Assembly: GCA_005880315.1 (NCBI GenBank)
Contig: VBHB01000079.1
Span: forward strand, 62,001-126,000
Source of the DNA: Chloroflexota bacterium
GTDB taxonomy: Bacteria; Chloroflexota; Dormibacteria; Dormibacterales; Dormibacteraceae
Direction: 5' to 3'
Length of the DNA stretch: 64,000 bases
The position numbers and the translations under genes are program-made. Below are positions 1 through 64,000 of the stretch, one piece after another (position 1 is the first letter of the stretch; each line of letters opens with the position of its first letter). A model generated the notes under the pieces. The model was not told where the DNA came from. It searched no databases and saw nothing but the letters and a program-made list of their open reading frames with translations.

Positions 1-1
1 G

Positions 2-1108
2 GGATCGGTTGGGGTCTTCATCGCCTCGAGCTCACCTCTCGACCAGTTCATCGTCCGCCACCCCGAGTACTTCTTGAGCACAGACCCGGAGGAGGGTTTG
101 ATCGATCCCGACAACCTGCTTCTGCTGGCCGGCCACCTGCAGGCGGGTTTGTTCGAGCTTCCTTTCGAAGCGGAAGAGAGGCTGGGTCGAACAGATGTGG
201 GCGAGCTCTTGCGCGTGTTCGAAGAGGACGGTTCGGCAACGCACTCCGGGGATCGCTGGTTCTGGAGCCGCCAGGCTTTTCCCGCCGAGGAGGTCCACCT
301 CCGGCGTATCGCTGCCGACAACGTCGTCATCATCGACACCTCGAAACCGCGTCCGTCGGTCATCGGCGAGATGGACCAGTTCACGGCCCCGGTGCTTCTT
401 CACGAAGAGGCGGTCTATCTCCACGAAGGCGCGCAGTTTCATGTCGACAGGCTCGACTGGGACGAGAAGAAGGCATACGTGCATCCCGTCGACGTCGACT
501 ACTACACCGACGCGCTCGCCTCCGTGACGGTGCAGGTGCTCGACACCTTCGCGGGCCCGGACGGTGACGCGATCGCTCGGAGCCACGGAGAGGTGAAGAT
601 CACCTCGCTCGCGAGCATGTTCAAGAAGATCCGCTTCCATACGCACGAGAACATCGGCTCCGGTCCCATCCACCTACCCGAGCAGACGCTGCACACGACC
701 GGCTACTGGATCACCGTCGACGACGCGCTGTGGACTGCCCTCGGGCGAGAAACACTGGAAGCCGGCCTGCAGGGGATGGCGCACTCATTGCGCCATGTCG
801 CCAGCATCCGGTTGATGTGCGACCCCCGCGACCTTGGCGCCGTCGCGGAGGTGCGCTCGGCCACCACGCGCCTGCCGACGGTGACCGTCTACGAGATCTA
901 TCCCGGAGGCGTCGGCTACTCGCAGCGCATGTACGAGCTTCACCTGGAGCTGCTCGAACAGGCGGCAGCGCTGGTCAGCGATTGTCCCTGCCTCGCCGGA
1001 TGTCCTTCCTGCATCGGACCGCTGCATCTCGTCGAAGGAGCCAAGAGCGCATGCCTGCGATTGCTGTCCGCGACGTCCGTGACCTCAGAGAGCGTCTTGA
1101 CCGTCTAG
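2..1108 (+). CDS. mrfA: DEAD/DEAH helicase, C-terminal part (MrfA/YprA type), 5' truncated
   Basis: The reading frame is open from the first bases of the window, so only the last 368 residues of a larger protein are present; the helicase core lies outside. The visible part matches the DUF1998/zinc-binding C-terminus of the MrfA (YprA)/Hrq1 helicases. It starts with a PLDQF..HPEYF block, followed by DPDNLLLLAGHLQ, and ends with a cysteine cluster (CPCLAGCPSC, about 40 residues before the stop) that binds metal in this family. In Bacillus subtilis MrfA works with the exonuclease MrfB in excision of mitomycin C adducts. The next gene here is the matching nuclease and overlaps this one by 58 bp, which supports the assignment. 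The DNA-repair role is inferred from the family. Confidence 0.85.
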   Translation, partial: GSVGVFIASSSPLDQFIVRHPEYFLSTDPEEGLIDPDNLLLLAGHLQAGLFELPFEAEERLGRTDVGELLRVFEEDGSATHSGDRWFWSRQAFPAEEVHLRRIAADNVVIIDTSKPRPSVIGEMDQFTAPVLLHEEAVYLHEGAQFHVDRLDWDEKKAYVHPVDVDYYTDALASVTVQVLDTFAGPDGDAIARSHGEVKITSLASMFKKIRFHTHENIGSGPIHLPEQTLHTTGYWITVDDALWTALGRETLEAGLQGMAHSLRHVASIRLMCDPRDLGAVAEVRSATTRLPTVTVYEIYPGGVGYSQRMYELHLELLEQAAALVSDCPCLAGCPSCIGPLHLVEGAKSACLRLLSATSVTSESVLTV

Positions 1109-2220
1109 GGGGACTCTCCAGGCCGAGACCGAAGCCGCAAACCTCCCTCGAGCTGCCGCGGGGATTCGAGGCGGTGCCGACCCCTTTCGGTCACGCATTC
1201 CTCCGCGAGGACGTCATCCCCCTGCCGGCGCTCGACCCACATCCGGGTTCGGTGGCCTACATCGACACCGAGACCACCGGGCTCGGCGGCGGCGCGGGCA
1301 CGTATGTCTTCGCAGCCGCGGTTGCGCTCCCGCTCGACTGCGGCCTCCGGCTGGCCCAGCTCTTCCTGCCGCAACCCGGCCTGGAAGCGGCCTTCCTCCA
1401 TCGCTTCCGTGAGGAGCTGGCACCGGCCGGCGGCCTCGCCAGCTTCAACGGCGGGTCTTTCGACCTGCCCGTTCTGAAGACGCGCTGGGTGATGGCTCGC
1501 ATGCCCGGTGAGCTCGACCATCCGCCGCATGTGGACTTGCTCACCCTGGTCCGAGCCCTCTACCGGCACCGCCTCGAGAGCTGCACGCTGCGAATGGTCG
1601 AGGAACGCGTCCTCGGTTACGAGCGGGACGACCCCGTCGCGGGCGCGCTGGTCCCGGACGCCTACTTCGCCTATCTGCGCCGCGGGTCGAGCCCGCTGCT
1701 GGAAGCCGTCCTCGAGCACAACCGGCTGGACGTCATCAGCCTCGTCCATCTCCACTCGCGACTGCTCTCGCGTTTGCAGGGCGGCGACGGGAGCATGGAT
1801 GCGTCCGACTGGCTGGCCCTGGGCCGGCACCGGTTGCGCCGCGGATCCCGCGCCGACGGCTGGCGCGCGCTGCGGGTGGCCGCCGGATTCGCCGACGAGT
1901 CAGCCGCCACCGCGGGTCTGCTGCTGGCGCGCCGGATGGCGCGCCGGCGATCGTCGGTCGCGGGCGCCGAGCAGTTCCTCGGCTTGCTGGAGTCTCGCGT
2001 CACCACGGATATCCGGCTGCCGGTGGCGCGGGCAAGGCTGCTCGAATGGCGCCGCCGCGACCCTCTGCGGGCTCTTGCCGTCGTGGAGGCCGCCCAAGAC
2101 CGCCTTCCCGACGAGGCGGCGACGCTGGAAGCGCGCCGGAATCGCCTCCGCCGTAAGGTTGCCAACCAGCGCCAAATTACGAAGAGCACGGAAATGCCTG
2201 CTGCCTCGTTATTCGGTTAA
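1051..2220 (+). CDS. mrfB: RNase H-fold 3'-5' exonuclease (MrfB/YprB type)
   Basis: This 389-aa protein has an N-terminal RNase H-like (PF13482-type) exonuclease domain. Visible motifs are YIDTETTGL (metal-binding DxE, about residue 70), SFNGGSFDLPVL (exo II) and HNRLDVISL (exo III). The C-terminal third is helical and Arg/Ala-rich, like the TPR-type tail of YprB. The ATG at 1051 is chosen because GAAGGAG lies 10 bp upstream and the fold begins soon after. The same frame is open further upstream but there only shadows the helicase gene. The start lies inside the end of mrfA, so the two are translationally coupled. Predicted role: the nuclease of the MrfAB DNA repair pair. Confidence 0.85.
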   Translation: MPAIAVRDVRDLRERLDRLGGLSRPRPKPQTSLELPRGFEAVPTPFGHAFLREDVIPLPALDPHPGSVAYIDTETTGLGGGAGTYVFAAAVALPLDCGLRLAQLFLPQPGLEAAFLHRFREELAPAGGLASFNGGSFDLPVLKTRWVMARMPGELDHPPHVDLLTLVRALYRHRLESCTLRMVEERVLGYERDDPVAGALVPDAYFAYLRRGSSPLLEAVLEHNRLDVISLVHLHSRLLSRLQGGDGSMDASDWLALGRHRLRRGSRADGWRALRVAAGFADESAATAGLLLARRMARRRSSVAGAEQFLGLLESRVTTDIRLPVARARLLEWRRRDPLRALAVVEAAQDRLPDEAATLEARRNRLRRKVANQRQITKSTEMPAASLFG

Positions 2221-2260
2221 TGTGCAGCATCCGGCAGTCCGATCGGGTTCAATTTCCCCT

Positions 2261-2848
2261 GTGCCAGTGAAAGCCAGGGTCCGCGGAGGGCGTCGCCAGC
2301 GCGGCCAGTCGCTGGTCGAGTTCGCAATCTCCTCGATCGTCCTGCTGCTTTTGATGATGGGACTGCTGGACCTCTCGCGAGCGTTCTACTTCGCCGTGAA
2401 CCTCCAGGGAGCCGCACGCGAAGGGGCTCGACATGGCGCCTGGTTCAACACCTCCTCGCGCGCCAACCTCTACCTCGACGACGCCGACGTGATGGCGGCG
2501 GTCAACTCCGGCCTCTCCGGTTCCGGCCTGGTCGGGACCTTCGTGCCGTCCGCCAACTGCCTGGTGCCGACCGACAGCAATACGCTCAACAACAAGCCAT
2601 ACCCGACCTCGGCATACCCGGCGACCCCGCAGGCGGTCAACGTCTACATCTGCTACACGCAGCCGAATGGCGGCCCCCAGACCGGGACAATGCCCGCCCA
2701 TCCGACCGACAACTCTTGGCGCCTCGGTGACATCAACGTCTCACTGCTGATGAACTTCCAGCTCATCACGCCTTTCATCCAGAGCCTCTTCGGCAACAGC
2801 ATCAACCTGGCGTACAACGAGCACTTCACCATCCAGGGCAAGCCATGA
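2261..2848 (+). CDS. TadE-like pilus/secretion protein 1
   Basis: About 195 aa. A short basic N-terminus is followed by the TadE/TadG signature (GQSLVEFAISSIVLLLLMMGLLDLSRAFYF): a Glu five residues into a single membrane segment, then QGAAREGARHGAW. TadE proteins are minor pseudopilins of Flp-type (Tad) pili, processed by a prepilin peptidase. The rest is a secreted-looking domain. The start is uncertain: GTG 2222, 2261 and 2267 are all in frame and none has a clear ribosome-binding site; 2261 places the basic stretch just before the TM. The stop overlaps the next start (ATGA). No Tad ATPase or platform genes are in the window. Confidence 0.75.
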   Translation: MPVKARVRGGRRQRGQSLVEFAISSIVLLLLMMGLLDLSRAFYFAVNLQGAAREGARHGAWFNTSSRANLYLDDADVMAAVNSGLSGSGLVGTFVPSANCLVPTDSNTLNNKPYPTSAYPATPQAVNVYICYTQPNGGPQTGTMPAHPTDNSWRLGDINVSLLMNFQLITPFIQSLFGNSINLAYNEHFTIQGKP

Positions 2849-3492
2849 CGGCACGACTGAAGGGACTCCAGGCCAGCGCCAGGCGATCGATCGCAACCGT
2901 CCGGGAGTGGACGCGCAGCGAGCGGTCGCAGGGGATGACCGAGTTCGCCCTGATTGCCCCCGTCATCCTTCTGCTCACCTTCGGCATCATCGACTTCGGC
3001 CGCGGGCTGTACTTCTATATCACGCTCCAGCAGGCGGCCAACGAAGGCGCCCGCGTGGCGGTGCGCGCCTCCTACTTCATCGACCCCAACGGTGCTTTCC
3101 ATACCTGGCCCACGGACGCCGACGTTGCGTCTGCCGTCCAGTCCCATGCCGTCACCGAGGTCCTCGCCAACCCGTGCCCCAACGGCCCGATCCCCAACGG
3201 CGGCAACCCGGTTGGCTCGGCGCAGCTGCCACCGTCAAACACAGGTTGGATCTTCGTCACCGACCCCAGCGCTGCCGGCAACGGCGTCCCCAACGGTCCG
3301 CGCGGCGGCCTCGGCACGTTGCCCGCGCCTGGTCCCGGGTGCAACACGATCACACCTGCGGTCGGCAACGAGCCCATCAAGGTGACGCTCTGGTTTAACT
3401 TCCAGCCTCTCACTCCATTAATCCAGCAAGTTGTCGGAAACAAGATCGTCATCACTGCTTATGCGGTTTATCGTGCCGAGTACTCGAACTAG
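2845..3492 (+). CDS. TadE-like pilus/secretion protein 2
   Basis: 215 aa, starting at an ATG that overlaps the previous stop by 4 nt (ATGA). A basic cytoplasmic leader (residues 1-30) precedes the TadE signature SQGMTEFALIAPVILLLTFGIIDFGRGLYF, with the conserved Glu near the TM start and the QQAANEGARVAVRAS segment after it. The remaining ~140 residues are Pro/Gly/Asn-rich and presumably extracytoplasmic. It is paralogous to the preceding gene in its N-terminal half only. The pair plus the following TadG-like gene forms a compact tadE-tadE-tadG operon, so the products probably act together at the cell surface. Confidence 0.8.
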   Translation: MTARLKGLQASARRSIATVREWTRSERSQGMTEFALIAPVILLLTFGIIDFGRGLYFYITLQQAANEGARVAVRASYFIDPNGAFHTWPTDADVASAVQSHAVTEVLANPCPNGPIPNGGNPVGSAQLPPSNTGWIFVTDPSAAGNGVPNGPRGGLGTLPAPGPGCNTITPAVGNEPIKVTLWFNFQPLTPLIQQVVGNKIVITAYAVYRAEYSN

Positions 3493-5689
3493 GTCATTGC
3501 GGCGAAAGCTGCAAGAAGGCCAGGCGATCGTTTTGATCGCGCTGCTGATGCTCGTCCTCTTTGCCATGCTCGGGCTGGCCATCGACTCCGGCCGTGCCTA
3601 CGTCGACCGGCGAGACCTGCAGGCGGCGGTCGATGCCTCGGCACTATCAGCCGGCGACTGGTACGAGAACTACGGCGATCTCACCGGCTCGACCCTGCCG
3701 CAGTCTGTAGCGCTGTTCCAGAGCGACCTGCGCCTCTACGCCGGAGCAACGTCCTCTGCCTGCCAGGCGCCGTGCCCCAAGCTGGTCGGACCAAACTTCA
3801 ACCTGACCGAGTTCACGTACGTTTACACCTACCCCGGCAACCTGGTGCTCACGGTCGTGGCGACGAACACGCAGTTCAACGGTTACCAGTTCGTGTTCAC
3901 GGCCGAACACCAGCTTCCTCTCGCCTTCATGCAGATCTTCGGCGGCCCGACGACCGCGTACATCATGGCCACCGCCACGTCGATCGTCGGCAACCAGCGC
4001 CAGACTCCTGCCCTGCTCACGCTGAGCAGCGGCAGCTGTGCGCTCACGCTGACCGGCGCCGCGACGCTGACCGTGCTCGGCGATACCTACACCAACGGCA
4101 CCGCGTGCGTGGACGCCAACCTGCATGAGGCTGGCAACTGCTACGGAGGCGCCGGCTCCAACTGCAACGTGGCGACCTACTACTGCTACAACTCCACTCC
4201 GGGTTTTATCCCGTACGATCCGGCGACTAATGGCGGCGTCTGCAAGGCGGGCGACACCATCGGCCAGCCAGTCGTGCCCGCACCAAGCCTGCCCGACCCC
4301 GGCTACCTGGCGCCGTCTGTGCCCTACTACACCGCGGGCGCCGGCTACGCAAAGGACAACCGCGGCACATGGACGGAGATGTATGCCGGCCAGTACGGCG
4401 CCTTCCATCTCAGCGGCGGCTCGGCCAGCTGCGCCTTCCTCGACCCGGGCGTCTACACGTGGACCGGGGGCTACCAGTCGGACGCGTCCGGCAGCCTCCT
4501 CTCCAACGAGCTGAAGGCCCCGGACGAGGAGAGCACAGCGGCCGTGGGCACAGCCGCGGTCGCGAACCCTCAGTTCTGGGACATGAACTCAACCGGCTGC
4601 GCGGGGCACTTTAACGTGGCCCCAACGCCGGCGCCCGGCTTCGGCATCAAGCACAACGGCGGCAACGGTAAATGGGGCGTCGAGCTCACGTCCGTCCGCT
4701 GGGACACCTTCAACGACCCGACGATATTGCCCGACCCGTGCCTCGCCTCACCAGGCTGCCGGCGTGAGAGCGCGCCATCCTCGTGTCAAGAGGTCGGCAC
4801 CATCGACAGCAACAACCAGGGCATCAACGTCAACATCACCCAGAACGCACCGGGCGCGCAGTACTACAACATCTACGTCAACCCCAACGGCTGTCTGAGT
4901 TCGTATGTCGGCGGATCTCAAAATGACTTCTCGTTCGTGGGTCGGTACCTCGCCCCCGGCTTCGTCGACGGGGGCGGCCCCCCGGCCACGCCGGTCGGGC
5001 CATACCCCAGCGGAGCCAACAAGACCCTGGTCCTGGGGACCGGCGGCTGGCCATGTGGCCTGGCGATAGTCACCATCTGCGGCATCGCCTTCAACAACAT
5101 GTCGCCGACGAAGCAGTGCTTCGCCCAGACCCGCAGCACGCTGTGCCAGCCGCCTGACGACGAGCTCGCCCCGCAGTGCTTCAGCAACTGCCCGCCGCCC
5201 GCGGGCCTGCTGTCGCAGGAGAACGCGGCGATGTCTCTCGAATATTTCCCCTGGCCCGGTGGCGACGTGGCCAACGAAAACTACTGCCAGCTGACGCCCC
5301 CGGCCGGGACCGGTGACCCGAACGCGCCGTGCGCCACGGCCAAGATCACGCCTGGAGCGGTGCAGTTCTACTTTCCCAACGGGTCGTGCCTGGATCAGAA
5401 CGCCCAGGGCGCCACGTATGTCTTCAGTGGCGAGCAGTACAACTGGATCGTCATCTACCAGGTTCCCGGCAGCGCATGCGCCAACAGCCTGAACGGTGGT
5501 GCCTCGACCCAGTACATCGGCACCATCTACACGCCGTCCGCAGACTGGAAGATCAACGGCGGCGACCGCTCTCCGCTGGCCGGCCAGGTGATCGCCTACA
5601 CGGCCTCGATCAAGGGCGCGGCCGCGGTCGGCATCGACTTCAACCCGAACTACGCGCCTGCTCCGCCGGCCGCTCGCCTGATCAACTAA
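3461..5689 (+). CDS. TadG-like secreted protein with large Cys-rich C-terminal region
   Basis: 742 aa from ATG 3461, which overlaps the previous gene by 32 bp; GTG 3473 and TTG 3497 are alternatives and no start has a good ribosome-binding site. Residues ~20-60 carry the Tad-G N-terminal pattern (EGQAIVLIALLMLVLFAMLGLAIDSGRAYVDRRDLQAAVDASAL). The remaining ~670 residues are Gly/Asn/Tyr/Cys-rich, with many spaced cysteines suggesting a disulfide-stabilised exported domain. I recognise no enzyme motif there. TadG proteins are membrane-anchored accessory proteins of Flp pili. The stop shares bases with the convergent stop of the following minus-strand gene, leaving no room for a terminator. Confidence 0.75.
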   Translation: MRFIVPSTRTRSLRRKLQEGQAIVLIALLMLVLFAMLGLAIDSGRAYVDRRDLQAAVDASALSAGDWYENYGDLTGSTLPQSVALFQSDLRLYAGATSSACQAPCPKLVGPNFNLTEFTYVYTYPGNLVLTVVATNTQFNGYQFVFTAEHQLPLAFMQIFGGPTTAYIMATATSIVGNQRQTPALLTLSSGSCALTLTGAATLTVLGDTYTNGTACVDANLHEAGNCYGGAGSNCNVATYYCYNSTPGFIPYDPATNGGVCKAGDTIGQPVVPAPSLPDPGYLAPSVPYYTAGAGYAKDNRGTWTEMYAGQYGAFHLSGGSASCAFLDPGVYTWTGGYQSDASGSLLSNELKAPDEESTAAVGTAAVANPQFWDMNSTGCAGHFNVAPTPAPGFGIKHNGGNGKWGVELTSVRWDTFNDPTILPDPCLASPGCRRESAPSSCQEVGTIDSNNQGINVNITQNAPGAQYYNIYVNPNGCLSSYVGGSQNDFSFVGRYLAPGFVDGGGPPATPVGPYPSGANKTLVLGTGGWPCGLAIVTICGIAFNNMSPTKQCFAQTRSTLCQPPDDELAPQCFSNCPPPAGLLSQENAAMSLEYFPWPGGDVANENYCQLTPPAGTGDPNAPCATAKITPGAVQFYFPNGSCLDQNAQGATYVFSGEQYNWIVIYQVPGSACANSLNGGASTQYIGTIYTPSADWKINGGDRSPLAGQVIAYTASIKGAAAVGIDFNPNYAPAPPAARLIN

Positions 5690-5994
5690 CCGCCGGCGGT
5701 GGGCCTGGCCTCGTAGCCCAGCTCGCGCAGCGCCTCGTCGATCCACTGCAGCGCCATCTCTTTGGTGTTCGGCCAGGTCTCGGGCGACGAATCCGGCAGC
5801 CCGGTGTCGATGACCACTCGCCCGGCCACGCGCAGCAGCCTGCGCACCAGCGGCGCCGCCTCGGGCACGGTGAGCGTCATGTCCTGCAGCGCGCGTGAGA
5901 GCATGAAGCACGCTGCGTTGAAAGTCTCGGCGTCGACCGGTTCTGATCGGGCCAGCCGTTCGGCGAGGCCAGCCCTCAAATCGGAGGGATCCAT
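5686..5994 (-). CDS. Small conserved-looking hypothetical protein
   Basis: 102 aa with no recognised family. The sequence is soluble, helical and acidic: an N-terminal LRAGLAERLAR helix, a central hydrophobic helix containing FNAACFMLSRALQ, and a C-terminal WIDEALRELGYEA helix. No signal peptide or TM segment is seen. It is divergent from greA with only 30 bp between the starts, and its stop interlocks with that of the TadG-like gene. Codon use is GC-rich at third positions, supporting a real gene. No clear ribosome-binding site precedes the ATG. Confidence 0.6.
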   Translation of the reverse strand: MDPSDLRAGLAERLARSEPVDAETFNAACFMLSRALQDMTLTVPEAAPLVRRLLRVAGRVVIDTGLPDSSPETWPNTKEMALQWIDEALRELGYEARPTAGG

Positions 5995-6024
5995 GCGGCG
6001 GTTATCATTTCAGAAGGCTGGGAG

Positions 6025-6489
6025 ATGGATCTAACCGAACCTGTATTGCTCACGCCAGAGGGGCTGGAGAAGCTCAAGCGCGATCTCGAGGTCGCGCTGC
6101 AGCGGCGCGCCGAGGCAGGCGAGCGCCTGAAAGAGGCTTTCCAACCTGGCGACATCGAGGACAACCCGGAGTACGAGCAGGCCAAGGAGGAGGTCGGCCT
6201 CCTCGACAGCCGGATCTACGAGCTCCAGGAGATGATCGGCAGGGCGCAAATCATCAAAGAATCTCACTCGAGCGTGGCCCAGCCGGGTTCGACGATCGAC
6301 GTCGTCGACTCCGATGGACACGCTGAGACCTATCACCTCGTCGGCGCGGTGGAAAGCGATCCGTCAGCCGGACGGATATCCGTTGACTCACCCGTGGGAC
6401 GCGCGCTCGTTGGCAAGAAGAAAGGCGACCGCGTGACCGTCAGCGTTCCATCGGGCACGCTGACCCTCTCCATAAAGGCGGTCAAGTAG
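6025..6489 (+). CDS. greA: Transcription elongation factor GreA
   Basis: 154 aa, the standard GreA length. It has the N-terminal antiparallel coiled coil (residues ~1-75, LTPEGLEKLKRDLE to QEMIGRAQII) and the C-terminal FKBP-like domain ending GRALVGKKKGDRVTVSVPSG. GreA enters the RNA polymerase secondary channel and stimulates cleavage of backtracked transcripts. The coiled-coil tip reads GDIEDNPEY: the first acidic residue (Asp41 in E. coli) is kept, but the usual second one (Glu44) is Asp. GAAGG and GGGAG precede the ATG, and a TATCAT box lies 16 nt upstream of it. The acyl-CoA synthetase downstream probably shares the transcript. Confidence 0.95.
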   Translation: MDLTEPVLLTPEGLEKLKRDLEVALQRRAEAGERLKEAFQPGDIEDNPEYEQAKEEVGLLDSRIYELQEMIGRAQIIKESHSSVAQPGSTIDVVDSDGHAETYHLVGAVESDPSAGRISVDSPVGRALVGKKKGDRVTVSVPSGTLTLSIKAVK

Positions 6490-6611
6490 CGACGGCCAAC
6501 TCCGTCGGGACTTCCGTCTCGACCGACGCGGTCAACCCCGACGCGATCGCCGATCGCACCACAGTAGGTGTCTTCTTCCGCCAGGCGGCCCGCTTTGGCG
6601 ATCGGCCGCTC

Positions 6612-8252
6612 GTGCATTACCGGGCGGCAGAACCCGCGTGGAACGTAGCGACCTGGGCGGACATGAAGCGATGGGTGCTTGCCGTCGCTTCCGCTCTCGT
6701 CGATGCGGGCGTCAAGGCCGGCGACGCCATAATCGTGATCTCTGAGAACCGCGTCGAGTGGATCTACTGCGATATCGCAATCCAGTCCGTTGGCGCCATC
6801 ACGGTCCCGATATACCCGAGCAGCCCGCCTGAGCTCGCGCAGAAGATCGCGTCCGACAGCGGCGCCGTGCTGGCGATTGCGTCGGGCGACAAGCTAGCCG
6901 CAAAACTGGTGCCGACGGCACGGCTCCGGCGCGTTGCGCGCATCGACGCCGATGTTGCGCAATGGGTGAAGCAGGAGCCCCAACGGCTCGCTGAGATCCA
7001 CTCCAGGCTCGAGGCGATCAAGCCCGACGACGTTTGCACCATCGTGTACACGTCCGGCACGACCGGCGAACCGAAGGGTGCCGAGCTCGCGCACCGAAAC
7101 CTCGTCGACATCTCGCGCGCGATCCTCGAGGTGTTTCCGTTGGGCCCTGATGATTCAACGCTCTCGTTCCTGCCGTTCTCGCATGTCTTCGAGCGCATCA
7201 ACGGCGTGTTCATCGGCATGATGTTCGGCGGCCAGGCTTGGATCTCGCGTGGCACCGACCACCTAGCGGAGGAGCTGGGCGAGGTGAAGCCGACGGTGAT
7301 GAACTCCGTGCCCCGGGTGTACGAGAGGATGTACGGCGCGGTCATGGCGCGTGTGCGCGAGGCGCCCGCCGTCCGCCGGGCCCTATTCCATTGGGCGATC
7401 CGAGTCGGCACACAGTTCGCGCACACGACTACGCCCAGCCCGTGGCTTCGATGGCAGCACGACCTTGCCGACCGTCTTGTCCTGGCCGCCCTGCGCCGCC
7501 GCCTCACCGGCGGCCGGCTGCGGTTTTTTATCAGCGGTGGGGCGGCTCTAGCCAGGGAGATCGAGGAGTTCTTCTGGGCGATCGGGGTGCCGATCCTCAA
7601 CGGGTGGGGCATGACCGAGGTCTCGTCCGGGGCTTCGTCTAATACCCTCGCTGCTCACCGCTTCCTCACGGTTGGTAAACCGTTCCCAGGCGTGGAGCTC
7701 AAGATCGCCGAGGACGGCGAGATCCTCATCAAGAGCCCGGGCAACATGGTCGGATACCACAACAACCCGGCTGCTACAGCCGAGATGATCAAAGAAGGCT
7801 GGGTCCATTCGGGCGACATCGGCGAAGTCGACCCCGACGGCTTTCTCAGGATCACCGACCGCAAGAAGGCTCTGTTCAAGACGGCGGTCGGCAAGTACGT
7901 GGCGCCGCAACCGCTGGAGTTCGAGCTCATGCGCGACCACCTCATCGAGCGCGCTGTCGTGGTCGGCGATGGCAAGCCCTACGTCACCGCACTGATCGTG
8001 CCCAACTGGGATGCCGCTCGCAAGGAAGGCCTGGACGAGAGCGCGTTGCGGGCGCACATTCAGAAGGTGGTCGATGGCGCCAACGCAACCCGCGGCAACT
8101 GGGAGGCCATCCAGTACTTCGAGCTTCTGCCCCGCGACTTCTCAGAGGCTGAGGGCGAGCTTTCGCTGAAGCTGGACGTCAAGCGGAGGGTCGTCCAGGA
8201 GCACTACAAGCAACAGATCGAATCGATGTACGAAAGGAAGAAGCCGGGGTAG
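6612..8252 (+). CDS. Long-chain acyl-CoA synthetase (AMP-forming)
   Basis: At least 546 aa; ANL superfamily FadD/FACL type that activates long-chain fatty acids via acyl-AMP to acyl-CoA. Visible motifs: P-loop TIVYTSGTTGEPKG (about residue 140), FLPFSHVFER typical of long-chain synthetases, NGWGMTE (A5), HSGDIGEVDPDGFLRITDRKK (A7/A8) and a C-terminal Lys in ELSLKLDVKR. GTG 6612 is the only ATG/GTG/TTG available in frame, yet the frame upstream stays open to the greA stop and encodes a family-like N-terminus (VGVFFRQAARFGDRP). The protein therefore probably starts near 6486, where GTA overlaps the greA TAG and AAAGGCGG lies just upstream. Likely cotranscribed with greA. Confidence 0.9.
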   Translation: MHYRAAEPAWNVATWADMKRWVLAVASALVDAGVKAGDAIIVISENRVEWIYCDIAIQSVGAITVPIYPSSPPELAQKIASDSGAVLAIASGDKLAAKLVPTARLRRVARIDADVAQWVKQEPQRLAEIHSRLEAIKPDDVCTIVYTSGTTGEPKGAELAHRNLVDISRAILEVFPLGPDDSTLSFLPFSHVFERINGVFIGMMFGGQAWISRGTDHLAEELGEVKPTVMNSVPRVYERMYGAVMARVREAPAVRRALFHWAIRVGTQFAHTTTPSPWLRWQHDLADRLVLAALRRRLTGGRLRFFISGGAALAREIEEFFWAIGVPILNGWGMTEVSSGASSNTLAAHRFLTVGKPFPGVELKIAEDGEILIKSPGNMVGYHNNPAATAEMIKEGWVHSGDIGEVDPDGFLRITDRKKALFKTAVGKYVAPQPLEFELMRDHLIERAVVVGDGKPYVTALIVPNWDAARKEGLDESALRAHIQKVVDGANATRGNWEAIQYFELLPRDFSEAEGELSLKLDVKRRVVQEHYKQQIESMYERKKPG

Positions 8253-8295
8253 TCCCAGCCCGGGCTGCCCTAGTCAATTGCCATGTGGAGCCTCA

Positions 8296-8314
8296 GGCCG
8301 GATTTCATCCGGCC
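8296..8314 (+). terminator. Hairpin after the acyl-CoA synthetase
   Basis: Perfect 8-bp inverted repeat GGCCGGAT / ATCCGGCC with a 3-nt loop (TTC), 43 bp after the synthetase stop. No T-tract follows, so it is either a GC-rich terminator without U-run or a transcript-end stabiliser. Confidence 0.5.
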
Positions 8315-8374
8315 GTCCCCCAGCGTGTCACCTTCCAAACGCCTCCCAACGTGGCCGAGGAGAGGGGTGGGTCC

Positions 8375-8400
8375 GCGGGGGGGACGCTGTCCCCCCCGCG
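8375..8400. repeat. Strong G7/C6 inverted repeat
   Basis: CGCGGGGGGGAC, a 3-nt loop (GCT), then GTCCCCCCGCG. This is an 11-bp stem with one bulged G, ending 12 nt before the TAGATT promoter box of the next gene. It resembles dispersed palindromic (REP-like) elements in GC-rich genomes. Only one copy is in the window, so this is a structural call only. Confidence 0.5.
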
Positions 8401-8412
8401 AATAACGCGGCG

Positions 8413-8418
8413 TAGATT
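8413..8418 (+). promoter_or_regulatory. -10 box TAGATT, leaderless type
   Basis: TAGATT ends exactly 7 nt before ATG 8426 and there is no Shine-Dalgarno sequence. Transcription would start at or next to the start codon. The same geometry recurs at several genes in the window. Confidence 0.55.
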
Positions 8419-8425
8419 AGTCGCC

Positions 8426-8794
8426 ATGGCCGGACCGGCGGACATGTCAGAGGTGCACGCAGCTCTCGATCGCCTGCGACCGCAGCTGTGCCACTGCGGA
8501 CTCAAGGGCGAATGCCTCGGCTGTAAGGGCATCGAGATGATCCGGGTCCAGGCCGAGGCCGTGGTCGCCGCCGCCAGCCAGCCCATCCTGTTCCAGGTCG
8601 CGCAGGAGGCTTCGATGAAGGACATGGCGACGCGTTTTCAGGCCATGTCCGAGCGCCTGCTGTCCGACCCGGAGATACGCCGGTCGGCCGAGGAGATGCA
8701 GCAGCGCCTGATGTCAGACCCCGAAACCCGCCAGCTCCTGGAAGAGCTCATGCGCAGGCTCGGCGCCCCACCCGAGGAAAGCCAAGACCGCTAG
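8426..8794 (+). CDS. Hypothetical protein with N-terminal Cys cluster
   Basis: 122 aa, family not recognised. The frame is open upstream, but ATG 8426 is chosen because TAGATT sits 7 nt before it and the upstream sequence contains palindromes. Residues ~24-38 carry CHCGLKGECLGC, a C-x-C-x6-C-x2-C arrangement that could hold a metal. The rest is an amphipathic helical region with a near-repeat (ERLLSDPEIRRSAEEMQ / QRLMSDPETRQLLEELM). No signal or TM segment. It ends 5 bp from the convergent stop of the next gene. Function unknown. Confidence 0.6.
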   Translation: MAGPADMSEVHAALDRLRPQLCHCGLKGECLGCKGIEMIRVQAEAVVAAASQPILFQVAQEASMKDMATRFQAMSERLLSDPEIRRSAEEMQQRLMSDPETRQLLEELMRRLGAPPEESQDR

Positions 8795-8799
8795 GCGCG

Positions 8800-9552
8800 T
8801 TAGCTGGTCGGGGTCGGGCTCGCGGTGGTGGCCTTCTTCGGCTGTCGCATCGGCGTGTTCCAGTATGGGATCGGCCCTGTCTGCAGCCGCTGGATGATCG
8901 CCTTCTCCTGGGCGCTGGTGAGCGTGTTCTTGGCCACCGCGGCGTCGAGCATCGGCGTCAGCTTCGCGATGAGCCGCGAGCGAAACTGGGCCTCGGTCAC
9001 CGGCGGCGTCTGCACCGCGGCGATCTGCGATAGCGTCATGCCCTTCGCCAGGTCGGCCGCCAGCTGCTGATCGGTAATCCCGAGGGCGGCCGCGGCTGCG
9101 CTCAGAAGCGCCTGCTTGTAGGCCCCCAGCGCTGACGCCGAGCCCTTTCCAGCCGTGACAGGAATGAGGGCACACGGGGACTGGCTGGCGAGCTTCTTCT
9201 TCATGGCATCGCCCTGAGCCTGGGTCAGGTCGCCGTTCTTGACTTCGTCGTCGATCGTTTGGCCAGCAGCCTTCTGGAAGGCAGCGTCGACCTTGGCCTG
9301 CGTGCTGCCGAGGTCGGAGGCGAAATGCGTCACGAAGTCGGTGCACACAGCCGATGCCTTGCCCGGCTGCTGATCGGCGCCGGCGGTGGTCGCGTCAGAC
9401 GCCTGCGACGAGTTGGAGGAGGGCGAACGGAACGCGATGTTCAACCCCGCGGCGGACGCGGTGATCCACACCGCTCCGACAGCGACGGCCACGGCTCCGG
9501 CGGCAAAGCCTAGGACGCGAAGGTGGCGGAAGGTCGCGATGCTCTTGATCAC
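8800..9552 (-). CDS. Membrane-anchored secreted helical protein, unknown function
   Basis: 250 aa, GTG start. Residues ~12-35 form an N-terminal signal anchor (VLGFAAGAVAVAVGAVWITASAAGL). A Ser/Ala-rich linker follows, then two helical segments that look like degenerate repeats: VDAAFQKAAGQTIDDEVKNGDLTQAQGDAMKKKL and a later LTPMLDAAVAKNTLTSAQEKAIIQRL. Between them lies AAAALGITDQQLAADLAKGMTLSQIA, a pattern common in exported actinobacterial and Chloroflexota proteins of unknown role. Two cysteines (AVCTDF, SPCAL) may form a disulfide. An AT-rich TATTTA lies 4 nt before the start. No enzyme motif. Confidence 0.65.
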   Translation of the reverse strand: MIKSIATFRHLRVLGFAAGAVAVAVGAVWITASAAGLNIAFRSPSSNSSQASDATTAGADQQPGKASAVCTDFVTHFASDLGSTQAKVDAAFQKAAGQTIDDEVKNGDLTQAQGDAMKKKLASQSPCALIPVTAGKGSASALGAYKQALLSAAAAALGITDQQLAADLAKGMTLSQIAAVQTPPVTEAQFRSRLIAKLTPMLDAAVAKNTLTSAQEKAIIQRLQTGPIPYWNTPMRQPKKATTASPTPTS

Positions 9553-9656
9553 CCACTAAATAGACCGCGAAATGGCGCTCCATTTCCACGCATGGACGTA
9601 AATGTTTTGTAAGTCTCGATTTCAGGGGGCGATGAAAGCTCTGCTCAGCACATCAC

Positions 9657-9662
9657 TAGACT
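9657..9662 (+). promoter_or_regulatory. -10 box TAGACT, leaderless type
   Basis: TAGACT is separated from ATG 9670 by exactly 7 nt (CAGCCCA), with no ribosome-binding site. No -35 consensus is evident. Confidence 0.55.
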
Positions 9663-9669
9663 CAGCCCA

Positions 9670-11361
9670 ATGGAAGCGCCACCGCGCACCGGCTGGACGG
9701 GGAAGCAGGCTGTCGAGCTGTACGTCCGTACCTACACGACGATGCTGCAGAGCTCGGGCGACATCAAGATCGATTCTCTCGTGCATGCCCACCTGGCCAT
9801 GGGCTCGGTGCTGCATCCCCTGGCCGCGGAGCCGCAGGTCGACATGGGCGCGCTCCTGTACGCCATCCGCCGCTTGCCGAGCGCGATCGTCCGCAGCCGG
9901 CGGGTGATCATGGGCCAGAGCCCGCAGGGTTTCCGGGCGGTGATCGGGGCCGACATCCTGAGCTGGCAGGCCGTGAAGGCTCCGGCTCGCCGCCGCAAGT
10001 GGTACGAGAAAGGCGACACGCTGGCGGTCCTCATCGCGTCGCCATCCGACATCGACGACCTTGTACCGACGCTCGTTGCCTTCCAGATCGAGTGGAACAA
10101 GATGCACCGGCTGCTGCAGGACGTCCCGCTCAACGACGCGGCCGCACGCTCGGCGGCGAGCGCCGGCGAGGAAGACTGGCAGCGTCTCCATCAGACATGG
10201 GGCGATGACTTCGACGCGAACCTGGCCAGGATCAAGCGCGAAGAGTGCCGGATCGTCATCAGGCTGATCGGTGGCAGCCATCTCGGCTACGCGCGCAACG
10301 CCAGCCGTTGGTGGCAGCCCATCGCTGCCACGATGGATGAGATGGGCATGCGTGAAGCCCCCATCTACTTCGTCTCCTCGAACGCTCACAGCCTGGTCAA
10401 CGTATTCACGGGCGTGGCGCGTCGGTTCGAAAAGGACATCCTCGACTTCGTTCGCACTAAAGACCCCGAGCTGGACGAAGAGCGGCGCAAGCTCGAGGCG
10501 GGTCACAGCCGGGCGTCGCGATACAACTGGATGTACTACGGGGCGCGAGAGCTGTTCGACCAGCATCCCGAGCGCAGCCGCCTGCGCGGCGAGCGCGCCG
10601 AGATAGAGAAGGCCAACGGCATCCGTCACATTCCGGCGAAAGGCACCGGCGTCGACTCGGCCACGCAGGTCTTCAAGATCTCCCAGCTCGACCCCGCGGC
10701 AATCGATCCAAGAGTCGGCCCGGTGGATGAGAGCAAGCTTCGAGCGTCGGGCGCCTGCATCGTCAACGTCGACTATCCTCTCGGCCTCGCCGCGTATCAC
10801 ATCCTCCGCCAGGTCGCGGAGCACAGCGCGTGGGTCGCGGGCGTCTATGTGTTGGGCAAGGCGGCCACCCTCAACGCCGAGGTCGGTGACGTGATGATTC
10901 CCAACGCCGTCTACAACGAGCATTCGGGCAACACCTACTGGCTGGACAACTCCATCGCGGCCGCCGATGTGCAGCCCAACCTCGTGTACGGCTCGGCGCT
11001 GGACAACCAGCGCGCGGTCGCGGTCCGCGGCACCTTCCTGCAGAACCGCGACTATCTCGACATGTACTACCAGGGCCGCTATACGGTCGTCGAGATGGAG
11101 GCCGGCCCTTACCTCGACGCGTGCTACGAGATCACACAGCCTGACCGTTATCCACTCGGCGAGAGCGTCAACATGGCGAAAGCCGGCTTCGACCTAGGCG
11201 TCGTCTTCTACGCATCTGACACGCCATACACGCAGGCGCGCACCCTGGGCGCCCGCGGGCTCAGCTATCGGGGCATGGACTCGACCTACGCCGCGGCTAT
11301 CGCTATCGCTCGGAGGATCTTGCGACAGGAGGAGGCACTGCCCGCGCGCTCGATGGGCTGA
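9670..11361 (+). CDS. DUF6909-type protein with nucleoside-phosphorylase-like C-terminus
   Basis: 563 aa, soluble. I recall similar proteins being catalogued as DUF6909; that name is from memory and not verified. The N-terminal ~390 residues are helical with no motif I can name (RLIGGSHLGYARNASRWWQP is distinctive). From about residue 398 the pattern resembles the PNP/UDP phosphorylase fold: GKAATLNAEVGDVMIPNAVYNEHSGN is like the GDhhhP block, and YTVVEMEAGPYLDA (about 470-483) carries the VEMEA motif that contacts ribose in purine nucleoside phosphorylases and MTA/SAH nucleosidases. A nucleotide-related activity is an inference. Its 3' end overlaps the convergent CDF transporter gene by 59 bp. 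Confidence 0.7.
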   Translation: MEAPPRTGWTGKQAVELYVRTYTTMLQSSGDIKIDSLVHAHLAMGSVLHPLAAEPQVDMGALLYAIRRLPSAIVRSRRVIMGQSPQGFRAVIGADILSWQAVKAPARRRKWYEKGDTLAVLIASPSDIDDLVPTLVAFQIEWNKMHRLLQDVPLNDAAARSAASAGEEDWQRLHQTWGDDFDANLARIKREECRIVIRLIGGSHLGYARNASRWWQPIAATMDEMGMREAPIYFVSSNAHSLVNVFTGVARRFEKDILDFVRTKDPELDEERRKLEAGHSRASRYNWMYYGARELFDQHPERSRLRGERAEIEKANGIRHIPAKGTGVDSATQVFKISQLDPAAIDPRVGPVDESKLRASGACIVNVDYPLGLAAYHILRQVAEHSAWVAGVYVLGKAATLNAEVGDVMIPNAVYNEHSGNTYWLDNSIAAADVQPNLVYGSALDNQRAVAVRGTFLQNRDYLDMYYQGRYTVVEMEAGPYLDACYEITQPDRYPLGESVNMAKAGFDLGVVFYASDTPYTQARTLGARGLSYRGMDSTYAAAIAIARRILRQEEALPARSMG

Positions 11362-12274
11362 GCCGCACCACGTGCTCGTGCGGGTGGTTGTGCTCACCGG
11401 CGCCGTGGTGGATCTCACCGCACGGGTGGCAGCTCTCCACCTGGATGGTCGTATGGCCGATGTCGAAGCGGCCGCATAGCCTGCTCTCCAGGTCGCGCAC
11501 CACGTGCTCGGCATCACCGAGCGGGCATTCTTCGAGCACGACATGGACGCTGAGCGCGGTCTCTTCGGCCGAGAGCGCCCAGACGTGGAGGTCGTGCATG
11601 CCGATGACGTGCTCGGTGCCCGCGATCTCGGTAGTGACGTCGCCGAGGTTGACCTCGCTCGGCGTGCCCTCGAGGAGAAGGTTGACCGTCTCGCGGACGA
11701 TGCGCCATGCGCCGAGGGCGATGAGGGCCGCGATGGCCAAGGACAGGATCGGGTCGATGTAGAGCCACCCGGTCAGAAGGATGATCGCCCCGGCGACGAC
11801 CACCCCGGCCGACGCTCCGAGATCGCCAGTGATATGAAGCAGCGCCGCCCGAAGGTTGAGATTCCTGCCGTGCCCACGTAGCCCGAGCATGACGTAGGCG
11901 TTGATCGCGACGCCTACCAGCGCCGCGATGACCACGATCGCGCCCTGCACGGGTTCGGGGTGGGCCAACCTGCGCACCGCTTCGACAGCGATGGCCAGCA
12001 CGATCACGATCAGGACCGCCGAGTTCACGAGCGCCGCGAGGATGCTCACACGCTGGTACCCGTAGCTACGCCGCCGATCGGCAGGCCGCCGAGCCTGGTC
12101 GACCGCAAACCACGCAAGGCCCAGAGCGAAAACGTCGGTGAGCACGTGCCCGGCGTCCGAAACGAGAGCGAGCGAGTGCGACCAGATGCCGCCCGCGAGC
12201 TCGACCAGCAGGATTACGCACGTCAGGACGAGGGCCTTCCTGAGAGTGGCTCCGTGGTCGGTCACGCGTTCCAT
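11303..12274 (-). CDS. Cation diffusion facilitator (CzcD/ZitB type)
   Basis: 323 aa with six predicted TM segments and a cytoplasmic C-terminal domain. Metal-site motifs typical of Zn-exporting CDFs are present: HVLTD in TM2 and HITGD in TM5 (both HxxxD), plus EGTPSEVN at the start of the C-terminal domain. The tail is His-rich (CHPCGEIHHGAGEHNHPHEH), suggesting metal binding. Predicted role: proton-driven export of Zn2+ or similar divalent ions across the cytoplasmic membrane. TAGGAT lies 6 nt before the ATG with no ribosome-binding site, consistent with a leaderless mRNA. The last 59 bp overlap the convergent DUF6909-type gene. Confidence 0.9.
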   Translation of the reverse strand: MERVTDHGATLRKALVLTCVILLVELAGGIWSHSLALVSDAGHVLTDVFALGLAWFAVDQARRPADRRRSYGYQRVSILAALVNSAVLIVIVLAIAVEAVRRLAHPEPVQGAIVVIAALVGVAINAYVMLGLRGHGRNLNLRAALLHITGDLGASAGVVVAGAIILLTGWLYIDPILSLAIAALIALGAWRIVRETVNLLLEGTPSEVNLGDVTTEIAGTEHVIGMHDLHVWALSAEETALSVHVVLEECPLGDAEHVVRDLESRLCGRFDIGHTTIQVESCHPCGEIHHGAGEHNHPHEHVVRLSPSSARAVPPPVARSSER

Positions 12275-12280
12275 GAGTTC

Positions 12281-12286
12281 ATCCTA
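12281..12286 (-). promoter_or_regulatory. -10 box TAGGAT for the CDF gene
   Basis: On the minus strand TAGGAT is followed by 6 nt (GAACTC) and then the ATG of the CDF gene. No Shine-Dalgarno sequence is present. Confidence 0.5.
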
Positions 12287-12327
12287 CCCAGGGGCATAAC
12301 GCGTCGAACCGGCGCCGCCTGCGCAGG

Positions 12328-13221
12328 CTATCTCCACCAGTCATCTCCCCGTTCCAGGTAGGCCAGGAGCATGCCGTGGCGCAGGCCCTGGTGGCTGATC
12401 TGCAGCACCGCCAGCCCGTACCAGTCGAGGAGCAGAAGGAGGGCTTCGACCCCGCCGCGCATCGCCCTCACGCGGCTCGGTTCCAGGCCGTACTTGTTGG
12501 CCACCCGCACGACCCTGCCGGCGTCGAGCCGGGTAGCGCAGGTGAGGAGGTCGGCGGTAGTGAGAACCGTGGGCGGGTTGCGGCGGGAAAGGAGGAGGGG
12601 CAGGTTGGAAGCGGTGCCGCCCGTCGCCACAAGCCGGTCGACCTCGCCGTCGGGAGCGCGGGCCAGCTCCCGCAGAGCCGCCTTGCGCAGGCGCGCGCGC
12701 TCCTCGGGCCGGGGCGGATCGGAAAGATATGTGCTCGACAGGACGCCGGAGCCGATGGCCAACGAAGCCGAACGGAGCATCTGGCGGCCGCGGGCGATCA
12801 CGATCTCGGTCGAGCCCCCACCGAGATCGACCATCGCCCACTCGCGCTTGGTGGCGTGATACGTGGCGGCGCCGAGGAAGCTGAGCTCGGCCTCGCGGCT
12901 GGTCGAGATGATGTGCACCGTCGCCCCGATGGCCTCGCCGGCCTTGTGCGCGAACGCCTCCCCATCGTTGGCTTCGCGCACGGCCTCGGTCGCCGCCGCG
13001 AGAAGCTTGTCGTATCCGTCCTTGCGCGCGCGGTTCACGACCGACCGCAGGGCACGGATCGCGAAGCGGCCCTTGGCGCCGATCGAGCCGGTGCGGGCGA
13101 CCCGCGCTCCAAGCTCGGGCATCTCGACGTAATGGGCGACCTCTTCCAGCCGGTTGCGCACGACGTCGGCGACCAGCGCGTGAACCGTGTTGCTTCCGAT
13201 ATCGACGGCAGCCAAGCGCAT
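12328..13221 (-). CDS. Exopolyphosphatase / pppGpp phosphatase family (Ppx/GppA)
   Basis: 297 aa from ATG 13221. ASKHA fold: phosphate-1 loop MRLAAVDIGSNTVHALV at the N-terminus, AATEAVREANDG, the phosphate-2 motif MVDLGGGSTEIVIARG (about residue 130) and VATGGTASNLPLLL. This is the short two-domain form (~300 aa) without the C-terminal HD extension of E. coli Ppx. Substrates in the family are polyphosphate and (p)ppGpp; which one applies here cannot be read from sequence. The start is shared head-to-head with fumarase across a 26-bp intergenic gap. A TTG 9 nt upstream is in frame but the ATG fits the family start. Confidence 0.9.
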   Translation of the reverse strand: MRLAAVDIGSNTVHALVADVVRNRLEEVAHYVEMPELGARVARTGSIGAKGRFAIRALRSVVNRARKDGYDKLLAAATEAVREANDGEAFAHKAGEAIGATVHIISTSREAELSFLGAATYHATKREWAMVDLGGGSTEIVIARGRQMLRSASLAIGSGVLSSTYLSDPPRPEERARLRKAALRELARAPDGEVDRLVATGGTASNLPLLLSRRNPPTVLTTADLLTCATRLDAGRVVRVANKYGLEPSRVRAMRGGVEALLLLLDWYGLAVLQISHQGLRHGMLLAYLERGDDWWR

Positions 13222-13230
13222 TCCGAGCAA

Positions 13231-13240
13231 AACTTACAAT
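13231..13240. promoter_or_regulatory. Overlapping divergent -10 boxes (ppx / fumC)
   Basis: Plus strand: TACAAT at 13235-13240 followed by exactly 7 nt and GTG 13248. Minus strand: TAAGTT at 13236-13231 followed by 9 nt and ATG 13221. The two boxes share 2 bp, so two polymerases could not occupy the 26-bp gap simultaneously. Confidence 0.5.
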
Positions 13241-13247
13241 CCCTGCG

Positions 13248-14663
13248 GTGGCAGCAAAGGAGACAAGGATCGAAAAAGACTCGATGGGCGAGATGGATGT
13301 CCCCGTCGACGCCTACTACGGAGCGTCGACGCAGCGGGCCGTCCTCAACTTCCCGATCTCCGGCCAGCCGTTTCCTCGCCGGTTCATCCGGGCGCTCGGA
13401 CTGGTCAAGAAGGCCGCCGCGCAGACCAACGGCGAGCTCGGCCTCCTTTCCCAGCGCCGGATGCGCGCGATCGTCAAAGCGGCGCAAGAGGTCGTCGACG
13501 GAAAACTCGACGACCAGTTCCCTATCGACGTCTACCAGACCGGTTCGGGAACTTCCACCAACACCAACGCCAATGAGGTCATCGCCAACCGCGCGACCGA
13601 GATTCTCGGCGGGGCACGCGGGTCCAAGCTGGTGCATCCCAACGACCACGTCAACCTATGCCAGTCGTCCAACGACGTCATCCCCACCGCAATCCAGGTC
13701 TCGTGGGCCCTCGCGATCGCGGATGAGCTTATTCCCACACTGCAGCAGCTGCAAAGAGCGCTGGAGGCGAAGAGCAAGGAGTTCTGGCCGGTGGTCAAGA
13801 CCGGCCGTACTCACCTGATGGACGCGACGCCCATCCGGCTGGGCCAGGAATTCAAGGGCTACGCGGGCCAAATCGAGGAGTCGATCCGTCGAGCGCGCGC
13901 CGCCGTTGCCGAGCTGACCAGCGTGCCGCTAGGAGGCACCGCCGTCGGGACCGGCCTCAACGCCCATCCGCGATACGCGAAGCTCACCTGCGCCCGACTC
14001 GCCACGGCGACCGGCTTACAAATCCACGAAACCTCCAATCACTTCCACGCTCAGGCGACCCTGGACGCGCCCGTCGCCGCGCACGGTGCCCTCCGAACCC
14101 TTGCCGTGAGCTTGTGGAAGATAGGTTCCGACATCCGGCTCATGGGTACAGGTCCCGTCGCCGGACTAGGAGAGCTCCGCCTGCCGGAGACGCAGCCAGG
14201 GTCGAGCATCATGCCGGGCAAGGTCAACCCGGTCATCGTCGAGTCGCTGAGCATGGTGGTGGCGCGAGTCCTCGGCAACGACGCCACGGTCACCTTCTGC
14301 GGACAGTCTGGAAGCCTCTTCGAGCTCAACGTGATGATGCCCGTCGCCGCTGTGGCCGGCCTGGAATCAATCACGCTGCTGGCGGCGTCCGCACGCAACT
14401 TCCGCGAGCGGTGCATCGAAGGGCTGCAGGCGACCGAACGCGGGCCGGAGCTGGTCGAGCGCAGCCCGATGCTGGCGACGGCGTTGAATCCGGTGATCGG
14501 CTACGACGAGGCAGCCAAGATCGCGAAGGAGTCGATTCGTACCGGAAAATCGATCCGGGAGCTGGCCCGGGCACGCGGCGTGTCCGAGGCGGTGCTGAAC
14601 AAGGTCCTCGACCTGGGCAAGATGACGAAACCCGGGCTGGAAGGTCCGGGCGGAGGCGGCTGA
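13248..14663 (+). CDS. fumC: Class II fumarate hydratase
   Basis: 471 aa, the usual class II length. It interconverts fumarate and L-malate in the TCA cycle as a cytosolic homotetramer without an Fe-S cluster. Signatures: GSGTSTNTNANEVIANRA (about residue 100), SSNDVIPTAIQ, TGRTHLMDATPIRLGQEF (catalytic His region) and GSSIMPGKVNPV (superfamily signature, about residue 318). The N-terminal TRIEKDSMGEMDVPVDAYYGASTQRA is typical. The GTG start lies 7 nt after TACAAT with no Shine-Dalgarno. The gene is not next to other TCA genes here; a K+ channel gene follows after 33 bp. Confidence 0.96.
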   Translation: MAAKETRIEKDSMGEMDVPVDAYYGASTQRAVLNFPISGQPFPRRFIRALGLVKKAAAQTNGELGLLSQRRMRAIVKAAQEVVDGKLDDQFPIDVYQTGSGTSTNTNANEVIANRATEILGGARGSKLVHPNDHVNLCQSSNDVIPTAIQVSWALAIADELIPTLQQLQRALEAKSKEFWPVVKTGRTHLMDATPIRLGQEFKGYAGQIEESIRRARAAVAELTSVPLGGTAVGTGLNAHPRYAKLTCARLATATGLQIHETSNHFHAQATLDAPVAAHGALRTLAVSLWKIGSDIRLMGTGPVAGLGELRLPETQPGSSIMPGKVNPVIVESLSMVVARVLGNDATVTFCGQSGSLFELNVMMPVAAVAGLESITLLAASARNFRERCIEGLQATERGPELVERSPMLATALNPVIGYDEAAKIAKESIRTGKSIRELARARGVSEAVLNKVLDLGKMTKPGLEGPGGGG

Positions 14664-14696
14664 GGGCAAGAGGTTGGAGGGCCGCCGCCGAACTAG

Positions 14697-15704
14697 GTGA
14701 GAAGGCGCCTGCCGCACCCCCTGCGACGGTTTCGGCTGCCTGCTGTGCTTCTGCTGCTTGTGATCACCTACGGGATCTCGGGCTACACGGTCATCGAGCG
14801 CTGGAACCTGCTCGACGCCTTTTACATGACGATCATCACGATCTCGACGGTCGGCTATATGGAGATCCATCCGCTATCGAACGCCGGCGAGATCTTCACT
14901 TCCACGCTCATCGTCGTCGGCGTGGGTACGATGCTCTACGGCTTTGGAGTCTTTGCTGAGACGCTCACTGACAACAGCTTCGTCACCTACAGGAGAGAGC
15001 GGCAGTTGGAACGCTCGCTGAACCAGCTCCGAGACCACTTCATCATCTGCGGCTACGGCCGCATCGGGACCCAGATCGTCGCTGAGTTCGAGGAGCACCA
15101 CATCCCTTATGCGGTCATCGACCAGACCGATGAAGCGCTGGTGCGCCTGCGCAACGAGGACCGGCTGCACGTCGAGGGCGACGCGTCGAGCGAGGAGATC
15201 CTCAAGCTCGCGGGCATCGAGCGCGCGCGCGGGCTCATCTCAGCCGTCGACTCCGATGAGCGCGCCGTGTACATCATCCTTGCGGCCCGAGCGCTCAAGC
15301 CGAACCTCTACTTGATCTCCCGCGCCGGCCGGCCCGAATCGATCCGCAGGCTCGAGCTCGCCGGCGCCAACCGCGTCATCTCGCCGTACCAGATGGCGGG
15401 ACACCGCATGGCCGAGCTCGCCGTGAGGCCGGCGCTGGTCGACGTTCTCGACACGCTCCACCACGGCATGGCGGAGATCGCCGTCGAGGAGATGCTCGTC
15501 AAGCAGGGGATGGCGGCGGTGGGCAAGACGGTGGACGAGGCCGGGCTCCTGAGCCCGAACGCGGCCAAGCTGCTCGCCATTCGCCGCCGGGATGGCACGC
15601 TGCACGTCAACCCCGGTCCCGGCCTGAGGCTGGAAGAAGGCGACCTCTTGATCGCGCTGGGGTCGGAGGATCAGCTCTTCGCATCGGCGGCGATGCTGAA
15701 GTAG
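14697..15704 (+). CDS. Two-TM potassium channel with TrkA-N/TrkA-C domains, altered filter
   Basis: 335 aa, MthK-like layout: TM1 (~14-32), pore helix and filter, TM2 (~65-88), RCK N domain starting FIICGYGRIGTQIVAEFE (GxGxxG NAD-type loop, about residue 116), and a C-terminal TrkA-C domain from ~250. The family gates K+ flux in response to nucleotides or Ca2+. The filter reads T51-V52-G53-Y54-M55-E56, so the last glycine of TVGYG is replaced by Met (ATG codon at 14859-14861); the following EIHPLSNAG is normal for the family. Start is GTG 14697, 33 bp after fumC. Confidence 0.9.
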   Translation: MRRRLPHPLRRFRLPAVLLLLVITYGISGYTVIERWNLLDAFYMTIITISTVGYMEIHPLSNAGEIFTSTLIVVGVGTMLYGFGVFAETLTDNSFVTYRRERQLERSLNQLRDHFIICGYGRIGTQIVAEFEEHHIPYAVIDQTDEALVRLRNEDRLHVEGDASSEEILKLAGIERARGLISAVDSDERAVYIILAARALKPNLYLISRAGRPESIRRLELAGANRVISPYQMAGHRMAELAVRPALVDVLDTLHHGMAEIAVEEMLVKQGMAAVGKTVDEAGLLSPNAAKLLAIRRRDGTLHVNPGPGLRLEEGDLLIALGSEDQLFASAAMLK

Positions 15705-15708
15705 CACC

Positions 15709-15730
15709 GGGGCCAGACGGATCTGGCCCC
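15709..15730 (+). terminator. 9-bp hairpin after the K+ channel gene
   Basis: Perfect stem GGGGCCAGA / TCTGGCCCC with tetraloop CGGA, 4 nt after the stop codon, followed by AAAC rather than a T-run. Its right arm coincides with where the -35 region of the next gene would lie. Confidence 0.55.
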
Positions 15731-15742
15731 AAACATGCCATC

Positions 15743-15748
15743 TAGAGT
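15743..15748 (+). promoter_or_regulatory. -10 box TAGAGT, leaderless type
   Basis: TAGAGT is followed by 7 nt (TGTTCAG) and ATG 15756. This decides the start of the CDF gene over the upstream in-frame ATG 15735, which would lie before the promoter. Confidence 0.55.
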
Positions 15749-15755
15749 TGTTCAG

Positions 15756-17129
15756 ATGAGGGTTCTCGGACGCCGGCCGGAGCTCGTTGCGCTCGCCTCG
15801 GTCGTCATCGGCGCGGCCATCGTGATCGGCAAGCTGACCGTCGGGCTTCTGACCGGCAGCCTCGGCATCATCAGCGAAGCCGTCCACTCGCTCCTCGACC
15901 TCGCCGCAAGCGGCTTCACGCTCGTGGCGGTGCGGACCGCGCGCAAGCCGGCCGACAAGGAGCACCCATACGGCCACGGGCGAGCCGAGAACCTCGCCGC
16001 CTTCGCCGAAGGCGTGCTCCTTTTGATCACCGCAGCCGGCATCGCATACCAGGCGGTGCATCGCCTTACCGCGGGCGGCGCCGCGGTCAACGCCGCCGGC
16101 TACGCTTTCGTGCTGCTCGTCGTCACGCTGCTGATCGAGCTGGGCCGTGCCGCCGTCTTGCGACGGGTCGGACGCGAGGCGGGCAGCGACGCACTGCTGG
16201 CTGACGCGACCAACCGCTGGTCTGACGTGCTTGCCACAATCGGCGTCCTGGCGGGTCTCGCCGGCGTGCGAATGGGTTTGGCCTGGGCGGACTCGGTGGC
16301 GGCGCTGCTGGTGGCGGTGATCATCGCGCGCGCCGCAGCCGTGCTGGCCTGGCGCTCGGGCGACATCCTGATCGACCGAGCGCCGGCCGATGCCGAACCC
16401 AAGCTGCGCGCAGCCATCGAGGGTGTGAATGGCGTCCGGGAGGTGCGCTCTGTGAGGGTGCGTCGTTCAGGGCCGAACCTGCTCGGCGACGCAAGCATCG
16501 CCACCGCGCGCATGCTGCCGCTCGAGGCTGCGGGCGGGCTGGTCGATGACGTCAAGCAAGCGGCCCGCGCCGCGCTACCCGAGCTCGAGCTCACGGTCCT
16601 TGTCGAAGGCCAGTCGCAGCCCAGCGACCTGGTCGAGCGCATTCACGCGGCAGCCGCACGCAACGGAGGCGTGCGCGATCTTCACAACGTGACCGTCGAG
16701 CGGGAGAGCGACGGCTCGCTGCACCTGACGATGCATGCCAAGCTCCCCGGCGACATGACGCTGGCCGCGGCCTCGCAGGCCAGCTCGCGTCTGGAGAAGA
16801 CGCTGCGGACCGAGTTGCCCGACGCAACGCGCATCGACATCCACCTCGAGCCCATGGAGCCGGTCGTCGTGCGAGGCGAGGACGTGACGCAGCGCCGCGC
16901 GCAGCTCGCCGAGCGGATGCGGGAGGTCGTGGAGTCCCATCCAGCCGTGAAGCGCTGCGTCGACGTTGAGCTCAGCGATCGGCACAATCGCATCCATGCG
17001 CACGTGGTCGCGGAGCTGGCAGGTGATGTCAGCCTGGAGCAGGCGCACCAGGTCGAGACCGAGCTCGAGGAAAGAATCCGGCGCGCGCTGCCAGAGGTCC
17101 ACGAGGTGACGGCGCGAGCCACGGCGTGA
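15756..17129 (+). CDS. CDF cation transporter with repeated cytoplasmic domains
   Basis: 457 aa from ATG 15756. The N-terminal ~200 residues are a six-TM CDF domain. Metal-site motifs are HSLLD in TM2 (HxxxD) and NRWSD in TM5 (NxxxD instead of the usual H/DxxxD), plus EHPYGHGRAEN. The first ZT_dimer-like domain (~200-290) is followed by at least one more region of similar pattern (~290-370, RNGGVRDLHNVTVERE..LHLTMHAKLPGDMTLAAA) and a third (~380-455, HPAVKRCVDVELSDRHNRIHAHVVAELAGDVSLEQA). Normal CDFs have one such domain. Likely exports Mn/Fe/Zn-type cations; specificity is unclear. Stop and next start overlap (GTGA). Confidence 0.88.
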   Translation: MRVLGRRPELVALASVVIGAAIVIGKLTVGLLTGSLGIISEAVHSLLDLAASGFTLVAVRTARKPADKEHPYGHGRAENLAAFAEGVLLLITAAGIAYQAVHRLTAGGAAVNAAGYAFVLLVVTLLIELGRAAVLRRVGREAGSDALLADATNRWSDVLATIGVLAGLAGVRMGLAWADSVAALLVAVIIARAAAVLAWRSGDILIDRAPADAEPKLRAAIEGVNGVREVRSVRVRRSGPNLLGDASIATARMLPLEAAGGLVDDVKQAARAALPELELTVLVEGQSQPSDLVERIHAAAARNGGVRDLHNVTVERESDGSLHLTMHAKLPGDMTLAAASQASSRLEKTLRTELPDATRIDIHLEPMEPVVVRGEDVTQRRAQLAERMREVVESHPAVKRCVDVELSDRHNRIHAHVVAELAGDVSLEQAHQVETELEERIRRALPEVHEVTARATA

Positions 17130-18013
17130 GACCCGGTCGCGAGGATGACCTGCCCGCGGTGCTCGAGCTGTGGCACGCGGAGGTGCGCGCCGGGCGCCAG
17201 GACTGCGTGCCGGGCGAGGCGCACATGAAGCGGCTGCTGGCCGGCTTCGACTGGGGAGCTCGCTCGAGGATGGTCGAAGGCTCGCGCGGCATCGAGGCCG
17301 CTGTCCTGGTCGCGGGCCGCCCTACGCCCGGCGGCACGGTCACCCAGGTCTCGGTCGCCTGCGAGCAGCCCGAAGTGCGCCGAGAGCTGCTGCGGTGGGG
17401 GCTCGACCTGTCGAAGGCGGCCGGCGCGGTCGCCGCGCAGGTTTGGTGCGGGCGCGGCCATAGCGACTTCCTGGCTGAGCTAGGTGCTCAGTACGTACGT
17501 CCGTGGTGGCGCATGGACATGAATTTGACTGGAGCGCTTCCCAATCCACAGCCGGTGGCCGGCTACGAGCTGCGCGATGGCAACCAGGTCGCCGCAGGCG
17601 GCTGGTCGGAGGTCCACAACCGCTCGTTCGCCGATCACTGGCGCTTTTCGCCCCGCCACGAGACCGAGCTGGTCACGGGCCGATCGCCTGGCCTGGCGCT
17701 GATGGCCACCACTGATGAGGGCGCGGCGGCGGCGGTAACGCTCGCCCATCTCGAGTCGTACACAGAGGATGCCCGCCTTCAACCTGTCGGCATCGTGAGC
17801 TCGGTGGGCACGGTTCCCGAGCACCGGCGCAAGGGGCTGGCCACGTGGCTCGTGGCCGAAGCGCTAACTCGCTTGCGGTCAGAGGGAGCTGCTTCAGCCT
17901 CTCTCTATGTCGACGGCTGGAACCACACCCGGGCGTTCGATGCATACCGCAAGCTCGGATTCGAGTTGTCATTCGAGTCAGAGGTCTGGGAAGCTGTGTT
18001 TGGTGCCCCGTAA
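17126..18013 (+). CDS. GNAT acetyltransferase, probable tandem domain (mycothiol-synthase-like architecture)
   Basis: 295 aa. The C-terminal half is a clear GNAT domain with the acetyl-CoA loop VGTVPEHRRKGLATWLVAEAL (about residue 230) and the terminal LYVDGWNHTRAFDAYRKLGFE. The N-terminal half (PGREDDLPAVLELWHAEVRAG) looks like a second, decayed GNAT domain, as in MshD-type two-domain enzymes. The substrate cannot be inferred. GTG 17126 overlaps the CDF stop by 4 nt, so the two are cotranslated, though no functional link is obvious. Confidence 0.8.
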   Translation: MRPGREDDLPAVLELWHAEVRAGRQDCVPGEAHMKRLLAGFDWGARSRMVEGSRGIEAAVLVAGRPTPGGTVTQVSVACEQPEVRRELLRWGLDLSKAAGAVAAQVWCGRGHSDFLAELGAQYVRPWWRMDMNLTGALPNPQPVAGYELRDGNQVAAGGWSEVHNRSFADHWRFSPRHETELVTGRSPGLALMATTDEGAAAAVTLAHLESYTEDARLQPVGIVSSVGTVPEHRRKGLATWLVAEALTRLRSEGAASASLYVDGWNHTRAFDAYRKLGFELSFESEVWEAVFGAP

Positions 18014-18049
18014 CCGAAGTTCCTTGCATCTTCGCCTCCGAGGCACCGT

Positions 18050-19699
18050 GTGAGCGCGCGTGTCTGGGCGGCACTGGCCGTCGTGGCTGTGCTGGGAGTC
18101 GCAGGTTGCAGCTCGACGCAAACGGCAAAACGCGTACCGCCAGGGGGCAGTCTCACCGCCACACCGGCACCGCTGGCGACCGCGATCAAGCAGGCAGCAA
18201 AACTGGGTCCTGCTGGGATGTCAACCCACGTCGATCTGAGCCTGGGCCTCAAGGTGCGCAACGGCGAAGAGCTGGCCAGGCTCATGGCATCGGGACGGAC
18301 GGTGACGCCTGCGGAGTACAGCTCGCGTTTCGGACCCGACCCGATCAAAGTCCAGGCGGCGCTCGAGATTCTCACGGCCGCCGGCCTCGAGGCCACGTGG
18401 CGTCCGGGTTCCGAATTGATCGGGGCGGGCGGTCCGGCGCCCGTGGTCGCGGCCGTGTTCGCGATCGACATCGAGGACTACAGGCTGCCCGGCGGCGCCA
18501 CCTTCTATGCCTCCGTCGATACGCCAAAGCTCGCGCCCGTCCTCGCCGCCGTGATCAGCAGCGTGAACGGGCTCGACAGTTATCGCCATGAGCGTACCTA
18601 TGCGGTGCGGCCGGGTGGCCTCACGCCGACCGATGTGCTCGCGTTCTACAACCTGAAGCCGCTCCGTGACGCGGGACTCGATGGCACCGGCATCACGGTC
18701 GTTCTCCCCGAGATCGACGACCTCCCCAACCTAACCGACCTCAATAAGTTCGCCGGCGAGTTCGGGCTGCCGCCTTACGATCCGGTGTTGACACTGAAAC
18801 GAGACACGTCATGGGGCACGCCGGAAAAGGCCCAGGGCGAGACCACGCTCGACCTCGAGATCATTCACCAGGTAGCGCCCGCGGCGAAGATCGTCGTCTA
18901 CTTTTCGGCTCCCGACTTCGCGCACGCCGATCGCGCCTTCGACCAGATGGTCAGCGACCACCTCGGCTCGGTCATCTCGGAAAGCCTGGGCGCGTGCGAG
19001 ACCGACACGCCGAGCGGACATCGCGACCAGTACGCGAGCATCCAGAACCGGTCCGCCGCCCAAGGAATGTCGCACTTCGTCGCCAGCGGGGATGGCGGCG
19101 CATTCACCTGCGGCCTGACCGCAGCGCCGGCGACCAGCTTTCCGGCAACTTTGCCCAACGTCACCGCGGTCGGCGGCACCACCGTCTTCGAATCGGTCCA
19201 GGGCGTCTATTTCAAAGAGACGGCCTGGGGCGGCCCGCTCACCGAAAGCGGCAGCGGCGGTGGCGCGAGCCAGTTCTACGCCATCCCCGATTTCCAGAAG
19301 ACCGTCGCCCAAGCCGCGGGCCATTCCCTCCGGCAGGTGCCTGACGTCGCCGCGGACGCCGACCCCTCGACTGGGTTTCACATCGTGTTCGGAGGGCATG
19401 AGGGCCAGGCAGGTGGTACGTCGGCCGCGGCGCCCCTGTGGGCGGCGACAGTCGCCCTCATCGACCAGGACCTCAAGCGCAAGGGCCTGCGAGAGACGGG
19501 CTTTGCGAACCCGGCCATCTACTGGATGGGGGCAAACGCGTCTCGGCTGCCGGCGCGACCGTTCCACGACGTCACCGGCGGCAACAACCTGGCCTTCGAC
19601 GCCATCCCCGGCTGGGACTTCGCCACCGGCTGGGGCAGCATGGACGGCGCGGCCCTCGACGCCGCCTGGATCACCTACATAAAAGGAGGAGGAGCGTGA
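18050..19699 (+). CDS. Sedolisin-family (S53) serine-carboxyl peptidase, lipoprotein
   Basis: 549 aa. Residues 1-20 are a lipoprotein signal (LAVVAVLGVAGC, lipobox Cys20). Residues ~50-190 match the S53 activation prodomain, and the catalytic domain follows from YAVRPGGLTPTDVLAFYNLKPL. The catalytic pair sits in GETTLDLE (Glu264, Asp268) and the nucleophile in GGTSAAAPLWAA (Ser458). C-terminal FHDVTGGNNLAFDAIPGWDFATGWGS is the Ca-site region typical of the family. It would be an acid-active endopeptidase tethered outside the membrane. GTG start with GAGG 5 nt upstream. It overlaps the next gene by GTGA and heads a three-gene operon. Confidence 0.9.
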   Translation: MSARVWAALAVVAVLGVAGCSSTQTAKRVPPGGSLTATPAPLATAIKQAAKLGPAGMSTHVDLSLGLKVRNGEELARLMASGRTVTPAEYSSRFGPDPIKVQAALEILTAAGLEATWRPGSELIGAGGPAPVVAAVFAIDIEDYRLPGGATFYASVDTPKLAPVLAAVISSVNGLDSYRHERTYAVRPGGLTPTDVLAFYNLKPLRDAGLDGTGITVVLPEIDDLPNLTDLNKFAGEFGLPPYDPVLTLKRDTSWGTPEKAQGETTLDLEIIHQVAPAAKIVVYFSAPDFAHADRAFDQMVSDHLGSVISESLGACETDTPSGHRDQYASIQNRSAAQGMSHFVASGDGGAFTCGLTAAPATSFPATLPNVTAVGGTTVFESVQGVYFKETAWGGPLTESGSGGGASQFYAIPDFQKTVAQAAGHSLRQVPDVAADADPSTGFHIVFGGHEGQAGGTSAAAPLWAATVALIDQDLKRKGLRETGFANPAIYWMGANASRLPARPFHDVTGGNNLAFDAIPGWDFATGWGSMDGAALDAAWITYIKGGGA

Positions 19700-20883
19700 C
19701 CGATGAAGGGGGCCCCAAGAAGCGCCGGCCCGCACGACGGCCGCCCTCCCCCGCGACGACTGCGCCTGTGGGCCCGGCTCTCGTGATGTGCCCGCACTGC
19801 GAGAACATGGTCCCGCCCGGCGAGTTCTGCGGCCACTGCGGAGCGCATCTGACGCGCGGTGTCGCCTCGCGACCGCACGCCTATGCCGCGGTTCCCTCAG
19901 AGCCGGTCGTGCACCTATCTATCGTCTCGACACTTTTTCCACACCTTCCTCACCGACGTGGCGGCGCGTTTCGCTGGGCGCTGCTCGCGGGTGCGGCGGC
20001 AGTGGTGATCCTGGCCGCGCTGCATCTTTTTGCGCCGGCAACGATCGCCGCCGTCTTTCTGCTTCCGGTGCTCTACGCCTTGTACCTGTATGAGGTCGAG
20101 ATGTACGAGTCAGAGCCATGGCTGCTGATCGGGACGACGATGGTGGCGGGCGCCATCCTCGGGTACGCCTTCACGATTCTCACCGGAGGGGCCGTGGCCC
20201 GCCTCACCATCACCGGCGACGTCGACAGCAATTTCTTGGTCGCGGGCGTGGTCATTCCAATCGTCGCGCAGGCCTTGATGTTGGCCGGGCCCGTTTTTCT
20301 GTACTTCTTCCGGAGCCGCTTGCGCGAACCGCTGGACGGCCTCACCTTCGGCGCGGCTTCGGCGCTGGGCTTCACCTTCGCGACGACGCTGACCGCGACC
20401 TGGCCGCTGCTGACCGGCCCTCTCGTCGGCAGCGGGTCGACTGGCGACTGGGCGCTCCGCCTTCTGAGCGCCGGGATGCTCGCCATGCTCATCAACGCCA
20501 GCACCACCTCGGTGGTCGCCGCGGCGCTCTGGCTGCAGCGCTATGACCTGCGCAAGGCGGGCCGCGGCCGGGAGGCGAGCCTGCCCGCAACCGTGGTCGT
20601 CGCCGCAGGCGCGCAGGTCATCGTCGGCGCCATCTCGGTCACTGTGCCGGACCTCGTGCTGCAGGTCGGCCTGCGGGCTGTCGCCGCGGTTGCGGTGTTG
20701 ATGTATGTGAGGCTCGTCATCCATCGGGCGCTCCTGGCCGAAGGTGCTGCGCACGAGATCGGTCCCGACGCGCCCTGCCCCGAATGTCACCGCATCGTCC
20801 CGACCATGGCGTTCTGCCCGGCCTGCGGCGTGGCCCGCGCGGCCGCCAAACCAACGCATATGCACGCGCACCCGAGGGAATGA
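19696..20883 (+). CDS. PrsW-like polytopic membrane protein with terminal zinc ribbons
   Basis: 395 aa from GTG 19696, preceded by a very strong ribosome-binding site (AAAGGAGGAG, 19682-19691) and overlapping the peptidase stop. An N-terminal zinc ribbon (CPHCENMVPPGEFCGHCG, about 32-49) and a C-terminal one (CPECHRIVPTMAFCPACG, about 361-378) flank about eight TM segments. YALYLYEVEMYESEPW and LDGLTFGAASALGFTFATTL resemble the EExxx and FxxxEN regions of PrsW/CAAX-type intramembrane proteases, but the second acidic residue is missing, so activity is doubtful. Neighbours are a surface peptidase and a zinc-ribbon single-TM protein, suggesting a membrane assembly. Confidence 0.75.
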   Translation: MTDEGGPKKRRPARRPPSPATTAPVGPALVMCPHCENMVPPGEFCGHCGAHLTRGVASRPHAYAAVPSEPVVHLSIVSTLFPHLPHRRGGAFRWALLAGAAAVVILAALHLFAPATIAAVFLLPVLYALYLYEVEMYESEPWLLIGTTMVAGAILGYAFTILTGGAVARLTITGDVDSNFLVAGVVIPIVAQALMLAGPVFLYFFRSRLREPLDGLTFGAASALGFTFATTLTATWPLLTGPLVGSGSTGDWALRLLSAGMLAMLINASTTSVVAAALWLQRYDLRKAGRGREASLPATVVVAAGAQVIVGAISVTVPDLVLQVGLRAVAAVAVLMYVRLVIHRALLAEGAAHEIGPDAPCPECHRIVPTMAFCPACGVARAAAKPTHMHAHPRE

Positions 20884-21662
20884 TGGCTGCACAGCCACAC
20901 TACTGCGGACACTGCGGAGCGCCGGTGGCACCGAGCGCCCCTTACTGCGGGCACTGCGGTGCGCCGCAATACCCTGCCCAGGCTGCCGCGGCCGCGCCGT
21001 ATCAGTACGCGTACGCACCCGCGAGGCCGCAGTCGACGCTGCGCCGGTACAGCGGAACCCAGATCGCCGTCGCGGTCGGGCTGCTCGCCATCCTCGCGAT
21101 CGTGACCGTGGGGCTCAGCGCATTTGCGGTGTCGCAGGTGATCGGCAACCACAGCGCATGCACATCGAACTGTGGGCCGAGGATCGTCACGCCGCTGGCC
21201 GCGCCGGCGACATACAAAAGTTCCGCATTCGGCTACCAGGTCGCCTACGACCCGACATGGACGGTGAGAACCCAGGACGCCCAGGGCGTCACCCTAGCCA
21301 CCAAGCTCGGGCTGCTGCAGGTCGCCGGCAGCAAGTCCGGACAGCCCCTCGACCAGGTCGTACAGGCGGTGATCACCGCGCTGCCCTCGGCCACGTGGCA
21401 GAGCGTCGCCCACGTCAGCGACCTGAAAGGCGCGCACATCGGCGACCAGGACGGAATCGGCGTGGTGTACTCGGCCAACCTGATCGCGTCCAACGGGTCC
21501 GCGGCCAAGGTGCGGTTCTTCGTCATCGCGGCGACGAAAGGCTCGACCACGGTCGCGATGTTCGGCGTCAACCCGGCCGACCCCAAAAATTACCCGAACG
21601 GAATTCCTGAAGGCGAAGAGTTCGATGCGGTATGCCAGCAGTTCCAGTGGAGCCAGACCTGA
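20880..21662 (+). CDS. Double-zinc-ribbon single-TM exported-domain protein
   Basis: 260 aa; ATG 20880 overlaps the previous stop (ATGA). The cytoplasmic N-terminus has two CxxC pairs (CGHCGAPVAPSAPYCGHCGAP, residues 9-29) forming one zinc ribbon. A Pro/Tyr/Ala linker follows, then one TM (~60-82). The outer domain (~100-260) starts YKSSAFGYQVAYDPTWTV, a pattern seen in PsbP-like/DUF secreted domains. Topology predicts a cytoplasmic metal ribbon and an external sensor or binding domain. It is the last gene of the sedolisin operon. Function is not established. Confidence 0.75.
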   Translation: MMAAQPHYCGHCGAPVAPSAPYCGHCGAPQYPAQAAAAAPYQYAYAPARPQSTLRRYSGTQIAVAVGLLAILAIVTVGLSAFAVSQVIGNHSACTSNCGPRIVTPLAAPATYKSSAFGYQVAYDPTWTVRTQDAQGVTLATKLGLLQVAGSKSGQPLDQVVQAVITALPSATWQSVAHVSDLKGAHIGDQDGIGVVYSANLIASNGSAAKVRFFVIAATKGSTTVAMFGVNPADPKNYPNGIPEGEEFDAVCQQFQWSQT

Positions 21663-21795
21663 CGAGCTCAGCGGACCCAATCGAGCTTGAGAATTGGAAA
21701 GATCCCCTTTCCATTCATGAGGAGGACACGAGGGCTGCAGCGCGTGCGCTGGGGGACCTGGTTGGGTGATCGCTCGGACAGGGTGGAGGCGGCGT

Positions 21796-22352
21796 CTAAA
21801 CGCGTTCTAGCGCGAGCTTCGCTCCGAAACCCAGGAGAACCACTCCAGTCACCCGCTGCATCCACTGCCTGACCCGCGGCGCGGTGATGAAGTCTCGGAT
21901 GCGCGATATGAGCAGCCCATACACGATCATCCACGTCCATCCGATGACCGCGAAGACCAGGCCGAGCTCCAGCAGCCGTGGCAGGAGCGCCTGACCGGGT
22001 ACGACGAACTGCGGCAGAAAGGTCACGAAGAACACGCCCAGCTTTGCAGGTCCGCGGGACGCTGCCTCGAATCGAGCAGGGCACGTACGCCGAGGTAGGC
22101 GAGATAGGCGGCACCGACGAGCTTGAGCACGAAGAGCAGCTCGCCCGATGCGCGCAGCACCGCGGACAGGCCGACGGCCGTCGCGGTGACCCAGATCGAA
22201 AGCGCGAGCGCAATGCCGGTCGTCGTGAGCACGACCCCGCGGCGCCCGTGCGCCAACGCATTCTTGGTCACCACGGCCATGTCGGGCCCGGGAGTCACCG
22301 CCAGCAGAAGCGAGACGCCGGCGAACACCAGCAGCTGCGTATCGAAGCTCAT
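21796..22352 (-). pseudogene. LysE/RhtB-family exporter, frameshifted and internally deleted
   Basis: The N-terminal part (from ATG 22352) reads MSFDTQLLVFAGVSLLLAVTPGPDMAVV through LVGAAYLAYLGVRALLDSRQRPADLQS, a clear LysE/RhtB amino-acid exporter start, then hits a stop at 22023. The C-terminal part continues in another frame with LGVFFVTFLPQFVVPG through VVLLGFGAKLALE. The family's conserved linker (FRQGLLxNLLNPK-type) that should join them is missing, so a small deletion near 22035-22060 probably caused the frameshift. The start overlaps the upstream GNAT stop (ATGA). The two pieces together would make ~190 aa, close to the family length. Confidence 0.8.
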
Positions 22353-22885
22353 AGGTCGCCCGGTAGATCGAATGTGATCTCGTAAACGCCGCCAGTCAAC
22401 CGGGCGTGATGGATCCAGCCCATCTTGCGAAGCAGGCCAAGCATCTGCTGGTTCTCGGGCAGCACGATCAGGGTGAACGTCTTGATGCCGTGGTCACGAG
22501 CCACACTGGCGAGGATCGTGAGAAGAGCGCTGCCCAGTCCACGGCGCTGGAACTCATCGATCACGGCGACCGCGGTCTCCGCGACATCTGTATCGACGGC
22601 GCGGTCGTAGCGGGCAACGCCGACGATTCGTTCCTTGCCGTCGTGCTTGCGCGTGGTGGCGACAAGCGCGAAGCGGTCGTTGTAGTCGACGACAGCCAGG
22701 CGGTGTGCCAACGCGTCTGGGAGGCGCTTAAGGGGTGAGAAGAAGCGGAAGTAAACCGTCCGTTCCGACATCGCGGCGACCGCATCGATCAAGAGCTGCT
22801 CGTCCTCGGGGACGATCGGCCGTACGTGGACCTTGGTCCCGTCCCTCAGCTCCAGGACGCGCGGCTCGAAACCCGGCAATGCCAT
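22349..22885 (-). CDS. GNAT acetyltransferase
   Basis: 178 aa from ATG 22885 (MALPGFEPRVLELRDG). One GNAT domain: YFRFFSPLKRLPDALAHRLAVVDYNDRFALVA resembles the GNAT modules attached to protein lysine acetyltransferases, and the acetyl-CoA loop is VAVIDEFQRRGLGSALLTILA (about residue 112). C-terminal FTLIVLPENQQMLGLLRKMGW is typical. The target is unknown; this sub-pattern occurs in Pat-type enzymes, but no nucleotide-binding partner domain is present. TACATT lies 9 nt upstream. It shares its operon with the broken LysE gene. Confidence 0.85.
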   Translation of the reverse strand: MALPGFEPRVLELRDGTKVHVRPIVPEDEQLLIDAVAAMSERTVYFRFFSPLKRLPDALAHRLAVVDYNDRFALVATTRKHDGKERIVGVARYDRAVDTDVAETAVAVIDEFQRRGLGSALLTILASVARDHGIKTFTLIVLPENQQMLGLLRKMGWIHHARLTGGVYEITFDLPGDL

Positions 22886-22894
22886 TGCGGGTGA

Positions 22895-22920
22895 AATGTA
22901 CGGGAACCTGCGGATACCAT
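22895..22920. promoter_or_regulatory. Divergent -10 boxes (GNAT / GT87)
   Basis: Minus strand TACATT (22900-22895), 9 nt before ATG 22885. Plus strand TACCAT (22915-22920), 8 nt before ATG 22929. Both genes lack a ribosome-binding site; the 43-bp gap holds both promoters. Confidence 0.45.
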
Positions 22921-22928
22921 CCGCGTCG

Positions 22929-24143
22929 ATGGCTGGCATGAGGCGGTGGCGGAACCTCGGCATCGCGGCAGGAGCAACCGCGTCGGCAATGTTTGCCGCG
23001 TTCGACGTCTACCAGTGGGCTGTGGCCTACGCCTCCGACCACTTCCACAACGACTTCACCTTCTATTACGCGGCGGCGGTGATCGGCGTCACCCACGGTT
23101 GGCCGTCCATCTACGACCTCGGCCGCCAGCAGTCGCAACTCAATTCGATGGGCTCTGGCATCGGCATCGCTCAGCTTGCGCGCTACATCAGCCCACCCCC
23201 CGTTGCCTGGCTCGCCCTCCCCTTCACCCTTCTGCCCTATCCCTTCGCCTACTGGCTCTGGAGCGCGTTCCTGCTGGCCGCGCTGGCAGGCACGTGGTTT
23301 TTCGCCGTCCCTGGGGTGGGGCGCTGGAGACTGATCCACCTGGTTGCGGCGCTGGGCTGGCTGCCGATCATCTACGGGCTCCAGCTCGGTCAGCCCGGCA
23401 TGTTCGTGGCTTTCGGCGTGGCCGCCTCGTATGCGCTGCTCAGGTCAGGCCGGCAGCTGGGATCAGGCGTCGCACTGGGATTGATCGTGCTCAAGCCGCA
23501 GCTCGGCTTCCTCGTCCCGGTGGCACTCCTCGTGGCCGGGCGCTACCGGGCCTTCGCAGGCGCGGTGGCGGCAATCGGTTTGCTGGCGCTGGCGTCAGCG
23601 CTGAGCGTGGGGCCCCAAGGCATCGCCACATACGAGCAGCGGCTCACCTTTGCCGCCGGAGTGCCGGTCAACCGCGAGCTGACCCTGGCTCCGTACATCG
23701 GAGACCTGACGGTGACCCGCATCGTGCAAGGCGCCATCGCGATCTGGGCGCTCGGGCTCGTCTTTCGATTCCGCAAGCGATCGCCGGAGTGGATCTTCGT
23801 GCCGGCCATCGTCGGCGGGCTGCTCGCGAGCCCATACCTCCACATCGATGACCTGGTGATGCTCGGCCTCGCGGCCTGGCTCTACCTCCGCATCCCTGGG
23901 CGGCCACCGTGGGCGTGGGCGCTGATGCTCGCACTCGTCATCGCCGGTGAGGGGATCGTGGAGTGGGGTCCGCTGCCCCTGATCGCCGGTGAGCTCGCGA
24001 CTCTTACCTTGCTGTCAGTCGCGGCGCTGAAACATGACGACGGCGATGCCGAGCATGACCGCCCCAACAGCGAGCGGGATCGGGAGCAGGTGCCCGTTGA
24101 TGGTCATTCCAAAACGATCGACCAGCGCGCTGGATCGGCCTGA
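22929..24143 (+). CDS. GT87 (DUF2029) polytopic membrane glycosyltransferase-like protein
   Basis: 404 aa with about nine TM segments. After TM1 an external loop contains HFHNDFTFYYAAAVIGVTHGWPSIYD, matching the acidic first loop of GT-C polyprenol-phosphate-mannose-dependent transferases. LQLGQPGMFVAFGVAASYALLRSGR and GLIVLKPQLGFLVP are typical DUF2029 blocks. Predicted role: transfer of a sugar from a polyprenyl carrier outside the membrane. The last ~40 residues (from LKHDDGDAEHD) are hydrophilic and unlike the family. They lie antisense to the 58-aa minus-strand gene, so the original stop has probably been lost or the tail is fortuitous. Confidence 0.8.
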   Translation: MAGMRRWRNLGIAAGATASAMFAAFDVYQWAVAYASDHFHNDFTFYYAAAVIGVTHGWPSIYDLGRQQSQLNSMGSGIGIAQLARYISPPPVAWLALPFTLLPYPFAYWLWSAFLLAALAGTWFFAVPGVGRWRLIHLVAALGWLPIIYGLQLGQPGMFVAFGVAASYALLRSGRQLGSGVALGLIVLKPQLGFLVPVALLVAGRYRAFAGAVAAIGLLALASALSVGPQGIATYEQRLTFAAGVPVNRELTLAPYIGDLTVTRIVQGAIAIWALGLVFRFRKRSPEWIFVPAIVGGLLASPYLHIDDLVMLGLAAWLYLRIPGRPPWAWALMLALVIAGEGIVEWGPLPLIAGELATLTLLSVAALKHDDGDAEHDRPNSERDREQVPVDGHSKTIDQRAGSA

Positions 24144-24191
24144 CTCCGTCATAGCCGCCCTCGACCGCATCAGCACGTCGGCGACGGTCAC
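24015..24191 (-). CDS. 58-aa single-TM protein coupled to crotonase gene
   Basis: Short frame starting at a GTG that overlaps the crotonase stop by 4 nt (GTGA at 24191-24188). The product starts VTVADVLMRSRAAMTESGRS and ends with a hydrophobic helix (LLPIPLAVGAVMLGIAVVMF) followed by QRRD, so it is a single-TM protein with a short positive cytoplasmic tail. The GTGA overlap, seen at many real junctions here, and the sensible TM protein argue for a gene. It overlaps the 3' end of the convergent GT87 gene by 129 bp. Family not recognised. Confidence 0.6.
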   Translation of the reverse strand: MTVADVLMRSRAAMTESGRSSALVDRFGMTINGHLLPIPLAVGAVMLGIAVVMFQRRD

Positions 24192-24946
24192 TCACCGTGG
24201 CGGCCGGCGCCGCCCGAGAAGCGGCGGGCACCTTCTTGAGCTTCGCCAGAGGCGATGACGTCGATACCGCCGCGATATTCCTCGCGCATGGCCTGGTCCA
24301 TGTCCAGCGACCACTGCCGGAGCAAGCTTCTGCGATCCGCGCGCAGCGCGCCTTGCGGATGCGCGGCGAGCCGCAGCGCCAGTCCGACGGCTTCGGCCAG
24401 CGCCTCGCCCGGCGGCGCCAGCCTCTCGACCAGGCCGATGCCCAGCGCCTCGACCGCCGGTACGGGACGCCCCGTCAGGACCAGGTCCATCGCCCTGCCC
24501 TGCCCGATCATCCGCGGCAGGCGGATGGTGCCGAGATCGATCAAGGGCACACCGAAACGCCGGTTGAACACACCCAACGTCGCATCGCGCGCGGCGACCC
24601 TGAGGTCGCACCACAGGGCGAGCTCCAACCCGCCGGCGACGGCGAAGCCCTCGATGGCGGCGATCACAGGCTTGTCGAGGCTCATGCGCGTCGGACCCAT
24701 CGGTCCCGGCCCCGTTTCCGCGAGCGGGCTCGCCTCTCCACGCGCGATCGCTTTAAGGTCGAAGCCCGAGCAGAACGTTCCGCCCGCGCCGGTCAGTACC
24801 GCGACGGCCAATGCCCCATCCGCATCGAAGCGTTCGAAACACTCGACGAGCCGGCTTGCCGTATCCGGGTCGACCGCGTTGCGGGCGTCGGGACGGTCGA
24901 TCGTCACGACGACCACCTGTCCGTCGGGCTCGTAACGAACGGTCAT
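24188..24946 (-). CDS. Enoyl-CoA hydratase/isomerase (crotonase) family
   Basis: 252 aa from ATG 24946. Crotonase fold: GTFCSGFDLKAIA (first oxyanion-hole block, about residue 58), KPVIAAIEGFAVAGGLELALWCDLRVAA (second block) and FNRRFGVPLIDLGTIRLPRMIG. The usual catalytic Glu pair of hydratases is not fully conserved (GVPLIDLGT), so it may act as a hydratase or another crotonase-type enzyme on acyl-CoA. It sits 17 bp downstream of pruA in the same operon and precedes the 58-aa membrane protein. Confidence 0.88.
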   Translation of the reverse strand: MTVRYEPDGQVVVVTIDRPDARNAVDPDTASRLVECFERFDADGALAVAVLTGAGGTFCSGFDLKAIARGEASPLAETGPGPMGPTRMSLDKPVIAAIEGFAVAGGLELALWCDLRVAARDATLGVFNRRFGVPLIDLGTIRLPRMIGQGRAMDLVLTGRPVPAVEALGIGLVERLAPPGEALAEAVGLALRLAAHPQGALRADRRSLLRQWSLDMDQAMREEYRGGIDVIASGEAQEGARRFSGGAGRHGE

Positions 24947-24963
24947 GGGCTTAGGCCCCCGGA

Positions 24964-26598
<1,635 letters not shown>

Positions 26599-26670
26599 GT
26601 CTGCTCCTGGAGGGTGAATCGGCCTGCGCCAAACGTTGATGTTAGGAGGTCTCAGTAACCCGGGGTCGTA

Positions 26671-26691
26671 TCGGACTTGTAAGCAGTCCGA
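26671..26691. promoter_or_regulatory. Inverted repeat before the glycosyltransferase cluster
   Basis: TCGGACT, 7-nt spacer, AGTCCGA: two perfect 7-bp arms ending 2 nt before the GTG start of the nucleotidyltransferase gene. It could be a repressor operator or a start-occluding hairpin. No protein is assigned. Confidence 0.45.
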
Positions 26692-26693
26692 TT

Positions 26694-27626
26694 GTGGGAG
26701 GCGCTGCCTTGATCGGCCATTCTCCAGCCCAAACCTCGTCCACGTCGGAGCGAGTCCGGCGAACCGTAGCGCTCCTGTCGCGTCGCGGCTTTGCGCTGGA
26801 CGTGAAGCAGCTGGCAGGCTCGTGCCTGGGTGGCGCGATCAGCGAGGAGGACGTTCGCTGGGCGGTCGCCGCCTCGCCCGAGCTGACCCTCACACACGAT
26901 CTGATTGTCCTGCGCTCGGACCGAGCGAGAGCCGTCGCGATCAGGTCCCGGGCTGCGGACCACGCCACCGACGCCCCGCCATACACGGAGATGACGGTGC
27001 GCTTCGTCCGCACACTGGTCCGGGTCGCGCCATTCATTCGCAGCGTCTCGATTGCGGGCTCGCTGGCGAGTGGAGGCTTTCGGGCGTCGGACGACGTGGA
27101 CCTGAACCTGATCGTCGACGACGGCCGACGCCACCTCGCATACGTGGCGGTCAACGTCCTTGGCGTGCTGCACGCGCTGCGTCATCGCGCCAAGCCTGTC
27201 GACGACCTCACTCGGCGCCCGCTCGCGCCAAGGCTGATGACCGCGAACCTGATCCTGGAGCGGTCGCAATGCCACCCGCTGGCGCGGCAGGACGAGGACA
27301 TGGCGTTCGAGCTGCTGATGTCACAGCCAGTCTTCGGCCTGGATGTCTTCGACGAGGTCATCGAGGCCAACCTCGTGTTGCTCGACCACTTTCCGCAGCT
27401 CGAGTCGCGTTCGCGGAACCTGGCCATCGAAGCCCCCGCGCGACGGTGGCTTCCAGGCTGGTTCTTCCCCGCCGTGCTGGACGGCCTGGCGAGGAAGCTT
27501 GGCGGAGCCGCGTGGCGCTTCATGCAGTGGACGCGCCGCGGCAAGCCGGATGCCCTGGCGCGCGTGGCCTACGTGCGGGCCACCATGCGTCCTTATACCC
27601 TGTTCGACGAGACGCACTCGACGTGA
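26694..27626 (+). CDS. Nucleotidyltransferase-domain protein
   Basis: 310 aa, GTG start. Residues ~20-100 look like a helical N-terminal domain (RVRRTVALLSRRGFALDVKQLAG). The core is a minimal nucleotidyltransferase motif, SIAGSLASGGFRASDDVDLNLIVDDG (about residues 119-145), with the GS and DxD-like DVDL elements of the Pol-beta superfamily. The C-terminal part is helical with a short hydrophobic stretch (WLPGWFFPAVLDGLARKLGG). NTP-transfer activity is likely; the acceptor is unknown. It is the first gene of the overlapping cluster, and its stop overlaps the GTG of the large glycosyltransferase (GTGA). Confidence 0.75.
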   Translation: MGGAALIGHSPAQTSSTSERVRRTVALLSRRGFALDVKQLAGSCLGGAISEEDVRWAVAASPELTLTHDLIVLRSDRARAVAIRSRAADHATDAPPYTEMTVRFVRTLVRVAPFIRSVSIAGSLASGGFRASDDVDLNLIVDDGRRHLAYVAVNVLGVLHALRHRAKPVDDLTRRPLAPRLMTANLILERSQCHPLARQDEDMAFELLMSQPVFGLDVFDEVIEANLVLLDHFPQLESRSRNLAIEAPARRWLPGWFFPAVLDGLARKLGGAAWRFMQWTRRGKPDALARVAYVRATMRPYTLFDETHST

Positions 27627-30600
27627 TCGCCTCGATCACTGTCGGAGTGCTGGCGGCAACCAGCCTCGCGCTGCTGTGCTTCGGATTGAATCTCCTGTAC
27701 CTCACCTGGAGCTCCACTCGCATCCGCCCCTCGCCTCAGCAGCTGGTTCTGTCGGGAGAGGAACCGACCGTCTGCGTGCAGGTCCCGATCTACAACGAGC
27801 GCTACGTCGCCGAGCGGGTCATCGACGCGGTCTGCGCGATGGACTGGCCGCGCGATCGCCTCGAGGTGCAACTGCTCGACGACTCCGATGACGAGACCTC
27901 GTTCATCGTCAGCCGCCGGGCGGCGCACTGGCGTCGCAAGGGGACGAAAGTCGCCCACGTGCGGCGCGCTACGCGTGAAGGTTTCAAGGCCGGCGCGCTC
28001 GCGCACGGGCTGAGCCTCACCGCCGCGCCCTTCATAGCCATCTTCGACGCGGATTTCGTGCCGCCGTCCGACTTCCTGCGCCGCACCGTTGGCGTCTTCG
28101 CCGACCCGCGTGTCGGTTTCGCGCAGGCCCGATGGGGACACCTCGACGAGGGCTACTCGTGGTTCACGCGCCTGCAGGCGCTGGCCATCGACTTCCATTT
28201 TCTCGTCGAGCAGGCCGTTCGATCGGAGAAGGGCTTCTTCACCAACTTCACAGGCACCGCGGGAGTCTGGCGGCGCGACGCCATCGACGACGCGGGGGGA
28301 TGGAGCGCCGCCACGCTGACCGAGGACCTCGAGCTCAGCTATCGCGCACAGCTCCGTGGTTGGAAGTCGGCCTATGTCGAGGACCTGGTGGTGCCGGAAG
28401 AGCTGCCGGTGTCCATCGACGCGTACCGGCGCCAGCAGTCACGATGGGCGACCGGGAGCTTCCAGTCCGCGTTTCTCCTGCTCGTCCCGGTCATGCGCAG
28501 CTCCAACCGTCTCGCTGTCAAGTTCCAGGCCGTAGTGCATCTCATCGCATACGGCGTCGGTCCGGTGATGCTGATCCAACTCGCCTGCTATCCGCTGCTT
28601 CTGGTCGTGTTCGCCCAGGAGAAGCTCGAGCTGCCCTGGTACGTCAAGGACGTGACTGTTGTAGCCATCCTCGTGGGCATCTCGCCGTGGATCGGATTCA
28701 TGGTCGCCCAGACGCGGCAGGGCCGGCGGTGGTGGGCGGGGGTGCCGTCGCTCCTGTGCCAGGTGGTCGGCGCCGGTATGTCGCTCAACACGTTGATTGC
28801 TCTCGCGCGCGCCACCCGCCGCGGAGGCGAGTTCGTGCGCACACCGAAGCACCGCATCGTCCAGCGGGGCCAGGAGTGGCGCGACCAGGCTTACGTCCAG
28901 GTAGGCGACCCGCGCGCACTGGCCGAAGGTCTAGTCGGCCTGGGCGCTTTCGCCATGGTGCCCACAGCCATAGCTATGGGCCAGGGCCTCGTCGCCGTCT
29001 ACTCCGGCATGTTCGGCCTTGGGTTTGTCTCGGTCGCCGCTCTCAGCGCGGCCGACCTCGTCCAGGTGGTGGCCCTGCGCCGCCTGGGCGCTCGTGCCCT
29101 GACACGCGTTCGTGCTTTGACGCCGGTCGCCGGATTGTTTGGTTTGTGCGGGATTCTCCTCCTGCTCGCGGCGCAGCTGCCGGAACCATTCGAGGACGGC
29201 TACGGCCACTGGCTCATCGCCGCCAACCTGGCCCAGACCGGACACCTGCACGACCCGCTCTTCGGGATGGAGGACACATGGTTGCCCGGATACCACGTGC
29301 TCGGCGCCGCCGTCCTGACCGTTTTCGGATGGCACCAGCTCGCTGCGCTCAAGGTCCTCGGCGCGATGCTTGGGCTGGCCACACTCGCATGCGTCTACTG
29401 GATCGCGCCCAACGCCCGGCAGGGGCGGCTGGCTGTGGCCCTGCTTGCCCTCAACCCGGTCTTCCTCCTCACCTCCGGCTCGGCCGTGGTCGAGCCGCTC
29501 ATGACAGTGCTGCTCACCGGTGCTGCATTGGCCGCCATTCGGCGCCACGTGCGGCTGGCCGCACTGCTCGCAGCGCTGGCCGCGGTCACCGCTACCAAAG
29601 CGTGGATATGGATCGGCGCCGTCGTTGCCTTCGTGGTCATCGAAGAAATCCATGCACGCATCACCCAGCGCGCCATGCGACCGATAGCAGCTGCCGCATG
29701 GGCGGTCCCAGCGGTCGCGCTCCTGGTTTTCGTGCAACTCGGCTATGGACCGGCCGGCCATTCGATCGACCGCGGTTCAGTCGAGGTGCTGTCCGCAACT
29801 GCCCGCGGCAGTCTGCCCGGCAGCGCCATTGCGCGCGTGCTGGAGCTGGCGCGGACATACGGCATCGCGACGCTGCCTTTGTTTGCGCTCGGTTTGGTAG
29901 GCCTGGTCTCGGCGGTCCGCCGCCCCGAATCGATCGGCGGCATGCGGGCGCTCAGGTTCCTCCATGCGCCCGCCCTGGTCTACCTCGCGGCGGTGTTCGG
30001 CCTCGTCGCCGCAGGTGCATACACCGGCAGCCACCGCTATCTGTATCCCACGCTGCCGTCGCTGGCGCTCCTGGCTGCCGCCGCCCTCGACCGGGTGAGA
30101 TGGCCGGCCGGACTTGGCGCCATAGCCGCGGCTGCGCTCCTGGCAGTGGGCTTCCTTCCTGCGTATGCGAGCTTCGGAGCTGAGAACGACGGCCTCGTTG
30201 CGGCCGGGAGAGCGGCCGCCGGCCCGGGCATGCTCGTTACGGATTCACCGGTCGTCGCCTATTACAGCGGCCGGCCGCCATCAAAGATCGCGGGCTCGAG
30301 GTCGTTGCCTTCGGACCGCGACCAGGCGGTCGCCTGGATGACTTCGCACAACGTGGGCGCCATCGTGCTCGAAGGCATCAGCTACTACCCTGCCACCGCG
30401 CTATTCCCGGACCTGGCGAGCGGCCACGCCACACCGCCGTTCAGGTCGTTGGGCGATCAGGCCCGGTATCAGGTCGCGGGGGGCAAGCCCGTCTACGCCT
30501 ACCGCCTGGGAGGGGCGCTGCTGACGCAGTCGATCACGCCAGGCATCGCGGCCTGCATCGAAGGCACTGCCGTCCGTGGCAAGACGGCGCAGCTCGCAAA

Positions 30601-31201
30601 GGGTGTCGTGCTGGAGGTCGCCGGGAGCGACGTGGGCGGCGAAGGCATGGGCTTCGGAGTGCCGATCGTCCACTACGCGGATGGGTGGGTCTTCCCGCGG
30701 ACCGTCACCACAACCGACGTCTCCACGGCGACGGAAACGATCTGGCAGCGCGACTTCGAGCTGGACGAAACCGGTGGCGACGCGATCCCGGGTGGAGGCT
30801 TCGACTTCAAACCCGTGGCCTCACGAGGGCGAATCGAGGTCACCTACGCGATCTCGACTGCAGGGGTAGCGGTAAACGTAAAAGTAATCCGTTTGGAGCC
30901 CGGCTACACGGAGGTTGCGATCCTGAACGAAGAGTCAGCGGATTTCAACGACCTCGCCGACCCCTCGAAGACTCTTGTTGGCTCCGCTTTCGGCCGCTGG
31001 GTGCCGGTGGCCGGCGACTGGGCACGGTTGCGCTCAGGAAGCCTCGGCGTCGAATGGTCTGTGCCAGCCATCAAGGGAGCACAGCTCTACGGAGGCCGCG
31101 AATGGGCCGCTCCCAATTTCGACTGGGCTGGCCTGGACTACGTGTTCTCGGGGCCGTTCTACGGCACGAGTTATCGCATCAACGTGCAAGAAGCGAGGTG
31201 A
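27623..31201 (+). CDS. GT2 / GT-C fusion membrane glycosyltransferase, 1192 aa
   Basis: Three modules. Residues ~1-480: processive GT2 of the cellulose-synthase/glucomannan type, with VPIYNERYVAERVIDAV, the metal site FDADF (about 141), TEDLEL (about 232) and QQSRW (about 271), then TM helices. Residues ~490-880: a second polytopic region with a GT-C-like first loop (LPEPFEDGYGHWLIAANLAQTGHLHDPLFGMEDTWLPGYHV), resembling PMT/GT39 lipid-linked-sugar transferases. Residues ~960-1192: a soluble domain rich in beta strands, no family recognised. The GTG start overlaps the nucleotidyltransferase stop and the stop overlaps the radical SAM start. A single polypeptide combining cytoplasmic nucleotide-sugar and external lipid-sugar transferases is unusual. 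Confidence 0.88.
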   Translation: MIASITVGVLAATSLALLCFGLNLLYLTWSSTRIRPSPQQLVLSGEEPTVCVQVPIYNERYVAERVIDAVCAMDWPRDRLEVQLLDDSDDETSFIVSRRAAHWRRKGTKVAHVRRATREGFKAGALAHGLSLTAAPFIAIFDADFVPPSDFLRRTVGVFADPRVGFAQARWGHLDEGYSWFTRLQALAIDFHFLVEQAVRSEKGFFTNFTGTAGVWRRDAIDDAGGWSAATLTEDLELSYRAQLRGWKSAYVEDLVVPEELPVSIDAYRRQQSRWATGSFQSAFLLLVPVMRSSNRLAVKFQAVVHLIAYGVGPVMLIQLACYPLLLVVFAQEKLELPWYVKDVTVVAILVGISPWIGFMVAQTRQGRRWWAGVPSLLCQVVGAGMSLNTLIALARATRRGGEFVRTPKHRIVQRGQEWRDQAYVQVGDPRALAEGLVGLGAFAMVPTAIAMGQGLVAVYSGMFGLGFVSVAALSAADLVQVVALRRLGARALTRVRALTPVAGLFGLCGILLLLAAQLPEPFEDGYGHWLIAANLAQTGHLHDPLFGMEDTWLPGYHVLGAAVLTVFGWHQLAALKVLGAMLGLATLACVYWIAPNARQGRLAVALLALNPVFLLTSGSAVVEPLMTVLLTGAALAAIRRHVRLAALLAALAAVTATKAWIWIGAVVAFVVIEEIHARITQRAMRPIAAAAWAVPAVALLVFVQLGYGPAGHSIDRGSVEVLSATARGSLPGSAIARVLELARTYGIATLPLFALGLVGLVSAVRRPESIGGMRALRFLHAPALVYLAAVFGLVAAGAYTGSHRYLYPTLPSLALLAAAALDRVRWPAGLGAIAAAALLAVGFLPAYASFGAENDGLVAAGRAAAGPGMLVTDSPVVAYYSGRPPSKIAGSRSLPSDRDQAVAWMTSHNVGAIVLEGISYYPATALFPDLASGHATPPFRSLGDQARYQVAGGKPVYAYRLGGALLTQSITPGIAACIEGTAVRGKTAQLAKGVVLEVAGSDVGGEGMGFGVPIVHYADGWVFPRTVTTTDVSTATETIWQRDFELDETGGDAIPGGGFDFKPVASRGRIEVTYAISTAGVAVNVKVIRLEPGYTEVAILNEESADFNDLADPSKTLVGSAFGRWVPVAGDWARLRSGSLGVEWSVPAIKGAQLYGGREWAAPNFDWAGLDYVFSGPFYGTSYRINVQEAR

Positions 31202-32532
31202 GTGAGGTGAAGGCGGACGTTGTTTTGGTCTATCCCCAGGTGGCGCCCGCGCAGGGTCGTCACTGGATCATGCCTTCCCTCGGGCTCATGTACCTGAGCG
31301 CGTCCTTGAGGCGGGCCGGATACGAGGTGAGGCATATCGACCATACCTTCATGACGCGCGCCGAACTTCTCGCCGAGATCGAGCGGTTGCAGCCGTCAGT
31401 CATCGGCATCTACTGCATGATCACGATGCAGGACGAGGCGCTTTGGATCGCAGAGCAGGTTCGTGGCAAGGCGCTTACCGTAGTTGGCGGCCCCTACCCC
31501 TCGGGCGAGCCCGACACCTTCGTCGACCAGTTCGACCTGGTTGCGGTAGGCGAAGGCGAGGAGACGATCGTACAGGTCATGGAACACCTCGACGACCGCC
31601 GCTTCGAGGAGATTCCCGGGTTGGTTTTCAAGCGCGACGGCGAGATCGTGCAGACGACCCCACGGGTCCGCACCAAGGACATGTCGCACCTCCCGCTGCC
31701 CTATCGGGGGGATATCCCCAACGCCAAGTACATCGATTACTGGCGCAAGCACTGGAAGGACGCGACCACGCCGCTGATGTCCACACGTGGCTGTCCGTTC
31801 CGCTGCGACTTCTGCCACAAGTCGGTTTTCGGCGACCTGTTCAGCGCACGGCCCGTCGAGTCCGTGGTGGCGGAGATGCGCGAGATCGCTGAACTCGGCT
31901 ACGACCACATCTGGATGTCGGACGACCTGTTCACCCTCAACTACAAGCGCACATTCGAGCTGGCGCAAGCGATCGAGCGTGAGCATCTGCCCTTGACGTG
32001 GGAATGCCTCAGCCGCGTGACCCACGTCGACCAGGCATTGTTCGAGCAGATGCATCGCGCTGGCTGCAAGCGGATCTTTTTCGGTATCGAGTCCGGCGAC
32101 GCCGGCGTGCTGAAGGAGATGAAGAAAGGCATCACGCCGGAGCAGGCGCGCTCAGCGGTCGAGGCGTGCGTCGCGGCCGGAATCAAGGCGGCCGGCTTTT
32201 TCATGGTCGGTTACCTCGGCGAGACCACCGACTCTTTGATCCGCAGCATCAACTTCTCCAGCAGCCTCCCGCTCGACTACGTCAGCTACACCATCGCCTA
32301 CCCCCTGCCAGGCACTGGCTTCTACGAGAGGGTGCGGGAACGCAGGCAGCGAGGCGAGTGGCACAAGGTCAGGCACAACCGCCTCCTTTTCAACACGGAT
32401 TTCTCAGAGAACAAGCTCCGTGCGGCGATTCTCAAGGGCGCGATCCAGCACCGCCTGAACAAGATGAACCTGCGGCCGGCCTCGAGAGCTTTCGAGCTCG
32501 CCACCAACCCACTGCTACGCGTTCTTCGTTGA
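31198..32532 (+). CDS. B12-binding-domain radical SAM protein
   Basis: 444 aa, GTG overlapping the previous stop (GTGA). The N-terminal ~170 residues look like the cobalamin-binding Rossmann domain of class B radical SAM enzymes (VVLVYPQVAPAQGRHWIMPSLGLMYLSASLRRAGYEV, then VVGGPYPSGEPD and VAVGEGEETI). The radical SAM core has C199-x3-C203-x2-C206 (RGCPFRCDFC) and a GIESGDAGVLKEMKKGIT strand motif. Such enzymes methylate, cyclise or couple unreactive carbons; lipid and polyketide targets are common. The cobalamin-ligating His motif is not evident. Placement between an envelope glycosyltransferase and exported proteins suggests a membrane lipid or carrier substrate; this is inference. Confidence 0.88.
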   Translation: MSEVKADVVLVYPQVAPAQGRHWIMPSLGLMYLSASLRRAGYEVRHIDHTFMTRAELLAEIERLQPSVIGIYCMITMQDEALWIAEQVRGKALTVVGGPYPSGEPDTFVDQFDLVAVGEGEETIVQVMEHLDDRRFEEIPGLVFKRDGEIVQTTPRVRTKDMSHLPLPYRGDIPNAKYIDYWRKHWKDATTPLMSTRGCPFRCDFCHKSVFGDLFSARPVESVVAEMREIAELGYDHIWMSDDLFTLNYKRTFELAQAIEREHLPLTWECLSRVTHVDQALFEQMHRAGCKRIFFGIESGDAGVLKEMKKGITPEQARSAVEACVAAGIKAAGFFMVGYLGETTDSLIRSINFSSSLPLDYVSYTIAYPLPGTGFYERVRERRQRGEWHKVRHNRLLFNTDFSENKLRAAILKGAIQHRLNKMNLRPASRAFELATNPLLRVLR

Positions 32533-33452
32533 CGGCAACTTTGGCTGCGCTCGTGATGATCTGCGGCTGCTCGCACGCTCCCGCCGCACCCCGAGCGGAG
32601 CATCCATACCCGAAAGTTGGCGTGATCCTCCTTTCGTTGGCGACAGGAACCGTGAAGGCGTCGGCGTCGGTCGGCGGGGATCTCGTCGCGGTGACCTTGT
32701 CCGAGGACGGGGAGATCGCTTATGTCGCCGATAGCGCGCCGGGAGACGTGTACGCGCTTACGATGCCCGCGCTGACCGTCGTCTGGAAACAGCATGTAGG
32801 AGGCTCGCCATTCGGACTACTTGTGCATGGAGGTCGCCTCCTCGTGAGCTTGTTCGCGGGAGCGGCGGTGGTAGCTCTCGATCCTTTGAACGGAGCTCAG
32901 ATGGCCTCGTACCATGTGCCCGCAGGCCCCGCGGAGATCGCACTGGATGCCCAAGGTCGCGTTGTGGTCGCAGGCACGCGCGGGCAAGTCACGTACCTGG
33001 ACGGCACCCAGCTTCGCGCCGGAACTGGATTTGCGATCGCGCTGGTGGATGGCACGATGTGGACCGAGGATTACGAGCGCGCAGAGCTTGTCCATCTTGG
33101 CGATGGTCATCGGATTGGCTTGCCGCTACCCCTGTTTCCGTTCTGGCTCGCCCCGGGCGGCCCCGGGCAACTGCTCGTTTCAGCCGAGGGCGGTAATGAA
33201 GACGACGATCCCGGCGGTGTCTTTGCACTGGACACCACATCCGAAAAATTCACGACTCTTGCACGGCCCAGAGATCCCGACCAGGTGGTCGGATTCGGAA
33301 CCAAAGTCTTCGTCGCCGCACATGGTGACAAGGACGTATTGGCCATCGATGCCGAGAAAACCAACATTTGGGCGCCAGGCATGCCGGCGGTAGGGCTCGC
33401 GCCCGACGCTCAACTCGGCCTTCTGGCTGTCGTTGTGAATGATCATGAGTGA
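32529..33452 (+). CDS. Beta-propeller (YncE-like) lipoprotein
   Basis: 307 aa if TTG 32529 is used, which overlaps the radical SAM stop as TTGA, matching the NTGA overlaps upstream; TTG 32541, GTG 32553 and ATG 32556 are alternatives. The N-terminus MTATLAALVMICGCS is a short lipoprotein-type signal with Cys12 or Cys14 as the acylated residue. The rest shows five or six blade-like repeats of the YVTN/YncE type (LVAVTLSEDGEIAYVADSAPGDVYAL, GPAEIALDAQGRVVVAG, DPDQVVGFGTKVFVAAHGDKDVLAID). Predicted to sit on the outer face of the membrane as a binding or scaffold protein. No quinoprotein residues identified. Confidence 0.75.
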   Translation: MTATLAALVMICGCSHAPAAPRAEHPYPKVGVILLSLATGTVKASASVGGDLVAVTLSEDGEIAYVADSAPGDVYALTMPALTVVWKQHVGGSPFGLLVHGGRLLVSLFAGAAVVALDPLNGAQMASYHVPAGPAEIALDAQGRVVVAGTRGQVTYLDGTQLRAGTGFAIALVDGTMWTEDYERAELVHLGDGHRIGLPLPLFPFWLAPGGPGQLLVSAEGGNEDDDPGGVFALDTTSEKFTTLARPRDPDQVVGFGTKVFVAAHGDKDVLAIDAEKTNIWAPGMPAVGLAPDAQLGLLAVVVNDHE

Positions 33453-33882
33453 CGCTTGGCCGAGCGTCTTCAGAATCGTTGTGGGCATTTATTGGCTGTA
33501 CTTCGCGAGCCAGAAGTGGCAAGGCGTTGGCTGGATGCAGGGCGTGATCAAGTCAACCGCTCAGTCAAATCCAATTCCGGGTTTGCACGAGTTCCTGAAT
33601 GGCGTGGTGGTCCCGAACTGGTTCTTGTTCGCCGTCGGCCAGACGATCGGAGAGACGCTCGTCGCTGTCCTTCTCATCCTCGGCCTTGCAACACGCTGGG
33701 CGGCCGTTTTAGGCCTTCTGCTTGCCCTCAATCTGGCCCTTACGGTCGCGTTCGGGGTCAACGATGACGGCTTCAGGTGGCTCTATTACCTCGCGGTCAT
33801 CGCCAACGCGCAGGTGATCGTGTCCGGTGGGGGCCGCTACGCGGTCTCGAATGCCAAATGGATGCCCGCGTTTCTGCGCTAA
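33439..33882 (+). CDS. DoxX-family membrane protein
   Basis: 147 aa, four predicted TM segments. FRIVVGIYWLYFASQKW at the N-terminus and VGQTIGETLVAVLLILGLATRWAAVLGLLLALNL match the DoxX/SURF4-like fold; related proteins are quinone-linked subunits or maturation factors such as MauE and DoxD. ATG 33439 overlaps the propeller gene by 14 bp (ATG 33445 also possible). In this operon it could move electrons for an exported redox step. That is a guess from the family. Confidence 0.82.
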   Translation: MIMSDAWPSVFRIVVGIYWLYFASQKWQGVGWMQGVIKSTAQSNPIPGLHEFLNGVVVPNWFLFAVGQTIGETLVAVLLILGLATRWAAVLGLLLALNLALTVAFGVNDDGFRWLYYLAVIANAQVIVSGGGRYAVSNAKWMPAFLR

Positions 33883-34361
33883 CTGGTTTGGCGATGCTTC
33901 TGATCGGCTTTGGCGCGTGCACAAGCGATAAGCCCACAGCGCCGTCAACGGCGAGCACGGGATGCCGACAGGGCCCTGCGCTGGCCGGGGTATGGAGCCC
34001 GGACCGGCTGCAGCTCATAGCGCCGTGCAAACACGTGTCGGGAATGGTTGCGGTAACCCAGGGGGAGCCGGACGGCGACCATCATGTCTGGCTGTTGGTG
34101 GACGCCGGCTACGAATACCTACTTGATGACGAGAACCATTTCCAGGCCAAGCCGGCCTTGCTGGCCGAGATAACACCTAGCTGCCCCCTCGACAGCAACC
34201 CGCCTAACGCCGAGGCAGCTGCCCGATGCCCGCCGGCGCAGCTCCCCATCCCAGTCGCCGGTGACCACATCGCAATCGATGGCCCGTGGGTGCTGGACAC
34301 CGATCACGGCTGGCGGGAGATTCACCCGGTGGAGGCGATCCAGATTCTGGCCCAAGCTTAA
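33858..34361 (+). CDS. Small lipoprotein with OB-fold-like C-terminal motif
   Basis: 167 aa; ATG 33858 overlaps DoxX by 25 bp. Signal region MDARVSALTGLAMLLIGFGACTSDKP with Cys22 as the likely lipidated residue (Phe at -3 is unusual). The mature part has HVSGMVAVTQGEPDGDHHVWLLVD and GDHIAIDGPWVLDTDHGWREIHPVEAI, a strand pattern seen in small exported OB-fold-like domains. Four cysteines occur in the middle (TGCRQG, APCKH, PSCPLD, ARCPP). Last gene of the six-gene overlapping cluster. Function unknown. Confidence 0.7.
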   Translation: MDARVSALTGLAMLLIGFGACTSDKPTAPSTASTGCRQGPALAGVWSPDRLQLIAPCKHVSGMVAVTQGEPDGDHHVWLLVDAGYEYLLDDENHFQAKPALLAEITPSCPLDSNPPNAEAAARCPPAQLPIPVAGDHIAIDGPWVLDTDHGWREIHPVEAIQILAQA

Positions 34362-34392
34362 AGGCCGGCTTCCCGGTTACCCTTGATGGCCT

Positions 34393-34818
34393 ATGGGTGT
34401 CGACGCCGAAGGTTATGGGTTCCCGGCGCACAAGCGCACGATCGCGCGCCTGATGGAAGACGTCCGAATCCTCTCCCCGGCCGGCGTCGAGCGGGTCGCC
34501 CAGGGTTGGGATGAGCATGTCGGAGAGAGCAGGCTTGGCGCTTTCAGGGAGGCCGAGAAGGCCGCGCTGCACGCGATCGAGCAAGCCGATCGCGGAGGGG
34601 CATGGGACGAAGTTCGCCGCACTCTTTTCGGTCTGACCGAGTCCGGAGCAGCCCTCATCTCCTGGCGTGCCGAGCACGGCGACATGGGCCACAAGGCCGA
34701 GAACGCGGCCTTCGCCGCAGCCCTCGGGCTGCTCGCGGACGGCCAGATCAGCAAGCAGCAGCAGGAGACGCTGCTGCGACCCATGGCCGAGGCCCTGCCC
34801 TGGCTGCTGCAGGAGTGA
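34393..34818 (+). CDS. Soluble helical hypothetical protein
   Basis: 141 aa, no recognised family. All-helical composition, no signal or TM: AHKRTIARLMEDVRILSPAGVERVAQGWDEHVG, then ALHAIEQADRGGAWDEVRRTLFGLTE and a C-terminal ISKQQQETLLRPMAEALPWLLQE. TACCCT lies 9 nt before the ATG. It begins 31 bp after the cluster above, so it may be cotranscribed or have its own promoter. It ends 6 bp from the convergent reductase stop. Confidence 0.6.
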   Translation: MGVDAEGYGFPAHKRTIARLMEDVRILSPAGVERVAQGWDEHVGESRLGAFREAEKAALHAIEQADRGGAWDEVRRTLFGLTESGAALISWRAEHGDMGHKAENAAFAAALGLLADGQISKQQQETLLRPMAEALPWLLQE

Positions 34819-34824
34819 ACCCGC

Positions 34825-36054
34825 TCAGCCTGCGGTAGGCAGCAGCTCCGACAGGTCGACCGAGACGTCCGCCAGGGTCTTCTCACCAACGCGTACCCGA
34901 CCTTCGATGAGCTTGCCGCCGGTCTCATTGACCTTCTGGTCGTTCATCGAGAGCACAGCCTTGATGACCCCGCCTCGCAGGTAGAAGACCGAGAAGCGCA
35001 GGCCTTTCTTGTCGCCCCGCCAGACCGCGCGGTCATTGCCGGAGGCATGGCCTCGATACTCGAGGCTGACGTCGTACTGGTCCGACCAGAAGTAAGGCAA
35101 TCGTGTGACCGGCGCGTGGCCGGTGGCGATCGAAGTGGCTATCCCTCGTCCGTGGTGCTTGGCCACCTCCCAGTGCTCGACCCGAATCGCTTCCTCGAGG
35201 ACAGGGTGGGGATGCAGCGCGATATCCCCGGCGCAGTACACGCCGTCGGCGGCGAGCAAGCCCTCGTCGACCCTCACTCCGGTCCCTTCGATGCGGAGGT
35301 CGAGCGCGCGTGGCAGATCGAGGTTGGGCTCGATCCCGATGGCGACCAACACCAGATCGACCTCCTCGAGGCGACCGTCGGAAAGGGTGACGCCCCGGAC
35401 GCGTCCTCGCTCTACTTGCCATTCCTTGACGGTGGTCCCGGTGCGCACGTCGACGCCCCTGGATCGGTGGATCGAGGCATACACCTCGCCCACCTCGTCG
35501 CCCAGGGCGCGTCCGAGCGGCACCGCCGCGGCCTCCACCATCAGCACCTGCTTGCCCAGGTGCCTGGCGGACGCACCAACCTCGGCGCCGATGAAGCCGG
35601 CCCCGACCAGGAGAAGTCTCGAGCACCGGCGAAGTGCATCGCGGAGGGCCTGGCTGTCGCGCAGGGATCGCAAAGTCATCACATTGGCCGAGGACGGAGC
35701 ATCTGGAAGACGGCGCGGAGTGCCACCCGTGGCGATTACCAGAACGTCAAAGCTCACGTCGCCTCCGCCCTGCAGCGAAAGCGTGCGATCGGCGAGCGAG
35801 CCCCCGACGACTCTCTGCTGGAGCCGAAGCTCGATCTTTTCCTTCGAGTACTCGTCCTCGGAGTGGAGGAACACCTTCTTCAGCTCGACCTCGCCGCGCA
35901 GGAACTCCTTGGATAGATAAGGACGGTCGTACGGACGGTCGCTGTCGGCGCTGAGGATGGCCACCTCGCCGTCGAAACCCTGTTTTCTGAGCGCGAACGC
36001 GGCCGCGTCGCCGGCCCCGCCGCCCCCCACGATGACAACCCGTTTCGCGGACAA
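34825..36054 (-). CDS. FAD-dependent pyridine nucleotide-disulfide oxidoreductase (ferredoxin reductase type)
   Basis: 409 aa from TTG 36054, chosen because GGAGG lies 6 nt upstream (minus strand) and the FAD loop KRVVIVGGGGAGDAAAFALRKQGF begins directly; an upstream in-frame ATG would add 25 residues unlike the family. NAD(P)H loop LLLVGAGFIGAEVGASARHLG (about residue 145) and the second FAD motif GVYCAGDIA (about 270). Overall like rubredoxin/ferredoxin/putidaredoxin reductases: DRPYDRPYLSKEFLRG after the FAD loop and a C-terminal reductase domain. Electron acceptor not identifiable; no ferredoxin gene adjacent. Divergent from the following sedolisin. Confidence 0.9.
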   Translation of the reverse strand: MSAKRVVIVGGGGAGDAAAFALRKQGFDGEVAILSADSDRPYDRPYLSKEFLRGEVELKKVFLHSEDEYSKEKIELRLQQRVVGGSLADRTLSLQGGGDVSFDVLVIATGGTPRRLPDAPSSANVMTLRSLRDSQALRDALRRCSRLLLVGAGFIGAEVGASARHLGKQVLMVEAAAVPLGRALGDEVGEVYASIHRSRGVDVRTGTTVKEWQVERGRVRGVTLSDGRLEEVDLVLVAIGIEPNLDLPRALDLRIEGTGVRVDEGLLAADGVYCAGDIALHPHPVLEEAIRVEHWEVAKHHGRGIATSIATGHAPVTRLPYFWSDQYDVSLEYRGHASGNDRAVWRGDKKGLRFSVFYLRGGVIKAVLSMNDQKVNETGGKLIEGRVRVGEKTLADVSVDLSELLPTAG

Positions 36055-36162
36055 AGGACACCTCCAGTTGGCCGCGGCCAGCGGCCGCGGCGATTGTCCC
36101 TCTCCCCTATCGCCTGCGTGAAAAATCATCCATTAATTCGTGTTGGCGCGTCTAGCCCGGTC

Positions 36163-36168
36163 TAAAAT
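36163..36168 (+). promoter_or_regulatory. Possible -10 box TAAAAT for the second sedolisin
   Basis: TAAAAT in the 163-bp divergent gap, 49 nt before ATG 36218, with no clear -35. Unlike the leaderless genes, this gene has AGGAGG (36206-36211) 6 nt before its ATG, so a conventional leader is expected. Confidence 0.35.
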
Positions 36169-36217
36169 TTCGGCCACGATCTGGCCCGGCTGGACGGGAG
36201 TCGGTAGGAGGAGAGGG

Positions 36218-37576
36218 ATGTTTTCGATGTGGGCGCACGCCCTTTGGGCGCGCGTAGCGACCTTTGCCGTGGCCGCGCCGTTGCTGTTCGCGGCGGTCGG
36301 TCCCGTTTCGGCCGGGCACCCCATGACCCCAGCGTTTGGCAGCGATTCCCAGGTCGATTACATCGACGACTTCCAGCCCGATGCAGGAGGGCTACCGGCG
36401 CTAGCGTGCCTGCACTCGACCCCGATCGGCTGCTTCGGGGCCGACACCATTCGGTCGGCGTATGGCATCCCTGCTTCGAACGATCCAACCGTCAATGGAA
36501 CCGGCCGCACGATCGTCATCATCGATGCCTTCAAGAACCCCAACATCCGGACAGACCTCGCCCATTTCGATGGCTTCTGGAACATTCCCGCCCCGCCAAG
36601 CTTCACCATCCTGTCGCCGTTCGGCGACCCAGGTTTTGATGCCACCAAGAAGATCCAGCGCGGCTTCTCAGTCGAGATTTCGATCGACGTCGAATGGGCG
36701 CATGCCGTCGCGCCGGGAGCGGCGCTCGTGTTGGTTCAGGCCCTCAGCGAGAAGGATGTCGACCTCGTCGCCGCTTTGAGATACGTAGTCGACAACAACC
36801 TGGGAGACGTGATCACCCAGAGCTTTGGCGAGGCCGAATCGTGCGTCGACCCGGTCGTCCTTGCCGACCAGCACGCCGCTTTCGAAGAGGCCAGCCGGCT
36901 CGGAATCACGGTCCTGGCCTCGTCAGGCGATCAAGGCGGGGCTCGGCAATCGTGCGATGGCACCACTCTGGTGGCCGGCCCTTCAACCCCGGCGTCGGAT
37001 CCCGAGGTCCTCAGCGTTGGAGGCACGAAATTGGTGGCAGGCGGCTCGGGCGCCTATATCTCGGAGGCGGCCTGGAACACCCCCATGGGAGCGATGACCG
37101 GAGGAGGTGGAGCCAGCGGCGGAGGGTTCAGCGCTCTGTACCGCCGCCCCGGTTACCAGGCGCCGTTCCAGAAGAACAACAAGGCGAGAGGCGTACCCGA
37201 CGTCGCATATGACGCGTACTTCATGCGCGGCGGCGGCTTCATCGCGGTGTACAGCGGCATCACGCCACCCAAAACGAATCCGTTCGGCGTCATCGTTGTC
37301 GGCGGTACGAGCTCAGGGACACCTCAGTGGGCCGGGATCGTGGCCCTGGCCGGACAGATGGCGGGCCACCGGCTCGGGTCGATCAACAAGGCGCTGTATC
37401 ACATCGCCAAGAGCGACGCCTACTCCAGTGCTTTCCACGACGTCACCGCCGGTAACAACAGTTGGGGCGGGTTTCCGGGCTTCGACGCCGGACCGGGCTG
37501 GGATGCTGCCACCGGACTCGGCACGCCCAACGTCTCGAATTTGCTCCCCTTACTGGCCGCTGGTGACGATGGCTAA
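36218..37576 (+). CDS. Sedolisin-family (S53) peptidase lacking a prodomain
   Basis: 452 aa. Residues 1-~30 are a secretory signal (ATFAVAAPLLFAAVGPVSA). The catalytic domain begins almost at once (FGADTIRSAYGIPAS..GTGRTIVIIDAFKNPNIRTDLAHFDGFW), so the ~180-residue prodomain of typical sedolisins is absent. Catalytic Glu153/Asp157 lie in VEISIDVEWAHAVAPGA and Ser365 in GGTSSGTPQWAGI. The C-terminus has the Ca-site-like FHDVTAGNNSWGGFPGFDAGPGWDAATGLGTP. Secreted, not lipid-anchored, unlike the other S53 gene in the window. ATG 36218 is fixed by AGGAGG 6 nt upstream. It overlaps the start of the next gene by 8 bp. Confidence 0.9.
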   Translation: MFSMWAHALWARVATFAVAAPLLFAAVGPVSAGHPMTPAFGSDSQVDYIDDFQPDAGGLPALACLHSTPIGCFGADTIRSAYGIPASNDPTVNGTGRTIVIIDAFKNPNIRTDLAHFDGFWNIPAPPSFTILSPFGDPGFDATKKIQRGFSVEISIDVEWAHAVAPGAALVLVQALSEKDVDLVAALRYVVDNNLGDVITQSFGEAESCVDPVVLADQHAAFEEASRLGITVLASSGDQGGARQSCDGTTLVAGPSTPASDPEVLSVGGTKLVAGGSGAYISEAAWNTPMGAMTGGGGASGGGFSALYRRPGYQAPFQKNNKARGVPDVAYDAYFMRGGGFIAVYSGITPPKTNPFGVIVVGGTSSGTPQWAGIVALAGQMAGHRLGSINKALYHIAKSDAYSSAFHDVTAGNNSWGGFPGFDAGPGWDAATGLGTPNVSNLLPLLAAGDDG

Positions 37577-37976
37577 AGGCCAGGGCACCAAGGCGTCGCC
37601 CTGGCAGCTGAAGACGCCTAGTGGGTCGTCTGACTACCAGATGTACAAGGACGAAGCGGCCGATCCGCCCGTCCTGGTTTGCGTGGTCGGGAAGACAGAG
37701 CTGCGATACCAGCTCCGCGCCATCGAGGACCTCCACACGATGCTGAAGGCGAACGGCGGCTGGGTACCACTGGGTAGCGCCGATGAGCAGAAACCGGCGG
37801 CCGAGGGAACGGTCGAAGCGTGGGGCCGTTCGGCCAGGAATCCTGTCAGCGGTTGGTATGGATTGAGGAAGGGCTATCGCGGCCGCTTCGGCATGTACAT
37901 GCCACCGCTGCTCGAGGCCCTCGGGCTCGCGGAGGTCGAGCACAACCCCAAGAACAACCGGATGCGCGCGCTTTAG
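37569..37976 (+). CDS. DUF6855-like small protein
   Basis: 135 aa; ATG 37569 overlaps the sedolisin stop. MAKGQGTKASPWQLKTPSGSSDYQMYKDEAADPPVLVCVVGKTELRYQ and the C-terminal WYGLRKGYRGRFGMYMPPLLEALGLAEVEHNPKNNRMRA look like a conserved actinobacterial/Chloroflexota family that I recall as DUF6855 (unverified). Soluble, no signal, so probably cytoplasmic despite coupling to a secreted protease. Convergent with ilvE (12 bp between stops). Function unknown. Confidence 0.72.
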   Translation: MAKGQGTKASPWQLKTPSGSSDYQMYKDEAADPPVLVCVVGKTELRYQLRAIEDLHTMLKANGGWVPLGSADEQKPAAEGTVEAWGRSARNPVSGWYGLRKGYRGRFGMYMPPLLEALGLAEVEHNPKNNRMRAL

Positions 37977-37988
37977 GAGGCTTGCGCT

Positions 37989-39107
37989 TCAGCCGGAGGT
38001 CGCCACCGCATGCATCCAGCCGTGCACGTCCCGGGCGGCGCCGCGCTGGACGTCGACCAGCGCCTGGCGCAGTCGCATGCTGATCACACCAGGCTTGCCG
38101 TCGCCGACCGGCCATGATCCGCGCGCCGATTTCACGGCTCCGACCGGTGTGATGACGGCGGCGGTCCCACACGCGAAGACCTCGGTGAGGGTGTTGTCCG
38201 CGCAGCCCGATCGCCACTGCTCGACGCTGATACGACCCTCCTCGACTTCGTAGCCAAGGTCTTTGCCGAGGGTCAGCAGGGCATCCCGCGTGATTCCGGG
38301 GAGCAAGGTGCCGGTCAAGGCGGGGGTCATCAATTTCGCCTTCGGGCCGCTGCCGAACACGAAGAACAGGTTCATGCCGCCCATCTCCTCGACCCATCGG
38401 TGCTCGACCGCGTCGAGCCATACGACCTGGTCGCAACCCTGCTCGGCTGCCTGCGCCTGGGCCAACAGGCTGCCTGCATAGTTGCCGCCGGTCTTGGCGT
38501 CGCCGGTGCCGCCGGGCGCCGCGCGGCTGAAGTCCTCCGACAGCCACACCGTGACCGGCTTGACTCCGGACGGGAAATAGGAACCGGAGGGCGAAGCGAT
38601 GAGCACGAAGGTGACCTCGTCGGACGGATGCACCGAGAGATTGACCTCGCTGGCGTACATGAACGGGCGCAGGTAGAGGCTGTGCTCGGGAGCCGACGGC
38701 ACCCAGTCGGCGTCAAGTCCGACCAGGAGATCGATGGCGTCCACGAACGCACCCTCCGGCAGCTCGGGCAAAGCCAGCCTGCGGGCCGAGCGTTTGAACC
38801 TGGCCGCGTTCGCCTCCGGCCGGAAGACGGCGACCCGTCCGTTTTGCAGGCGATACGCCTTGAGGCCTTCGAAGACCGCCTGCGCGTAATGAAGGACGGA
38901 GGTGCCTGGATCCATGGCGATCGGTCCGTATGGCCTCACCTCGGCGTCGTGCCAGCCACGGGTTCGCTCCCACCGCGCGATCGCCATGTGCTCGCTGAAA
39001 ACCTTGCCAAAGCCAGGGTTGGCGAGGATGCGTTCGCGCTCGGCGGCCGGCACGCGCTTGGCCGCTGGAGCGACCGTGAACCTGACCTCCACCGCAGCCG
39101 CGCCCAT
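37989..39107 (-). CDS. ilvE: Branched-chain amino acid aminotransferase
   Basis: 372 aa from ATG 39107; TTG 39128 in frame would add 7 residues and neither has a Shine-Dalgarno. Class IV PLP enzyme, long (BCAT type II, ~360 aa) form: GFGKVFSEHMAIARW, MDPGTSVLHYAQAVFEGLKAYR, TGGNYAGSLLAQAQAAEQGCDQVVWLDA (PLP Lys lies in the preceding strand region) and EVFACGTAAVITPVG. Catalyses the last step of Leu, Ile and Val synthesis with glutamate as donor. A leader with two alternative hairpins lies upstream. No other ilv/leu genes in the window. Confidence 0.93.
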   Translation of the reverse strand: MGAAAVEVRFTVAPAAKRVPAAERERILANPGFGKVFSEHMAIARWERTRGWHDAEVRPYGPIAMDPGTSVLHYAQAVFEGLKAYRLQNGRVAVFRPEANAARFKRSARRLALPELPEGAFVDAIDLLVGLDADWVPSAPEHSLYLRPFMYASEVNLSVHPSDEVTFVLIASPSGSYFPSGVKPVTVWLSEDFSRAAPGGTGDAKTGGNYAGSLLAQAQAAEQGCDQVVWLDAVEHRWVEEMGGMNLFFVFGSGPKAKLMTPALTGTLLPGITRDALLTLGKDLGYEVEEGRISVEQWRSGCADNTLTEVFACGTAAVITPVGAVKSARGSWPVGDGKPGVISMRLRQALVDVQRGAARDVHGWMHAVATSG

Positions 39108-39136
39108 ATCCAGCAAAGTTTGACTCAAAACACGTT

Positions 39137-39194
39137 GAGGTCGAGCGCTGGGGCTCTATCCACAAATGGAGGTCGAGCCTTGCGGCTCGACCTC
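39137..39194 (-). promoter_or_regulatory. Mutually exclusive hairpins upstream of ilvE
   Basis: GAGGTCGAGC occurs at 39137-39146 and 39169-39178, and its complement GCTCGACCTC once at 39185-39194. The last element can pair with either copy: an 11-bp stem (39169-39179 with 39184-39194, loop TTGC) or a longer-range one. This layout, 30-80 nt ahead of ilvE on the minus strand, resembles an attenuator, but no leader peptide rich in Leu/Ile/Val was found. The proximal stem could simply terminate the upstream small gene. Confidence 0.4.
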
Positions 39195-39223
39195 GCGAGA
39201 GGAAGGAAGGGGTGTTCTTCTTG

Positions 39224-39469
39224 TTAGATCAGCGCCGTGGCGGCAACGGCCGGCACCTCGGCGAGGGAGAGGGCGTCCAACCTGGGGTCTGCGGCCTCCG
39301 CCAGGACCGCGACCGGCGGCTGCGGCGGGGCGATGGGTATGGTCGCGACCGAGAGGAGGTGAAGCGCAGGTCGGCCCCTGAACCGCCGGCGAGGGGGCGG
39401 AGGCGTACTGACCACGCCGTCGAGCATCTGCGCCAACTCAGCTTCCAGCCGCCGATCGAAGTCGTTCAT
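39224..39469 (-). CDS. Small hypothetical protein
   Basis: 81 aa from ATG 39469 (MNDFDRRLEAELAQMLDGVVSTPPPPRRRFRGRP). A short acidic helix and a Pro/Arg segment are followed by a moderately hydrophobic Ala/Pro/Val stretch. GCAGGAGG lies ~13 nt upstream, slightly far. The N-terminal pattern resembles small proteins often annotated only as hypothetical. It lies 117 bp upstream of ilvE on the same strand. No function can be assigned. Confidence 0.5.
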   Translation of the reverse strand: MNDFDRRLEAELAQMLDGVVSTPPPPRRRFRGRPALHLLSVATIPIAPPQPPVAVLAEAADPRLDALSLAEVPAVAATALI

Positions 39470-39598
39470 TTGTAGTGAAAACGCCTCCTGCAACGGGAGT
39501 ACTCATGTCTCACCCATGAGGTGGCGGTCGCACCAGCAGGCTGCACGCGAACCGGGGCCGAAGCAAACCTGAAAGGCTCTTGAGGACCCTCCGCGGCG

Positions 39599-39766
39599 CT
39601 AGGCGGCTGCGCGGCGCGACTGGCGATCGTCCAGCTCGTGAGCCAGCTTGACCATCTTCAACCGCAGCGGTCCCGGGCCGAGAAATCTCGCGGCAAGGAC
39701 CACAAAAGGCTTTACGACCGGCGCGGCGCTGACGTCGCTGCCAAGTCTCGGCACCCTCACTCCCAT
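39599..39766 (-). CDS. Possible 55-aa protein downstream of, and in frame with, the 88-aa gene
   Basis: MGVRVPRLGSDVSAAPVVKP continues with a hydrophobic FVVLAARFLGPGPLRLKM stretch and ends HELDDRQSRRAAA. It is in the same frame as the upstream 88-aa gene and separated from it by a single TGA (39820-39818), so either it is a separate small gene or the two were once one ~160-aa protein interrupted by a nonsense mutation. No ribosome-binding site. Confidence 0.35.
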   Translation of the reverse strand: MGVRVPRLGSDVSAAPVVKPFVVLAARFLGPGPLRLKMVKLAHELDDRQSRRAAA

Positions 39767-39817
39767 CCCATTAGAAAACGCGCGCCTGAAGCCGAGTATT
39801 GGCTTGTCGGCGAGGTG

Positions 39818-40084
39818 TCAGGCGACCGGTGCCGGGCCGTCCCAGTCGAAGATCGCGGCGGCGTGACGCAGGAGCTGTCGCTTGCGGGTCCACAACCGCT
39901 CGATCAGCTCTTTCCTAGGCGGGATCCGCCCGCCGGTGAAGACCCCCAGATCGAGCAGCTCGCCGCGCGACATCGGCGCCTGCCAGTCGTCGGTCAGCGC
40001 CGGCTTGGCCAGCATGTTCAGCGCCCGATTGAGGCGCGTAAGCTCAAAGGCATCGCCATCACCGAAGCCGAACCCCTCGTTCAT
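39818..40084 (-). CDS. 88-aa hypothetical protein
   Basis: Start at ATG 40084 is strongly supported by GGAGGGAAG 6 nt upstream. The product MNEGFGFGDGDAFELTRLNR...LTDDWQAPMSRGELLDLGVFTGGRIPPRKELIERLWTRKRQLLRHAAAIFDWDGPAPVA looks like a compact, globular, helical cytoplasmic protein with Trp and charged residues. The same frame extends upstream across the kinase gene but that extension is antisense noise. Divergent from the GAF kinase. Family not recognised. Confidence 0.6.
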   Translation of the reverse strand: MNEGFGFGDGDAFELTRLNRALNMLAKPALTDDWQAPMSRGELLDLGVFTGGRIPPRKELIERLWTRKRQLLRHAAAIFDWDGPAPVA

Positions 40085-40266
40085 CTCTTCCCTCCGCGCG
40101 TTCCCCTCCAGGACCGGACGCTGAAGCAACCAGCTCCGGCCTTTGCTTCGAAAAACGCCGGGGGCGAGGCGAGTACCGGGAGGCACAGGCCCGTTGAATT
40201 TGCGGTACCCAGCGCTCGCGTCATTTAAATGCGAAGCTGCACAGTGCGTAACATCCGCTAGGGGGT

Positions 40267-40272
40267 TAGGCT
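40267..40272 (+). promoter_or_regulatory. -10 box TAGGCT, leaderless type
   Basis: TAGGCT is followed by exactly 7 nt (CCTGTCC) and TTG 40280. There is no ribosome-binding site, which supports TTG as a leaderless start. Confidence 0.5.
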
Positions 40273-40279
40273 CCTGTCC

Positions 40280-42043
40280 TTGGAGACTGCGGGTTATTCG
40301 GAGACCGGTCTGTGGGACCGGCTCGAGGCGTTTCAGTCGGTGTCGGCCGAGATTGCCGGCGCCCAGGACATCGCGCAGGTCGCCGACCAGGCCCTCCAGC
40401 TCGCACTCGAGCTGACCGGCGCCGCCGTGGCTTTCATCGCCTTGCTCGACGACGCCGGCACCCGCCAGCAGGTGTATTCGCGGGCAGCCGACCCCTCGCA
40501 AAGCGTGACGGGCGACGAGATCGACAAGCTCTTCGCCGCCGCCTCCGTCGCCAGCTCGCCTAAAAGCGCTGCACGTATGCCCGACCCTGGCCTGAATGTC
40601 TACGTCGGCCTGCACCTGAAGGCGGGCGGTCACGTCGTCGGCTTACTGGGCGTCGCGGGTGGCGGCGTGTACACGGTCGTGCAGCGCGGCGCGCTGGCGA
40701 TCCTCGCCAACCAGGTGGCTGCAGCCCTGGAGGTTTCGCGCCTCAAGCAACGCAGGCAAGAGCTCGTCGAGGCGCTCGTTCACATGCGCGCGGACCTCGA
40801 TCGGAGCGAGAGGGAGCGGGTGCTCAACGAGGAGCGCGCCAAGTCCGCGCTCCACATTGAAAGGGCGCGGGAGCTGGCGGTAAAAGCCCTGCTGGCGGTA
40901 TCGATCCATGCCCGGACAGGCGCCACGTTCAGCGCGTTCTACCGAGGCCTCTCCGAGAGCGTCGCCGACCTGGTTGGGGCGGACAAGGTCCTGTTCTGGC
41001 AGCTCAATCAGGACCGGACCCTGACGCCGATAGCGGGCGCGCACGGCATCGACGACGATTTCATCGCCCGCCTCTACCCGGCGCCCGCCGAACCCTTTGG
41101 AAACGACCTGACCAGCCAGGTCGTGTACCAGGACCGTGTCTTCAAGGCGGCGATGTCGGCTGACGAGAGTCCGGCCCATCGAGCGGTTCTGGAGGTGCTT
41201 GGCGTTTCGAGCGCCATCAGCGTTCCGTGGCGCGCAGGCGACCAGAGGCTCGGCGTCGTCGCCGCTTATGAGTCACGGCAGCGGGAAGGTTTCTCGATGG
41301 AGGACGCGTGGCTGCTACAGATGGTCGGCCTCGCGGCCGGGCTCGTGTGGCAGCTCAAGCTGGCTGAGACCGACCTGAACAGCACCGTCTACCGGCTGCA
41401 GAAGGTGGATGAGGCCCGCCAGCTGCTACTCCGGAACATGTCGACGGCCGTCGACACCGCGCGCCGGCGCTTCGCGAGCGAGCTGCACGACGATGCGCTG
41501 CAAAAGCTGACTGCGGCCGAGCTCCACCTCCAACGGGCCGCAGACGACCACGCCGCACCGGTCTTGGATGCGCGCAAGCTTCTCGACCAGGCCGAGCAGT
41601 CTCTGCGTAAGCTGCTTTTCGAGGTTAGGCCTCCCGCCCTCGAAGTGCCCGGCGGGTTCGAAGAAACCATCCGTGACCGGGTGGCCATGATGCGCACCAT
41701 GACCGGCATCGAGGCTGAGATCGAGCTCGGACTCCCCGACGACGAACCCTACGAGATCAAATCCATCGTCTTCCGGCAGGTGTCCGAAGCCCTGAACAAT
41801 GTCGAGAAGCATGCCGCCGCCACTCGCGTCCAGGTCATAGTGAGGGCGCGTGATGGAGGCATTCACGGCATAGTGGTCGACGATGGGCGAGGCTTCGTCG
41901 TCGACGAGCGCGACCATCTGCCCGGACACCTCGGCCTGCTCGCGCTGCGAGAGCGGGCTCTGCTTGCCGGCGGTTGGTGCGAGGTGACCAGCGAGCCCGG
42001 GAGCGGAACCACAGTCGAGTTCTGGGTGCCGTCAGCTCAGTGA
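40280..42043 (+). CDS. GAF-GAF sensor histidine kinase (HisKA_3/NarX-DegS type)
   Basis: 587 aa, no TM segments. GAF domain 1 (~20-155), a coiled coil (~155-205, LKQRRQELVEALVHMRADLDRSERERVL), GAF domain 2 (~210-355), a second coiled coil, then the HisKA_3 dimerisation helix with phospho-acceptor His403 (RRRFASELHDDALQKLTAAEL) and an HATPase_c domain (N-box EALNNVEKHA, G-boxes DDGRGF and GHLGLLALRERA). A soluble kinase sensing a small ligand or redox signal through GAF domains. The next gene, overlapping by GTGA, is its NarL-type regulator. Confidence 0.92.
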   Translation: METAGYSETGLWDRLEAFQSVSAEIAGAQDIAQVADQALQLALELTGAAVAFIALLDDAGTRQQVYSRAADPSQSVTGDEIDKLFAAASVASSPKSAARMPDPGLNVYVGLHLKAGGHVVGLLGVAGGGVYTVVQRGALAILANQVAAALEVSRLKQRRQELVEALVHMRADLDRSERERVLNEERAKSALHIERARELAVKALLAVSIHARTGATFSAFYRGLSESVADLVGADKVLFWQLNQDRTLTPIAGAHGIDDDFIARLYPAPAEPFGNDLTSQVVYQDRVFKAAMSADESPAHRAVLEVLGVSSAISVPWRAGDQRLGVVAAYESRQREGFSMEDAWLLQMVGLAAGLVWQLKLAETDLNSTVYRLQKVDEARQLLLRNMSTAVDTARRRFASELHDDALQKLTAAELHLQRAADDHAAPVLDARKLLDQAEQSLRKLLFEVRPPALEVPGGFEETIRDRVAMMRTMTGIEAEIELGLPDDEPYEIKSIVFRQVSEALNNVEKHAAATRVQVIVRARDGGIHGIVVDDGRGFVVDERDHLPGHLGLLALRERALLAGGWCEVTSEPGSGTTVEFWVPSAQ

Positions 42044-42675
42044 CCGAGCCGATCAGAGTCCTCATCGTCGAGGACCACCAGGTGGTTGCCGACGGCCTGG
42101 CGGCATTGCTGAACGACCAGCCCGACATCTCGGTGGTCGGCAGCGCGGCCTCGGTGGCAGATTCGATCACCCGCACACAGGAGCTGAAGCCCGATATCGT
42201 CCTGGTCGACTTCCGCCTCACCGACGGCACCGGGGCCGATGCCGGCGCCGGTATCCGTCAGGTCCGCCCGGACACCAAGCTGATCTTCCTGACTCGCGAG
42301 GACAGTGACGGCGCGCGCTTTGCCGCGATCGAAGCCGGCGCGAGCGCCTTCATTCACAAGTCGAGGGCGGCGGCCGAGGTGGTGGAAGCGATCCGCACCG
42401 TCGCCTCCGGTGGCTCACTGTTCACCCCGCGCACGATCGCTACGCTGCTCAACCGGCGCCGCGCGATGGACACGCAGCTCGAAAGCCTCACGCATCGCGA
42501 GAAGGAGGTGCTGCGGCTGATGGCCGAGGGCACATCGAGCCGAGAGATCGCGGCCAAGCTTTCGATCAGCTACACAACCGTGCGCACGCATATCCGAAGC
42601 CTCGGCAGCAAGCTCGGAGTCCACTCCAAGCTCGAGGCAATCGTAAAGGCGAGAGAGCTGGCGCTGATCGAGTAG
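42040..42675 (+). CDS. NarL/LuxR-type response regulator
   Basis: 211 aa; GTG 42040 overlaps the kinase stop. REC domain (1-120) with VLIVEDHQVVADGL acidic pocket, phospho-acceptor Asp57 (DIVLVDFRLTDG) and conserved Lys in FIHKSRAA. C-terminal LuxR helix-turn-helix (~143-205, LTHREKEVLRLMAEGTSSREIAAKLSISYTTVRTHIRSLGSKLGVHSKLEA). The partner of the preceding kinase; its target genes are unknown, though the convergent diguanylate cyclase and nearby ECF sigma factor are candidates by proximity only. Confidence 0.94.
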   Translation: MTEPIRVLIVEDHQVVADGLAALLNDQPDISVVGSAASVADSITRTQELKPDIVLVDFRLTDGTGADAGAGIRQVRPDTKLIFLTREDSDGARFAAIEAGASAFIHKSRAAAEVVEAIRTVASGGSLFTPRTIATLLNRRRAMDTQLESLTHREKEVLRLMAEGTSSREIAAKLSISYTTVRTHIRSLGSKLGVHSKLEAIVKARELALIE

Positions 42676-42683
42676 CGGGCGCG

Positions 42684-44192
42684 TCAGCCGCCGGCCAGCC
42701 GCCGCCGACCCGACGACCGCCCAAGTATCCGCATCGGGGTCGCCGGCTTCTCCTCCCTGGGCGCCAGCCGTTTGGCCTCTTTGCGCCGACGCTTGTCCTC
42801 GTAAAGCTCGCTGTCCACGACTTCATAGGCCGCCTGCCAATCCTGGCCTGGCCTCCACGCGGTGAGCCCCATGCTGACCTCGATCGGCTCGGGCGACCGG
42901 GCGGCCAGGCTCGCATGGCTCACCGCGGCGCGCAGCCGAGTCGCGACCTCGCGCGCGCGCTCGAGGTCAGTTTCCGGCATGGCGATGCCGAACTCGTCTC
43001 CACCGATCCGCGCGCAGATGTCCGACGCGCGCACCACCCGCTGCATCTGCTGCGCGACCAGACGGAGGGCGTCATCTCCGGCGCGATGACCTTGACGGTC
43101 GTTGATCCGCTTCAGGTTGTCGAGGTCGACCATCATGACCGAGAGCTTTCGATTGTGCCGCTCCGCAAGCGCGACCTCGCGCTCCATGATCCTCTCGAAC
43201 TCACGGCGGTTGGCAAGCCCGGTCAGGTGATCGGTTCGGGCTTCGTTGGAGAACTGGCGGGCTCGGTCGAGGGCGATCGCCACCTGGTCGGCGACGGCGG
43301 CCATGAACAGGAGGTCCGAGGCTCCGAAGATCCGCGGCATCTTGGTGCCGACCGTCATCACGCCCACGATCCGGCCTCTCACCCTCAGCTGCGCGCGCAG
43401 CGCGTTCCACTCCGCGCCAAGTCCGCGGTCCACTCGAGATTCGGACCGCCCGACCGCCGTGACTGCGGCTTTGACATGGGGCCCGGTCTCGCGCGTGAAC
43501 TGCTCGATGTCCTGAGTGTCAAGACCGGCGGCGTGGACCAGTTTGAATGTCGCGCGCTCCTTCAACCACAGCGCGCCGGCGCTTAAGCGTAGCGCCGCCA
43601 TGCTTTCGACCAGCGCCACCTCAGCCGTCTCGATGACGTCGAGAGAGCGGCCCATCGAGGTCACGATGGCGGCGAGTCCGTAGAGCTCACTCTCTCGCGT
43701 GCGATGCTCGGCGTCGAGATGCTCGAGATAGCCGCGGACGACGCACGTCGTCAGTCGCTCGACCACGTCTTCGAGCCGTGACTGCGCCAGCGCGAAGATC
43801 TCATCTCGTCGCTGCGTGCCCTCGATGGGCTGTGTAATGAGCTCGATCGTCGCCCGGCGGTAAACGGCCAGCACGTCGATCAGGGTTTCGAGCGGGACCC
43901 CCTGCGCCGCTTTGAGTCGCCCGTAGTCCCGCGTTCGCTGCTCGTACTCGGACCAGGGGACCTCGAGATCGGATCGAAGCGACGTCAGCAGGACGTCGAT
44001 GAACCCCACCGAGGTGGCGATAAGGTCTTCGCCGGTGGCCTCGCTCATCCGCACCAGCTCCGGCGAGCGCGCGCGGATGACCTTCAGCGTCTTCCGGCCG
44101 GTCTGGCTCGCATCAGCCGCAAGACCGACTGCCAACGCGCTGAGCACGTCGCCAGGCTGGTGCCCAAAGGCGCCCGCTGAGCTTGGGGACAT
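42684..44192 (-). CDS. Diguanylate cyclase with RsbRD_N-like and GAF domains
   Basis: 502 aa, soluble. The N-terminal ~160 residues resemble a PucR/RsbRD_N helical domain (VPWSEYEQRTRDYGRLKAAQGVPLETLIDVLAVYRRATIELI); a GAF domain follows (~170-315); the GGDEF domain is C-terminal (DHLTGLANRREFERIMEREV, VMMVDLDNLKRINDRQGHRAGDDAL). The active-site loop reads RIGGDEFGI with an intact GGDEF, and RASD five residues before is a canonical inhibitory (I) site, so c-di-GMP synthesis with product feedback is expected. GAAGAAGG abuts the ATG. Convergent with the response regulator (8 bp between stops). Confidence 0.93.
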   Translation of the reverse strand: MSPSSAGAFGHQPGDVLSALAVGLAADASQTGRKTLKVIRARSPELVRMSEATGEDLIATSVGFIDVLLTSLRSDLEVPWSEYEQRTRDYGRLKAAQGVPLETLIDVLAVYRRATIELITQPIEGTQRRDEIFALAQSRLEDVVERLTTCVVRGYLEHLDAEHRTRESELYGLAAIVTSMGRSLDVIETAEVALVESMAALRLSAGALWLKERATFKLVHAAGLDTQDIEQFTRETGPHVKAAVTAVGRSESRVDRGLGAEWNALRAQLRVRGRIVGVMTVGTKMPRIFGASDLLFMAAVADQVAIALDRARQFSNEARTDHLTGLANRREFERIMEREVALAERHNRKLSVMMVDLDNLKRINDRQGHRAGDDALRLVAQQMQRVVRASDICARIGGDEFGIAMPETDLERAREVATRLRAAVSHASLAARSPEPIEVSMGLTAWRPGQDWQAAYEVVDSELYEDKRRRKEAKRLAPREEKPATPMRILGRSSGRRRLAGG

Positions 44193-44380
44193 CCTTCTTC
44201 AAGAACGCTGAGCTCGCAGCGCGTTACTTGAACTCGGCTCGAACGAAGCCCTACCTCAAGTGTGCGACCCAAAATCCGCGCAACCGTACGGTGACCGTGG
44301 AGGCCTCCGCGAGGGAGATTTAGGTGCGGGAAGCGCCACATAGTTCGCGCACTCACTACGCAGGGGGTTGATTCGAGCTG

Positions 44381-44986
44381 ATGCTCAACGAGATCCAGGA
44401 ATCGGTCGAGCCAGACAATCGCGAACAAAAGCCGAAGTACACGCCCGGAAACGAGGCCGACTTCGAGCGCCTGTACCAGACGTCCTACGGCAAGATCCTC
44501 GGCACCCTCACGGCCATGCTCGGCGATCGAGCTGCGGCCGAGGACTGTGCCCAGGATGCGTTCGAGCGAGCCTACCGGAAGTGGAGCACGTGGAAACCGA
44601 TCGCACCGGCTGAGGCGTGGGTCCACCGTATCGCGATCAACGCGGCTGTCTCATACCAACGGAAGATGCGACTCCGCGAGGTCGGCGAGGTGATCCGGCG
44701 CATTGGACGTCCGGAGCTGGCCCCCGACCCCCAAGAGCACATCGAGCACCGGGATCTGGCCGAGGCGCTAGCCAAGCTGCCGCCCAAGCAAGCGGCCGCC
44801 ATCGTGCTGCGCCACTACCACGGCTATACCAACCGCGCGATCGCCCAGTCCCTAGGCATACCGGAGCGCACTGTGGCTTCGAGGCTGGCAGTCGCCAAGG
44901 ACCGCCTTCGCGTGATGCTCCGGCACTCTTACGGCGAGGCGGGCGACTTCATCAACGAACCCGGATTGATGGCGGCGGCCGACTGA
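44381..44986 (+). CDS. ECF-type RNA polymerase sigma factor
   Basis: 201 aa. Sigma-2 region (~25-95: ADFERLYQTSYGKILGTLTAMLGDRAAAEDCAQDAFERAYRKW) and sigma-4 region (~125-180: LAEALAKLPPKQAAAIVLRHYHGYTNRAIAQSLGIPERTVASRLAVAKDRLRVML), the SigE-like layout. The N-terminal ~20 residues are acidic. No anti-sigma factor with a recognisable domain is adjacent; the next gene encodes a 67-aa Cys-containing protein. Start ATG 44381 has only a weak upstream purine run (AGGGGG, 14 nt away). Confidence 0.94.
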   Translation: MLNEIQESVEPDNREQKPKYTPGNEADFERLYQTSYGKILGTLTAMLGDRAAAEDCAQDAFERAYRKWSTWKPIAPAEAWVHRIAINAAVSYQRKMRLREVGEVIRRIGRPELAPDPQEHIEHRDLAEALAKLPPKQAAAIVLRHYHGYTNRAIAQSLGIPERTVASRLAVAKDRLRVMLRHSYGEAGDFINEPGLMAAAD

Positions 44987-45049
44987 AGCACCGGCCGCAC
45001 GCCATCGCAGTCCACACGATCTCCCACGGGTTGTGAGGTTGAGCTTCTG

Positions 45050-45253
45050 ATGCAAGCCAGGTTCGACAAGCAGGGCAATCGGCTTCCTGACACAGGTCAT
45101 GGCTGCGGCTGCCAGTTGTGCGCCGACGCCAACGCTCCCCGGTACGAACGTCGGCGGACGGAGCGAACTGCTACGTGGAACCCGCTGCGCCGGCGGCTCG
45201 TGCAGGCGCTGAACGCCATCATTCCCAGCCGCCGACCCGAACCCACCGCCTAA
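45050..45253 (+). CDS. 67-aa protein with CxCxxC motif next to the ECF sigma gene
   Basis: Starts MQARFDKQGNRLPDTGHGCGCQLCADANAPRYERRRTERT and ends with a basic helix (WNPLRRRLVQALNAIIPSRR). CGCQLC could bind a metal or act as a thiol switch. It starts 63 bp after the sigma factor on the same strand, so it may be its small regulator, but it lacks the HxxxCxxC signature of zinc-binding anti-sigma factors. GAGG lies ~13 nt upstream. Confidence 0.5.
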   Translation: MQARFDKQGNRLPDTGHGCGCQLCADANAPRYERRRTERTATWNPLRRRLVQALNAIIPSRRPEPTA

Positions 45254-45270
45254 GAGGGAGCCGCCGGCCG

Positions 45271-45286
45271 CCCCGAGACTTCGGGG
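45271..45286. terminator. Short hairpin between convergent stops
   Basis: CCCCGA, loop GACT, TCGGGG in the 35-bp gap between the stops at 45253 (+) and 45289 (-). No T-run on either side; if it works as a terminator it would serve both strands. Confidence 0.4.
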
Positions 45287-45288
45287 AG

Positions 45289-47349
45289 CTAGGTACCCGG
45301 CAGGAACCAGGCCGTCTGGCCGCTCACGGTCCGGTGGACCAAGCCCGGGGGCTCCGCATACCACTCGTCGCCGATATTCAGCGTGTCCAGCGCGGACTGC
45401 ATGAATGTGTGCCAGGCCGGCGCGGCGACGACGTAGCTGTCGGAGTCCTTGGTCATCTTCTGGCGCCAGTCAGGGTTGCCGGTCCATACAGCCGCCACGA
45501 GGTGCGGCGTGTAACCAACCGTCCAGGCGTCCGCAAACGAGTCAGACGTGCCGGTCTTGACACCGACATGGCGGTTCGGAAGGGTCAGTAGAGAGTGCAA
45601 GCCGAAGATCAACGCGCGGTTGCGGTCGTTCGACATGATCTGTTCCATGATGTAGGCGACCTTGGGGTCGACGACCTGCACGCCCGGGTCCTTCTGGTGC
45701 TGGTACAGATACGTGCCGCTTCGGGAGATGCTCTGGATCGCGAAGGGCTGCCGCAGCAGGCCTTGCGCAGCCAGGACCGAAGCGCCGGTGGCCATCTGCA
45801 GCGGCGTCTCGCCGTACCCGCCGAGGGTCAGTGACGGGCCGTAGGTGTTGAGTGGGTCGTCGTTCGTGTACACCGGGTTGCCCGACGCGTCGTAGTGCTG
45901 CTGCCATGGTGGCGCGCCCATCGAGCGTGCCATCGACACGACAGACGAGACGCCGATGCCGAGCTCGACCTTGACCGCGGGAATGTTGAGAGAGTTGCCC
46001 ATGCATTGCTGCAGCTGCAGGGTGCCGTGATAGCGCCCATCGTAATTACGAGGCGTGTACGCCTCCCCCGACATCGGGTCGCGATACGTGAACGCGCTAT
46101 CCGCAATCCGGCTGACCATCGTGTAGCGCCTGCTCGCGATGGCCGCGGTGTAGGTGAAGATCTTCATCGACGAGCCTGGGTTGCGAGGAGGCCAAACGGC
46201 CAGGTTGTACTGACCGCCGTTCGCATTGGGGTTGGCGGACCCGACCATCGCGAGGATGGCGCCGGTGGTAGGGTCGATGGCCACCAGCGCGCCCTGGCTC
46301 ACATGGCGGTATGCCAGCCTTGCGATTCCGTTGGTGATCGCGCTCTGCGCGATGTCCTGCAACTTCAGGTTGACCGTGGTGATCACGTTGAGCCCGCCGC
46401 CGTAAGCGATGTCAGAACCGAACTCGTTCACCAGCTGTGCCACCACATAACGAACAAAGCTGCCGGCGACGATCTGGTTGGTAGGCGTGAACATGTGGGC
46501 CGGAGGCGAGATGTCCTCGCCATAAGCGGTGGCAAGGTCGGACTGCGTGATGGCACCCGTGCGCACCATCGCATTGAGCACCTGCAGCTGCCTGGCCTTC
46601 GCCGACTTCCAGTTGAGCAGCGGGTTGTACATCGTCGGCCCTCGCACAAGGCCGGCCAGGATCGATGCCTGCGCCAGGTCGAGGTCCTGCGTGTCCTTGT
46701 GGAAGTAGATCTTCGACGCGGCTTCGGCGCCCCACGCACTGTTGCCGAAGAACACGTCGTTCAGGTACATCTCGAGGATCTGCGGCTTCGAATACGCGCG
46801 CTCGACCTCGAATGACAACAGCGCCTCGCGGAGCTTGCGATCGATGGTTGCCTCGTTGCCAACCAATCGAATTTTCACCAGTTGCTGGGTGATGGTGGAG
46901 GCGCCTTCGACCGTCCCATGCGCGCGCCAGTCGATCAGCGCCGCTCGCGCCACTCCACCTGGATCCACTCCAGGCTCGGAGTAGAAGTTGCGGTCCTCGA
47001 TGGCGATGACGGCCTCGGGCAGGAGCGTACCCATGTCGGTGAGGGCCTGGTCGTAATGCTGGTAGCCGGGACCGTGAAGGTCTGCCAGCACCGTGGTCCC
47101 GTCGGAGGCGTATATCACCGTATCCGTCGGCACCGCCTTGTCGAGCTTGCTCACGTCCGGCATCCGATCGGCAAATGCCACGTAGCCCGGCGAAGTCAAG
47201 AAAAGGGCGGGACCGGCTACAAGGACCAGCACCATGACTCGTAGGAGCCAACCCGTGGGGCGAAGCAGCCGCTCTCTCTTAACGACGCGAGGCGTGCTGG
47301 CTCGGCGCCGGTGCCCGTTTCCCCTACGAGGCCAGTCGACCTGATTCAT
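45289..47349 (-). CDS. Class A penicillin-binding protein (GT51 + transpeptidase) 1
   Basis: 686 aa from ATG 47349, supported by GAGGAGGGACGGGG just upstream. A basic cytoplasmic N-terminus and one TM (~38-58) are followed by the GT51 glycosyltransferase with AIEDRNFYSEPGVDPGG (catalytic Glu), EGASTITQQLVK and ILEMYLNDVFFGNSAWG. The transpeptidase has the SxxK motif in NPGSSMKIF, SxN in GNSLNIPAV and KTG in GVKTGTSDSFADAW. Polymerises and cross-links peptidoglycan outside the membrane. No PASTA or C-terminal extension. Overlaps the 5' neighbour by 26 bp. Confidence 0.95.
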   Translation of the reverse strand: MNQVDWPRRGNGHRRRASTPRVVKRERLLRPTGWLLRVMVLVLVAGPALFLTSPGYVAFADRMPDVSKLDKAVPTDTVIYASDGTTVLADLHGPGYQHYDQALTDMGTLLPEAVIAIEDRNFYSEPGVDPGGVARAALIDWRAHGTVEGASTITQQLVKIRLVGNEATIDRKLREALLSFEVERAYSKPQILEMYLNDVFFGNSAWGAEAASKIYFHKDTQDLDLAQASILAGLVRGPTMYNPLLNWKSAKARQLQVLNAMVRTGAITQSDLATAYGEDISPPAHMFTPTNQIVAGSFVRYVVAQLVNEFGSDIAYGGGLNVITTVNLKLQDIAQSAITNGIARLAYRHVSQGALVAIDPTTGAILAMVGSANPNANGGQYNLAVWPPRNPGSSMKIFTYTAAIASRRYTMVSRIADSAFTYRDPMSGEAYTPRNYDGRYHGTLQLQQCMGNSLNIPAVKVELGIGVSSVVSMARSMGAPPWQQHYDASGNPVYTNDDPLNTYGPSLTLGGYGETPLQMATGASVLAAQGLLRQPFAIQSISRSGTYLYQHQKDPGVQVVDPKVAYIMEQIMSNDRNRALIFGLHSLLTLPNRHVGVKTGTSDSFADAWTVGYTPHLVAAVWTGNPDWRQKMTKDSDSYVVAAPAWHTFMQSALDTLNIGDEWYAEPPGLVHRTVSGQTAWFLPGT

Positions 47350-48253
47350 GTCCCCGTCCCTCCTCACCTTCCGGACCCACACGCGGCGGTGCGGGCACGA
47401 TCGGCCCATACCAGCCGATCGATTGGGCGCTCAGCAGCGCGCGGATGTTGACGACCTGGTCTGGAGTCACCGGGCGCTCGCCGGGGACATCAGCAGGGCC
47501 GCCGCCTCCGACCACGGCCCGATCGAGCATCTGACTCGCCCTCGCGGCCAGGCCGTTGATGGCGGGCGCGTGCTCTGAGTGCCACGAACGCGCCGAGGCC
47601 TGAAGCCGAAACGCCCTCTCGCGGAGCGTTTCGAAGCGCGCGGCTGCCCGCACGCGGCCCGCCTCAATTGCGTCCGCCCGCCGGACTCTCGCCCGTGGGA
47701 TCACGACGTCGCGCGTCCAGATCAGCACCTGAACGAACCAGGTCAGGAACGCAGCTGCCAACACCGTCGTCGCGTGCTCGGCGCGCCGGTTCCAATCGTC
47801 CATCGCATATGGGGCGGCGGCGAGAACCGGCGCGGGGGCGCGATGCAGCGGCACCTCGATCCACTCGCCGAGCCTCACCCGCGGCTGCCAGCCGGCTGCC
47901 CTCCGCCGCGATCGGATCAGGACCAGCACCAGGATGTCCGCCCCGACCATCAGCACGACCGCGTTTGCGATCACGAATCGATGGTCGCCCACCCATCCGA
48001 GCATGCTCGCGAATACGAGCCCGATCGATGTGTTCACGATCTGGTCCGCGCCCCAAGCCGCCGACTCGGTCAGCTTGCGCGTGCTCAGTGGTTGGATGTT
48101 CGTGATGGCGAGCCAGCATGTGACGATGAGACCCAACCAGATGGTGGCCTCCATCCACCTGGGGACGGAGCGGCGGACCGGCGGTACCACCATGGCCGCC
48201 GCCATGCCCGCGAACAGGGCCAGCGAGAACTGCACCATGGTCGTGTTCCCCAT
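47324..48253 (-). CDS. Polytopic membrane protein upstream of PBP, unknown
   Basis: 309 aa. Four to five predicted TM segments (FSLALFAGMAAAMVV, MEATIWLGLIVTCWLAI, FVIANAVVLMVGADILVLVLI, VLAAAFLTWFVQVLIW), then a cytoplasmic Arg-rich helical tail containing RAARFETLRERAFRLQASARSWHSEHAPAINGLAARASQML. No family recognised. It starts at ATG 48253 and its end overlaps the PBP start by 26 bp, so the two form an operon and may function together in wall synthesis. No enzymatic motif. Confidence 0.65.
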   Translation of the reverse strand: MGNTTMVQFSLALFAGMAAAMVVPPVRRSVPRWMEATIWLGLIVTCWLAITNIQPLSTRKLTESAAWGADQIVNTSIGLVFASMLGWVGDHRFVIANAVVLMVGADILVLVLIRSRRRAAGWQPRVRLGEWIEVPLHRAPAPVLAAAPYAMDDWNRRAEHATTVLAAAFLTWFVQVLIWTRDVVIPRARVRRADAIEAGRVRAAARFETLRERAFRLQASARSWHSEHAPAINGLAARASQMLDRAVVGGGGPADVPGERPVTPDQVVNIRALLSAQSIGWYGPIVPAPPRVGPEGEEGRGHESGRLAS

Positions 48254-48398
48254 CGAAAGGGAAACGCGGCCGGTAAGCCGAGTATTGGGGGGTCACGCCT
48301 CAGCTTTGACGCCGGCGCGACAAGGGTGATCGGGGCGGCTAGGACGTTGTATTGATGGCGCGGCCGCTGACCCGCTCAGCGTCCGCGCCGTTTGCTTC

Positions 48399-48620
48399 AT
48401 GGCAATACTCCTGGTCATCCTGCTGATCACCTTGGGGCTCGCGTTCAGGGCAGCCGCAGTCGGCCACCGCGTGAGCCTGGCCGGTTCCGACAGGGGCGAC
48501 GACATCGGTCTCGTCGACGCGTTCGCACGCACGTCCCTGCTTGTCTTCCTGAGCCTGCTCGGCCTGTTCGCCCTGGGGCTCGCGTACGGCAACGTACTGG
48601 GTGCCAGCGCCGGACCCTAG
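48399..48620 (+). CDS. Small two-TM protein
   Basis: 73 aa: TM1 MAILLVILLITLGLAFRAAAVG, a charged loop (SLAGSDRGDDIGLVDAFARTS) and TM2 LLVFLSLLGLFALGLAYGNVLG. Divergent from the membrane protein/PBP operon (145 bp between starts). No ribosome-binding site or leaderless box at the usual distance. The clean two-TM pattern supports a real gene; the function is unknown. It could alternatively be read as noise in GC-rich DNA. Confidence 0.5.
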   Translation: MAILLVILLITLGLAFRAAAVGHRVSLAGSDRGDDIGLVDAFARTSLLVFLSLLGLFALGLAYGNVLGASAGP

Positions 48621-48855
48621 ACGGCGGCGCACCTCCGATGACGGGCTCGGAAGGGTGAAAACAGCCTTCTAGCGCGAGCGAGGGCCCGAAAAACGGGTCC
48701 CATGAGCCGGTTTCGGCCCATTTGACATCCCTTGAGCCAAATTAACCGCATCGCAGTGGCGGTGTGGCTGGCTCGCCCCTAACGTCCCCACTCCGGTCAC
48801 CCGTATCCGACAGAGCGCCGAGGCACTGATCGGGCGGTGACGCAAGGAGGGGTAC

Positions 48856-50922
48856 CTGAACTCACTACGCCGGCTCTATCGTGGCTTGCCGTTCCGCCCT
48901 ACGGGCTACCTGCCGCTCGTGCTCGTGGCGGTGATGCTGAATCTGAGCGTCATCGCTCTCGCCGCACCAGCCGGCGGCCCGGCTCTGACGGCGTCGCCGT
49001 CGAGCCCCAACGACCAGCGGCCGAGCCTCACCCTGCCGGCGAGCGCCAAGCTTTGCCCTGCTTCCGGGCAGGGCGCCGCCTGCGACGCCATCCCTACCAA
49101 CTTCAATCCCGCTCCAGGCCAGCCGTCCCTACCCGACGGCCTGGTTCAATGCCCGGCGGACCCGGCGAAGCCGGTACTCAGCTCACCCGCAGCATGCGAT
49201 GAAACAACGCTCTCCTCACCGGCCTCGTCGGCCCCGGCGCCGGTCCACCCTTCGGCGGGCAGCCCGGTCATCCCCAGCGTGCCACTCTCATCCCTCGCGC
49301 CGGGAAGCTCCGCGACTGCAAGCCTCGCCCTCACTGCGGATCACGCGCTTATCGGCGCCGGGGAATCCGTCATATTCACGGCCACCGCACGCAGCAGCGT
49401 GACAGGCACCGGTTCCGCAATCGAGATCTTCGACAGCACGACCGGCACGATGGTCGGGGCCTGCATGAGATCGAGCAGGTGCCAGGTGGCATACAAGACG
49501 ACGGTGGGGACGTACTCGTTCACGGCCTTCGTCACGCCGCCCACGACGACGGCGCCCGTGGCGCGCGACGCCATCGTCTCCAACGCCGTCCAGGTGAGGT
49601 GGCTCGACGCGAGCCTCACCGCCAGCCTGCCGGCTGTCGTCGGACCGGGTAAGTCGGTCAAGCTCACGGCGGCGACGTCGGCCGACGTTGCCAAGTCCGG
49701 ATTGGTGTTCCTGTTCTGGGACGTGACGACAGGTTTGCCGCTCACCTACTGCAGCCACGGCACCGCCTGCAGCACGATGCTCACGTATAGCGTCGGCGGT
49801 GCGCACCAGATCGTTGCCTACCTTGCGGACAGCCCATCATCCACGCCGGCCGCAGGCACACACGCTGCGTCCAACATCGCCTACCTGACCTGGCTCTCCG
49901 TCGCGCTTGCGGCCAACACCACATTCCCGCAGGCCGGCGGGACGGTCAATCTCACCGCAACGGCCAACGCCGACCTGGGCACCACGCCCTGGAGCCTCGG
50001 CATCGTCGACCAGAGCGGACGGCTGGTCGACAAGGCGTGCAAGACGGGCCGGACATGCTCCGCACGCATAACTCTGGGCTCCGGCCAGACGCCATATTTC
50101 TCGGCCGTGATCGGATCGCTACCGCTGGCGGCAAGCGCGTGGACGATTGCGGGTCAGCTGCTCCACACCGTGACCGACCGCGCTCCCTTGGTCGACGTGC
50201 AGGCGCGATCGGCTGCAGTGCAGCCAACACGGCTGTTGTGGGGGGTCGACTCGTGCAAGCCGATGACGACCGATGCTGCCGGTCGGGGAGGCCTTCTGCC
50301 GCAGGTGGCACAGATCCTAGGCGGCGCCGACTTCTGGGGCCGCTATCTCACCACCACCCCCAACTGTCCTGGGATCAGCTCGACCGAGATCGCGGCGGCG
50401 GCCCACTTCCGTGTCGGCATCCTTCCGATCTACAACGATTACGACTGCTCAGCCGTCAGCTACTGGCAGAACGGCCAGGACTATGCCGCCGGGGCCACCG
50501 CGGCCGCGGCCAGGCTCGGAATCCCGAGGGGAACAGTGATAGTGATCGACATCGAGCCGCCCGGCGATTGGTGCTCAGGCGCAGTCGACTCCGGCTTCAT
50601 CGAAGGCTGGTACTACGGCGTATTGAACGCCGGCTACGCCCCGGGTTTCTATGGCGATGGCACGGCATCGAGCACCTTCGGCCAGGCGTGGTGCGGAGCA
50701 GTTGCGGATCGCCCTGAGATCGCAGGCAAGTCCTACCTCTGGTCTTTCGAGCCATCGCTCATCGCCAGCTACCCGAAGGAGTCGGCCCCCGCGTGGAGTC
50801 CGAACCAGGTCGGCTGCGCCGGCAACATGGCGGCATGGCAGTACGAGCTGAGCGCCGGCGCGACACCCGATGTCGACCGCGACGAGGCCCTGTCCAAGCT
50901 GCCGCTCTGGTACCCCTCCTAG
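48856..50922 (+). CDS. Secreted DUF1906 (glycoside-hydrolase-like) protein, probable CTG start
   Basis: 688 aa from CTG 48856, or 678 from TTG 48886. AGGAGG (48845-48850) lies 5 nt before the CTG but 35 nt before the TTG, and the CTG adds LNSLRRLYRG, a good basic n-region for the signal peptide LPLVLVAVMLNLSVIALAAPA. Residues ~130-450 contain Ig-like repeats typical of surface proteins (TADHALIGAGESVIFTATA, AVVGPGKSVKLTAATSA, FPQAGGTVNLTATANA). The C-terminal ~230 residues are a DUF1906 domain (LLWGVDSCKPMT..GADFWGRYLTTTPNCPG..VIVIDIEPPGDWCSG), a TIM-barrel of the Rv2525c type thought to act on the cell wall. Confidence 0.82.
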   Translation: MNSLRRLYRGLPFRPTGYLPLVLVAVMLNLSVIALAAPAGGPALTASPSSPNDQRPSLTLPASAKLCPASGQGAACDAIPTNFNPAPGQPSLPDGLVQCPADPAKPVLSSPAACDETTLSSPASSAPAPVHPSAGSPVIPSVPLSSLAPGSSATASLALTADHALIGAGESVIFTATARSSVTGTGSAIEIFDSTTGTMVGACMRSSRCQVAYKTTVGTYSFTAFVTPPTTTAPVARDAIVSNAVQVRWLDASLTASLPAVVGPGKSVKLTAATSADVAKSGLVFLFWDVTTGLPLTYCSHGTACSTMLTYSVGGAHQIVAYLADSPSSTPAAGTHAASNIAYLTWLSVALAANTTFPQAGGTVNLTATANADLGTTPWSLGIVDQSGRLVDKACKTGRTCSARITLGSGQTPYFSAVIGSLPLAASAWTIAGQLLHTVTDRAPLVDVQARSAAVQPTRLLWGVDSCKPMTTDAAGRGGLLPQVAQILGGADFWGRYLTTTPNCPGISSTEIAAAAHFRVGILPIYNDYDCSAVSYWQNGQDYAAGATAAAARLGIPRGTVIVIDIEPPGDWCSGAVDSGFIEGWYYGVLNAGYAPGFYGDGTASSTFGQAWCGAVADRPEIAGKSYLWSFEPSLIASYPKESAPAWSPNQVGCAGNMAAWQYELSAGATPDVDRDEALSKLPLWYPS

Positions 50923-51068
50923 TAAAAAGCTCAGCAGCTCCGTCGGTGGTTGCGATCGCCCCAGGCGTTCTCCATTGAGGCCAAGCTCCTCGGATCTCCG
51001 AGTGGCTGACAGAACCCCTGCGTTTACATTTGTAGATCTCCGTTCGTTTGACGACTGGAGGGTCCGTC

Positions 51069-51536
51069 ATGCAGCACGAAGAAGAAAGACAAGTTCGCAA
51101 TGAATCGTCAGGCGTCGTCCGTAAGGAATCGTCGACCGTGGTCGACGACACAGGCGAAGCGCCGGTGCGAGAGGCATCCGTCGTCAAGAGCTCGACTCCG
51201 GCGCGGCGCGCGATGGAGGGCATCTACCTCTTGTTTGGGATCATCGACGCCCTGCTCTTGATCCGGTTGGTGCTCAAGCTCTTGGGAGCGAACGTGCACG
51301 CAGGGTTCGCCAGCTTCACTTACGGAGTGACAGACTTTCTGCTGGCGCCGTTCCACGGCCTGCTGCCGACATACGTCAGCGGGCAGTCGGTATTCGAGCT
51401 GTCGCTCATATTCGCGATCCTGATCTACTCGCTGATCGCGGTCGGTCTCGTGCGACTGGTGGCGATCACGCTTTCTCGCAGCGTCATGGTTTCCCAGCAC
51501 AGCCGGTCTGAGGGGCTCAAGCCTCGCTCGGACTGA
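51069..51536 (+). CDS. YggT-family membrane protein
   Basis: 155 aa from ATG 51069 with GGAGGG 9 nt upstream. An unusually long acidic/charged cytoplasmic N-terminus (~1-55: EEERQVRNESSGVVRKESSTVVDDTGEAPVREASVV) precedes two TM segments with the YggT pattern (MEGIYLLFGIIDALLLIRLVLKLLGAN...FTYGVTDFLLAPFHGLLP). YggT proteins are linked to envelope/osmotic functions and cell division in various bacteria, but none has a settled mechanism. Followed by a 51-aa single-TM protein. Confidence 0.85.
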   Translation: MQHEEERQVRNESSGVVRKESSTVVDDTGEAPVREASVVKSSTPARRAMEGIYLLFGIIDALLLIRLVLKLLGANVHAGFASFTYGVTDFLLAPFHGLLPTYVSGQSVFELSLIFAILIYSLIAVGLVRLVAITLSRSVMVSQHSRSEGLKPRSD

Positions 51537-51565
51537 TCCAAAGCGACACCAGGGGAAGTCTCGAA

Positions 51566-51721
51566 ATGGGCGCCATCGACCGAGGTCGGCGCAAGCGCCA
51601 AGGCCATTTGCGCTCCACCATCTGGACGCTGGCTGTTGCGCTCGGGACCGCCGTCACGCTCCTGCTCCTGGTGGCAGTGATCTTTCTTGTAGCGACCGCG
51701 CCGAACTGGTTGGGTCGCTAG
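51566..51721 (+). CDS. 51-aa single-TM protein
   Basis: MGAIDRGRRKRQGHLRSTIW followed by the hydrophobic helix TLAVALGTAVTLLLLVAVIFLVAT and the end APNWLGR. AGGGGAAG lies 7 nt upstream of ATG 51566. Basic N-terminus and single TM suggest a small membrane peptide with cytoplasmic N-terminus. It follows YggT by 29 bp and is probably cotranscribed. Family not recognised. Confidence 0.62.
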   Translation: MGAIDRGRRKRQGHLRSTIWTLAVALGTAVTLLLLVAVIFLVATAPNWLGR

Positions 51722-51754
51722 CCTCGGCGGGTTCGAGACCGCGAGCGGGCTAAC

Positions 51755-53305
51755 TCATCCAGCCCGCAAGCCCGGCACCGCGACCAGGTCGCGAATGTCC
51801 TGCACCTGGCGGGTGATCCATCGCGAGATGTCGTTCGTACGCACGACCTCGCGCGCAGCCTCGTTTCGCTTCCGTCGCTCCTCGCTGCTCAGCGTCAAAC
51901 CCTGGTAGATGGCCTCCGCCGTGGCCTCGATGTCGAATGGATTGACCGACAGCACATGGCGGTGCAGCTCCTCGTGTGCGCCGGCATTCTCGGACAGGAC
52001 GATCACGCCTTCGGCTCGATTGACGAGAGCGCCCTCCTTGACCACGAGGTTCAGGCCGTCGTAGACGGGGTTGACCAGCAGGACGTCGAAGTTGCGCAGC
52101 GCCGCCATTGCCTTGCGCACGTTCTCGCCGAATTCCAGACGGATCGGCATCCAGCCGTCGCGGCCATGCTGGCTGTTAATCCGCGCCGCCACCTGCCGGA
52201 CCCGGCGAAGGTAGGTGCGATACACCGCCACGTCCTGGCGCGAGGGCTGTAGGAAGGCCCAGAACTGGACGTCCCCTTTGAGCTCGGGGTGATGCACCAG
52301 CAGCTTCTCGTAGGCGAGGAAGCCCCGGACGATGTTCTTGGATGGGTCGGTCCGGTCGATGCGTACGATGAGCTGCTTGGGGCGCCAGTCGCGGAGCTTG
52401 CGCTCTTCGACCATGACGCCGTGCGAAAAGGCAAGCCGTGTCGTCGTGGCGACATCGATGGAGATCGGGTAGGCGCGCGCATACACGACCCTGCCGTCAA
52501 AGAGGACCGCCTTCTCCCTCTCGTCGACCTGGAGGCCCGCGTTCTCCTCGCAGGTCATCAGGAAGTTGCGTACGTCGAGGCTTGACTGGAAGCCGACTAT
52601 GTCGCAGCCGAGAAGGCCCTCGAGGATCGCCGAGCGCATCTCCTTGGGCAGCACCTTCCAGTACTGCGCCGTCGGCCATGGGATGTGGATGAAATGGTGA
52701 ATGATCGCTCCCGGTAGCTGCGCGCGCACCATCTTGGGCACGAGGTAGAGCTGGTAGTCGTGGATGAGCACCAGCGGCCGGTGCGGCAGCTGATGCCCGA
52801 CAGCGACCACTTTCTGCGCCACCTGCCGGTTGACTTCGACGTAGCCCTCATTCCATGCGCGGTGAATCCGGCCGTTGATGATGGGCTGCTGCGCAAGGTC
52901 CCACAGGTAGTGCTGGATAAACCACAACACCGGGTTTGCGATCACCGAGTAGTACTGCTCGTACTGCTCGGGAGTCGGCGTCACATAGTGAAGCTTTGTC
53001 TCGGATCGGAGCAGGGGCGCATCCCAGTTGTCGCCGTGCTCTGCGACCATCTTTCGCTCGGCATCGGTTCGCGCACAGCACACCCAGTCGGCGGCCGTCA
53101 CCTCGGCGAGAGTCAGCAGCGCGGTGACCACGCCCCCCGCGCCGCGCGCGAAACCGCCCTCAGGGCGCGGCTCGTGCGGCGCCCGATTGCTCACCACCAC
53201 GGCGGAGTGCTGGGGCAGCGTCCGATTCACATACGCGCGCATCGACCCGCCGGGGCGGCGGCGCTCGACGCTATTCATGAACGGGCTGTCTGCGATCTCG
53301 AGCAT
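51755..53305 (-). CDS. otsA: Trehalose-6-phosphate synthase (GT20)
   Basis: 516 aa from ATG 53305, preceded by GCAGAGAG. Makes trehalose-6-phosphate from a nucleotide-activated glucose and glucose-6-phosphate. Signatures: VVVSNRAPHEPRPEGGFARGAGGVVTALL (N-terminal glycine loop), QHYLWDLA, WVHDYQ-like VLIHDYQLYLVPKMVR, HHFIHIPWPTAQYWKVLP, RIDRTDPSKNIVRGFLAYEKLL (sugar-nucleotide Arg/Lys) and VLSENAGAHEEL. The RTDPSKN variant is the actinobacterial-type GT20. It follows a PBP gene by 13 bp. No trehalose-6-phosphate phosphatase (otsB) is in the window. Confidence 0.92.
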   Translation of the reverse strand: MLEIADSPFMNSVERRRPGGSMRAYVNRTLPQHSAVVVSNRAPHEPRPEGGFARGAGGVVTALLTLAEVTAADWVCCARTDAERKMVAEHGDNWDAPLLRSETKLHYVTPTPEQYEQYYSVIANPVLWFIQHYLWDLAQQPIINGRIHRAWNEGYVEVNRQVAQKVVAVGHQLPHRPLVLIHDYQLYLVPKMVRAQLPGAIIHHFIHIPWPTAQYWKVLPKEMRSAILEGLLGCDIVGFQSSLDVRNFLMTCEENAGLQVDEREKAVLFDGRVVYARAYPISIDVATTTRLAFSHGVMVEERKLRDWRPKQLIVRIDRTDPSKNIVRGFLAYEKLLVHHPELKGDVQFWAFLQPSRQDVAVYRTYLRRVRQVAARINSQHGRDGWMPIRLEFGENVRKAMAALRNFDVLLVNPVYDGLNLVVKEGALVNRAEGVIVLSENAGAHEELHRHVLSVNPFDIEATAEAIYQGLTLSSEERRKRNEAAREVVRTNDISRWITRQVQDIRDLVAVPGLRAG

Positions 53306-53318
53306 CTCTCTGCCTTGC

Positions 53319-55415
53319 CTAGGGCGATGGCTTGATGGACGGGGACGGTACCGGGCTGGGCGAGGGAACCGGGGTGGGTATCGGTGACGGCAGCGACGAC
53401 GGACTCGGCAAACCTGTCGGGCTCGGGAGAAGGGTCGGTGACGCGCTCGGGCTTGGGCTCGGCGAGGGGCACAGACCCTCGGTGCCGCTGAGAAGGATCT
53501 CCTGCTGGCTGCCGCAGGTCGCATGGACGATCCCGGATGGCTGACCGTACCAGCCGCGCATCTTGCTGGGGAGGGCGTTGACGAAGCGGGCCATGATCGT
53601 CTGGCCGACGCTTTCGCCGAAGGCGCGGATCATTCCGCCGCCGCCGTTGGGGGCAGTGTTGCCCACCCAGACGCCGGCGACGATGTCGGGGTTGTAAGCC
53701 ATGATCCACGAGTCGGGGATCTGGCCATGGCCGTTGTCGCTGGTGCCCGTTTTGCTCGCCATCTGGCGGTTCCAGCCGAAGCCCCACTTGTACTGGTACT
53801 GCTTCAGCACGTCCGTGATGAGGTAGGCCTCCGCGGGAGTCAGCACCTGTTGCGGGCCAAGCACATCGTGTGTATAGACCGTCTTTCCGCTGCCGTCGTC
53901 GATCGATTTGATCGCGTTCAGCCCCGCCTTCTGCCCCTGGTTCGCGAACACCTCGTAACCCTGCACGTGCTCGAGCATGGTGACGTCGCTGCCGCCGATC
54001 GCTGTCGACAACCCAGGGTCGAGGTGGCTGTTGATGCCCATCGCGTGGGCGAGATCGATCACGTTGTTCATGCCTTCCATCTGGCCGACCTCGACGGCGG
54101 GAATGTTGCGCGAATAGACGAGCGCGGTCCGCGCCGGGATCTTCCCCATACCGCCGTTGTCGAAGTCGTGCGGAACGTAGCCATTAAAGCTCTGGGTATG
54201 GTCGTCCAGGATGGTCGCCAGCGTGATCTTGTGATCGCGCAGCGCGGCTTCATACACGTAAGGCTTGAACGACGAGCCCGGCTGCCGCTCCGCGAGGACG
54301 ACGTCGTACTGGCCCGCGATGGAGTCGTTGGCGTAATCGGCTGAGCCGACCCACGCCAGTATCTCGCCTGTCTTCGGGTTCGCGGCGAGCAATGCCGAGT
54401 TGTTGATGTTCGCCCATGCCAGGTCGCGGATCCCGTTCTTCACTGCCGAGTCGGCCGCCTGTTGAATGTCGAGATCGAGTGTGGTGTGGACAGTGATGCC
54501 GCCCTGCTGCACCGCCGCCGCGCCGAAGGTCTGCTCCAGCTGAGAAAGGACATAGTCGACGAAATGCGGCGCCTTGCTCTGTCGCGCGGAGGCCTGGATG
54601 TGGAGCTCAGCCTTGACGTCTTGGGCCGCGGCCTGGTCAGCTTGCTCCTGCTTCAGGGCGCCGATGGTGACCATCCCCTTCAGGACATAGAGCTCGCGAT
54701 CGCGGGCGAGGTCGTAATGCAGCTTGGGGTCGTAGGCGGCCGGCGCCTGTATGAGGCCTGCCAGGAATGCGGCCTGTGCCGGCGTGAGGTCTTTTGCATC
54801 CTTGGAGAAATACGTGCGCGCGGCGGCACCGATCCCGTAAGCGCCATGACCGTAATAGACGCGGTTCATGTACATGGTGAGGATCTGGTCTTTCGAGAAG
54901 CGCTCCTCGAGCGCAACGGCGAGGACAACCTCCTGCAGCTTGCGCGTGAACGATTTCTGAGGCGTCAACAGCTGGATCTTCACCAGCTGCTGCGTGATCG
55001 TGCTGCCGCCCTCGTTGAGGCCCATGTGGGTGACGTCGACCCACACGGCGCGCGCGGTCGAGCCGACGTCGATGGCGCCGTGATGATAGAAATTGCGATC
55101 CTCGGCCGCCATAGTGGCCGAAGCGGCATACGACCCCATCTCGCTGAGCTTGAGGCTCACGTGGTAGTGCCCAGCCGGGCTCCAGTCCTCGATCAGTTTC
55201 CCGTTGCGATCGACCACGACGACATCGCCGGCCGCCAGTACATCCTGGCTTGGGTCCGGCAGATCCTTGACCGCCCACAGCACGTAGAGCGTGGACAGCA
55301 CGAACACGATCCCGGTGGCGGCCGCGATCCAGCCCCGCTTCGCCCAGATCCAGCCGAACAGGTGGTGGCTGTGGACTGGGTTCTGCGGGACGCGACCGGT
55401 TGGGTTGTGAACCAC
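53319..55415 (-). CDS. Class A penicillin-binding protein 2 with Ser/Pro-rich tail
   Basis: 698 aa from a GTG with GAGGAGGAG ~10 nt upstream. Cytoplasmic N-terminus and one TM (~28-50), then GT51: MAAEDRNFYHHGAIDVGS (catalytic Glu), GGSTITQQLVKIQLL and QILTMYMNRVYYGHGAYGIG. Transpeptidase: RQPGSSFKPYVYEA (SxxK), YSRNIPAVEVGQM and SKTGTSDNGHG. The last ~50 residues are a Ser/Pro repeat (PSPSPSASPT...VPSPSIKPSP) unlike the other PBP here, perhaps a wall-spanning spacer. Operon with otsA (13 bp). Confidence 0.95.
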   Translation of the reverse strand: MVHNPTGRVPQNPVHSHHLFGWIWAKRGWIAAATGIVFVLSTLYVLWAVKDLPDPSQDVLAAGDVVVVDRNGKLIEDWSPAGHYHVSLKLSEMGSYAASATMAAEDRNFYHHGAIDVGSTARAVWVDVTHMGLNEGGSTITQQLVKIQLLTPQKSFTRKLQEVVLAVALEERFSKDQILTMYMNRVYYGHGAYGIGAAARTYFSKDAKDLTPAQAAFLAGLIQAPAAYDPKLHYDLARDRELYVLKGMVTIGALKQEQADQAAAQDVKAELHIQASARQSKAPHFVDYVLSQLEQTFGAAAVQQGGITVHTTLDLDIQQAADSAVKNGIRDLAWANINNSALLAANPKTGEILAWVGSADYANDSIAGQYDVVLAERQPGSSFKPYVYEAALRDHKITLATILDDHTQSFNGYVPHDFDNGGMGKIPARTALVYSRNIPAVEVGQMEGMNNVIDLAHAMGINSHLDPGLSTAIGGSDVTMLEHVQGYEVFANQGQKAGLNAIKSIDDGSGKTVYTHDVLGPQQVLTPAEAYLITDVLKQYQYKWGFGWNRQMASKTGTSDNGHGQIPDSWIMAYNPDIVAGVWVGNTAPNGGGGMIRAFGESVGQTIMARFVNALPSKMRGWYGQPSGIVHATCGSQQEILLSGTEGLCPSPSPSPSASPTLLPSPTGLPSPSSLPSPIPTPVPSPSPVPSPSIKPSP

Positions 55416-55509
55416 CCTTCGCGCTCTCCTCCTCAGCGCCCGCGCTTACGAGCCGGCCTTTAGAGCCGACCCGGCCATGGCGCGCTTCGAGAGGACAACG
55501 CTGTGTTGA

Positions 55510-55531
55510 AGCCGGCTACTCGGAGCCGGCT
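55510..55531 (-). terminator. Hairpin after the CAP gene
   Basis: AGCCGGCT repeated on either side of ACTCGG; each arm is self-complementary, giving an 8-bp stem 19 nt past the CAP stop (minus strand). No U-tract, so termination is only presumed. Confidence 0.4.
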
Positions 55532-55549
55532 ACCCGCTCCAGAACAGCT

Positions 55550-56194
55550 TTAGCTGAACTCCACGGCGATATATGCGTAGCCGTTTGGCGCCACCGCCCA
55601 GGCCGTAGCGACGTAGTGGTACGGACCGACGATGTTCGCATGGTGCTCGGGGCTCGCCCAGAACATCGAGTTGAGCTGCGAATCATTGATCCCTCCGCTC
55701 CAGTAGCCGACGTTCTCACCGGCTTGGTGGCCGAGGCCGCAGCCGAGATCGACCGAAGGACCGTTCGTGTGATAGGGCGGCACCCAGCCCTGCCTCGAAA
55801 GCCTCACCGCGTTGGACACCGCGACGTTGTGAAGGCATGCGCTCCACGTCAGAGGCGGAAGACCCACCGCAGCACGATCCCGGTTGATCAGCACCTGCTG
55901 CTGTGAGCCGATGACGATGGAAGGCCGCGCCGGCGGTGGAGCAGGCCTGGAGGCAACCGGCGCGTTCGAGCTCGTGGTCGACGGCGCCACCGACGGAGAC
56001 GGGCTCGGCCTCGGCGGATTGTGATTGGCGAGAAGGTTGGGGGTGAACGACGTGCCGTCGTATGTGGCCGCGGCATTCGGCTGCGAAGCAGCCAACGCAT
56101 GAGTGCCGTCGTTGTGCGCGCGCAGCGTGGCAGCGGTCGCCGTGCTGATGACGGCGACCAGGATGACGCCTCCGATCCAGGAAAGAACCCGCAT
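55550..56194 (-). CDS. Secreted CAP/SCP-domain protein
   Basis: 214 aa. Signal anchor MRVLSWIGGVILVAVISTATAATL, then a Pro/Ser/Thr linker (~45-90), then a CAP domain: INRDRAAVGLPPLTWSACLHNVAVSNAVRLSRQGW, AGENVGYWSGGINDSQLNSMFWASPEHHANIVGPYHYVATAWAVAPNGYAYIAVEF. The family binds lipids or has protease-like folds; no activity is assigned. It precedes the PBP2-otsA operon by 134 bp on the minus strand. One terminator lies upstream at 56257-56295. Confidence 0.85.
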   Translation of the reverse strand: MRVLSWIGGVILVAVISTATAATLRAHNDGTHALAASQPNAAATYDGTSFTPNLLANHNPPRPSPSPSVAPSTTSSNAPVASRPAPPPARPSIVIGSQQQVLINRDRAAVGLPPLTWSACLHNVAVSNAVRLSRQGWVPPYHTNGPSVDLGCGLGHQAGENVGYWSGGINDSQLNSMFWASPEHHANIVGPYHYVATAWAVAPNGYAYIAVEFS

Positions 56195-56256
56195 GCCAGC
56201 CGCAGAGTCTGACGGCGCCAGGACGGCATGGTGGCGGAAAATCGGGTAAAAGGTTG

Positions 56257-56295
56257 TAAAAGGGATCGCGGCTCGGGCCGCGGGCCCCCTTTACG
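56257..56295 (-). terminator. Terminator of the APH-fold kinase gene
   Basis: Inner stem CGCGGC-TCGG-GCCGCG (56268-56283) extended by GTAAAAGGG / CCCCCTTTAC outer arms. On the minus strand it lies 12-50 nt after the stop at 56308 and is followed by CCTTTTACAACCTTTTACC, a T-rich tail. Confidence 0.6.
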
Positions 56296-56307
56296 TTGTT
56301 AACGCCG

Positions 56308-57714
56308 TCAGACTTCTGGGAAGCGGCTGTAGAGCCTTTCGTGCGCCATCACCAGGAAGGTCTCGGCGATTCGCTCCCAGCCGTGCTGTTGGGCCCACAT
56401 GAAGCTCATGGCGCGCAACGCCAGCTGCAGAGCCTCGTAGATCGGGAACCGGTTCACGGTCGCATGCGGGCGAAGCTCCAGGTATCGGCGCAAGAAGCTC
56501 AAGCGGGCTGCCTCCGCCGCGACCGTGTCCTCCCATCCCATCGGATTGGATGGCACCAGATATGCGCAGAACTTGCCGAGGTCATAGCTGGTCTCGGCGT
56601 GACCGTAGTAATCGAAGTCGAGGAGCGTGTAGCGCCCGTTGTGATGCACGAACTGGTCGTATTTGAGGTCCCCATGCGTGGGGCGCCATTCCTCGGCGAA
56701 CGCCACCCGGGCTCGATTGCGGAGATGGACGATCAGGTCGCTGAGCAGAAAGTGACCCTGGGGATTGACGTACGCGAACTGCTCAGCGACGCGATCGAGT
56801 CGTTCGAGTTCGGCGTCGAGCCAGATCTCGATGTCCGTCTCTACGCCGGATTCGTGGACGACGGCCACCGCCTCCGCGGCGGCGAGCGCAGCGTTCTGGA
56901 ACTCGTTGCTGCGCCGGTTCCCCTGCACCGGCGCGCCGGGGATCGCCTGCTCCAACAGCAGCCCGTACCTGTCGATGAAGCCCAGCGGCCGCGGCAGGTT
57001 GAGAAGGCCGTCTGCATTCGGGACCTTGGAGTTCCACAGGCCCTCGACGATTTTTTGGGTTCGCAACCCGCGGTCGCCAGGCTGGACTTTGCCGTAGATG
57101 GACAGGGGCCCAGCCGAGGTCTCGAAGTGATAGCGCAGGATCGCTCCCACCTCGGGCAGGTAGCGAACCCTTTCCACGCTGAGGTTGGGAACCCCGTCAG
57201 GTAAAGGAACTGGAGGGTCGTCGTGGCCGAGGAGGACGCGGGTCATGGTGTCCGGGTCGGCCGCAGCCGGCAGGCCGGGCATGGAGGGGTCGAACGGATA
57301 GAACCAGAACGCCACCTGCTTCTCCGCCAAGATCATTGGATACCCGAGGCCGTCGATTGGGTCGGCCGGCCGGCCGGTGTGGCGCTCGAGCCTGGCGTGC
57401 AGGTCCTCCCACGCATCCGCGCCGAAAGCGCCACGCGCCACGAGCCTCAAGCTACGCGCGCGCGCGTCAATCTTGGGTTGGCTCTCCCTAGCTTGGATCT
57501 CGAACATCGCCCAGTATCGATCGGGTGGCTCGAGGCGGGATGCACGCTTCCGGATCCCATCGACCTCCCAACCTTTGGGAGCCAGCAACGCGGATACGAA
57601 GTCGCCTACGACATCCTCGCTGGTGGCCTCGAGCATGGTTACTAGCGAGACCTTCGGCGTTTCCGTGTTAAGCATTGCCAAATAGGGAACGCTGAGCGGG
57701 GCGTTCTGCGACAT
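56308..57714 (-). CDS. Phosphotransferase (APH-fold kinase-like) protein
   Basis: 468 aa from ATG 57714; ATG 57675 and 57636 are alternatives and none has a convincing ribosome-binding site. The N-terminal ~230 residues are unrecognised. From ~240 an APH fold is visible: LLLEQAIPGAPVQGNRR, then the Brenner motif RPTHGDLKYDQFVHHNGRYTLLDFDYYGHAETSYDLGKF. Catalytic Asp is in HGD and Mg-binding Asp in DFD, but the Asn of HGDxxxxN is replaced by Gln. Likely transfers phosphate to a small alcohol or sugar. It is monocistronic, between a terminator and the divergent repeat-protein gene. Confidence 0.8.
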   Translation of the reverse strand: MSQNAPLSVPYLAMLNTETPKVSLVTMLEATSEDVVGDFVSALLAPKGWEVDGIRKRASRLEPPDRYWAMFEIQARESQPKIDARARSLRLVARGAFGADAWEDLHARLERHTGRPADPIDGLGYPMILAEKQVAFWFYPFDPSMPGLPAAADPDTMTRVLLGHDDPPVPLPDGVPNLSVERVRYLPEVGAILRYHFETSAGPLSIYGKVQPGDRGLRTQKIVEGLWNSKVPNADGLLNLPRPLGFIDRYGLLLEQAIPGAPVQGNRRSNEFQNAALAAAEAVAVVHESGVETDIEIWLDAELERLDRVAEQFAYVNPQGHFLLSDLIVHLRNRARVAFAEEWRPTHGDLKYDQFVHHNGRYTLLDFDYYGHAETSYDLGKFCAYLVPSNPMGWEDTVAAEAARLSFLRRYLELRPHATVNRFPIYEALQLALRAMSFMWAQQHGWERIAETFLVMAHERLYSRFPEV

Positions 57715-57805
57715 ATCCTCGTGCCGGCAATTTTTAGCAAGGCGGGGTCCGTGTCCAGGATGGCGGCGAGGGCAAATGCTCATATCCACGTGGAGGTGAG
57801 CGTTT

Positions 57806-59413
57806 TTGGACACGTTGAGCGAATTTGTGGCAAGCCGGCCGTCATTCATGCATCGGACCGCAGTCAAGTTATTGGTCCTCATGGCGGGTGCAGTTCTCAT
57901 GCTTTGTCGGACTACTCCCGCCCTCGCAGCCGACTCTAATAACGGCAACGCCAAGACGTCCGGCAAGACGACCACATCGGTGGTCGCATCGCGCTCCGAC
58001 ACAGCCCCTGTCAAGCTCGATCAGCAGATAGGCGGCGGTGGAGGTGGAGACGGTAAGGGCGACGGCGGGAAAGACGGCGCCAGTACCAAGGGCGGCTCGA
58101 GCGCGAAGAGCAGCTCGAGCGCCAAGACCGACTCGAGCGCGAAGGTGAGCTCTAGCGCCAAGACCGACTCGAGCGCGAGCGCCAAGGCGAGCACCAAGGT
58201 CAGCTTCGGCTCGGACGCGAAGAGCAGCACCAAGACGAAGGCGATGGCGTCGAACGAGAATGTCGGGTCCACCGGCAGCGTCGGTTCGGCGGGCAGCGCC
58301 AACGGCTCGACCGGCAACTCGACCCCCAAGGTCGGGAGCACCGGCAGCACCGGCAGCGCAGGCAGCGCGAATGGTTCGACCGGAAACTCAACCCCCAAGG
58401 TCGGGAGCACCGGCAGCACCGGCAGCGCAGGCAGCGCGAATGGTTCGACCGGAAACTCAACCCCCAAGGTCGGGTCCACCGGCAGCACCGGCAGCGCAGG
58501 CAGCGCGAATGGTTCGACCGGAAACTCAACCCCCAAGGTCGGGTCCACCGGCAGCGTCGGTTCAGCGGGCAGCGCCAATGGCAGCACCGGCAACTCGACC
58601 TCCAAGGTCGGGTCCACGGGCAGCACCGGCAGCGCAGGCAGCGCGAACGGTTCGACCGGAAACTCAACCCCCAAGGTTGGGTCTACGGGCAGCGTCGGTT
58701 CGGCGGGCAGCGCCAATGGCAGCACCGGCAACTCGACCTCCAAGGTCGGGAGCACGGGCAGCGTCGGCAGCGCAGGCAGCGCCAACGGCAGCACCGGCAA
58801 CTCGACCCCCAAGGTCGGAAGCACGGGCAGCGTCGGCTCAGCGGGCAGCGCCAACGGCTCGACCGGCAACTCGACTCCTCAGACCGGAAGCACCGGAAGC
58901 GTCGGCTCAGCGGGCAGCGCCAACGGCAGCACCGGCAACTCGACCCCCAAGGTCGGGAGCACCGGCAGCGTCGGCAGCGCAGGCAGCGCCAACGGCTCGA
59001 CCGGCAACTCGACTCCTCAGACCGGGAGCACCGGAAGCGTCGGCTCAGCTGGCAGCGCCAACGGCAGCACCGGCAACTCGACTCCTCAGACCGGAAGCAC
59101 CGGAAGCGTCGGCTCAGCTGGCAGCGCGAACGGCTCGACCGGCAACTCGACTCCTCAGACGAGCACCGGCAGCACCACCAGCAACGGCACCAGCGTTGGC
59201 AGCACGCCCAGCACTGGCAGCACGACTGGCGGCACCTCAGGAGGAGGCGCCACCGGCGGCAACACCGGCGGCACCTCGGGTGCGACAGCTACCGGCGGCG
59301 TCTCCGCAAGCGGTATCGGACTGGCAGGCACCGGCCTGCCGGTGATCGGTGGAATCATCGGCGCGGCCCTGGTCGCGTTGGGAGCCATCGGTCTTCGGGT
59401 CAAGCGCAACTAG
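57806..59413 (+). CDS. Repeat-rich secreted protein with LAxTG-like sorting tail
   Basis: 535 aa; TTG 57806 is supported by GGAGGTG 8 nt upstream. Signal peptide with a basic start (HRTAVKLLVLMAGAVLMLCRTTPALAAD). Residues ~43-150 are Ser/Lys/Gly-rich (several SSSAKTDSSAK units). Residues ~153-451 are 13 tandem 23-aa repeats of the form VGSTGSxGSAGSANGSTGNSTPK, with V or T at x. The C-terminal ~35 residues read LAGTG, LPVIGG, a hydrophobic helix (IIGAALVALGAIGLR) and VKRN. LAGTG fits the LAxTG motif recognised by class E sortases, so covalent wall attachment is predicted. No enzymatic domain; likely adhesin, spacer or glycosylated stalk. Confidence 0.82.
   Translation: MDTLSEFVASRPSFMHRTAVKLLVLMAGAVLMLCRTTPALAADSNNGNAKTSGKTTTSVVASRSDTAPVKLDQQIGGGGGGDGKGDGGKDGASTKGGSSAKSSSSAKTDSSAKVSSSAKTDSSASAKASTKVSFGSDAKSSTKTKAMASNENVGSTGSVGSAGSANGSTGNSTPKVGSTGSTGSAGSANGSTGNSTPKVGSTGSTGSAGSANGSTGNSTPKVGSTGSTGSAGSANGSTGNSTPKVGSTGSVGSAGSANGSTGNSTSKVGSTGSTGSAGSANGSTGNSTPKVGSTGSVGSAGSANGSTGNSTSKVGSTGSVGSAGSANGSTGNSTPKVGSTGSVGSAGSANGSTGNSTPQTGSTGSVGSAGSANGSTGNSTPKVGSTGSVGSAGSANGSTGNSTPQTGSTGSVGSAGSANGSTGNSTPQTGSTGSVGSAGSANGSTGNSTPQTSTGSTTSNGTSVGSTPSTGSTTGGTSGGGATGGNTGGTSGATATGGVSASGIGLAGTGLPVIGGIIGAALVALGAIGLRVKRN
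58262..59158 (+). repeat. 13 x 69-bp tandem repeat
   Basis: Thirteen units of 69 bp (23 codons). Units differ by synonymous Ser codons (TCG versus AGC), Val/Thr at one position, and Pro/Ser and Lys/Gln near the unit end; the Gln units are confined to the 3' part. The substitution pattern is mosaic rather than nested, as expected from unequal exchange between units. Confidence 0.95.
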
Positions 59414-59429
59414 CGCAGGTCAATTAGAG

Positions 59430-59465
59430 CCGGGCTCGCCACCGCGGCGAGCCCGGTTTCTTTAT
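59430..59465 (+). terminator. Intrinsic terminator of the repeat-protein gene
   Basis: Perfect 11-bp stem CCGGGCTCGCC / GGCGAGCCCGG with 5-nt loop (ACCGC) followed by TTTCTTTAT, 17 bp after the stop. The clearest Rho-independent terminator in the window. Confidence 0.85.
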
Positions 59466-59545
59466 GACATAGGACCCAGCAGCACCCTGCCCATTCGCCT
59501 ACGGCGATGAGAAAGTAGCGCGTTCGAACGGAACGTTTTTTAGAT

Positions 59546-59571
59546 GTGACCGCCTCGCGAGAGGCGGTCAC
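59546..59571 (+). promoter_or_regulatory. GNRA-loop hairpin in the leader of the YeaQ-like gene
   Basis: Perfect 11-bp stem GTGACCGCCTC / GAGGCGGTCAC closed by the tetraloop GCGA (a GNRA loop), ending 10 nt before the GGAGGAGG ribosome-binding site. T-rich sequence (GTTTTTTAGAT) just upstream could be a promoter -10 region. Likely an mRNA 5' stabiliser or protein-binding site. Confidence 0.5.
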
Positions 59572-59594
59572 GCCAAATACTGGAGGAGGTGTCC

Positions 59595-59864
59595 ATGGAG
59601 CTCTCGCCTGGCGGCATCATCGCGTGGATCATCGTTGGACTCATCGCCGGCTGGGCAGCGTCGTCAGTCAGCCGCGGTCACGGCTACGGGATCATCGGCG
59701 ACATCATCGTGGGCCTGATCGGCGCCCTCATCGGCGGCTTTCTCGCCGGCTTCTTCATCCACGGCAGCGTGGGTCTGATCGGCAGCATCATCGTCGCTTT
59801 CATCGGCGCCCTGATCTTGCTGGCCATCTTGCGGATGTTCGGGCGGAGCCGCGTCGGGGCTTAA
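59595..59864 (+). CDS. Transglycosylase-associated (YeaQ/GlsB/YmgE) membrane protein
   Basis: 89 aa from ATG 59595; GGAGGAGGTG immediately upstream fixes the start. Three Gly-rich TM segments: GGIIAWIIVGLIAGWAASSV, GIIGDIIVGLIGALIGGFLAGFF and GLIGSIIVAFIGALILLAILRMFGR. The family is small, often stress-induced, and of unsettled function despite its name. A hairpin leader precedes it and a terminator (59879-59919) follows, so it is a stand-alone unit. The combination of strong ribosome-binding site and structured leader suggests high, regulated expression. Confidence 0.92.
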   Translation: MELSPGGIIAWIIVGLIAGWAASSVSRGHGYGIIGDIIVGLIGALIGGFLAGFFIHGSVGLIGSIIVAFIGALILLAILRMFGRSRVGA

Positions 59865-59878
59865 CCGGGCGATCGGCT

Positions 59879-59919
59879 GGTTCCGGGGCTCGCGGAACCG
59901 GGTCCCGGAACCCTTTTCT
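59879..59919 (+). terminator. Terminator after the YeaQ-like gene
   Basis: GGTTCCGGG / CCCGGAACC stem (9 bp) with 16-nt loop, followed by CTTTTCT, 15 bp after the stop. Confidence 0.65.
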
Positions 59920-59995
59920 ACCTCACTTGTACGGCGACGTACCCCTCCCCAGGGCGGTTTGATTTAGGCCGACAGAGACTCTCAGGAGGGGCGAT

Positions 59996-61312
59996 GTGGA
60001 GGTAGCCACCCTGCCGGCCGGTCGCCGGCCTGCGGGTGCGTCGGGATCGGCGGAGCCGGGGCGCTTGGGCGCCAACGGCCAGCTTCGGCCGCGCCAGCGC
60101 AGGCGCGCGACCCAACGACTCGAGAAAGCCCAGGCCGCGGCCTCGATCGCGCTCGGCGCCGTCTCGACCTACTTCGAGGCTGAGATGGAGCTGCCTACCT
60201 TCTTCAGCCACCTCGCGGAAACGGTTGCCGGCCTGGTCGGCGCCCGACGCGTGGCCTTCTTACGGCTCTCTTCCGCCGGCAACCTGGTCCTTCAGCGCGA
60301 GCCTTTTGGCTTTCCAGCCCAGTCCCCAATCCGCGGCCTCCGCATCGAGGCCAAGCCCGATGGCGACGGCATCGCCTCACGCGTGATTTACGGGGACGAG
60401 CTCGACATCCATGACGGCACCTCGGCCGCGCTCGACTCCCTCTGGGAGGAACACGGCATTCGAGACACTCGCAACTCGATCGCTGTCTCGTGGCCGGCAG
60501 GCGACCGGCGGATCGGCGCATTGGCCGCGTACGACTCCGAGCGCGGTTTTACCAACGACGATGCCTGGATCCTCCGCGTCGCGGCGATGGCCACCGGGCT
60601 GGTCTGGCAGTACCGGGAGGCCGAAGAGGAGCTCGACGTCGCCGTCGAGCGCCTCGAGGAGGCGATTGCGGCGCGCCGGCAGCTCCTGGCCAATGTAGCT
60701 TCCGGCGGCGATGAGGCCAGACGCCGTTTCGCCAGCGCCCTTCATGACGACTCGCTGCAGCTTCTGACCGCGGCCGAGCTCCAGCTCGAGCGTATCCGGA
60801 CCGACAGCGACTCCAAGCGTCAAACCGCGCAGCTCGACCAGCTGGCACTGACCATCAAGAAAGTTGAGGATTCGCTCCGGCGCCTGCTGTCCACGGTGAG
60901 CCCGGAGGCTCTTGATCTCACCGTCGGCTTGAAAGAGGCCATCCGCGACCGGCTGGAAACGCTGCGGGTGCACGCAGGAATCGAAACCGACATCGACCTC
61001 CAGTTTCCGGACGAGCTTCCGGTCGAGGTGGAGACGATGGTTTTCAAGAACGTCGCCGAAGCCCTCACCAATGTGCAGAAGCATTCGCATGCCACGCGTA
61101 TTCGGGTGGCGGCGGGCGCTCTCGACGGTGGGGTGGTAGTCGAAGTCAGCGACGACGGCACCGGTTTCGTCGTTGAGGAGTGCCTGCACGTGCCGGGTCA
61201 TCTGGGCTTGCTCACGATGAAAGAGCGAGCGCAGCTTGCCGGCGGTTGGTGCCGCATCGTGAGCGAACCGGGGGCCGGCGCCAAAGTCGAGTTCTGGATA
61301 CCCACCAACTAA
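59996..61312 (+). CDS. GAF sensor histidine kinase (HisKA_3), orphan
   Basis: 438 aa; GTG 59996 with AGGAGGGGCGAT just upstream. An N-terminal Arg/Gly/Pro-rich stretch, a short coiled coil, one GAF domain (~55-210), then HisKA_3 with phospho-acceptor His250 ([21 protein letters not shown]) and HATPase_c ([28 protein letters not shown]). The kinase half closely resembles that of the GAF-GAF kinase at 40280-42043, so the two are paralogues. No response regulator gene is adjacent; it could signal through the regulator at 42040-42675. The next gene starts 48 bp downstream. Confidence 0.9.
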
Positions 61313-61360
61313 ACGCGAAGTACGACGTCGAGAGAAAGGAAAGGAGAGGAGTCACACATA

Positions 61361-64000
61361 ATGGCCACCAAAGCGCCGGCCGCAGATAAGACCGACAACC
61401 GGGCGATGCTGCGGGTATTGACCGCGGTCAAGCGAGGCGATTTCAGCGTACGCATGCCCGTCACGTCCACAGGATCGGCGGGCCAGGTCGCAGCGGCGAT
61501 CAACGACATCATCGAGGCCAACCAGCGCCTCGAGCGCGAGCTCCGCCGGCTGAGCAAGCACGTGGGCAAAGAGGGGCAGATCAAGCACGCGTCCATCGGT
61601 GACGCCGGCGGAGGCTGGGCGGCGACACTCGACTCGATCAACGACCTGATCGAGGACGTCGTCCGTCCCAACACGGAGATGGCCCGAGTCATCAGCGCCG
61701 TGGCCAAGGGCGACCTCTCGCAAACGATGCCGACCGACATCGACGGCAGGCGCTTACAGGGACAGTTCCTGGAGACCGCTCGAATTGTCAACACGATGGT
61801 CAACCAGCTCCGCTCGTTCAGCTCCGAGGTGACCCGCGTCGCGCGCGAGGTGGGTACGGAAGGCAAGCTCGGCGGCCAGGCTCAGGTCCCGGGTGTGGCC
61901 GGTGTGTGGAAGGACCTCACAGACAACGTCAACTTCATGGCCGGCAACCTGACCAACCAGGTGCGCAACATCGCAGAGGTAACCACTGCGTTCGCCAACG
62001 GTGACCTCTCGCGAAAGATCACCGTCGAAGGCCAGGGCGAGATCCTGGAGCTCAAGAACACCATCAACACGATGGTCGATCAGCTCAACGCGTTCGCGTC
62101 CGAGGTGACGCGCGTCGCGCGCGAGGTGGGCACCGAGGGCAAGCTCGGCGGCCAGGCCGAGGTCAAGGGCGTCGGCGGCACGTGGAAGGACCTCACCGAC
62201 AACGTCAACCTCATGGCCGGTCAGCTCACGAACCAGATCCGCAACATCGCGGACGTCACCACCGCGATCGCCAACGGCGACCTGTCGCGCAAGATCACCG
62301 TCGACGTCCAGGGCGAGATCCTGGAGCTCAAGAACACCATCAACACGACGGTCGACCAGCTCAACGCATTCGCGTCTGAGGTGACACGTGTCGCCCGCGA
62401 GGTGGGCACCGAGGGCAAGCTCGGCGGCCAGGCCGAGGTCAAGGGCGTCGGCGGCACGTGGAAGGACCTCACCGACAACGTCAACTCCATGGCCGGCAAC
62501 CTCACCAGCCAGGTCCGCAACATCGCAGACGTCACCACCGCGGTCGCCAACGGCGACCTCTCGCGCAAGATCACAGTTGACGTCCAGGGCGAGATCCTGG
62601 AGCTCAAGAACACCATCAACACGATGGTCGACCAGCTCAACGGCTTCGCTTCCGAGGTCACCCGCGTCGCCCGCGAGGTGGGCACCGACGGCAAGCTCGG
62701 CGGCCAGGCCGAGGTCACAGGCGTTGGGGGCACGTGGAAGGACCTCACCGACAAAGTGAACTCAATGGCCGGCAACCTCACCAGCCAGGTCCGCAACATC
62801 GCCGAGGTGACCACCGCGGTCGCCAATGGCGACCTCTCCAAGAAGATCACAGTCGACGTCCAGGGCGAGATCCTGGAGCTCAAGAACACCATCAACACGA
62901 TGGTCGACCAGCTCAACGGCTTTGCGAACGAGGTCACTCGCGTCGCGCGCGAGGTGGGCACTGAGGGCAAGCTCGGCGGCCAGGCCGATGTCAAGGGCGT
63001 CGGGGGCACCTGGAAGGACCTCACCGACAACGTCAACACGATGGCCAGCAACCTCACCGACCAGGTGCGTGGCATCGCACGAGTGGTGACGGCGGTGGCC
63101 AACGGCGACCTGCAGGGCAAGCTCTCGCTCGAGGCAAAGGGCGAGATCGCCGCCCTGGCGGAAACCATCAACAGCATGACCGAGACCCTGGCGATCTTCG
63201 CCGAGCAGGTCACAAGTGTCGCCCGCGAGGTCGGCGTGGAAGGCCGCCTCGGCGGCCAGGCTCGCGTGCCCGGCGCCGCCGGCACGTGGCGAAACCTCAC
63301 CGACAACGTCAACCAGCTCTCCGCGACGCTGACTACTCAGGTGCGAGCGATCGCTGACGTCGCCACGGCCGTGACCAAGGGTGACCTCACGAGGTCGATC
63401 GGCGTAGAGGCGAGCGGAGAGGTTGCGGTCCTCAAGGACAACATCAACGAGATGATCCGCAACCTCAAGGAGACGACCGAGAAGAACACAGAGCAGGACT
63501 GGCTGAAGACCAACCTGGCGCGTTTCGCACGCATGCTGCAGGGCCAACGCGACCCGATGACAGTGTCGAAGATGATCCTGTCCGAGCTGGCTCCGTTGGT
63601 CAATGCCGACCATGGCGTCTTCTACGGGATGAAGGCCCCTAACGGAACCGAGGCGCACCTGGACTTTCAGGCCGGCTACGCATACAGGCGCCGCAAAGAA
63701 GTCCCTATGCAGTTCCGGATCGGCGAGGGGCTTGTCGGGCAATGCGCATTCGAGAAGAAGAAGATCCTCATCACGGACGTTCCGCCCAACTACGTGAAGA
63801 TCGCCTCTGGCCTCGGCGAAGCCAGGCCGCTGAACATCCTCGTGCTGCCGGTCCTGTTCGAAGGCGACGTGCGCGCGGTCATCGAGCTCGCCTCTTTTCA
63901 GCGTTTCAGCCAGACCCACCAGGACTTCCTGGACCAGCTCATGGAGAGCATCGGGATCGTCCTCAACAACATCGAGGCCAACAGCCGCACCGAGGATCTC
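61361..64000 (+). CDS. HAMP-array sensor kinase, 3' truncated by window end
   Basis: The frame is open from ATG 61361 to the last base (880 codons) with no stop, so the protein continues outside. GAGAGGAG lies 9 nt upstream. Residues ~1-155 contain divergent HAMP-like units ([25 protein letters not shown]); residues ~156-705 are six tandem 92-residue units ([19 protein letters not shown]...[24 protein letters not shown]...[15 protein letters not shown]). A GAF domain follows (~725-870, [20 protein letters not shown]...[22 protein letters not shown]). This layout matches poly-HAMP hybrid kinases such as the fungal Nik1 class and bacterial relatives; kinase and receiver domains are expected downstream. 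No TM segment, so cytoplasmic. Confidence 0.88.
61826..63481 (+). repeat. Six 276-bp coding repeats (HAMP array)
   Basis: Unit starts are spaced exactly 276 bp apart at 61826, 62102, 62378, 62654, 62930 and 63206. Units 2-5 are nearly identical at DNA level; the first and last have diverged. The near-identity suggests recent gene conversion or expansion. Confidence 0.9.

Follow-up and report, generated by a model that had tools for sequence, protein, structure and literature searches.

The window, the whole 64,000-nucleotide stretch of DNA analysed from a Candidatus Dormibacterota (Chloroflexota) genome, carries at 26694-34361 a six-gene cluster that on balance probably makes a cell-surface glycan, either a polysaccharide or a long-chain glycolipid, whose sugar or carrier would be modified by a B12-binding radical SAM protein (rSAM). 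The constant unit is smaller than six genes and comprises a nucleotidyltransferase-like protein (NT), a GT2/GT-C fusion, the rSAM and a DoxX-family protein; the genes for a propeller-like lipoprotein and a second lipoprotein are optional. The surface-glycan reading derives from the co-occurrence of the core genes within the family, their retention where flanking genes differ, and the homology of the NT to proteins of other Chloroflexota. It also draws on the adjacency of NT and rSAM in those lineages, the GT2 found upstream of NT, the flippase and Wzy_C genes of the same loci, and the domain folds.

Gene layout and conservation

The features of the locus, including a seventh same-strand gene downstream of the six, are as follows.

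26694..27626, + strand: NT, nucleotidyltransferase-like, 310 aa, GTG start, putative Pol-beta type motif GSLASGGFRASDDVDL; core gene
27623..31201, + strand: three-domain fusion, 1192 aa; core gene
31198..32532, + strand: B12-binding radical SAM protein, 444 aa, CX3CX2C at residues 199-206; core gene
32529..33452, + strand: propeller-like lipoprotein (called by eye), 307 aa, TTG start; optional
33439..33882, + strand: DoxX-family membrane protein, 147 aa, PF07681 at 36.3 bits (cut-off 23.6); core within the family
33858..34361, + strand: second small lipoprotein-like protein (called by eye), 167 aa; optional
34393..34818, + strand: conserved protein, 141 aa, not assigned to any family; next gene along, uncertain member of the unit
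30423..34322, no strand: recombined block of about 3.3-3.9 kb, delimited by identity to L028 per 300 bp and by dS

The open reading frames and the printed DNA give successive junction overlaps of 4 (GTGA), 4 (GTGA), 4 (TTGA), 14 and 25 bp, exactly the values in a preliminary description of this DNA. Among 26 related loci, the 4-bp overlap between NT and fusion was seen again in 24 and that between fusion and rSAM in 22; the counting script took whichever start codon was closest to the homologous one, which favours a constant overlap. Recurrence of both overlaps indicates that the gene arrangement is not due to chance. Comparison with the related locus L028 puts dN/dS at 0.04-0.19 in NT, fusion, rSAM and propeller; the values in DoxX and the second lipoprotein are 0.45-0.46. 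Chance open reading frames were ruled out by these ratios and by conservation over 27 named loci. No RNA family or tRNA reached gathering score within the window.

The same description had treated the six genes as one unit, which the related loci do not support. Among related loci that reach the respective position, the propeller is present in 8 of 25 and the second lipoprotein in 6 of 24, always alongside the propeller, with DoxX in all 25. DoxX was also noted by eye in the basal genera (L080, L082, L083, L085, L086). The 141-aa gene occurs in 24/24 related loci (L028-L054) reaching its position; reading by eye only, it was not noticed beside the core in basal genera. The propeller has a sub-threshold PQQ_2 match (25.9 bits, cut-off 27.6), and no family was found for the second lipoprotein in Pfam/NCBIfam scans.

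The 3′ part of the cluster appears to have been exchanged. Identity to L028 is 94-99% over 31023-34322 and 91-93% over 30423-31022, compared with 78-93% in surrounding bins. Inside the block lie the end of the fusion, the rSAM, the propeller, DoxX and almost the whole second lipoprotein. Synonymous divergence from L028 follows the same division, with dS of 0.04-0.11 for rSAM, propeller, DoxX and second lipoprotein, and 0.48-0.75 for NT, fusion and the 141-aa gene.

The core proteins

The fusion is predicted by structure to consist of a BcsA-like GT2 (about residues 34-488), an ArnT/ALG12-like GT-C (about residues 490-965) and a mutarotase-like beta-supersandwich (about residues 985-1192), which topology would place outside the cell. 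The whole model has a pLDDT of 63, and its GT2 part is poor. The GT2 domain is matched by Pfam at 98.8 bits, above cut-off. Processive-type GT2s carry D, DxD, TED and QxxRW motifs, and the fusion presents DDS 86, DAD 142, TED 233 and QQSRW 271; among 24 homologues the last three are invariant and DDS is at least 90% conserved. Its best fold matches are BcsA and PcManGT.

GT-C superfamily members combine a multi-TM GT-C fold with an acidic motif in the first outer loop. The second half of the fusion reaches no Pfam family at cut-off, and its putative GT-C assignment comes solely from the predicted fold, which matches ArnT (Z 20.9, rmsd 4.4, 417 aligned) and ALG12 (Z 21.4, rmsd 4.4, 408 aligned). 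Following the first GT-C helix, an acidic pair in the first outer loop (E524-D525) is invariant among homologues. Fold and motif support the GT-C half proposed previously. The supersandwich gave a best Foldseek E of 1.5e-3, with none below 1e-3, and structural Z scores of 11.8-14.3 among the 50 matches listed. This is a fold match only, to a predicted fold that also occurs in glycan-active enzymes.

Long stop-free frames spanning the match in many assemblies reject an assembly artefact as the origin of the fusion. In one genome (G021, also locus L053) the reading frame changes near the GT2/GT-C junction, either by a frameshift or because the gene is truly split. Filing the fusion as a cellulose synthase, or the rSAM as HpnJ, was likewise rejected, both missing the respective curated cut-offs (TIGR03030 for the former).

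Of the unit's members, the rSAM shows the highest conservation across the compared loci. PF04055 Radical_SAM (91.6 bits, cut-off 29.5) and PF02310 B12-binding (60.8 bits, cut-off 32.1), together with the CX3CX2C motif, identify it by sequence as a class B (B12-binding) radical SAM protein. It scores below the curated cut-offs of TIGR04014 (148.2 of 360 bits), PhpK (136.8 of 600) and AprD4 (92.7 of 500).

Pol-beta type nucleotidyltransferases share the motif hG[GS]x9-13Dh[DE]h, which the window NT displays as AGSLASGGFRASDDVDLNLIV. The DDxDL part is invariant among 28 sequences and the S of GS is not. In Pfam and NCBIfam scans the NT stayed below every family cut-off, and the Polbeta Pfam scored only 11.7 bits (cut-off 26.9), in one of four homologues scanned.

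Distribution in the family and phylum

The core genes (NT, fusion and rSAM) are all-or-none within one family of uncultured soil bacteria. NT is found in 38 of 42 genomes and rSAM in 37, the contig of the 38th NT genome ending 72 codons into rSAM; the four remaining genomes have none of the three. By eye, the core stays together where flanking genes differ, and scattering of homologues, which the earlier description had named as evidence against its reading, did not occur within the family. The GT-C half had no clear match in 377 other phylum genomes; the phylum searches, those with NT, GT2 and rSAM included, scored the top 2-5 first-look candidates in each genome. Beyond the phylum, the fusion served as query in one genome-wide scan. 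A Planctomycetota match (L055) covers 87 residues at a contig end, with no NT by tblastn.

Outside the class, NT loci were examined in 23 of the 24 NT-bearing genomes. An rSAM starts at most 300 bp downstream of NT in 15 of the 23 and within 1.4 kb in three more; no rSAM was found at L120, L123 and L130. Profile-profile alignment relates the window NT to the NT of these loci (hhalign 98.3%, E 2.2e-14, 241 columns). Searching 400 genomes with the window rSAM gave 26 non-family matches, eight of them within 5 kb of NT. All eight fall among the ten best, and NT itself occurs in only 26 of 377 non-family genomes. The window rSAM is 27-39% identical to the rSAMs of other loci and is placed by the tree, with long branches flagged, as sister to types A and B and nested in neither. 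Type A is the commonest partner rSAM, and its B12-binding domain barely scores (32.3 and 23.7 bits, cut-off 32.1).

A close relative of the GT2 half occurs in 39 genomes outside the family: six carry it as a stand-alone protein next to NT on the upstream side, and in 32 it lies outside an NT locus. By the GT2 tree, the family GT2 may be nearer either to the NT-linked GT2s or to a clade located beside sigma/anti-sigma genes. Flippase and polymerase genes are mostly present around the nine NT loci read. Pfam reports both a flippase and Wzy_C in L135, L168, L178 and L179. Only one of flippase and polymerase was seen in L133, L180 and L077, and neither in the fetched stretch of L134. A tblastn flippase query found none in L116-L135, where Pfam shows a flippase in L131 and L135; that query is therefore too weak to demonstrate absence.

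Joint presence and absence in the family, together with NT, GT2 and B12 rSAM homologues assembled in polysaccharide loci of other Chloroflexota, support the single coupled pathway envisaged in the preliminary description.

Proposed function and alternatives

For the surface glycan, GT2 would polymerise or extend a chain from NDP-sugars inside the cell and pass it outward, where the supersandwich may hold the emerging chain and the fused GT-C could attach a sugar donated by a polyprenyl-phosphate carrier. Within the cytoplasm, the B12 rSAM may C-methylate or otherwise remodel a sugar or the carrier, and NT would transfer a nucleotidyl or phospho-linked group to an unusual sugar, or activate that sugar. 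DoxX and the lipoproteins are candidate envelope accessories; the quinone-electron handling mentioned for DoxX proteins in the preliminary description gained no support. Counted against this reading are the divergence and tree position of the rSAM, the weak type A B12 domain and the undecided GT2 tree; the GT2s outside NT loci, the NT loci lacking rSAM and those short of flippase or polymerase; and the cluster's own lack of these two genes, the poor GT2 model and the 4/42 genomes without the cluster.

An unlikely alternative is a modified membrane glycolipid. GT2 would place one or a few sugars on a lipid, in the manner of GT21 ceramide glucosyltransferase or HpnI; rSAM would act on that lipid, and GT-C would lengthen its head group outside. 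This alternative gains from the Glyco_transf_21 score of the GT2 half (39.6 bits, cut-off 21.7), the absence of flippase and polymerase among the seven cluster proteins, and rSAM scores with the lipid-acting HpnJ (147.2 bits) and HpnR (94 bits). However, the cut-offs of the latter two are far off (577.6 and 650 bits), NT-rSAM pairs elsewhere sit within polysaccharide loci with Wzy_C and flippase genes, and the GT2 fold is closest to BcsA and PcManGT. The envelope glycoconjugate suggested earlier stands as the best reading; the modified lipid offered beside it has less positional support.

Protein glycosylation of a PMT/OST-like kind, with GT-C moving a lipid-linked sugar or glycan onto exported proteins, for instance the two lipoproteins, is quite improbable. 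The GT-C half does match oligosaccharyltransferases (Z 21.7, rmsd 5.4, 417 aligned) and O-mannosyltransferases (Z 18.6, rmsd 5.0, 343 aligned), and lipoprotein genes lie alongside, but fold does not separate GT-C acceptors (ALG12 and ArnT match as well), the lipoproteins are optional, and a fused processive-type GT2 is not expected in a mono-glycosylation system. A merely positional association, with DoxX, lipoproteins, rSAM and fusion acting separately in a shared operon, accords with the swappable 3′ cassette but is very improbable given that fusion, NT and rSAM come and go jointly in the family, remain together despite differing flanks, and have homologous NT-rSAM pairs in distant families.

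A more specific form of the surface-glycan reading is rather unlikely in its entirety: a glycan with B12-rSAM-remodelled sugars or carrier lipid would bear nucleotidyl or phosphodiester groups from a new Pol-beta transferase family, with one polypeptide making the chain, exporting it and decorating it outside. No described pathway matching the cluster appeared in the literature listings and abstract openings, in keeping with the earlier statement that no named pathway has this set. No characterised polysaccharide locus was named by the genome, protein-family, structure and literature searches.

The cluster presents a testable architecture in which one protein would both build a glycan from the cytoplasmic side and decorate it outside. 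It also draws attention to an uncharacterised pair, NT and radical SAM, found repeatedly in polysaccharide loci across several families of Chloroflexota. With GT2 as a stand-alone protein in one family and fused in another, the parts can be tested for their individual roles. If the proposal is true, surface sugars acted on by B12 radical SAM enzymes would represent an added route to C-methylated or otherwise remodelled sugars.

Comparison with known systems

BcsA shares with the fusion the GT2 fold, the D,D,D,QxxRW motifs and the subsequent TM helices. The fusion scores 135.9 bits on TIGR03030, whose cut-off is 699.1, and shows no match at E up to 1 to a PilZ domain, the c-di-GMP domain of cellulose synthase BcsA. 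The GT-C enzymes ArnT, ALG12 and oligosaccharyltransferase have in common with residues 490-965 the predicted fold and the acidic motif; here the GT-C is instead fused to GT2 and a supersandwich. HpnJ, the MCR glutamine C-methyltransferase and PhpK have the same B12-binding and radical SAM domains and CX3CX2C as the window rSAM, which nonetheless misses their equivalog or subfamily cut-offs by a wide margin.

The polysaccharide loci of other Chloroflexota (L077, L131, L133-L135, L168, L178, L179) resemble the window in placing a homologous NT beside an rSAM; the literature searched supplied no name for them. In L131, L133, L134, L135, L178 and L179, a GT2 42-44% identical to the window GT2 half lies directly upstream of NT, and L077 and L131 share with the window a related Zn-ribbon methyltransferase. 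Most of the loci read also have a flippase, a Wzy_C protein, a GT4 and a nucleoside-phosphorylase-like gene. None of the seven cluster proteins matches a flippase or polymerase in Pfam, and the cluster does not classify as a Wzx/Wzy locus; the Wzy_C and Polysacc_synt_3 matches of its genome are located on other contigs. In the other loci GT2 stands alone as a protein of some 500 aa, whereas that of the window is fused to GT-C and supersandwich and, unlike in those loci, is accompanied by DoxX and lipoproteins.

Cluster organization and gene families

The cluster at 26694-34361 encodes, in order, a nucleotidyltransferase-like protein (NT), the 1192-aa fusion, a B12-binding radical SAM protein (rSAM), a propeller lipoprotein, a DoxX protein and a second lipoprotein, and is followed by a gene for a 141-aa protein (34393-34818). 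ORF calls and the DNA bear out exactly the six ORFs, strands and overlaps of the preliminary description. GT2, B12-binding, Radical_SAM and DoxX domains pass their Pfam cut-offs, and family-profile scans including Pfam place no family above cut-off on NT, the second lipoprotein or the GT-C half. A genome-wide scan with the fusion as query retrieved 27 loci (L028-L054), one of them (L044) labelled Gemmatimonadetes and the others Candidatus Dormiibacterota, Candidatus Dormibacteraeota or Chloroflexi. L044 carries a typical cluster of the window's own family, f1 (fusion identity 70%), and its genome is probably misnamed.

Two further features of the window are:

22896-24143, same strand as the cluster and upstream of it: another GT-C type gene, GT87 (PF09594, 75.3 bits), separated from the cluster by two opposite-strand genes
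2261-5689: TadE/TadE/Tad pilus-assembly-like genes (PF07811 twice, PF13400)

A similar Tad-like set lies near the cluster in a basal-genus locus (L082, 14195-17551, by eye).

Core and optional genes

In tblastn searches of the 27 loci (E 1e-4), counted over the loci that reach the gene in question, DoxX was always found (25 of 25), as was the 141-aa protein (24 of 24); hits were fewer for the propeller (8 of 25) and the second lipoprotein (6 of 24). Three of the nine loci examined closely (L030, L033, L053) have a gene for a Zn-ribbon methyltransferase between DoxX and the 141-aa gene. In basal genera the flanks vary, yet fusion, rSAM and DoxX remain grouped, joined by NT where the contig extends that far (by eye). 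There a small membrane protein often adjoins DoxX (by eye); these proteins match no Pfam family above cut-off.

Small membrane proteins beside DoxX in basal genera, with motif
L083:6856-7314, HExxH
L085:2416-2865, HExxH
L086:4781-5359, HExxH
L080:7778-8290, QEVSH

DNA identity between the window and L028 is 94-99% over 31023-34322, 91-93% over 30423-31022 and 78-93% in surrounding bins, falling at both ends of 30423-34322. NT, fusion and the 141-aa gene have dS values of 0.48-0.75, whereas those of rSAM, propeller, DoxX and second lipoprotein are 0.04-0.11. Because of this contrast in identity and dS, the segment 30423-34322 is read as a recently recombined block carrying the propeller cassette. 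Neither propeller nor second lipoprotein was found by tblastn in the same-genus loci L029, L030, L040 and L043, whose rSAM genes are only 84-86% identical to the window's at the DNA level.

Distribution within the phylum

Among 61 genomes surveyed for the fusion (37 f1, 24 of other families), matches extend into the GT-C half in 33 of the 37 f1 genomes, some of them fragmented by contig ends or a break in the frame. Among the other 24, two lack a match, and all matches listed stop by residue 542, within the GT2 part. When 400 genomes of the phylum were searched with the GT-C plus C-terminal half, it was present in 20 of 23 f1 genomes, and three of the 377 others gave weak partial matches (E 7e-5 to 9e-4). 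The fusion occupies two frames near the GT2/GT-C junction in L053 (7788-11490) and on contig C38 of genome G021, either through a frameshift or as a true split.

Of 42 f1 genomes among 110 searched in the class, 38 have NT and 37 have rSAM (at least 73% identity); in the single genome where NT but not rSAM was matched, the contig stops 72 codons into the rSAM gene. Neither NT nor rSAM was found in the other four (G008, G016, G019, G020), nor was the fusion.

NT-rSAM pairing beyond f1

At E 1e-40, the class-level rSAM matches outside f1 are four genomes of another family (f3), each with the rSAM immediately following a distant NT. This NT type and that of the window are homologous (hhalign 98.3%, E 2.2e-14; 13 f1 rows versus 24 others). 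At E 1e-6 it occurs in 28 of the 400 phylum genomes, of which two belong to f1, two to f3 and 24 lie outside the class. Neighborhoods were covered for 23 of these 24 (G314 left out). In 15 of the 23, rSAM starts at most 300 bp downstream of NT on the same strand, and in three more within 1.4 kb downstream (L124, L133, L180); it is 4.7 kb from NT in L127, upstream in L125, and was not found near NT in L120, L123 or L130. In six genomes (G113, G158, G180, G208, G215, G403) the gene directly upstream of NT encodes a stand-alone GT2 with 42-44% identity to the GT2 half; in G383 such a GT2 is at the end of the NT locus. By listed coordinates, the GT2 relative is not in an NT locus in 32 of the 39 non-f1 genomes that have one.

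In the reverse direction, scoring four candidates per genome in the 400 genomes, 26 non-f1 places reach E 1e-52 or better against the window rSAM. Eight lie no more than 5 kb from an NT, and all eight rank in the top ten, which is completed by G135 and G346, neither of them with an NT match. NT-linked rSAMs are of two types, A and B. Two B-type proteins score 67.8 and 54.4 bits for the Pfam B12-binding domain (cut-off 32.1; window rSAM 60.8). Two A-type proteins score 32.3 and 23.7 against the same cut-off, so B12 binding by type A is less sure than by the window rSAM. Four loci (L117, L118, L133, L180) hold three related radical SAM genes each, of types A, B and R2, and L133 and L180 a further Radical_SAM gene after NT.

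In the rSAM tree the f1 type stands beside A and B and inside neither (trio support 99/97, long branches flagged). In the GT2 tree, f1 falls together with the NT-linked GT2s and a third clade at 100/99, with internal order unsupported. On these trees a shared origin of the entire cluster is no more than likely, and the link by repeated neighborhood is the stronger claim. The third-clade GT2s, close to the fusion's GT2 half, come from another Chloroflexota family, where they adjoin sigma and anti-sigma genes (Pfam-confirmed for both in L171 and for anti-sigma in L169; by eye in L166, L167, L170).

Surroundings were read for nine NT loci (L077, L131, L133-L135, L168, L178-L180), and statements on locus type cover these; the rest were searched by tblastn with selected queries only. 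Both a flippase and a Wzy_C protein have Pfam confirmation in L135, L168, L178 and L179, as do the flippase in L077 and L131 (Wzy by eye in the latter) and Wzy_C in L133 and L180; neither was seen in the fetched stretch of L134. L077 and L131 each encode a relative of the f1 Zn-ribbon methyltransferase (26-29% identity; E 3e-12 and 4e-19, single comparisons). Four of these loci encode a nucleoside-phosphorylase-like protein (PNP_UDP_1, 94-127 bits), which possibly removes 5'-deoxyadenosine from radical SAM enzymes.

Nucleoside-phosphorylase-like genes in polysaccharide loci
L131:3475-4299
L168:5736-6512
L178:12260-13006
L179:1825-2598

Proposed pathway and comparison with known enzymes

Titles and abstract openings retrieved in a literature search contained no pathway with this gene set. 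We suggest that a chain would be synthesized inside the cell, that the GT-C half would carry out a transfer on the outside, and that rSAM and NT would make a remodelled sugar or carrier; the substrate of each enzyme is what we infer. A glycolipid or a glycoprotein is a possible, less probable product.

The fusion conserves the GT2 motifs and the GT-C acidic motif. Its AlphaFold2 model from 24 sequences is of middling quality (mean pLDDT 63), with a poor GT2 part. In second-look structure alignments, residues 40-488, within that poorly modelled part, align with BcsA (Z 18.1, rmsd 7.4, 239 aligned), and the GT2 catalytic part with PcManGT (Z 17.6, rmsd 3.2, 187 aligned). Residues 490-965 of the model align with the GT-C enzymes OST (Z 21.7, rmsd 5.4, 417 aligned), ALG12 (Z 21.4, rmsd 4.4, 408 aligned) and ArnT (Z 20.9, rmsd 4.4, 417 aligned). 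For the C-terminal domain, modelled alone at pLDDT 86, Foldseek returned no match below E 1e-3. It aligns structurally with supersandwich domains found in enzymes that act on glycans, at Z 11.8-14.3 among the 50 matches listed and mostly with an rmsd of 3-4 over 175-204 residues, and the predicted fold is mutarotase-like, a name given here from the matched entries.
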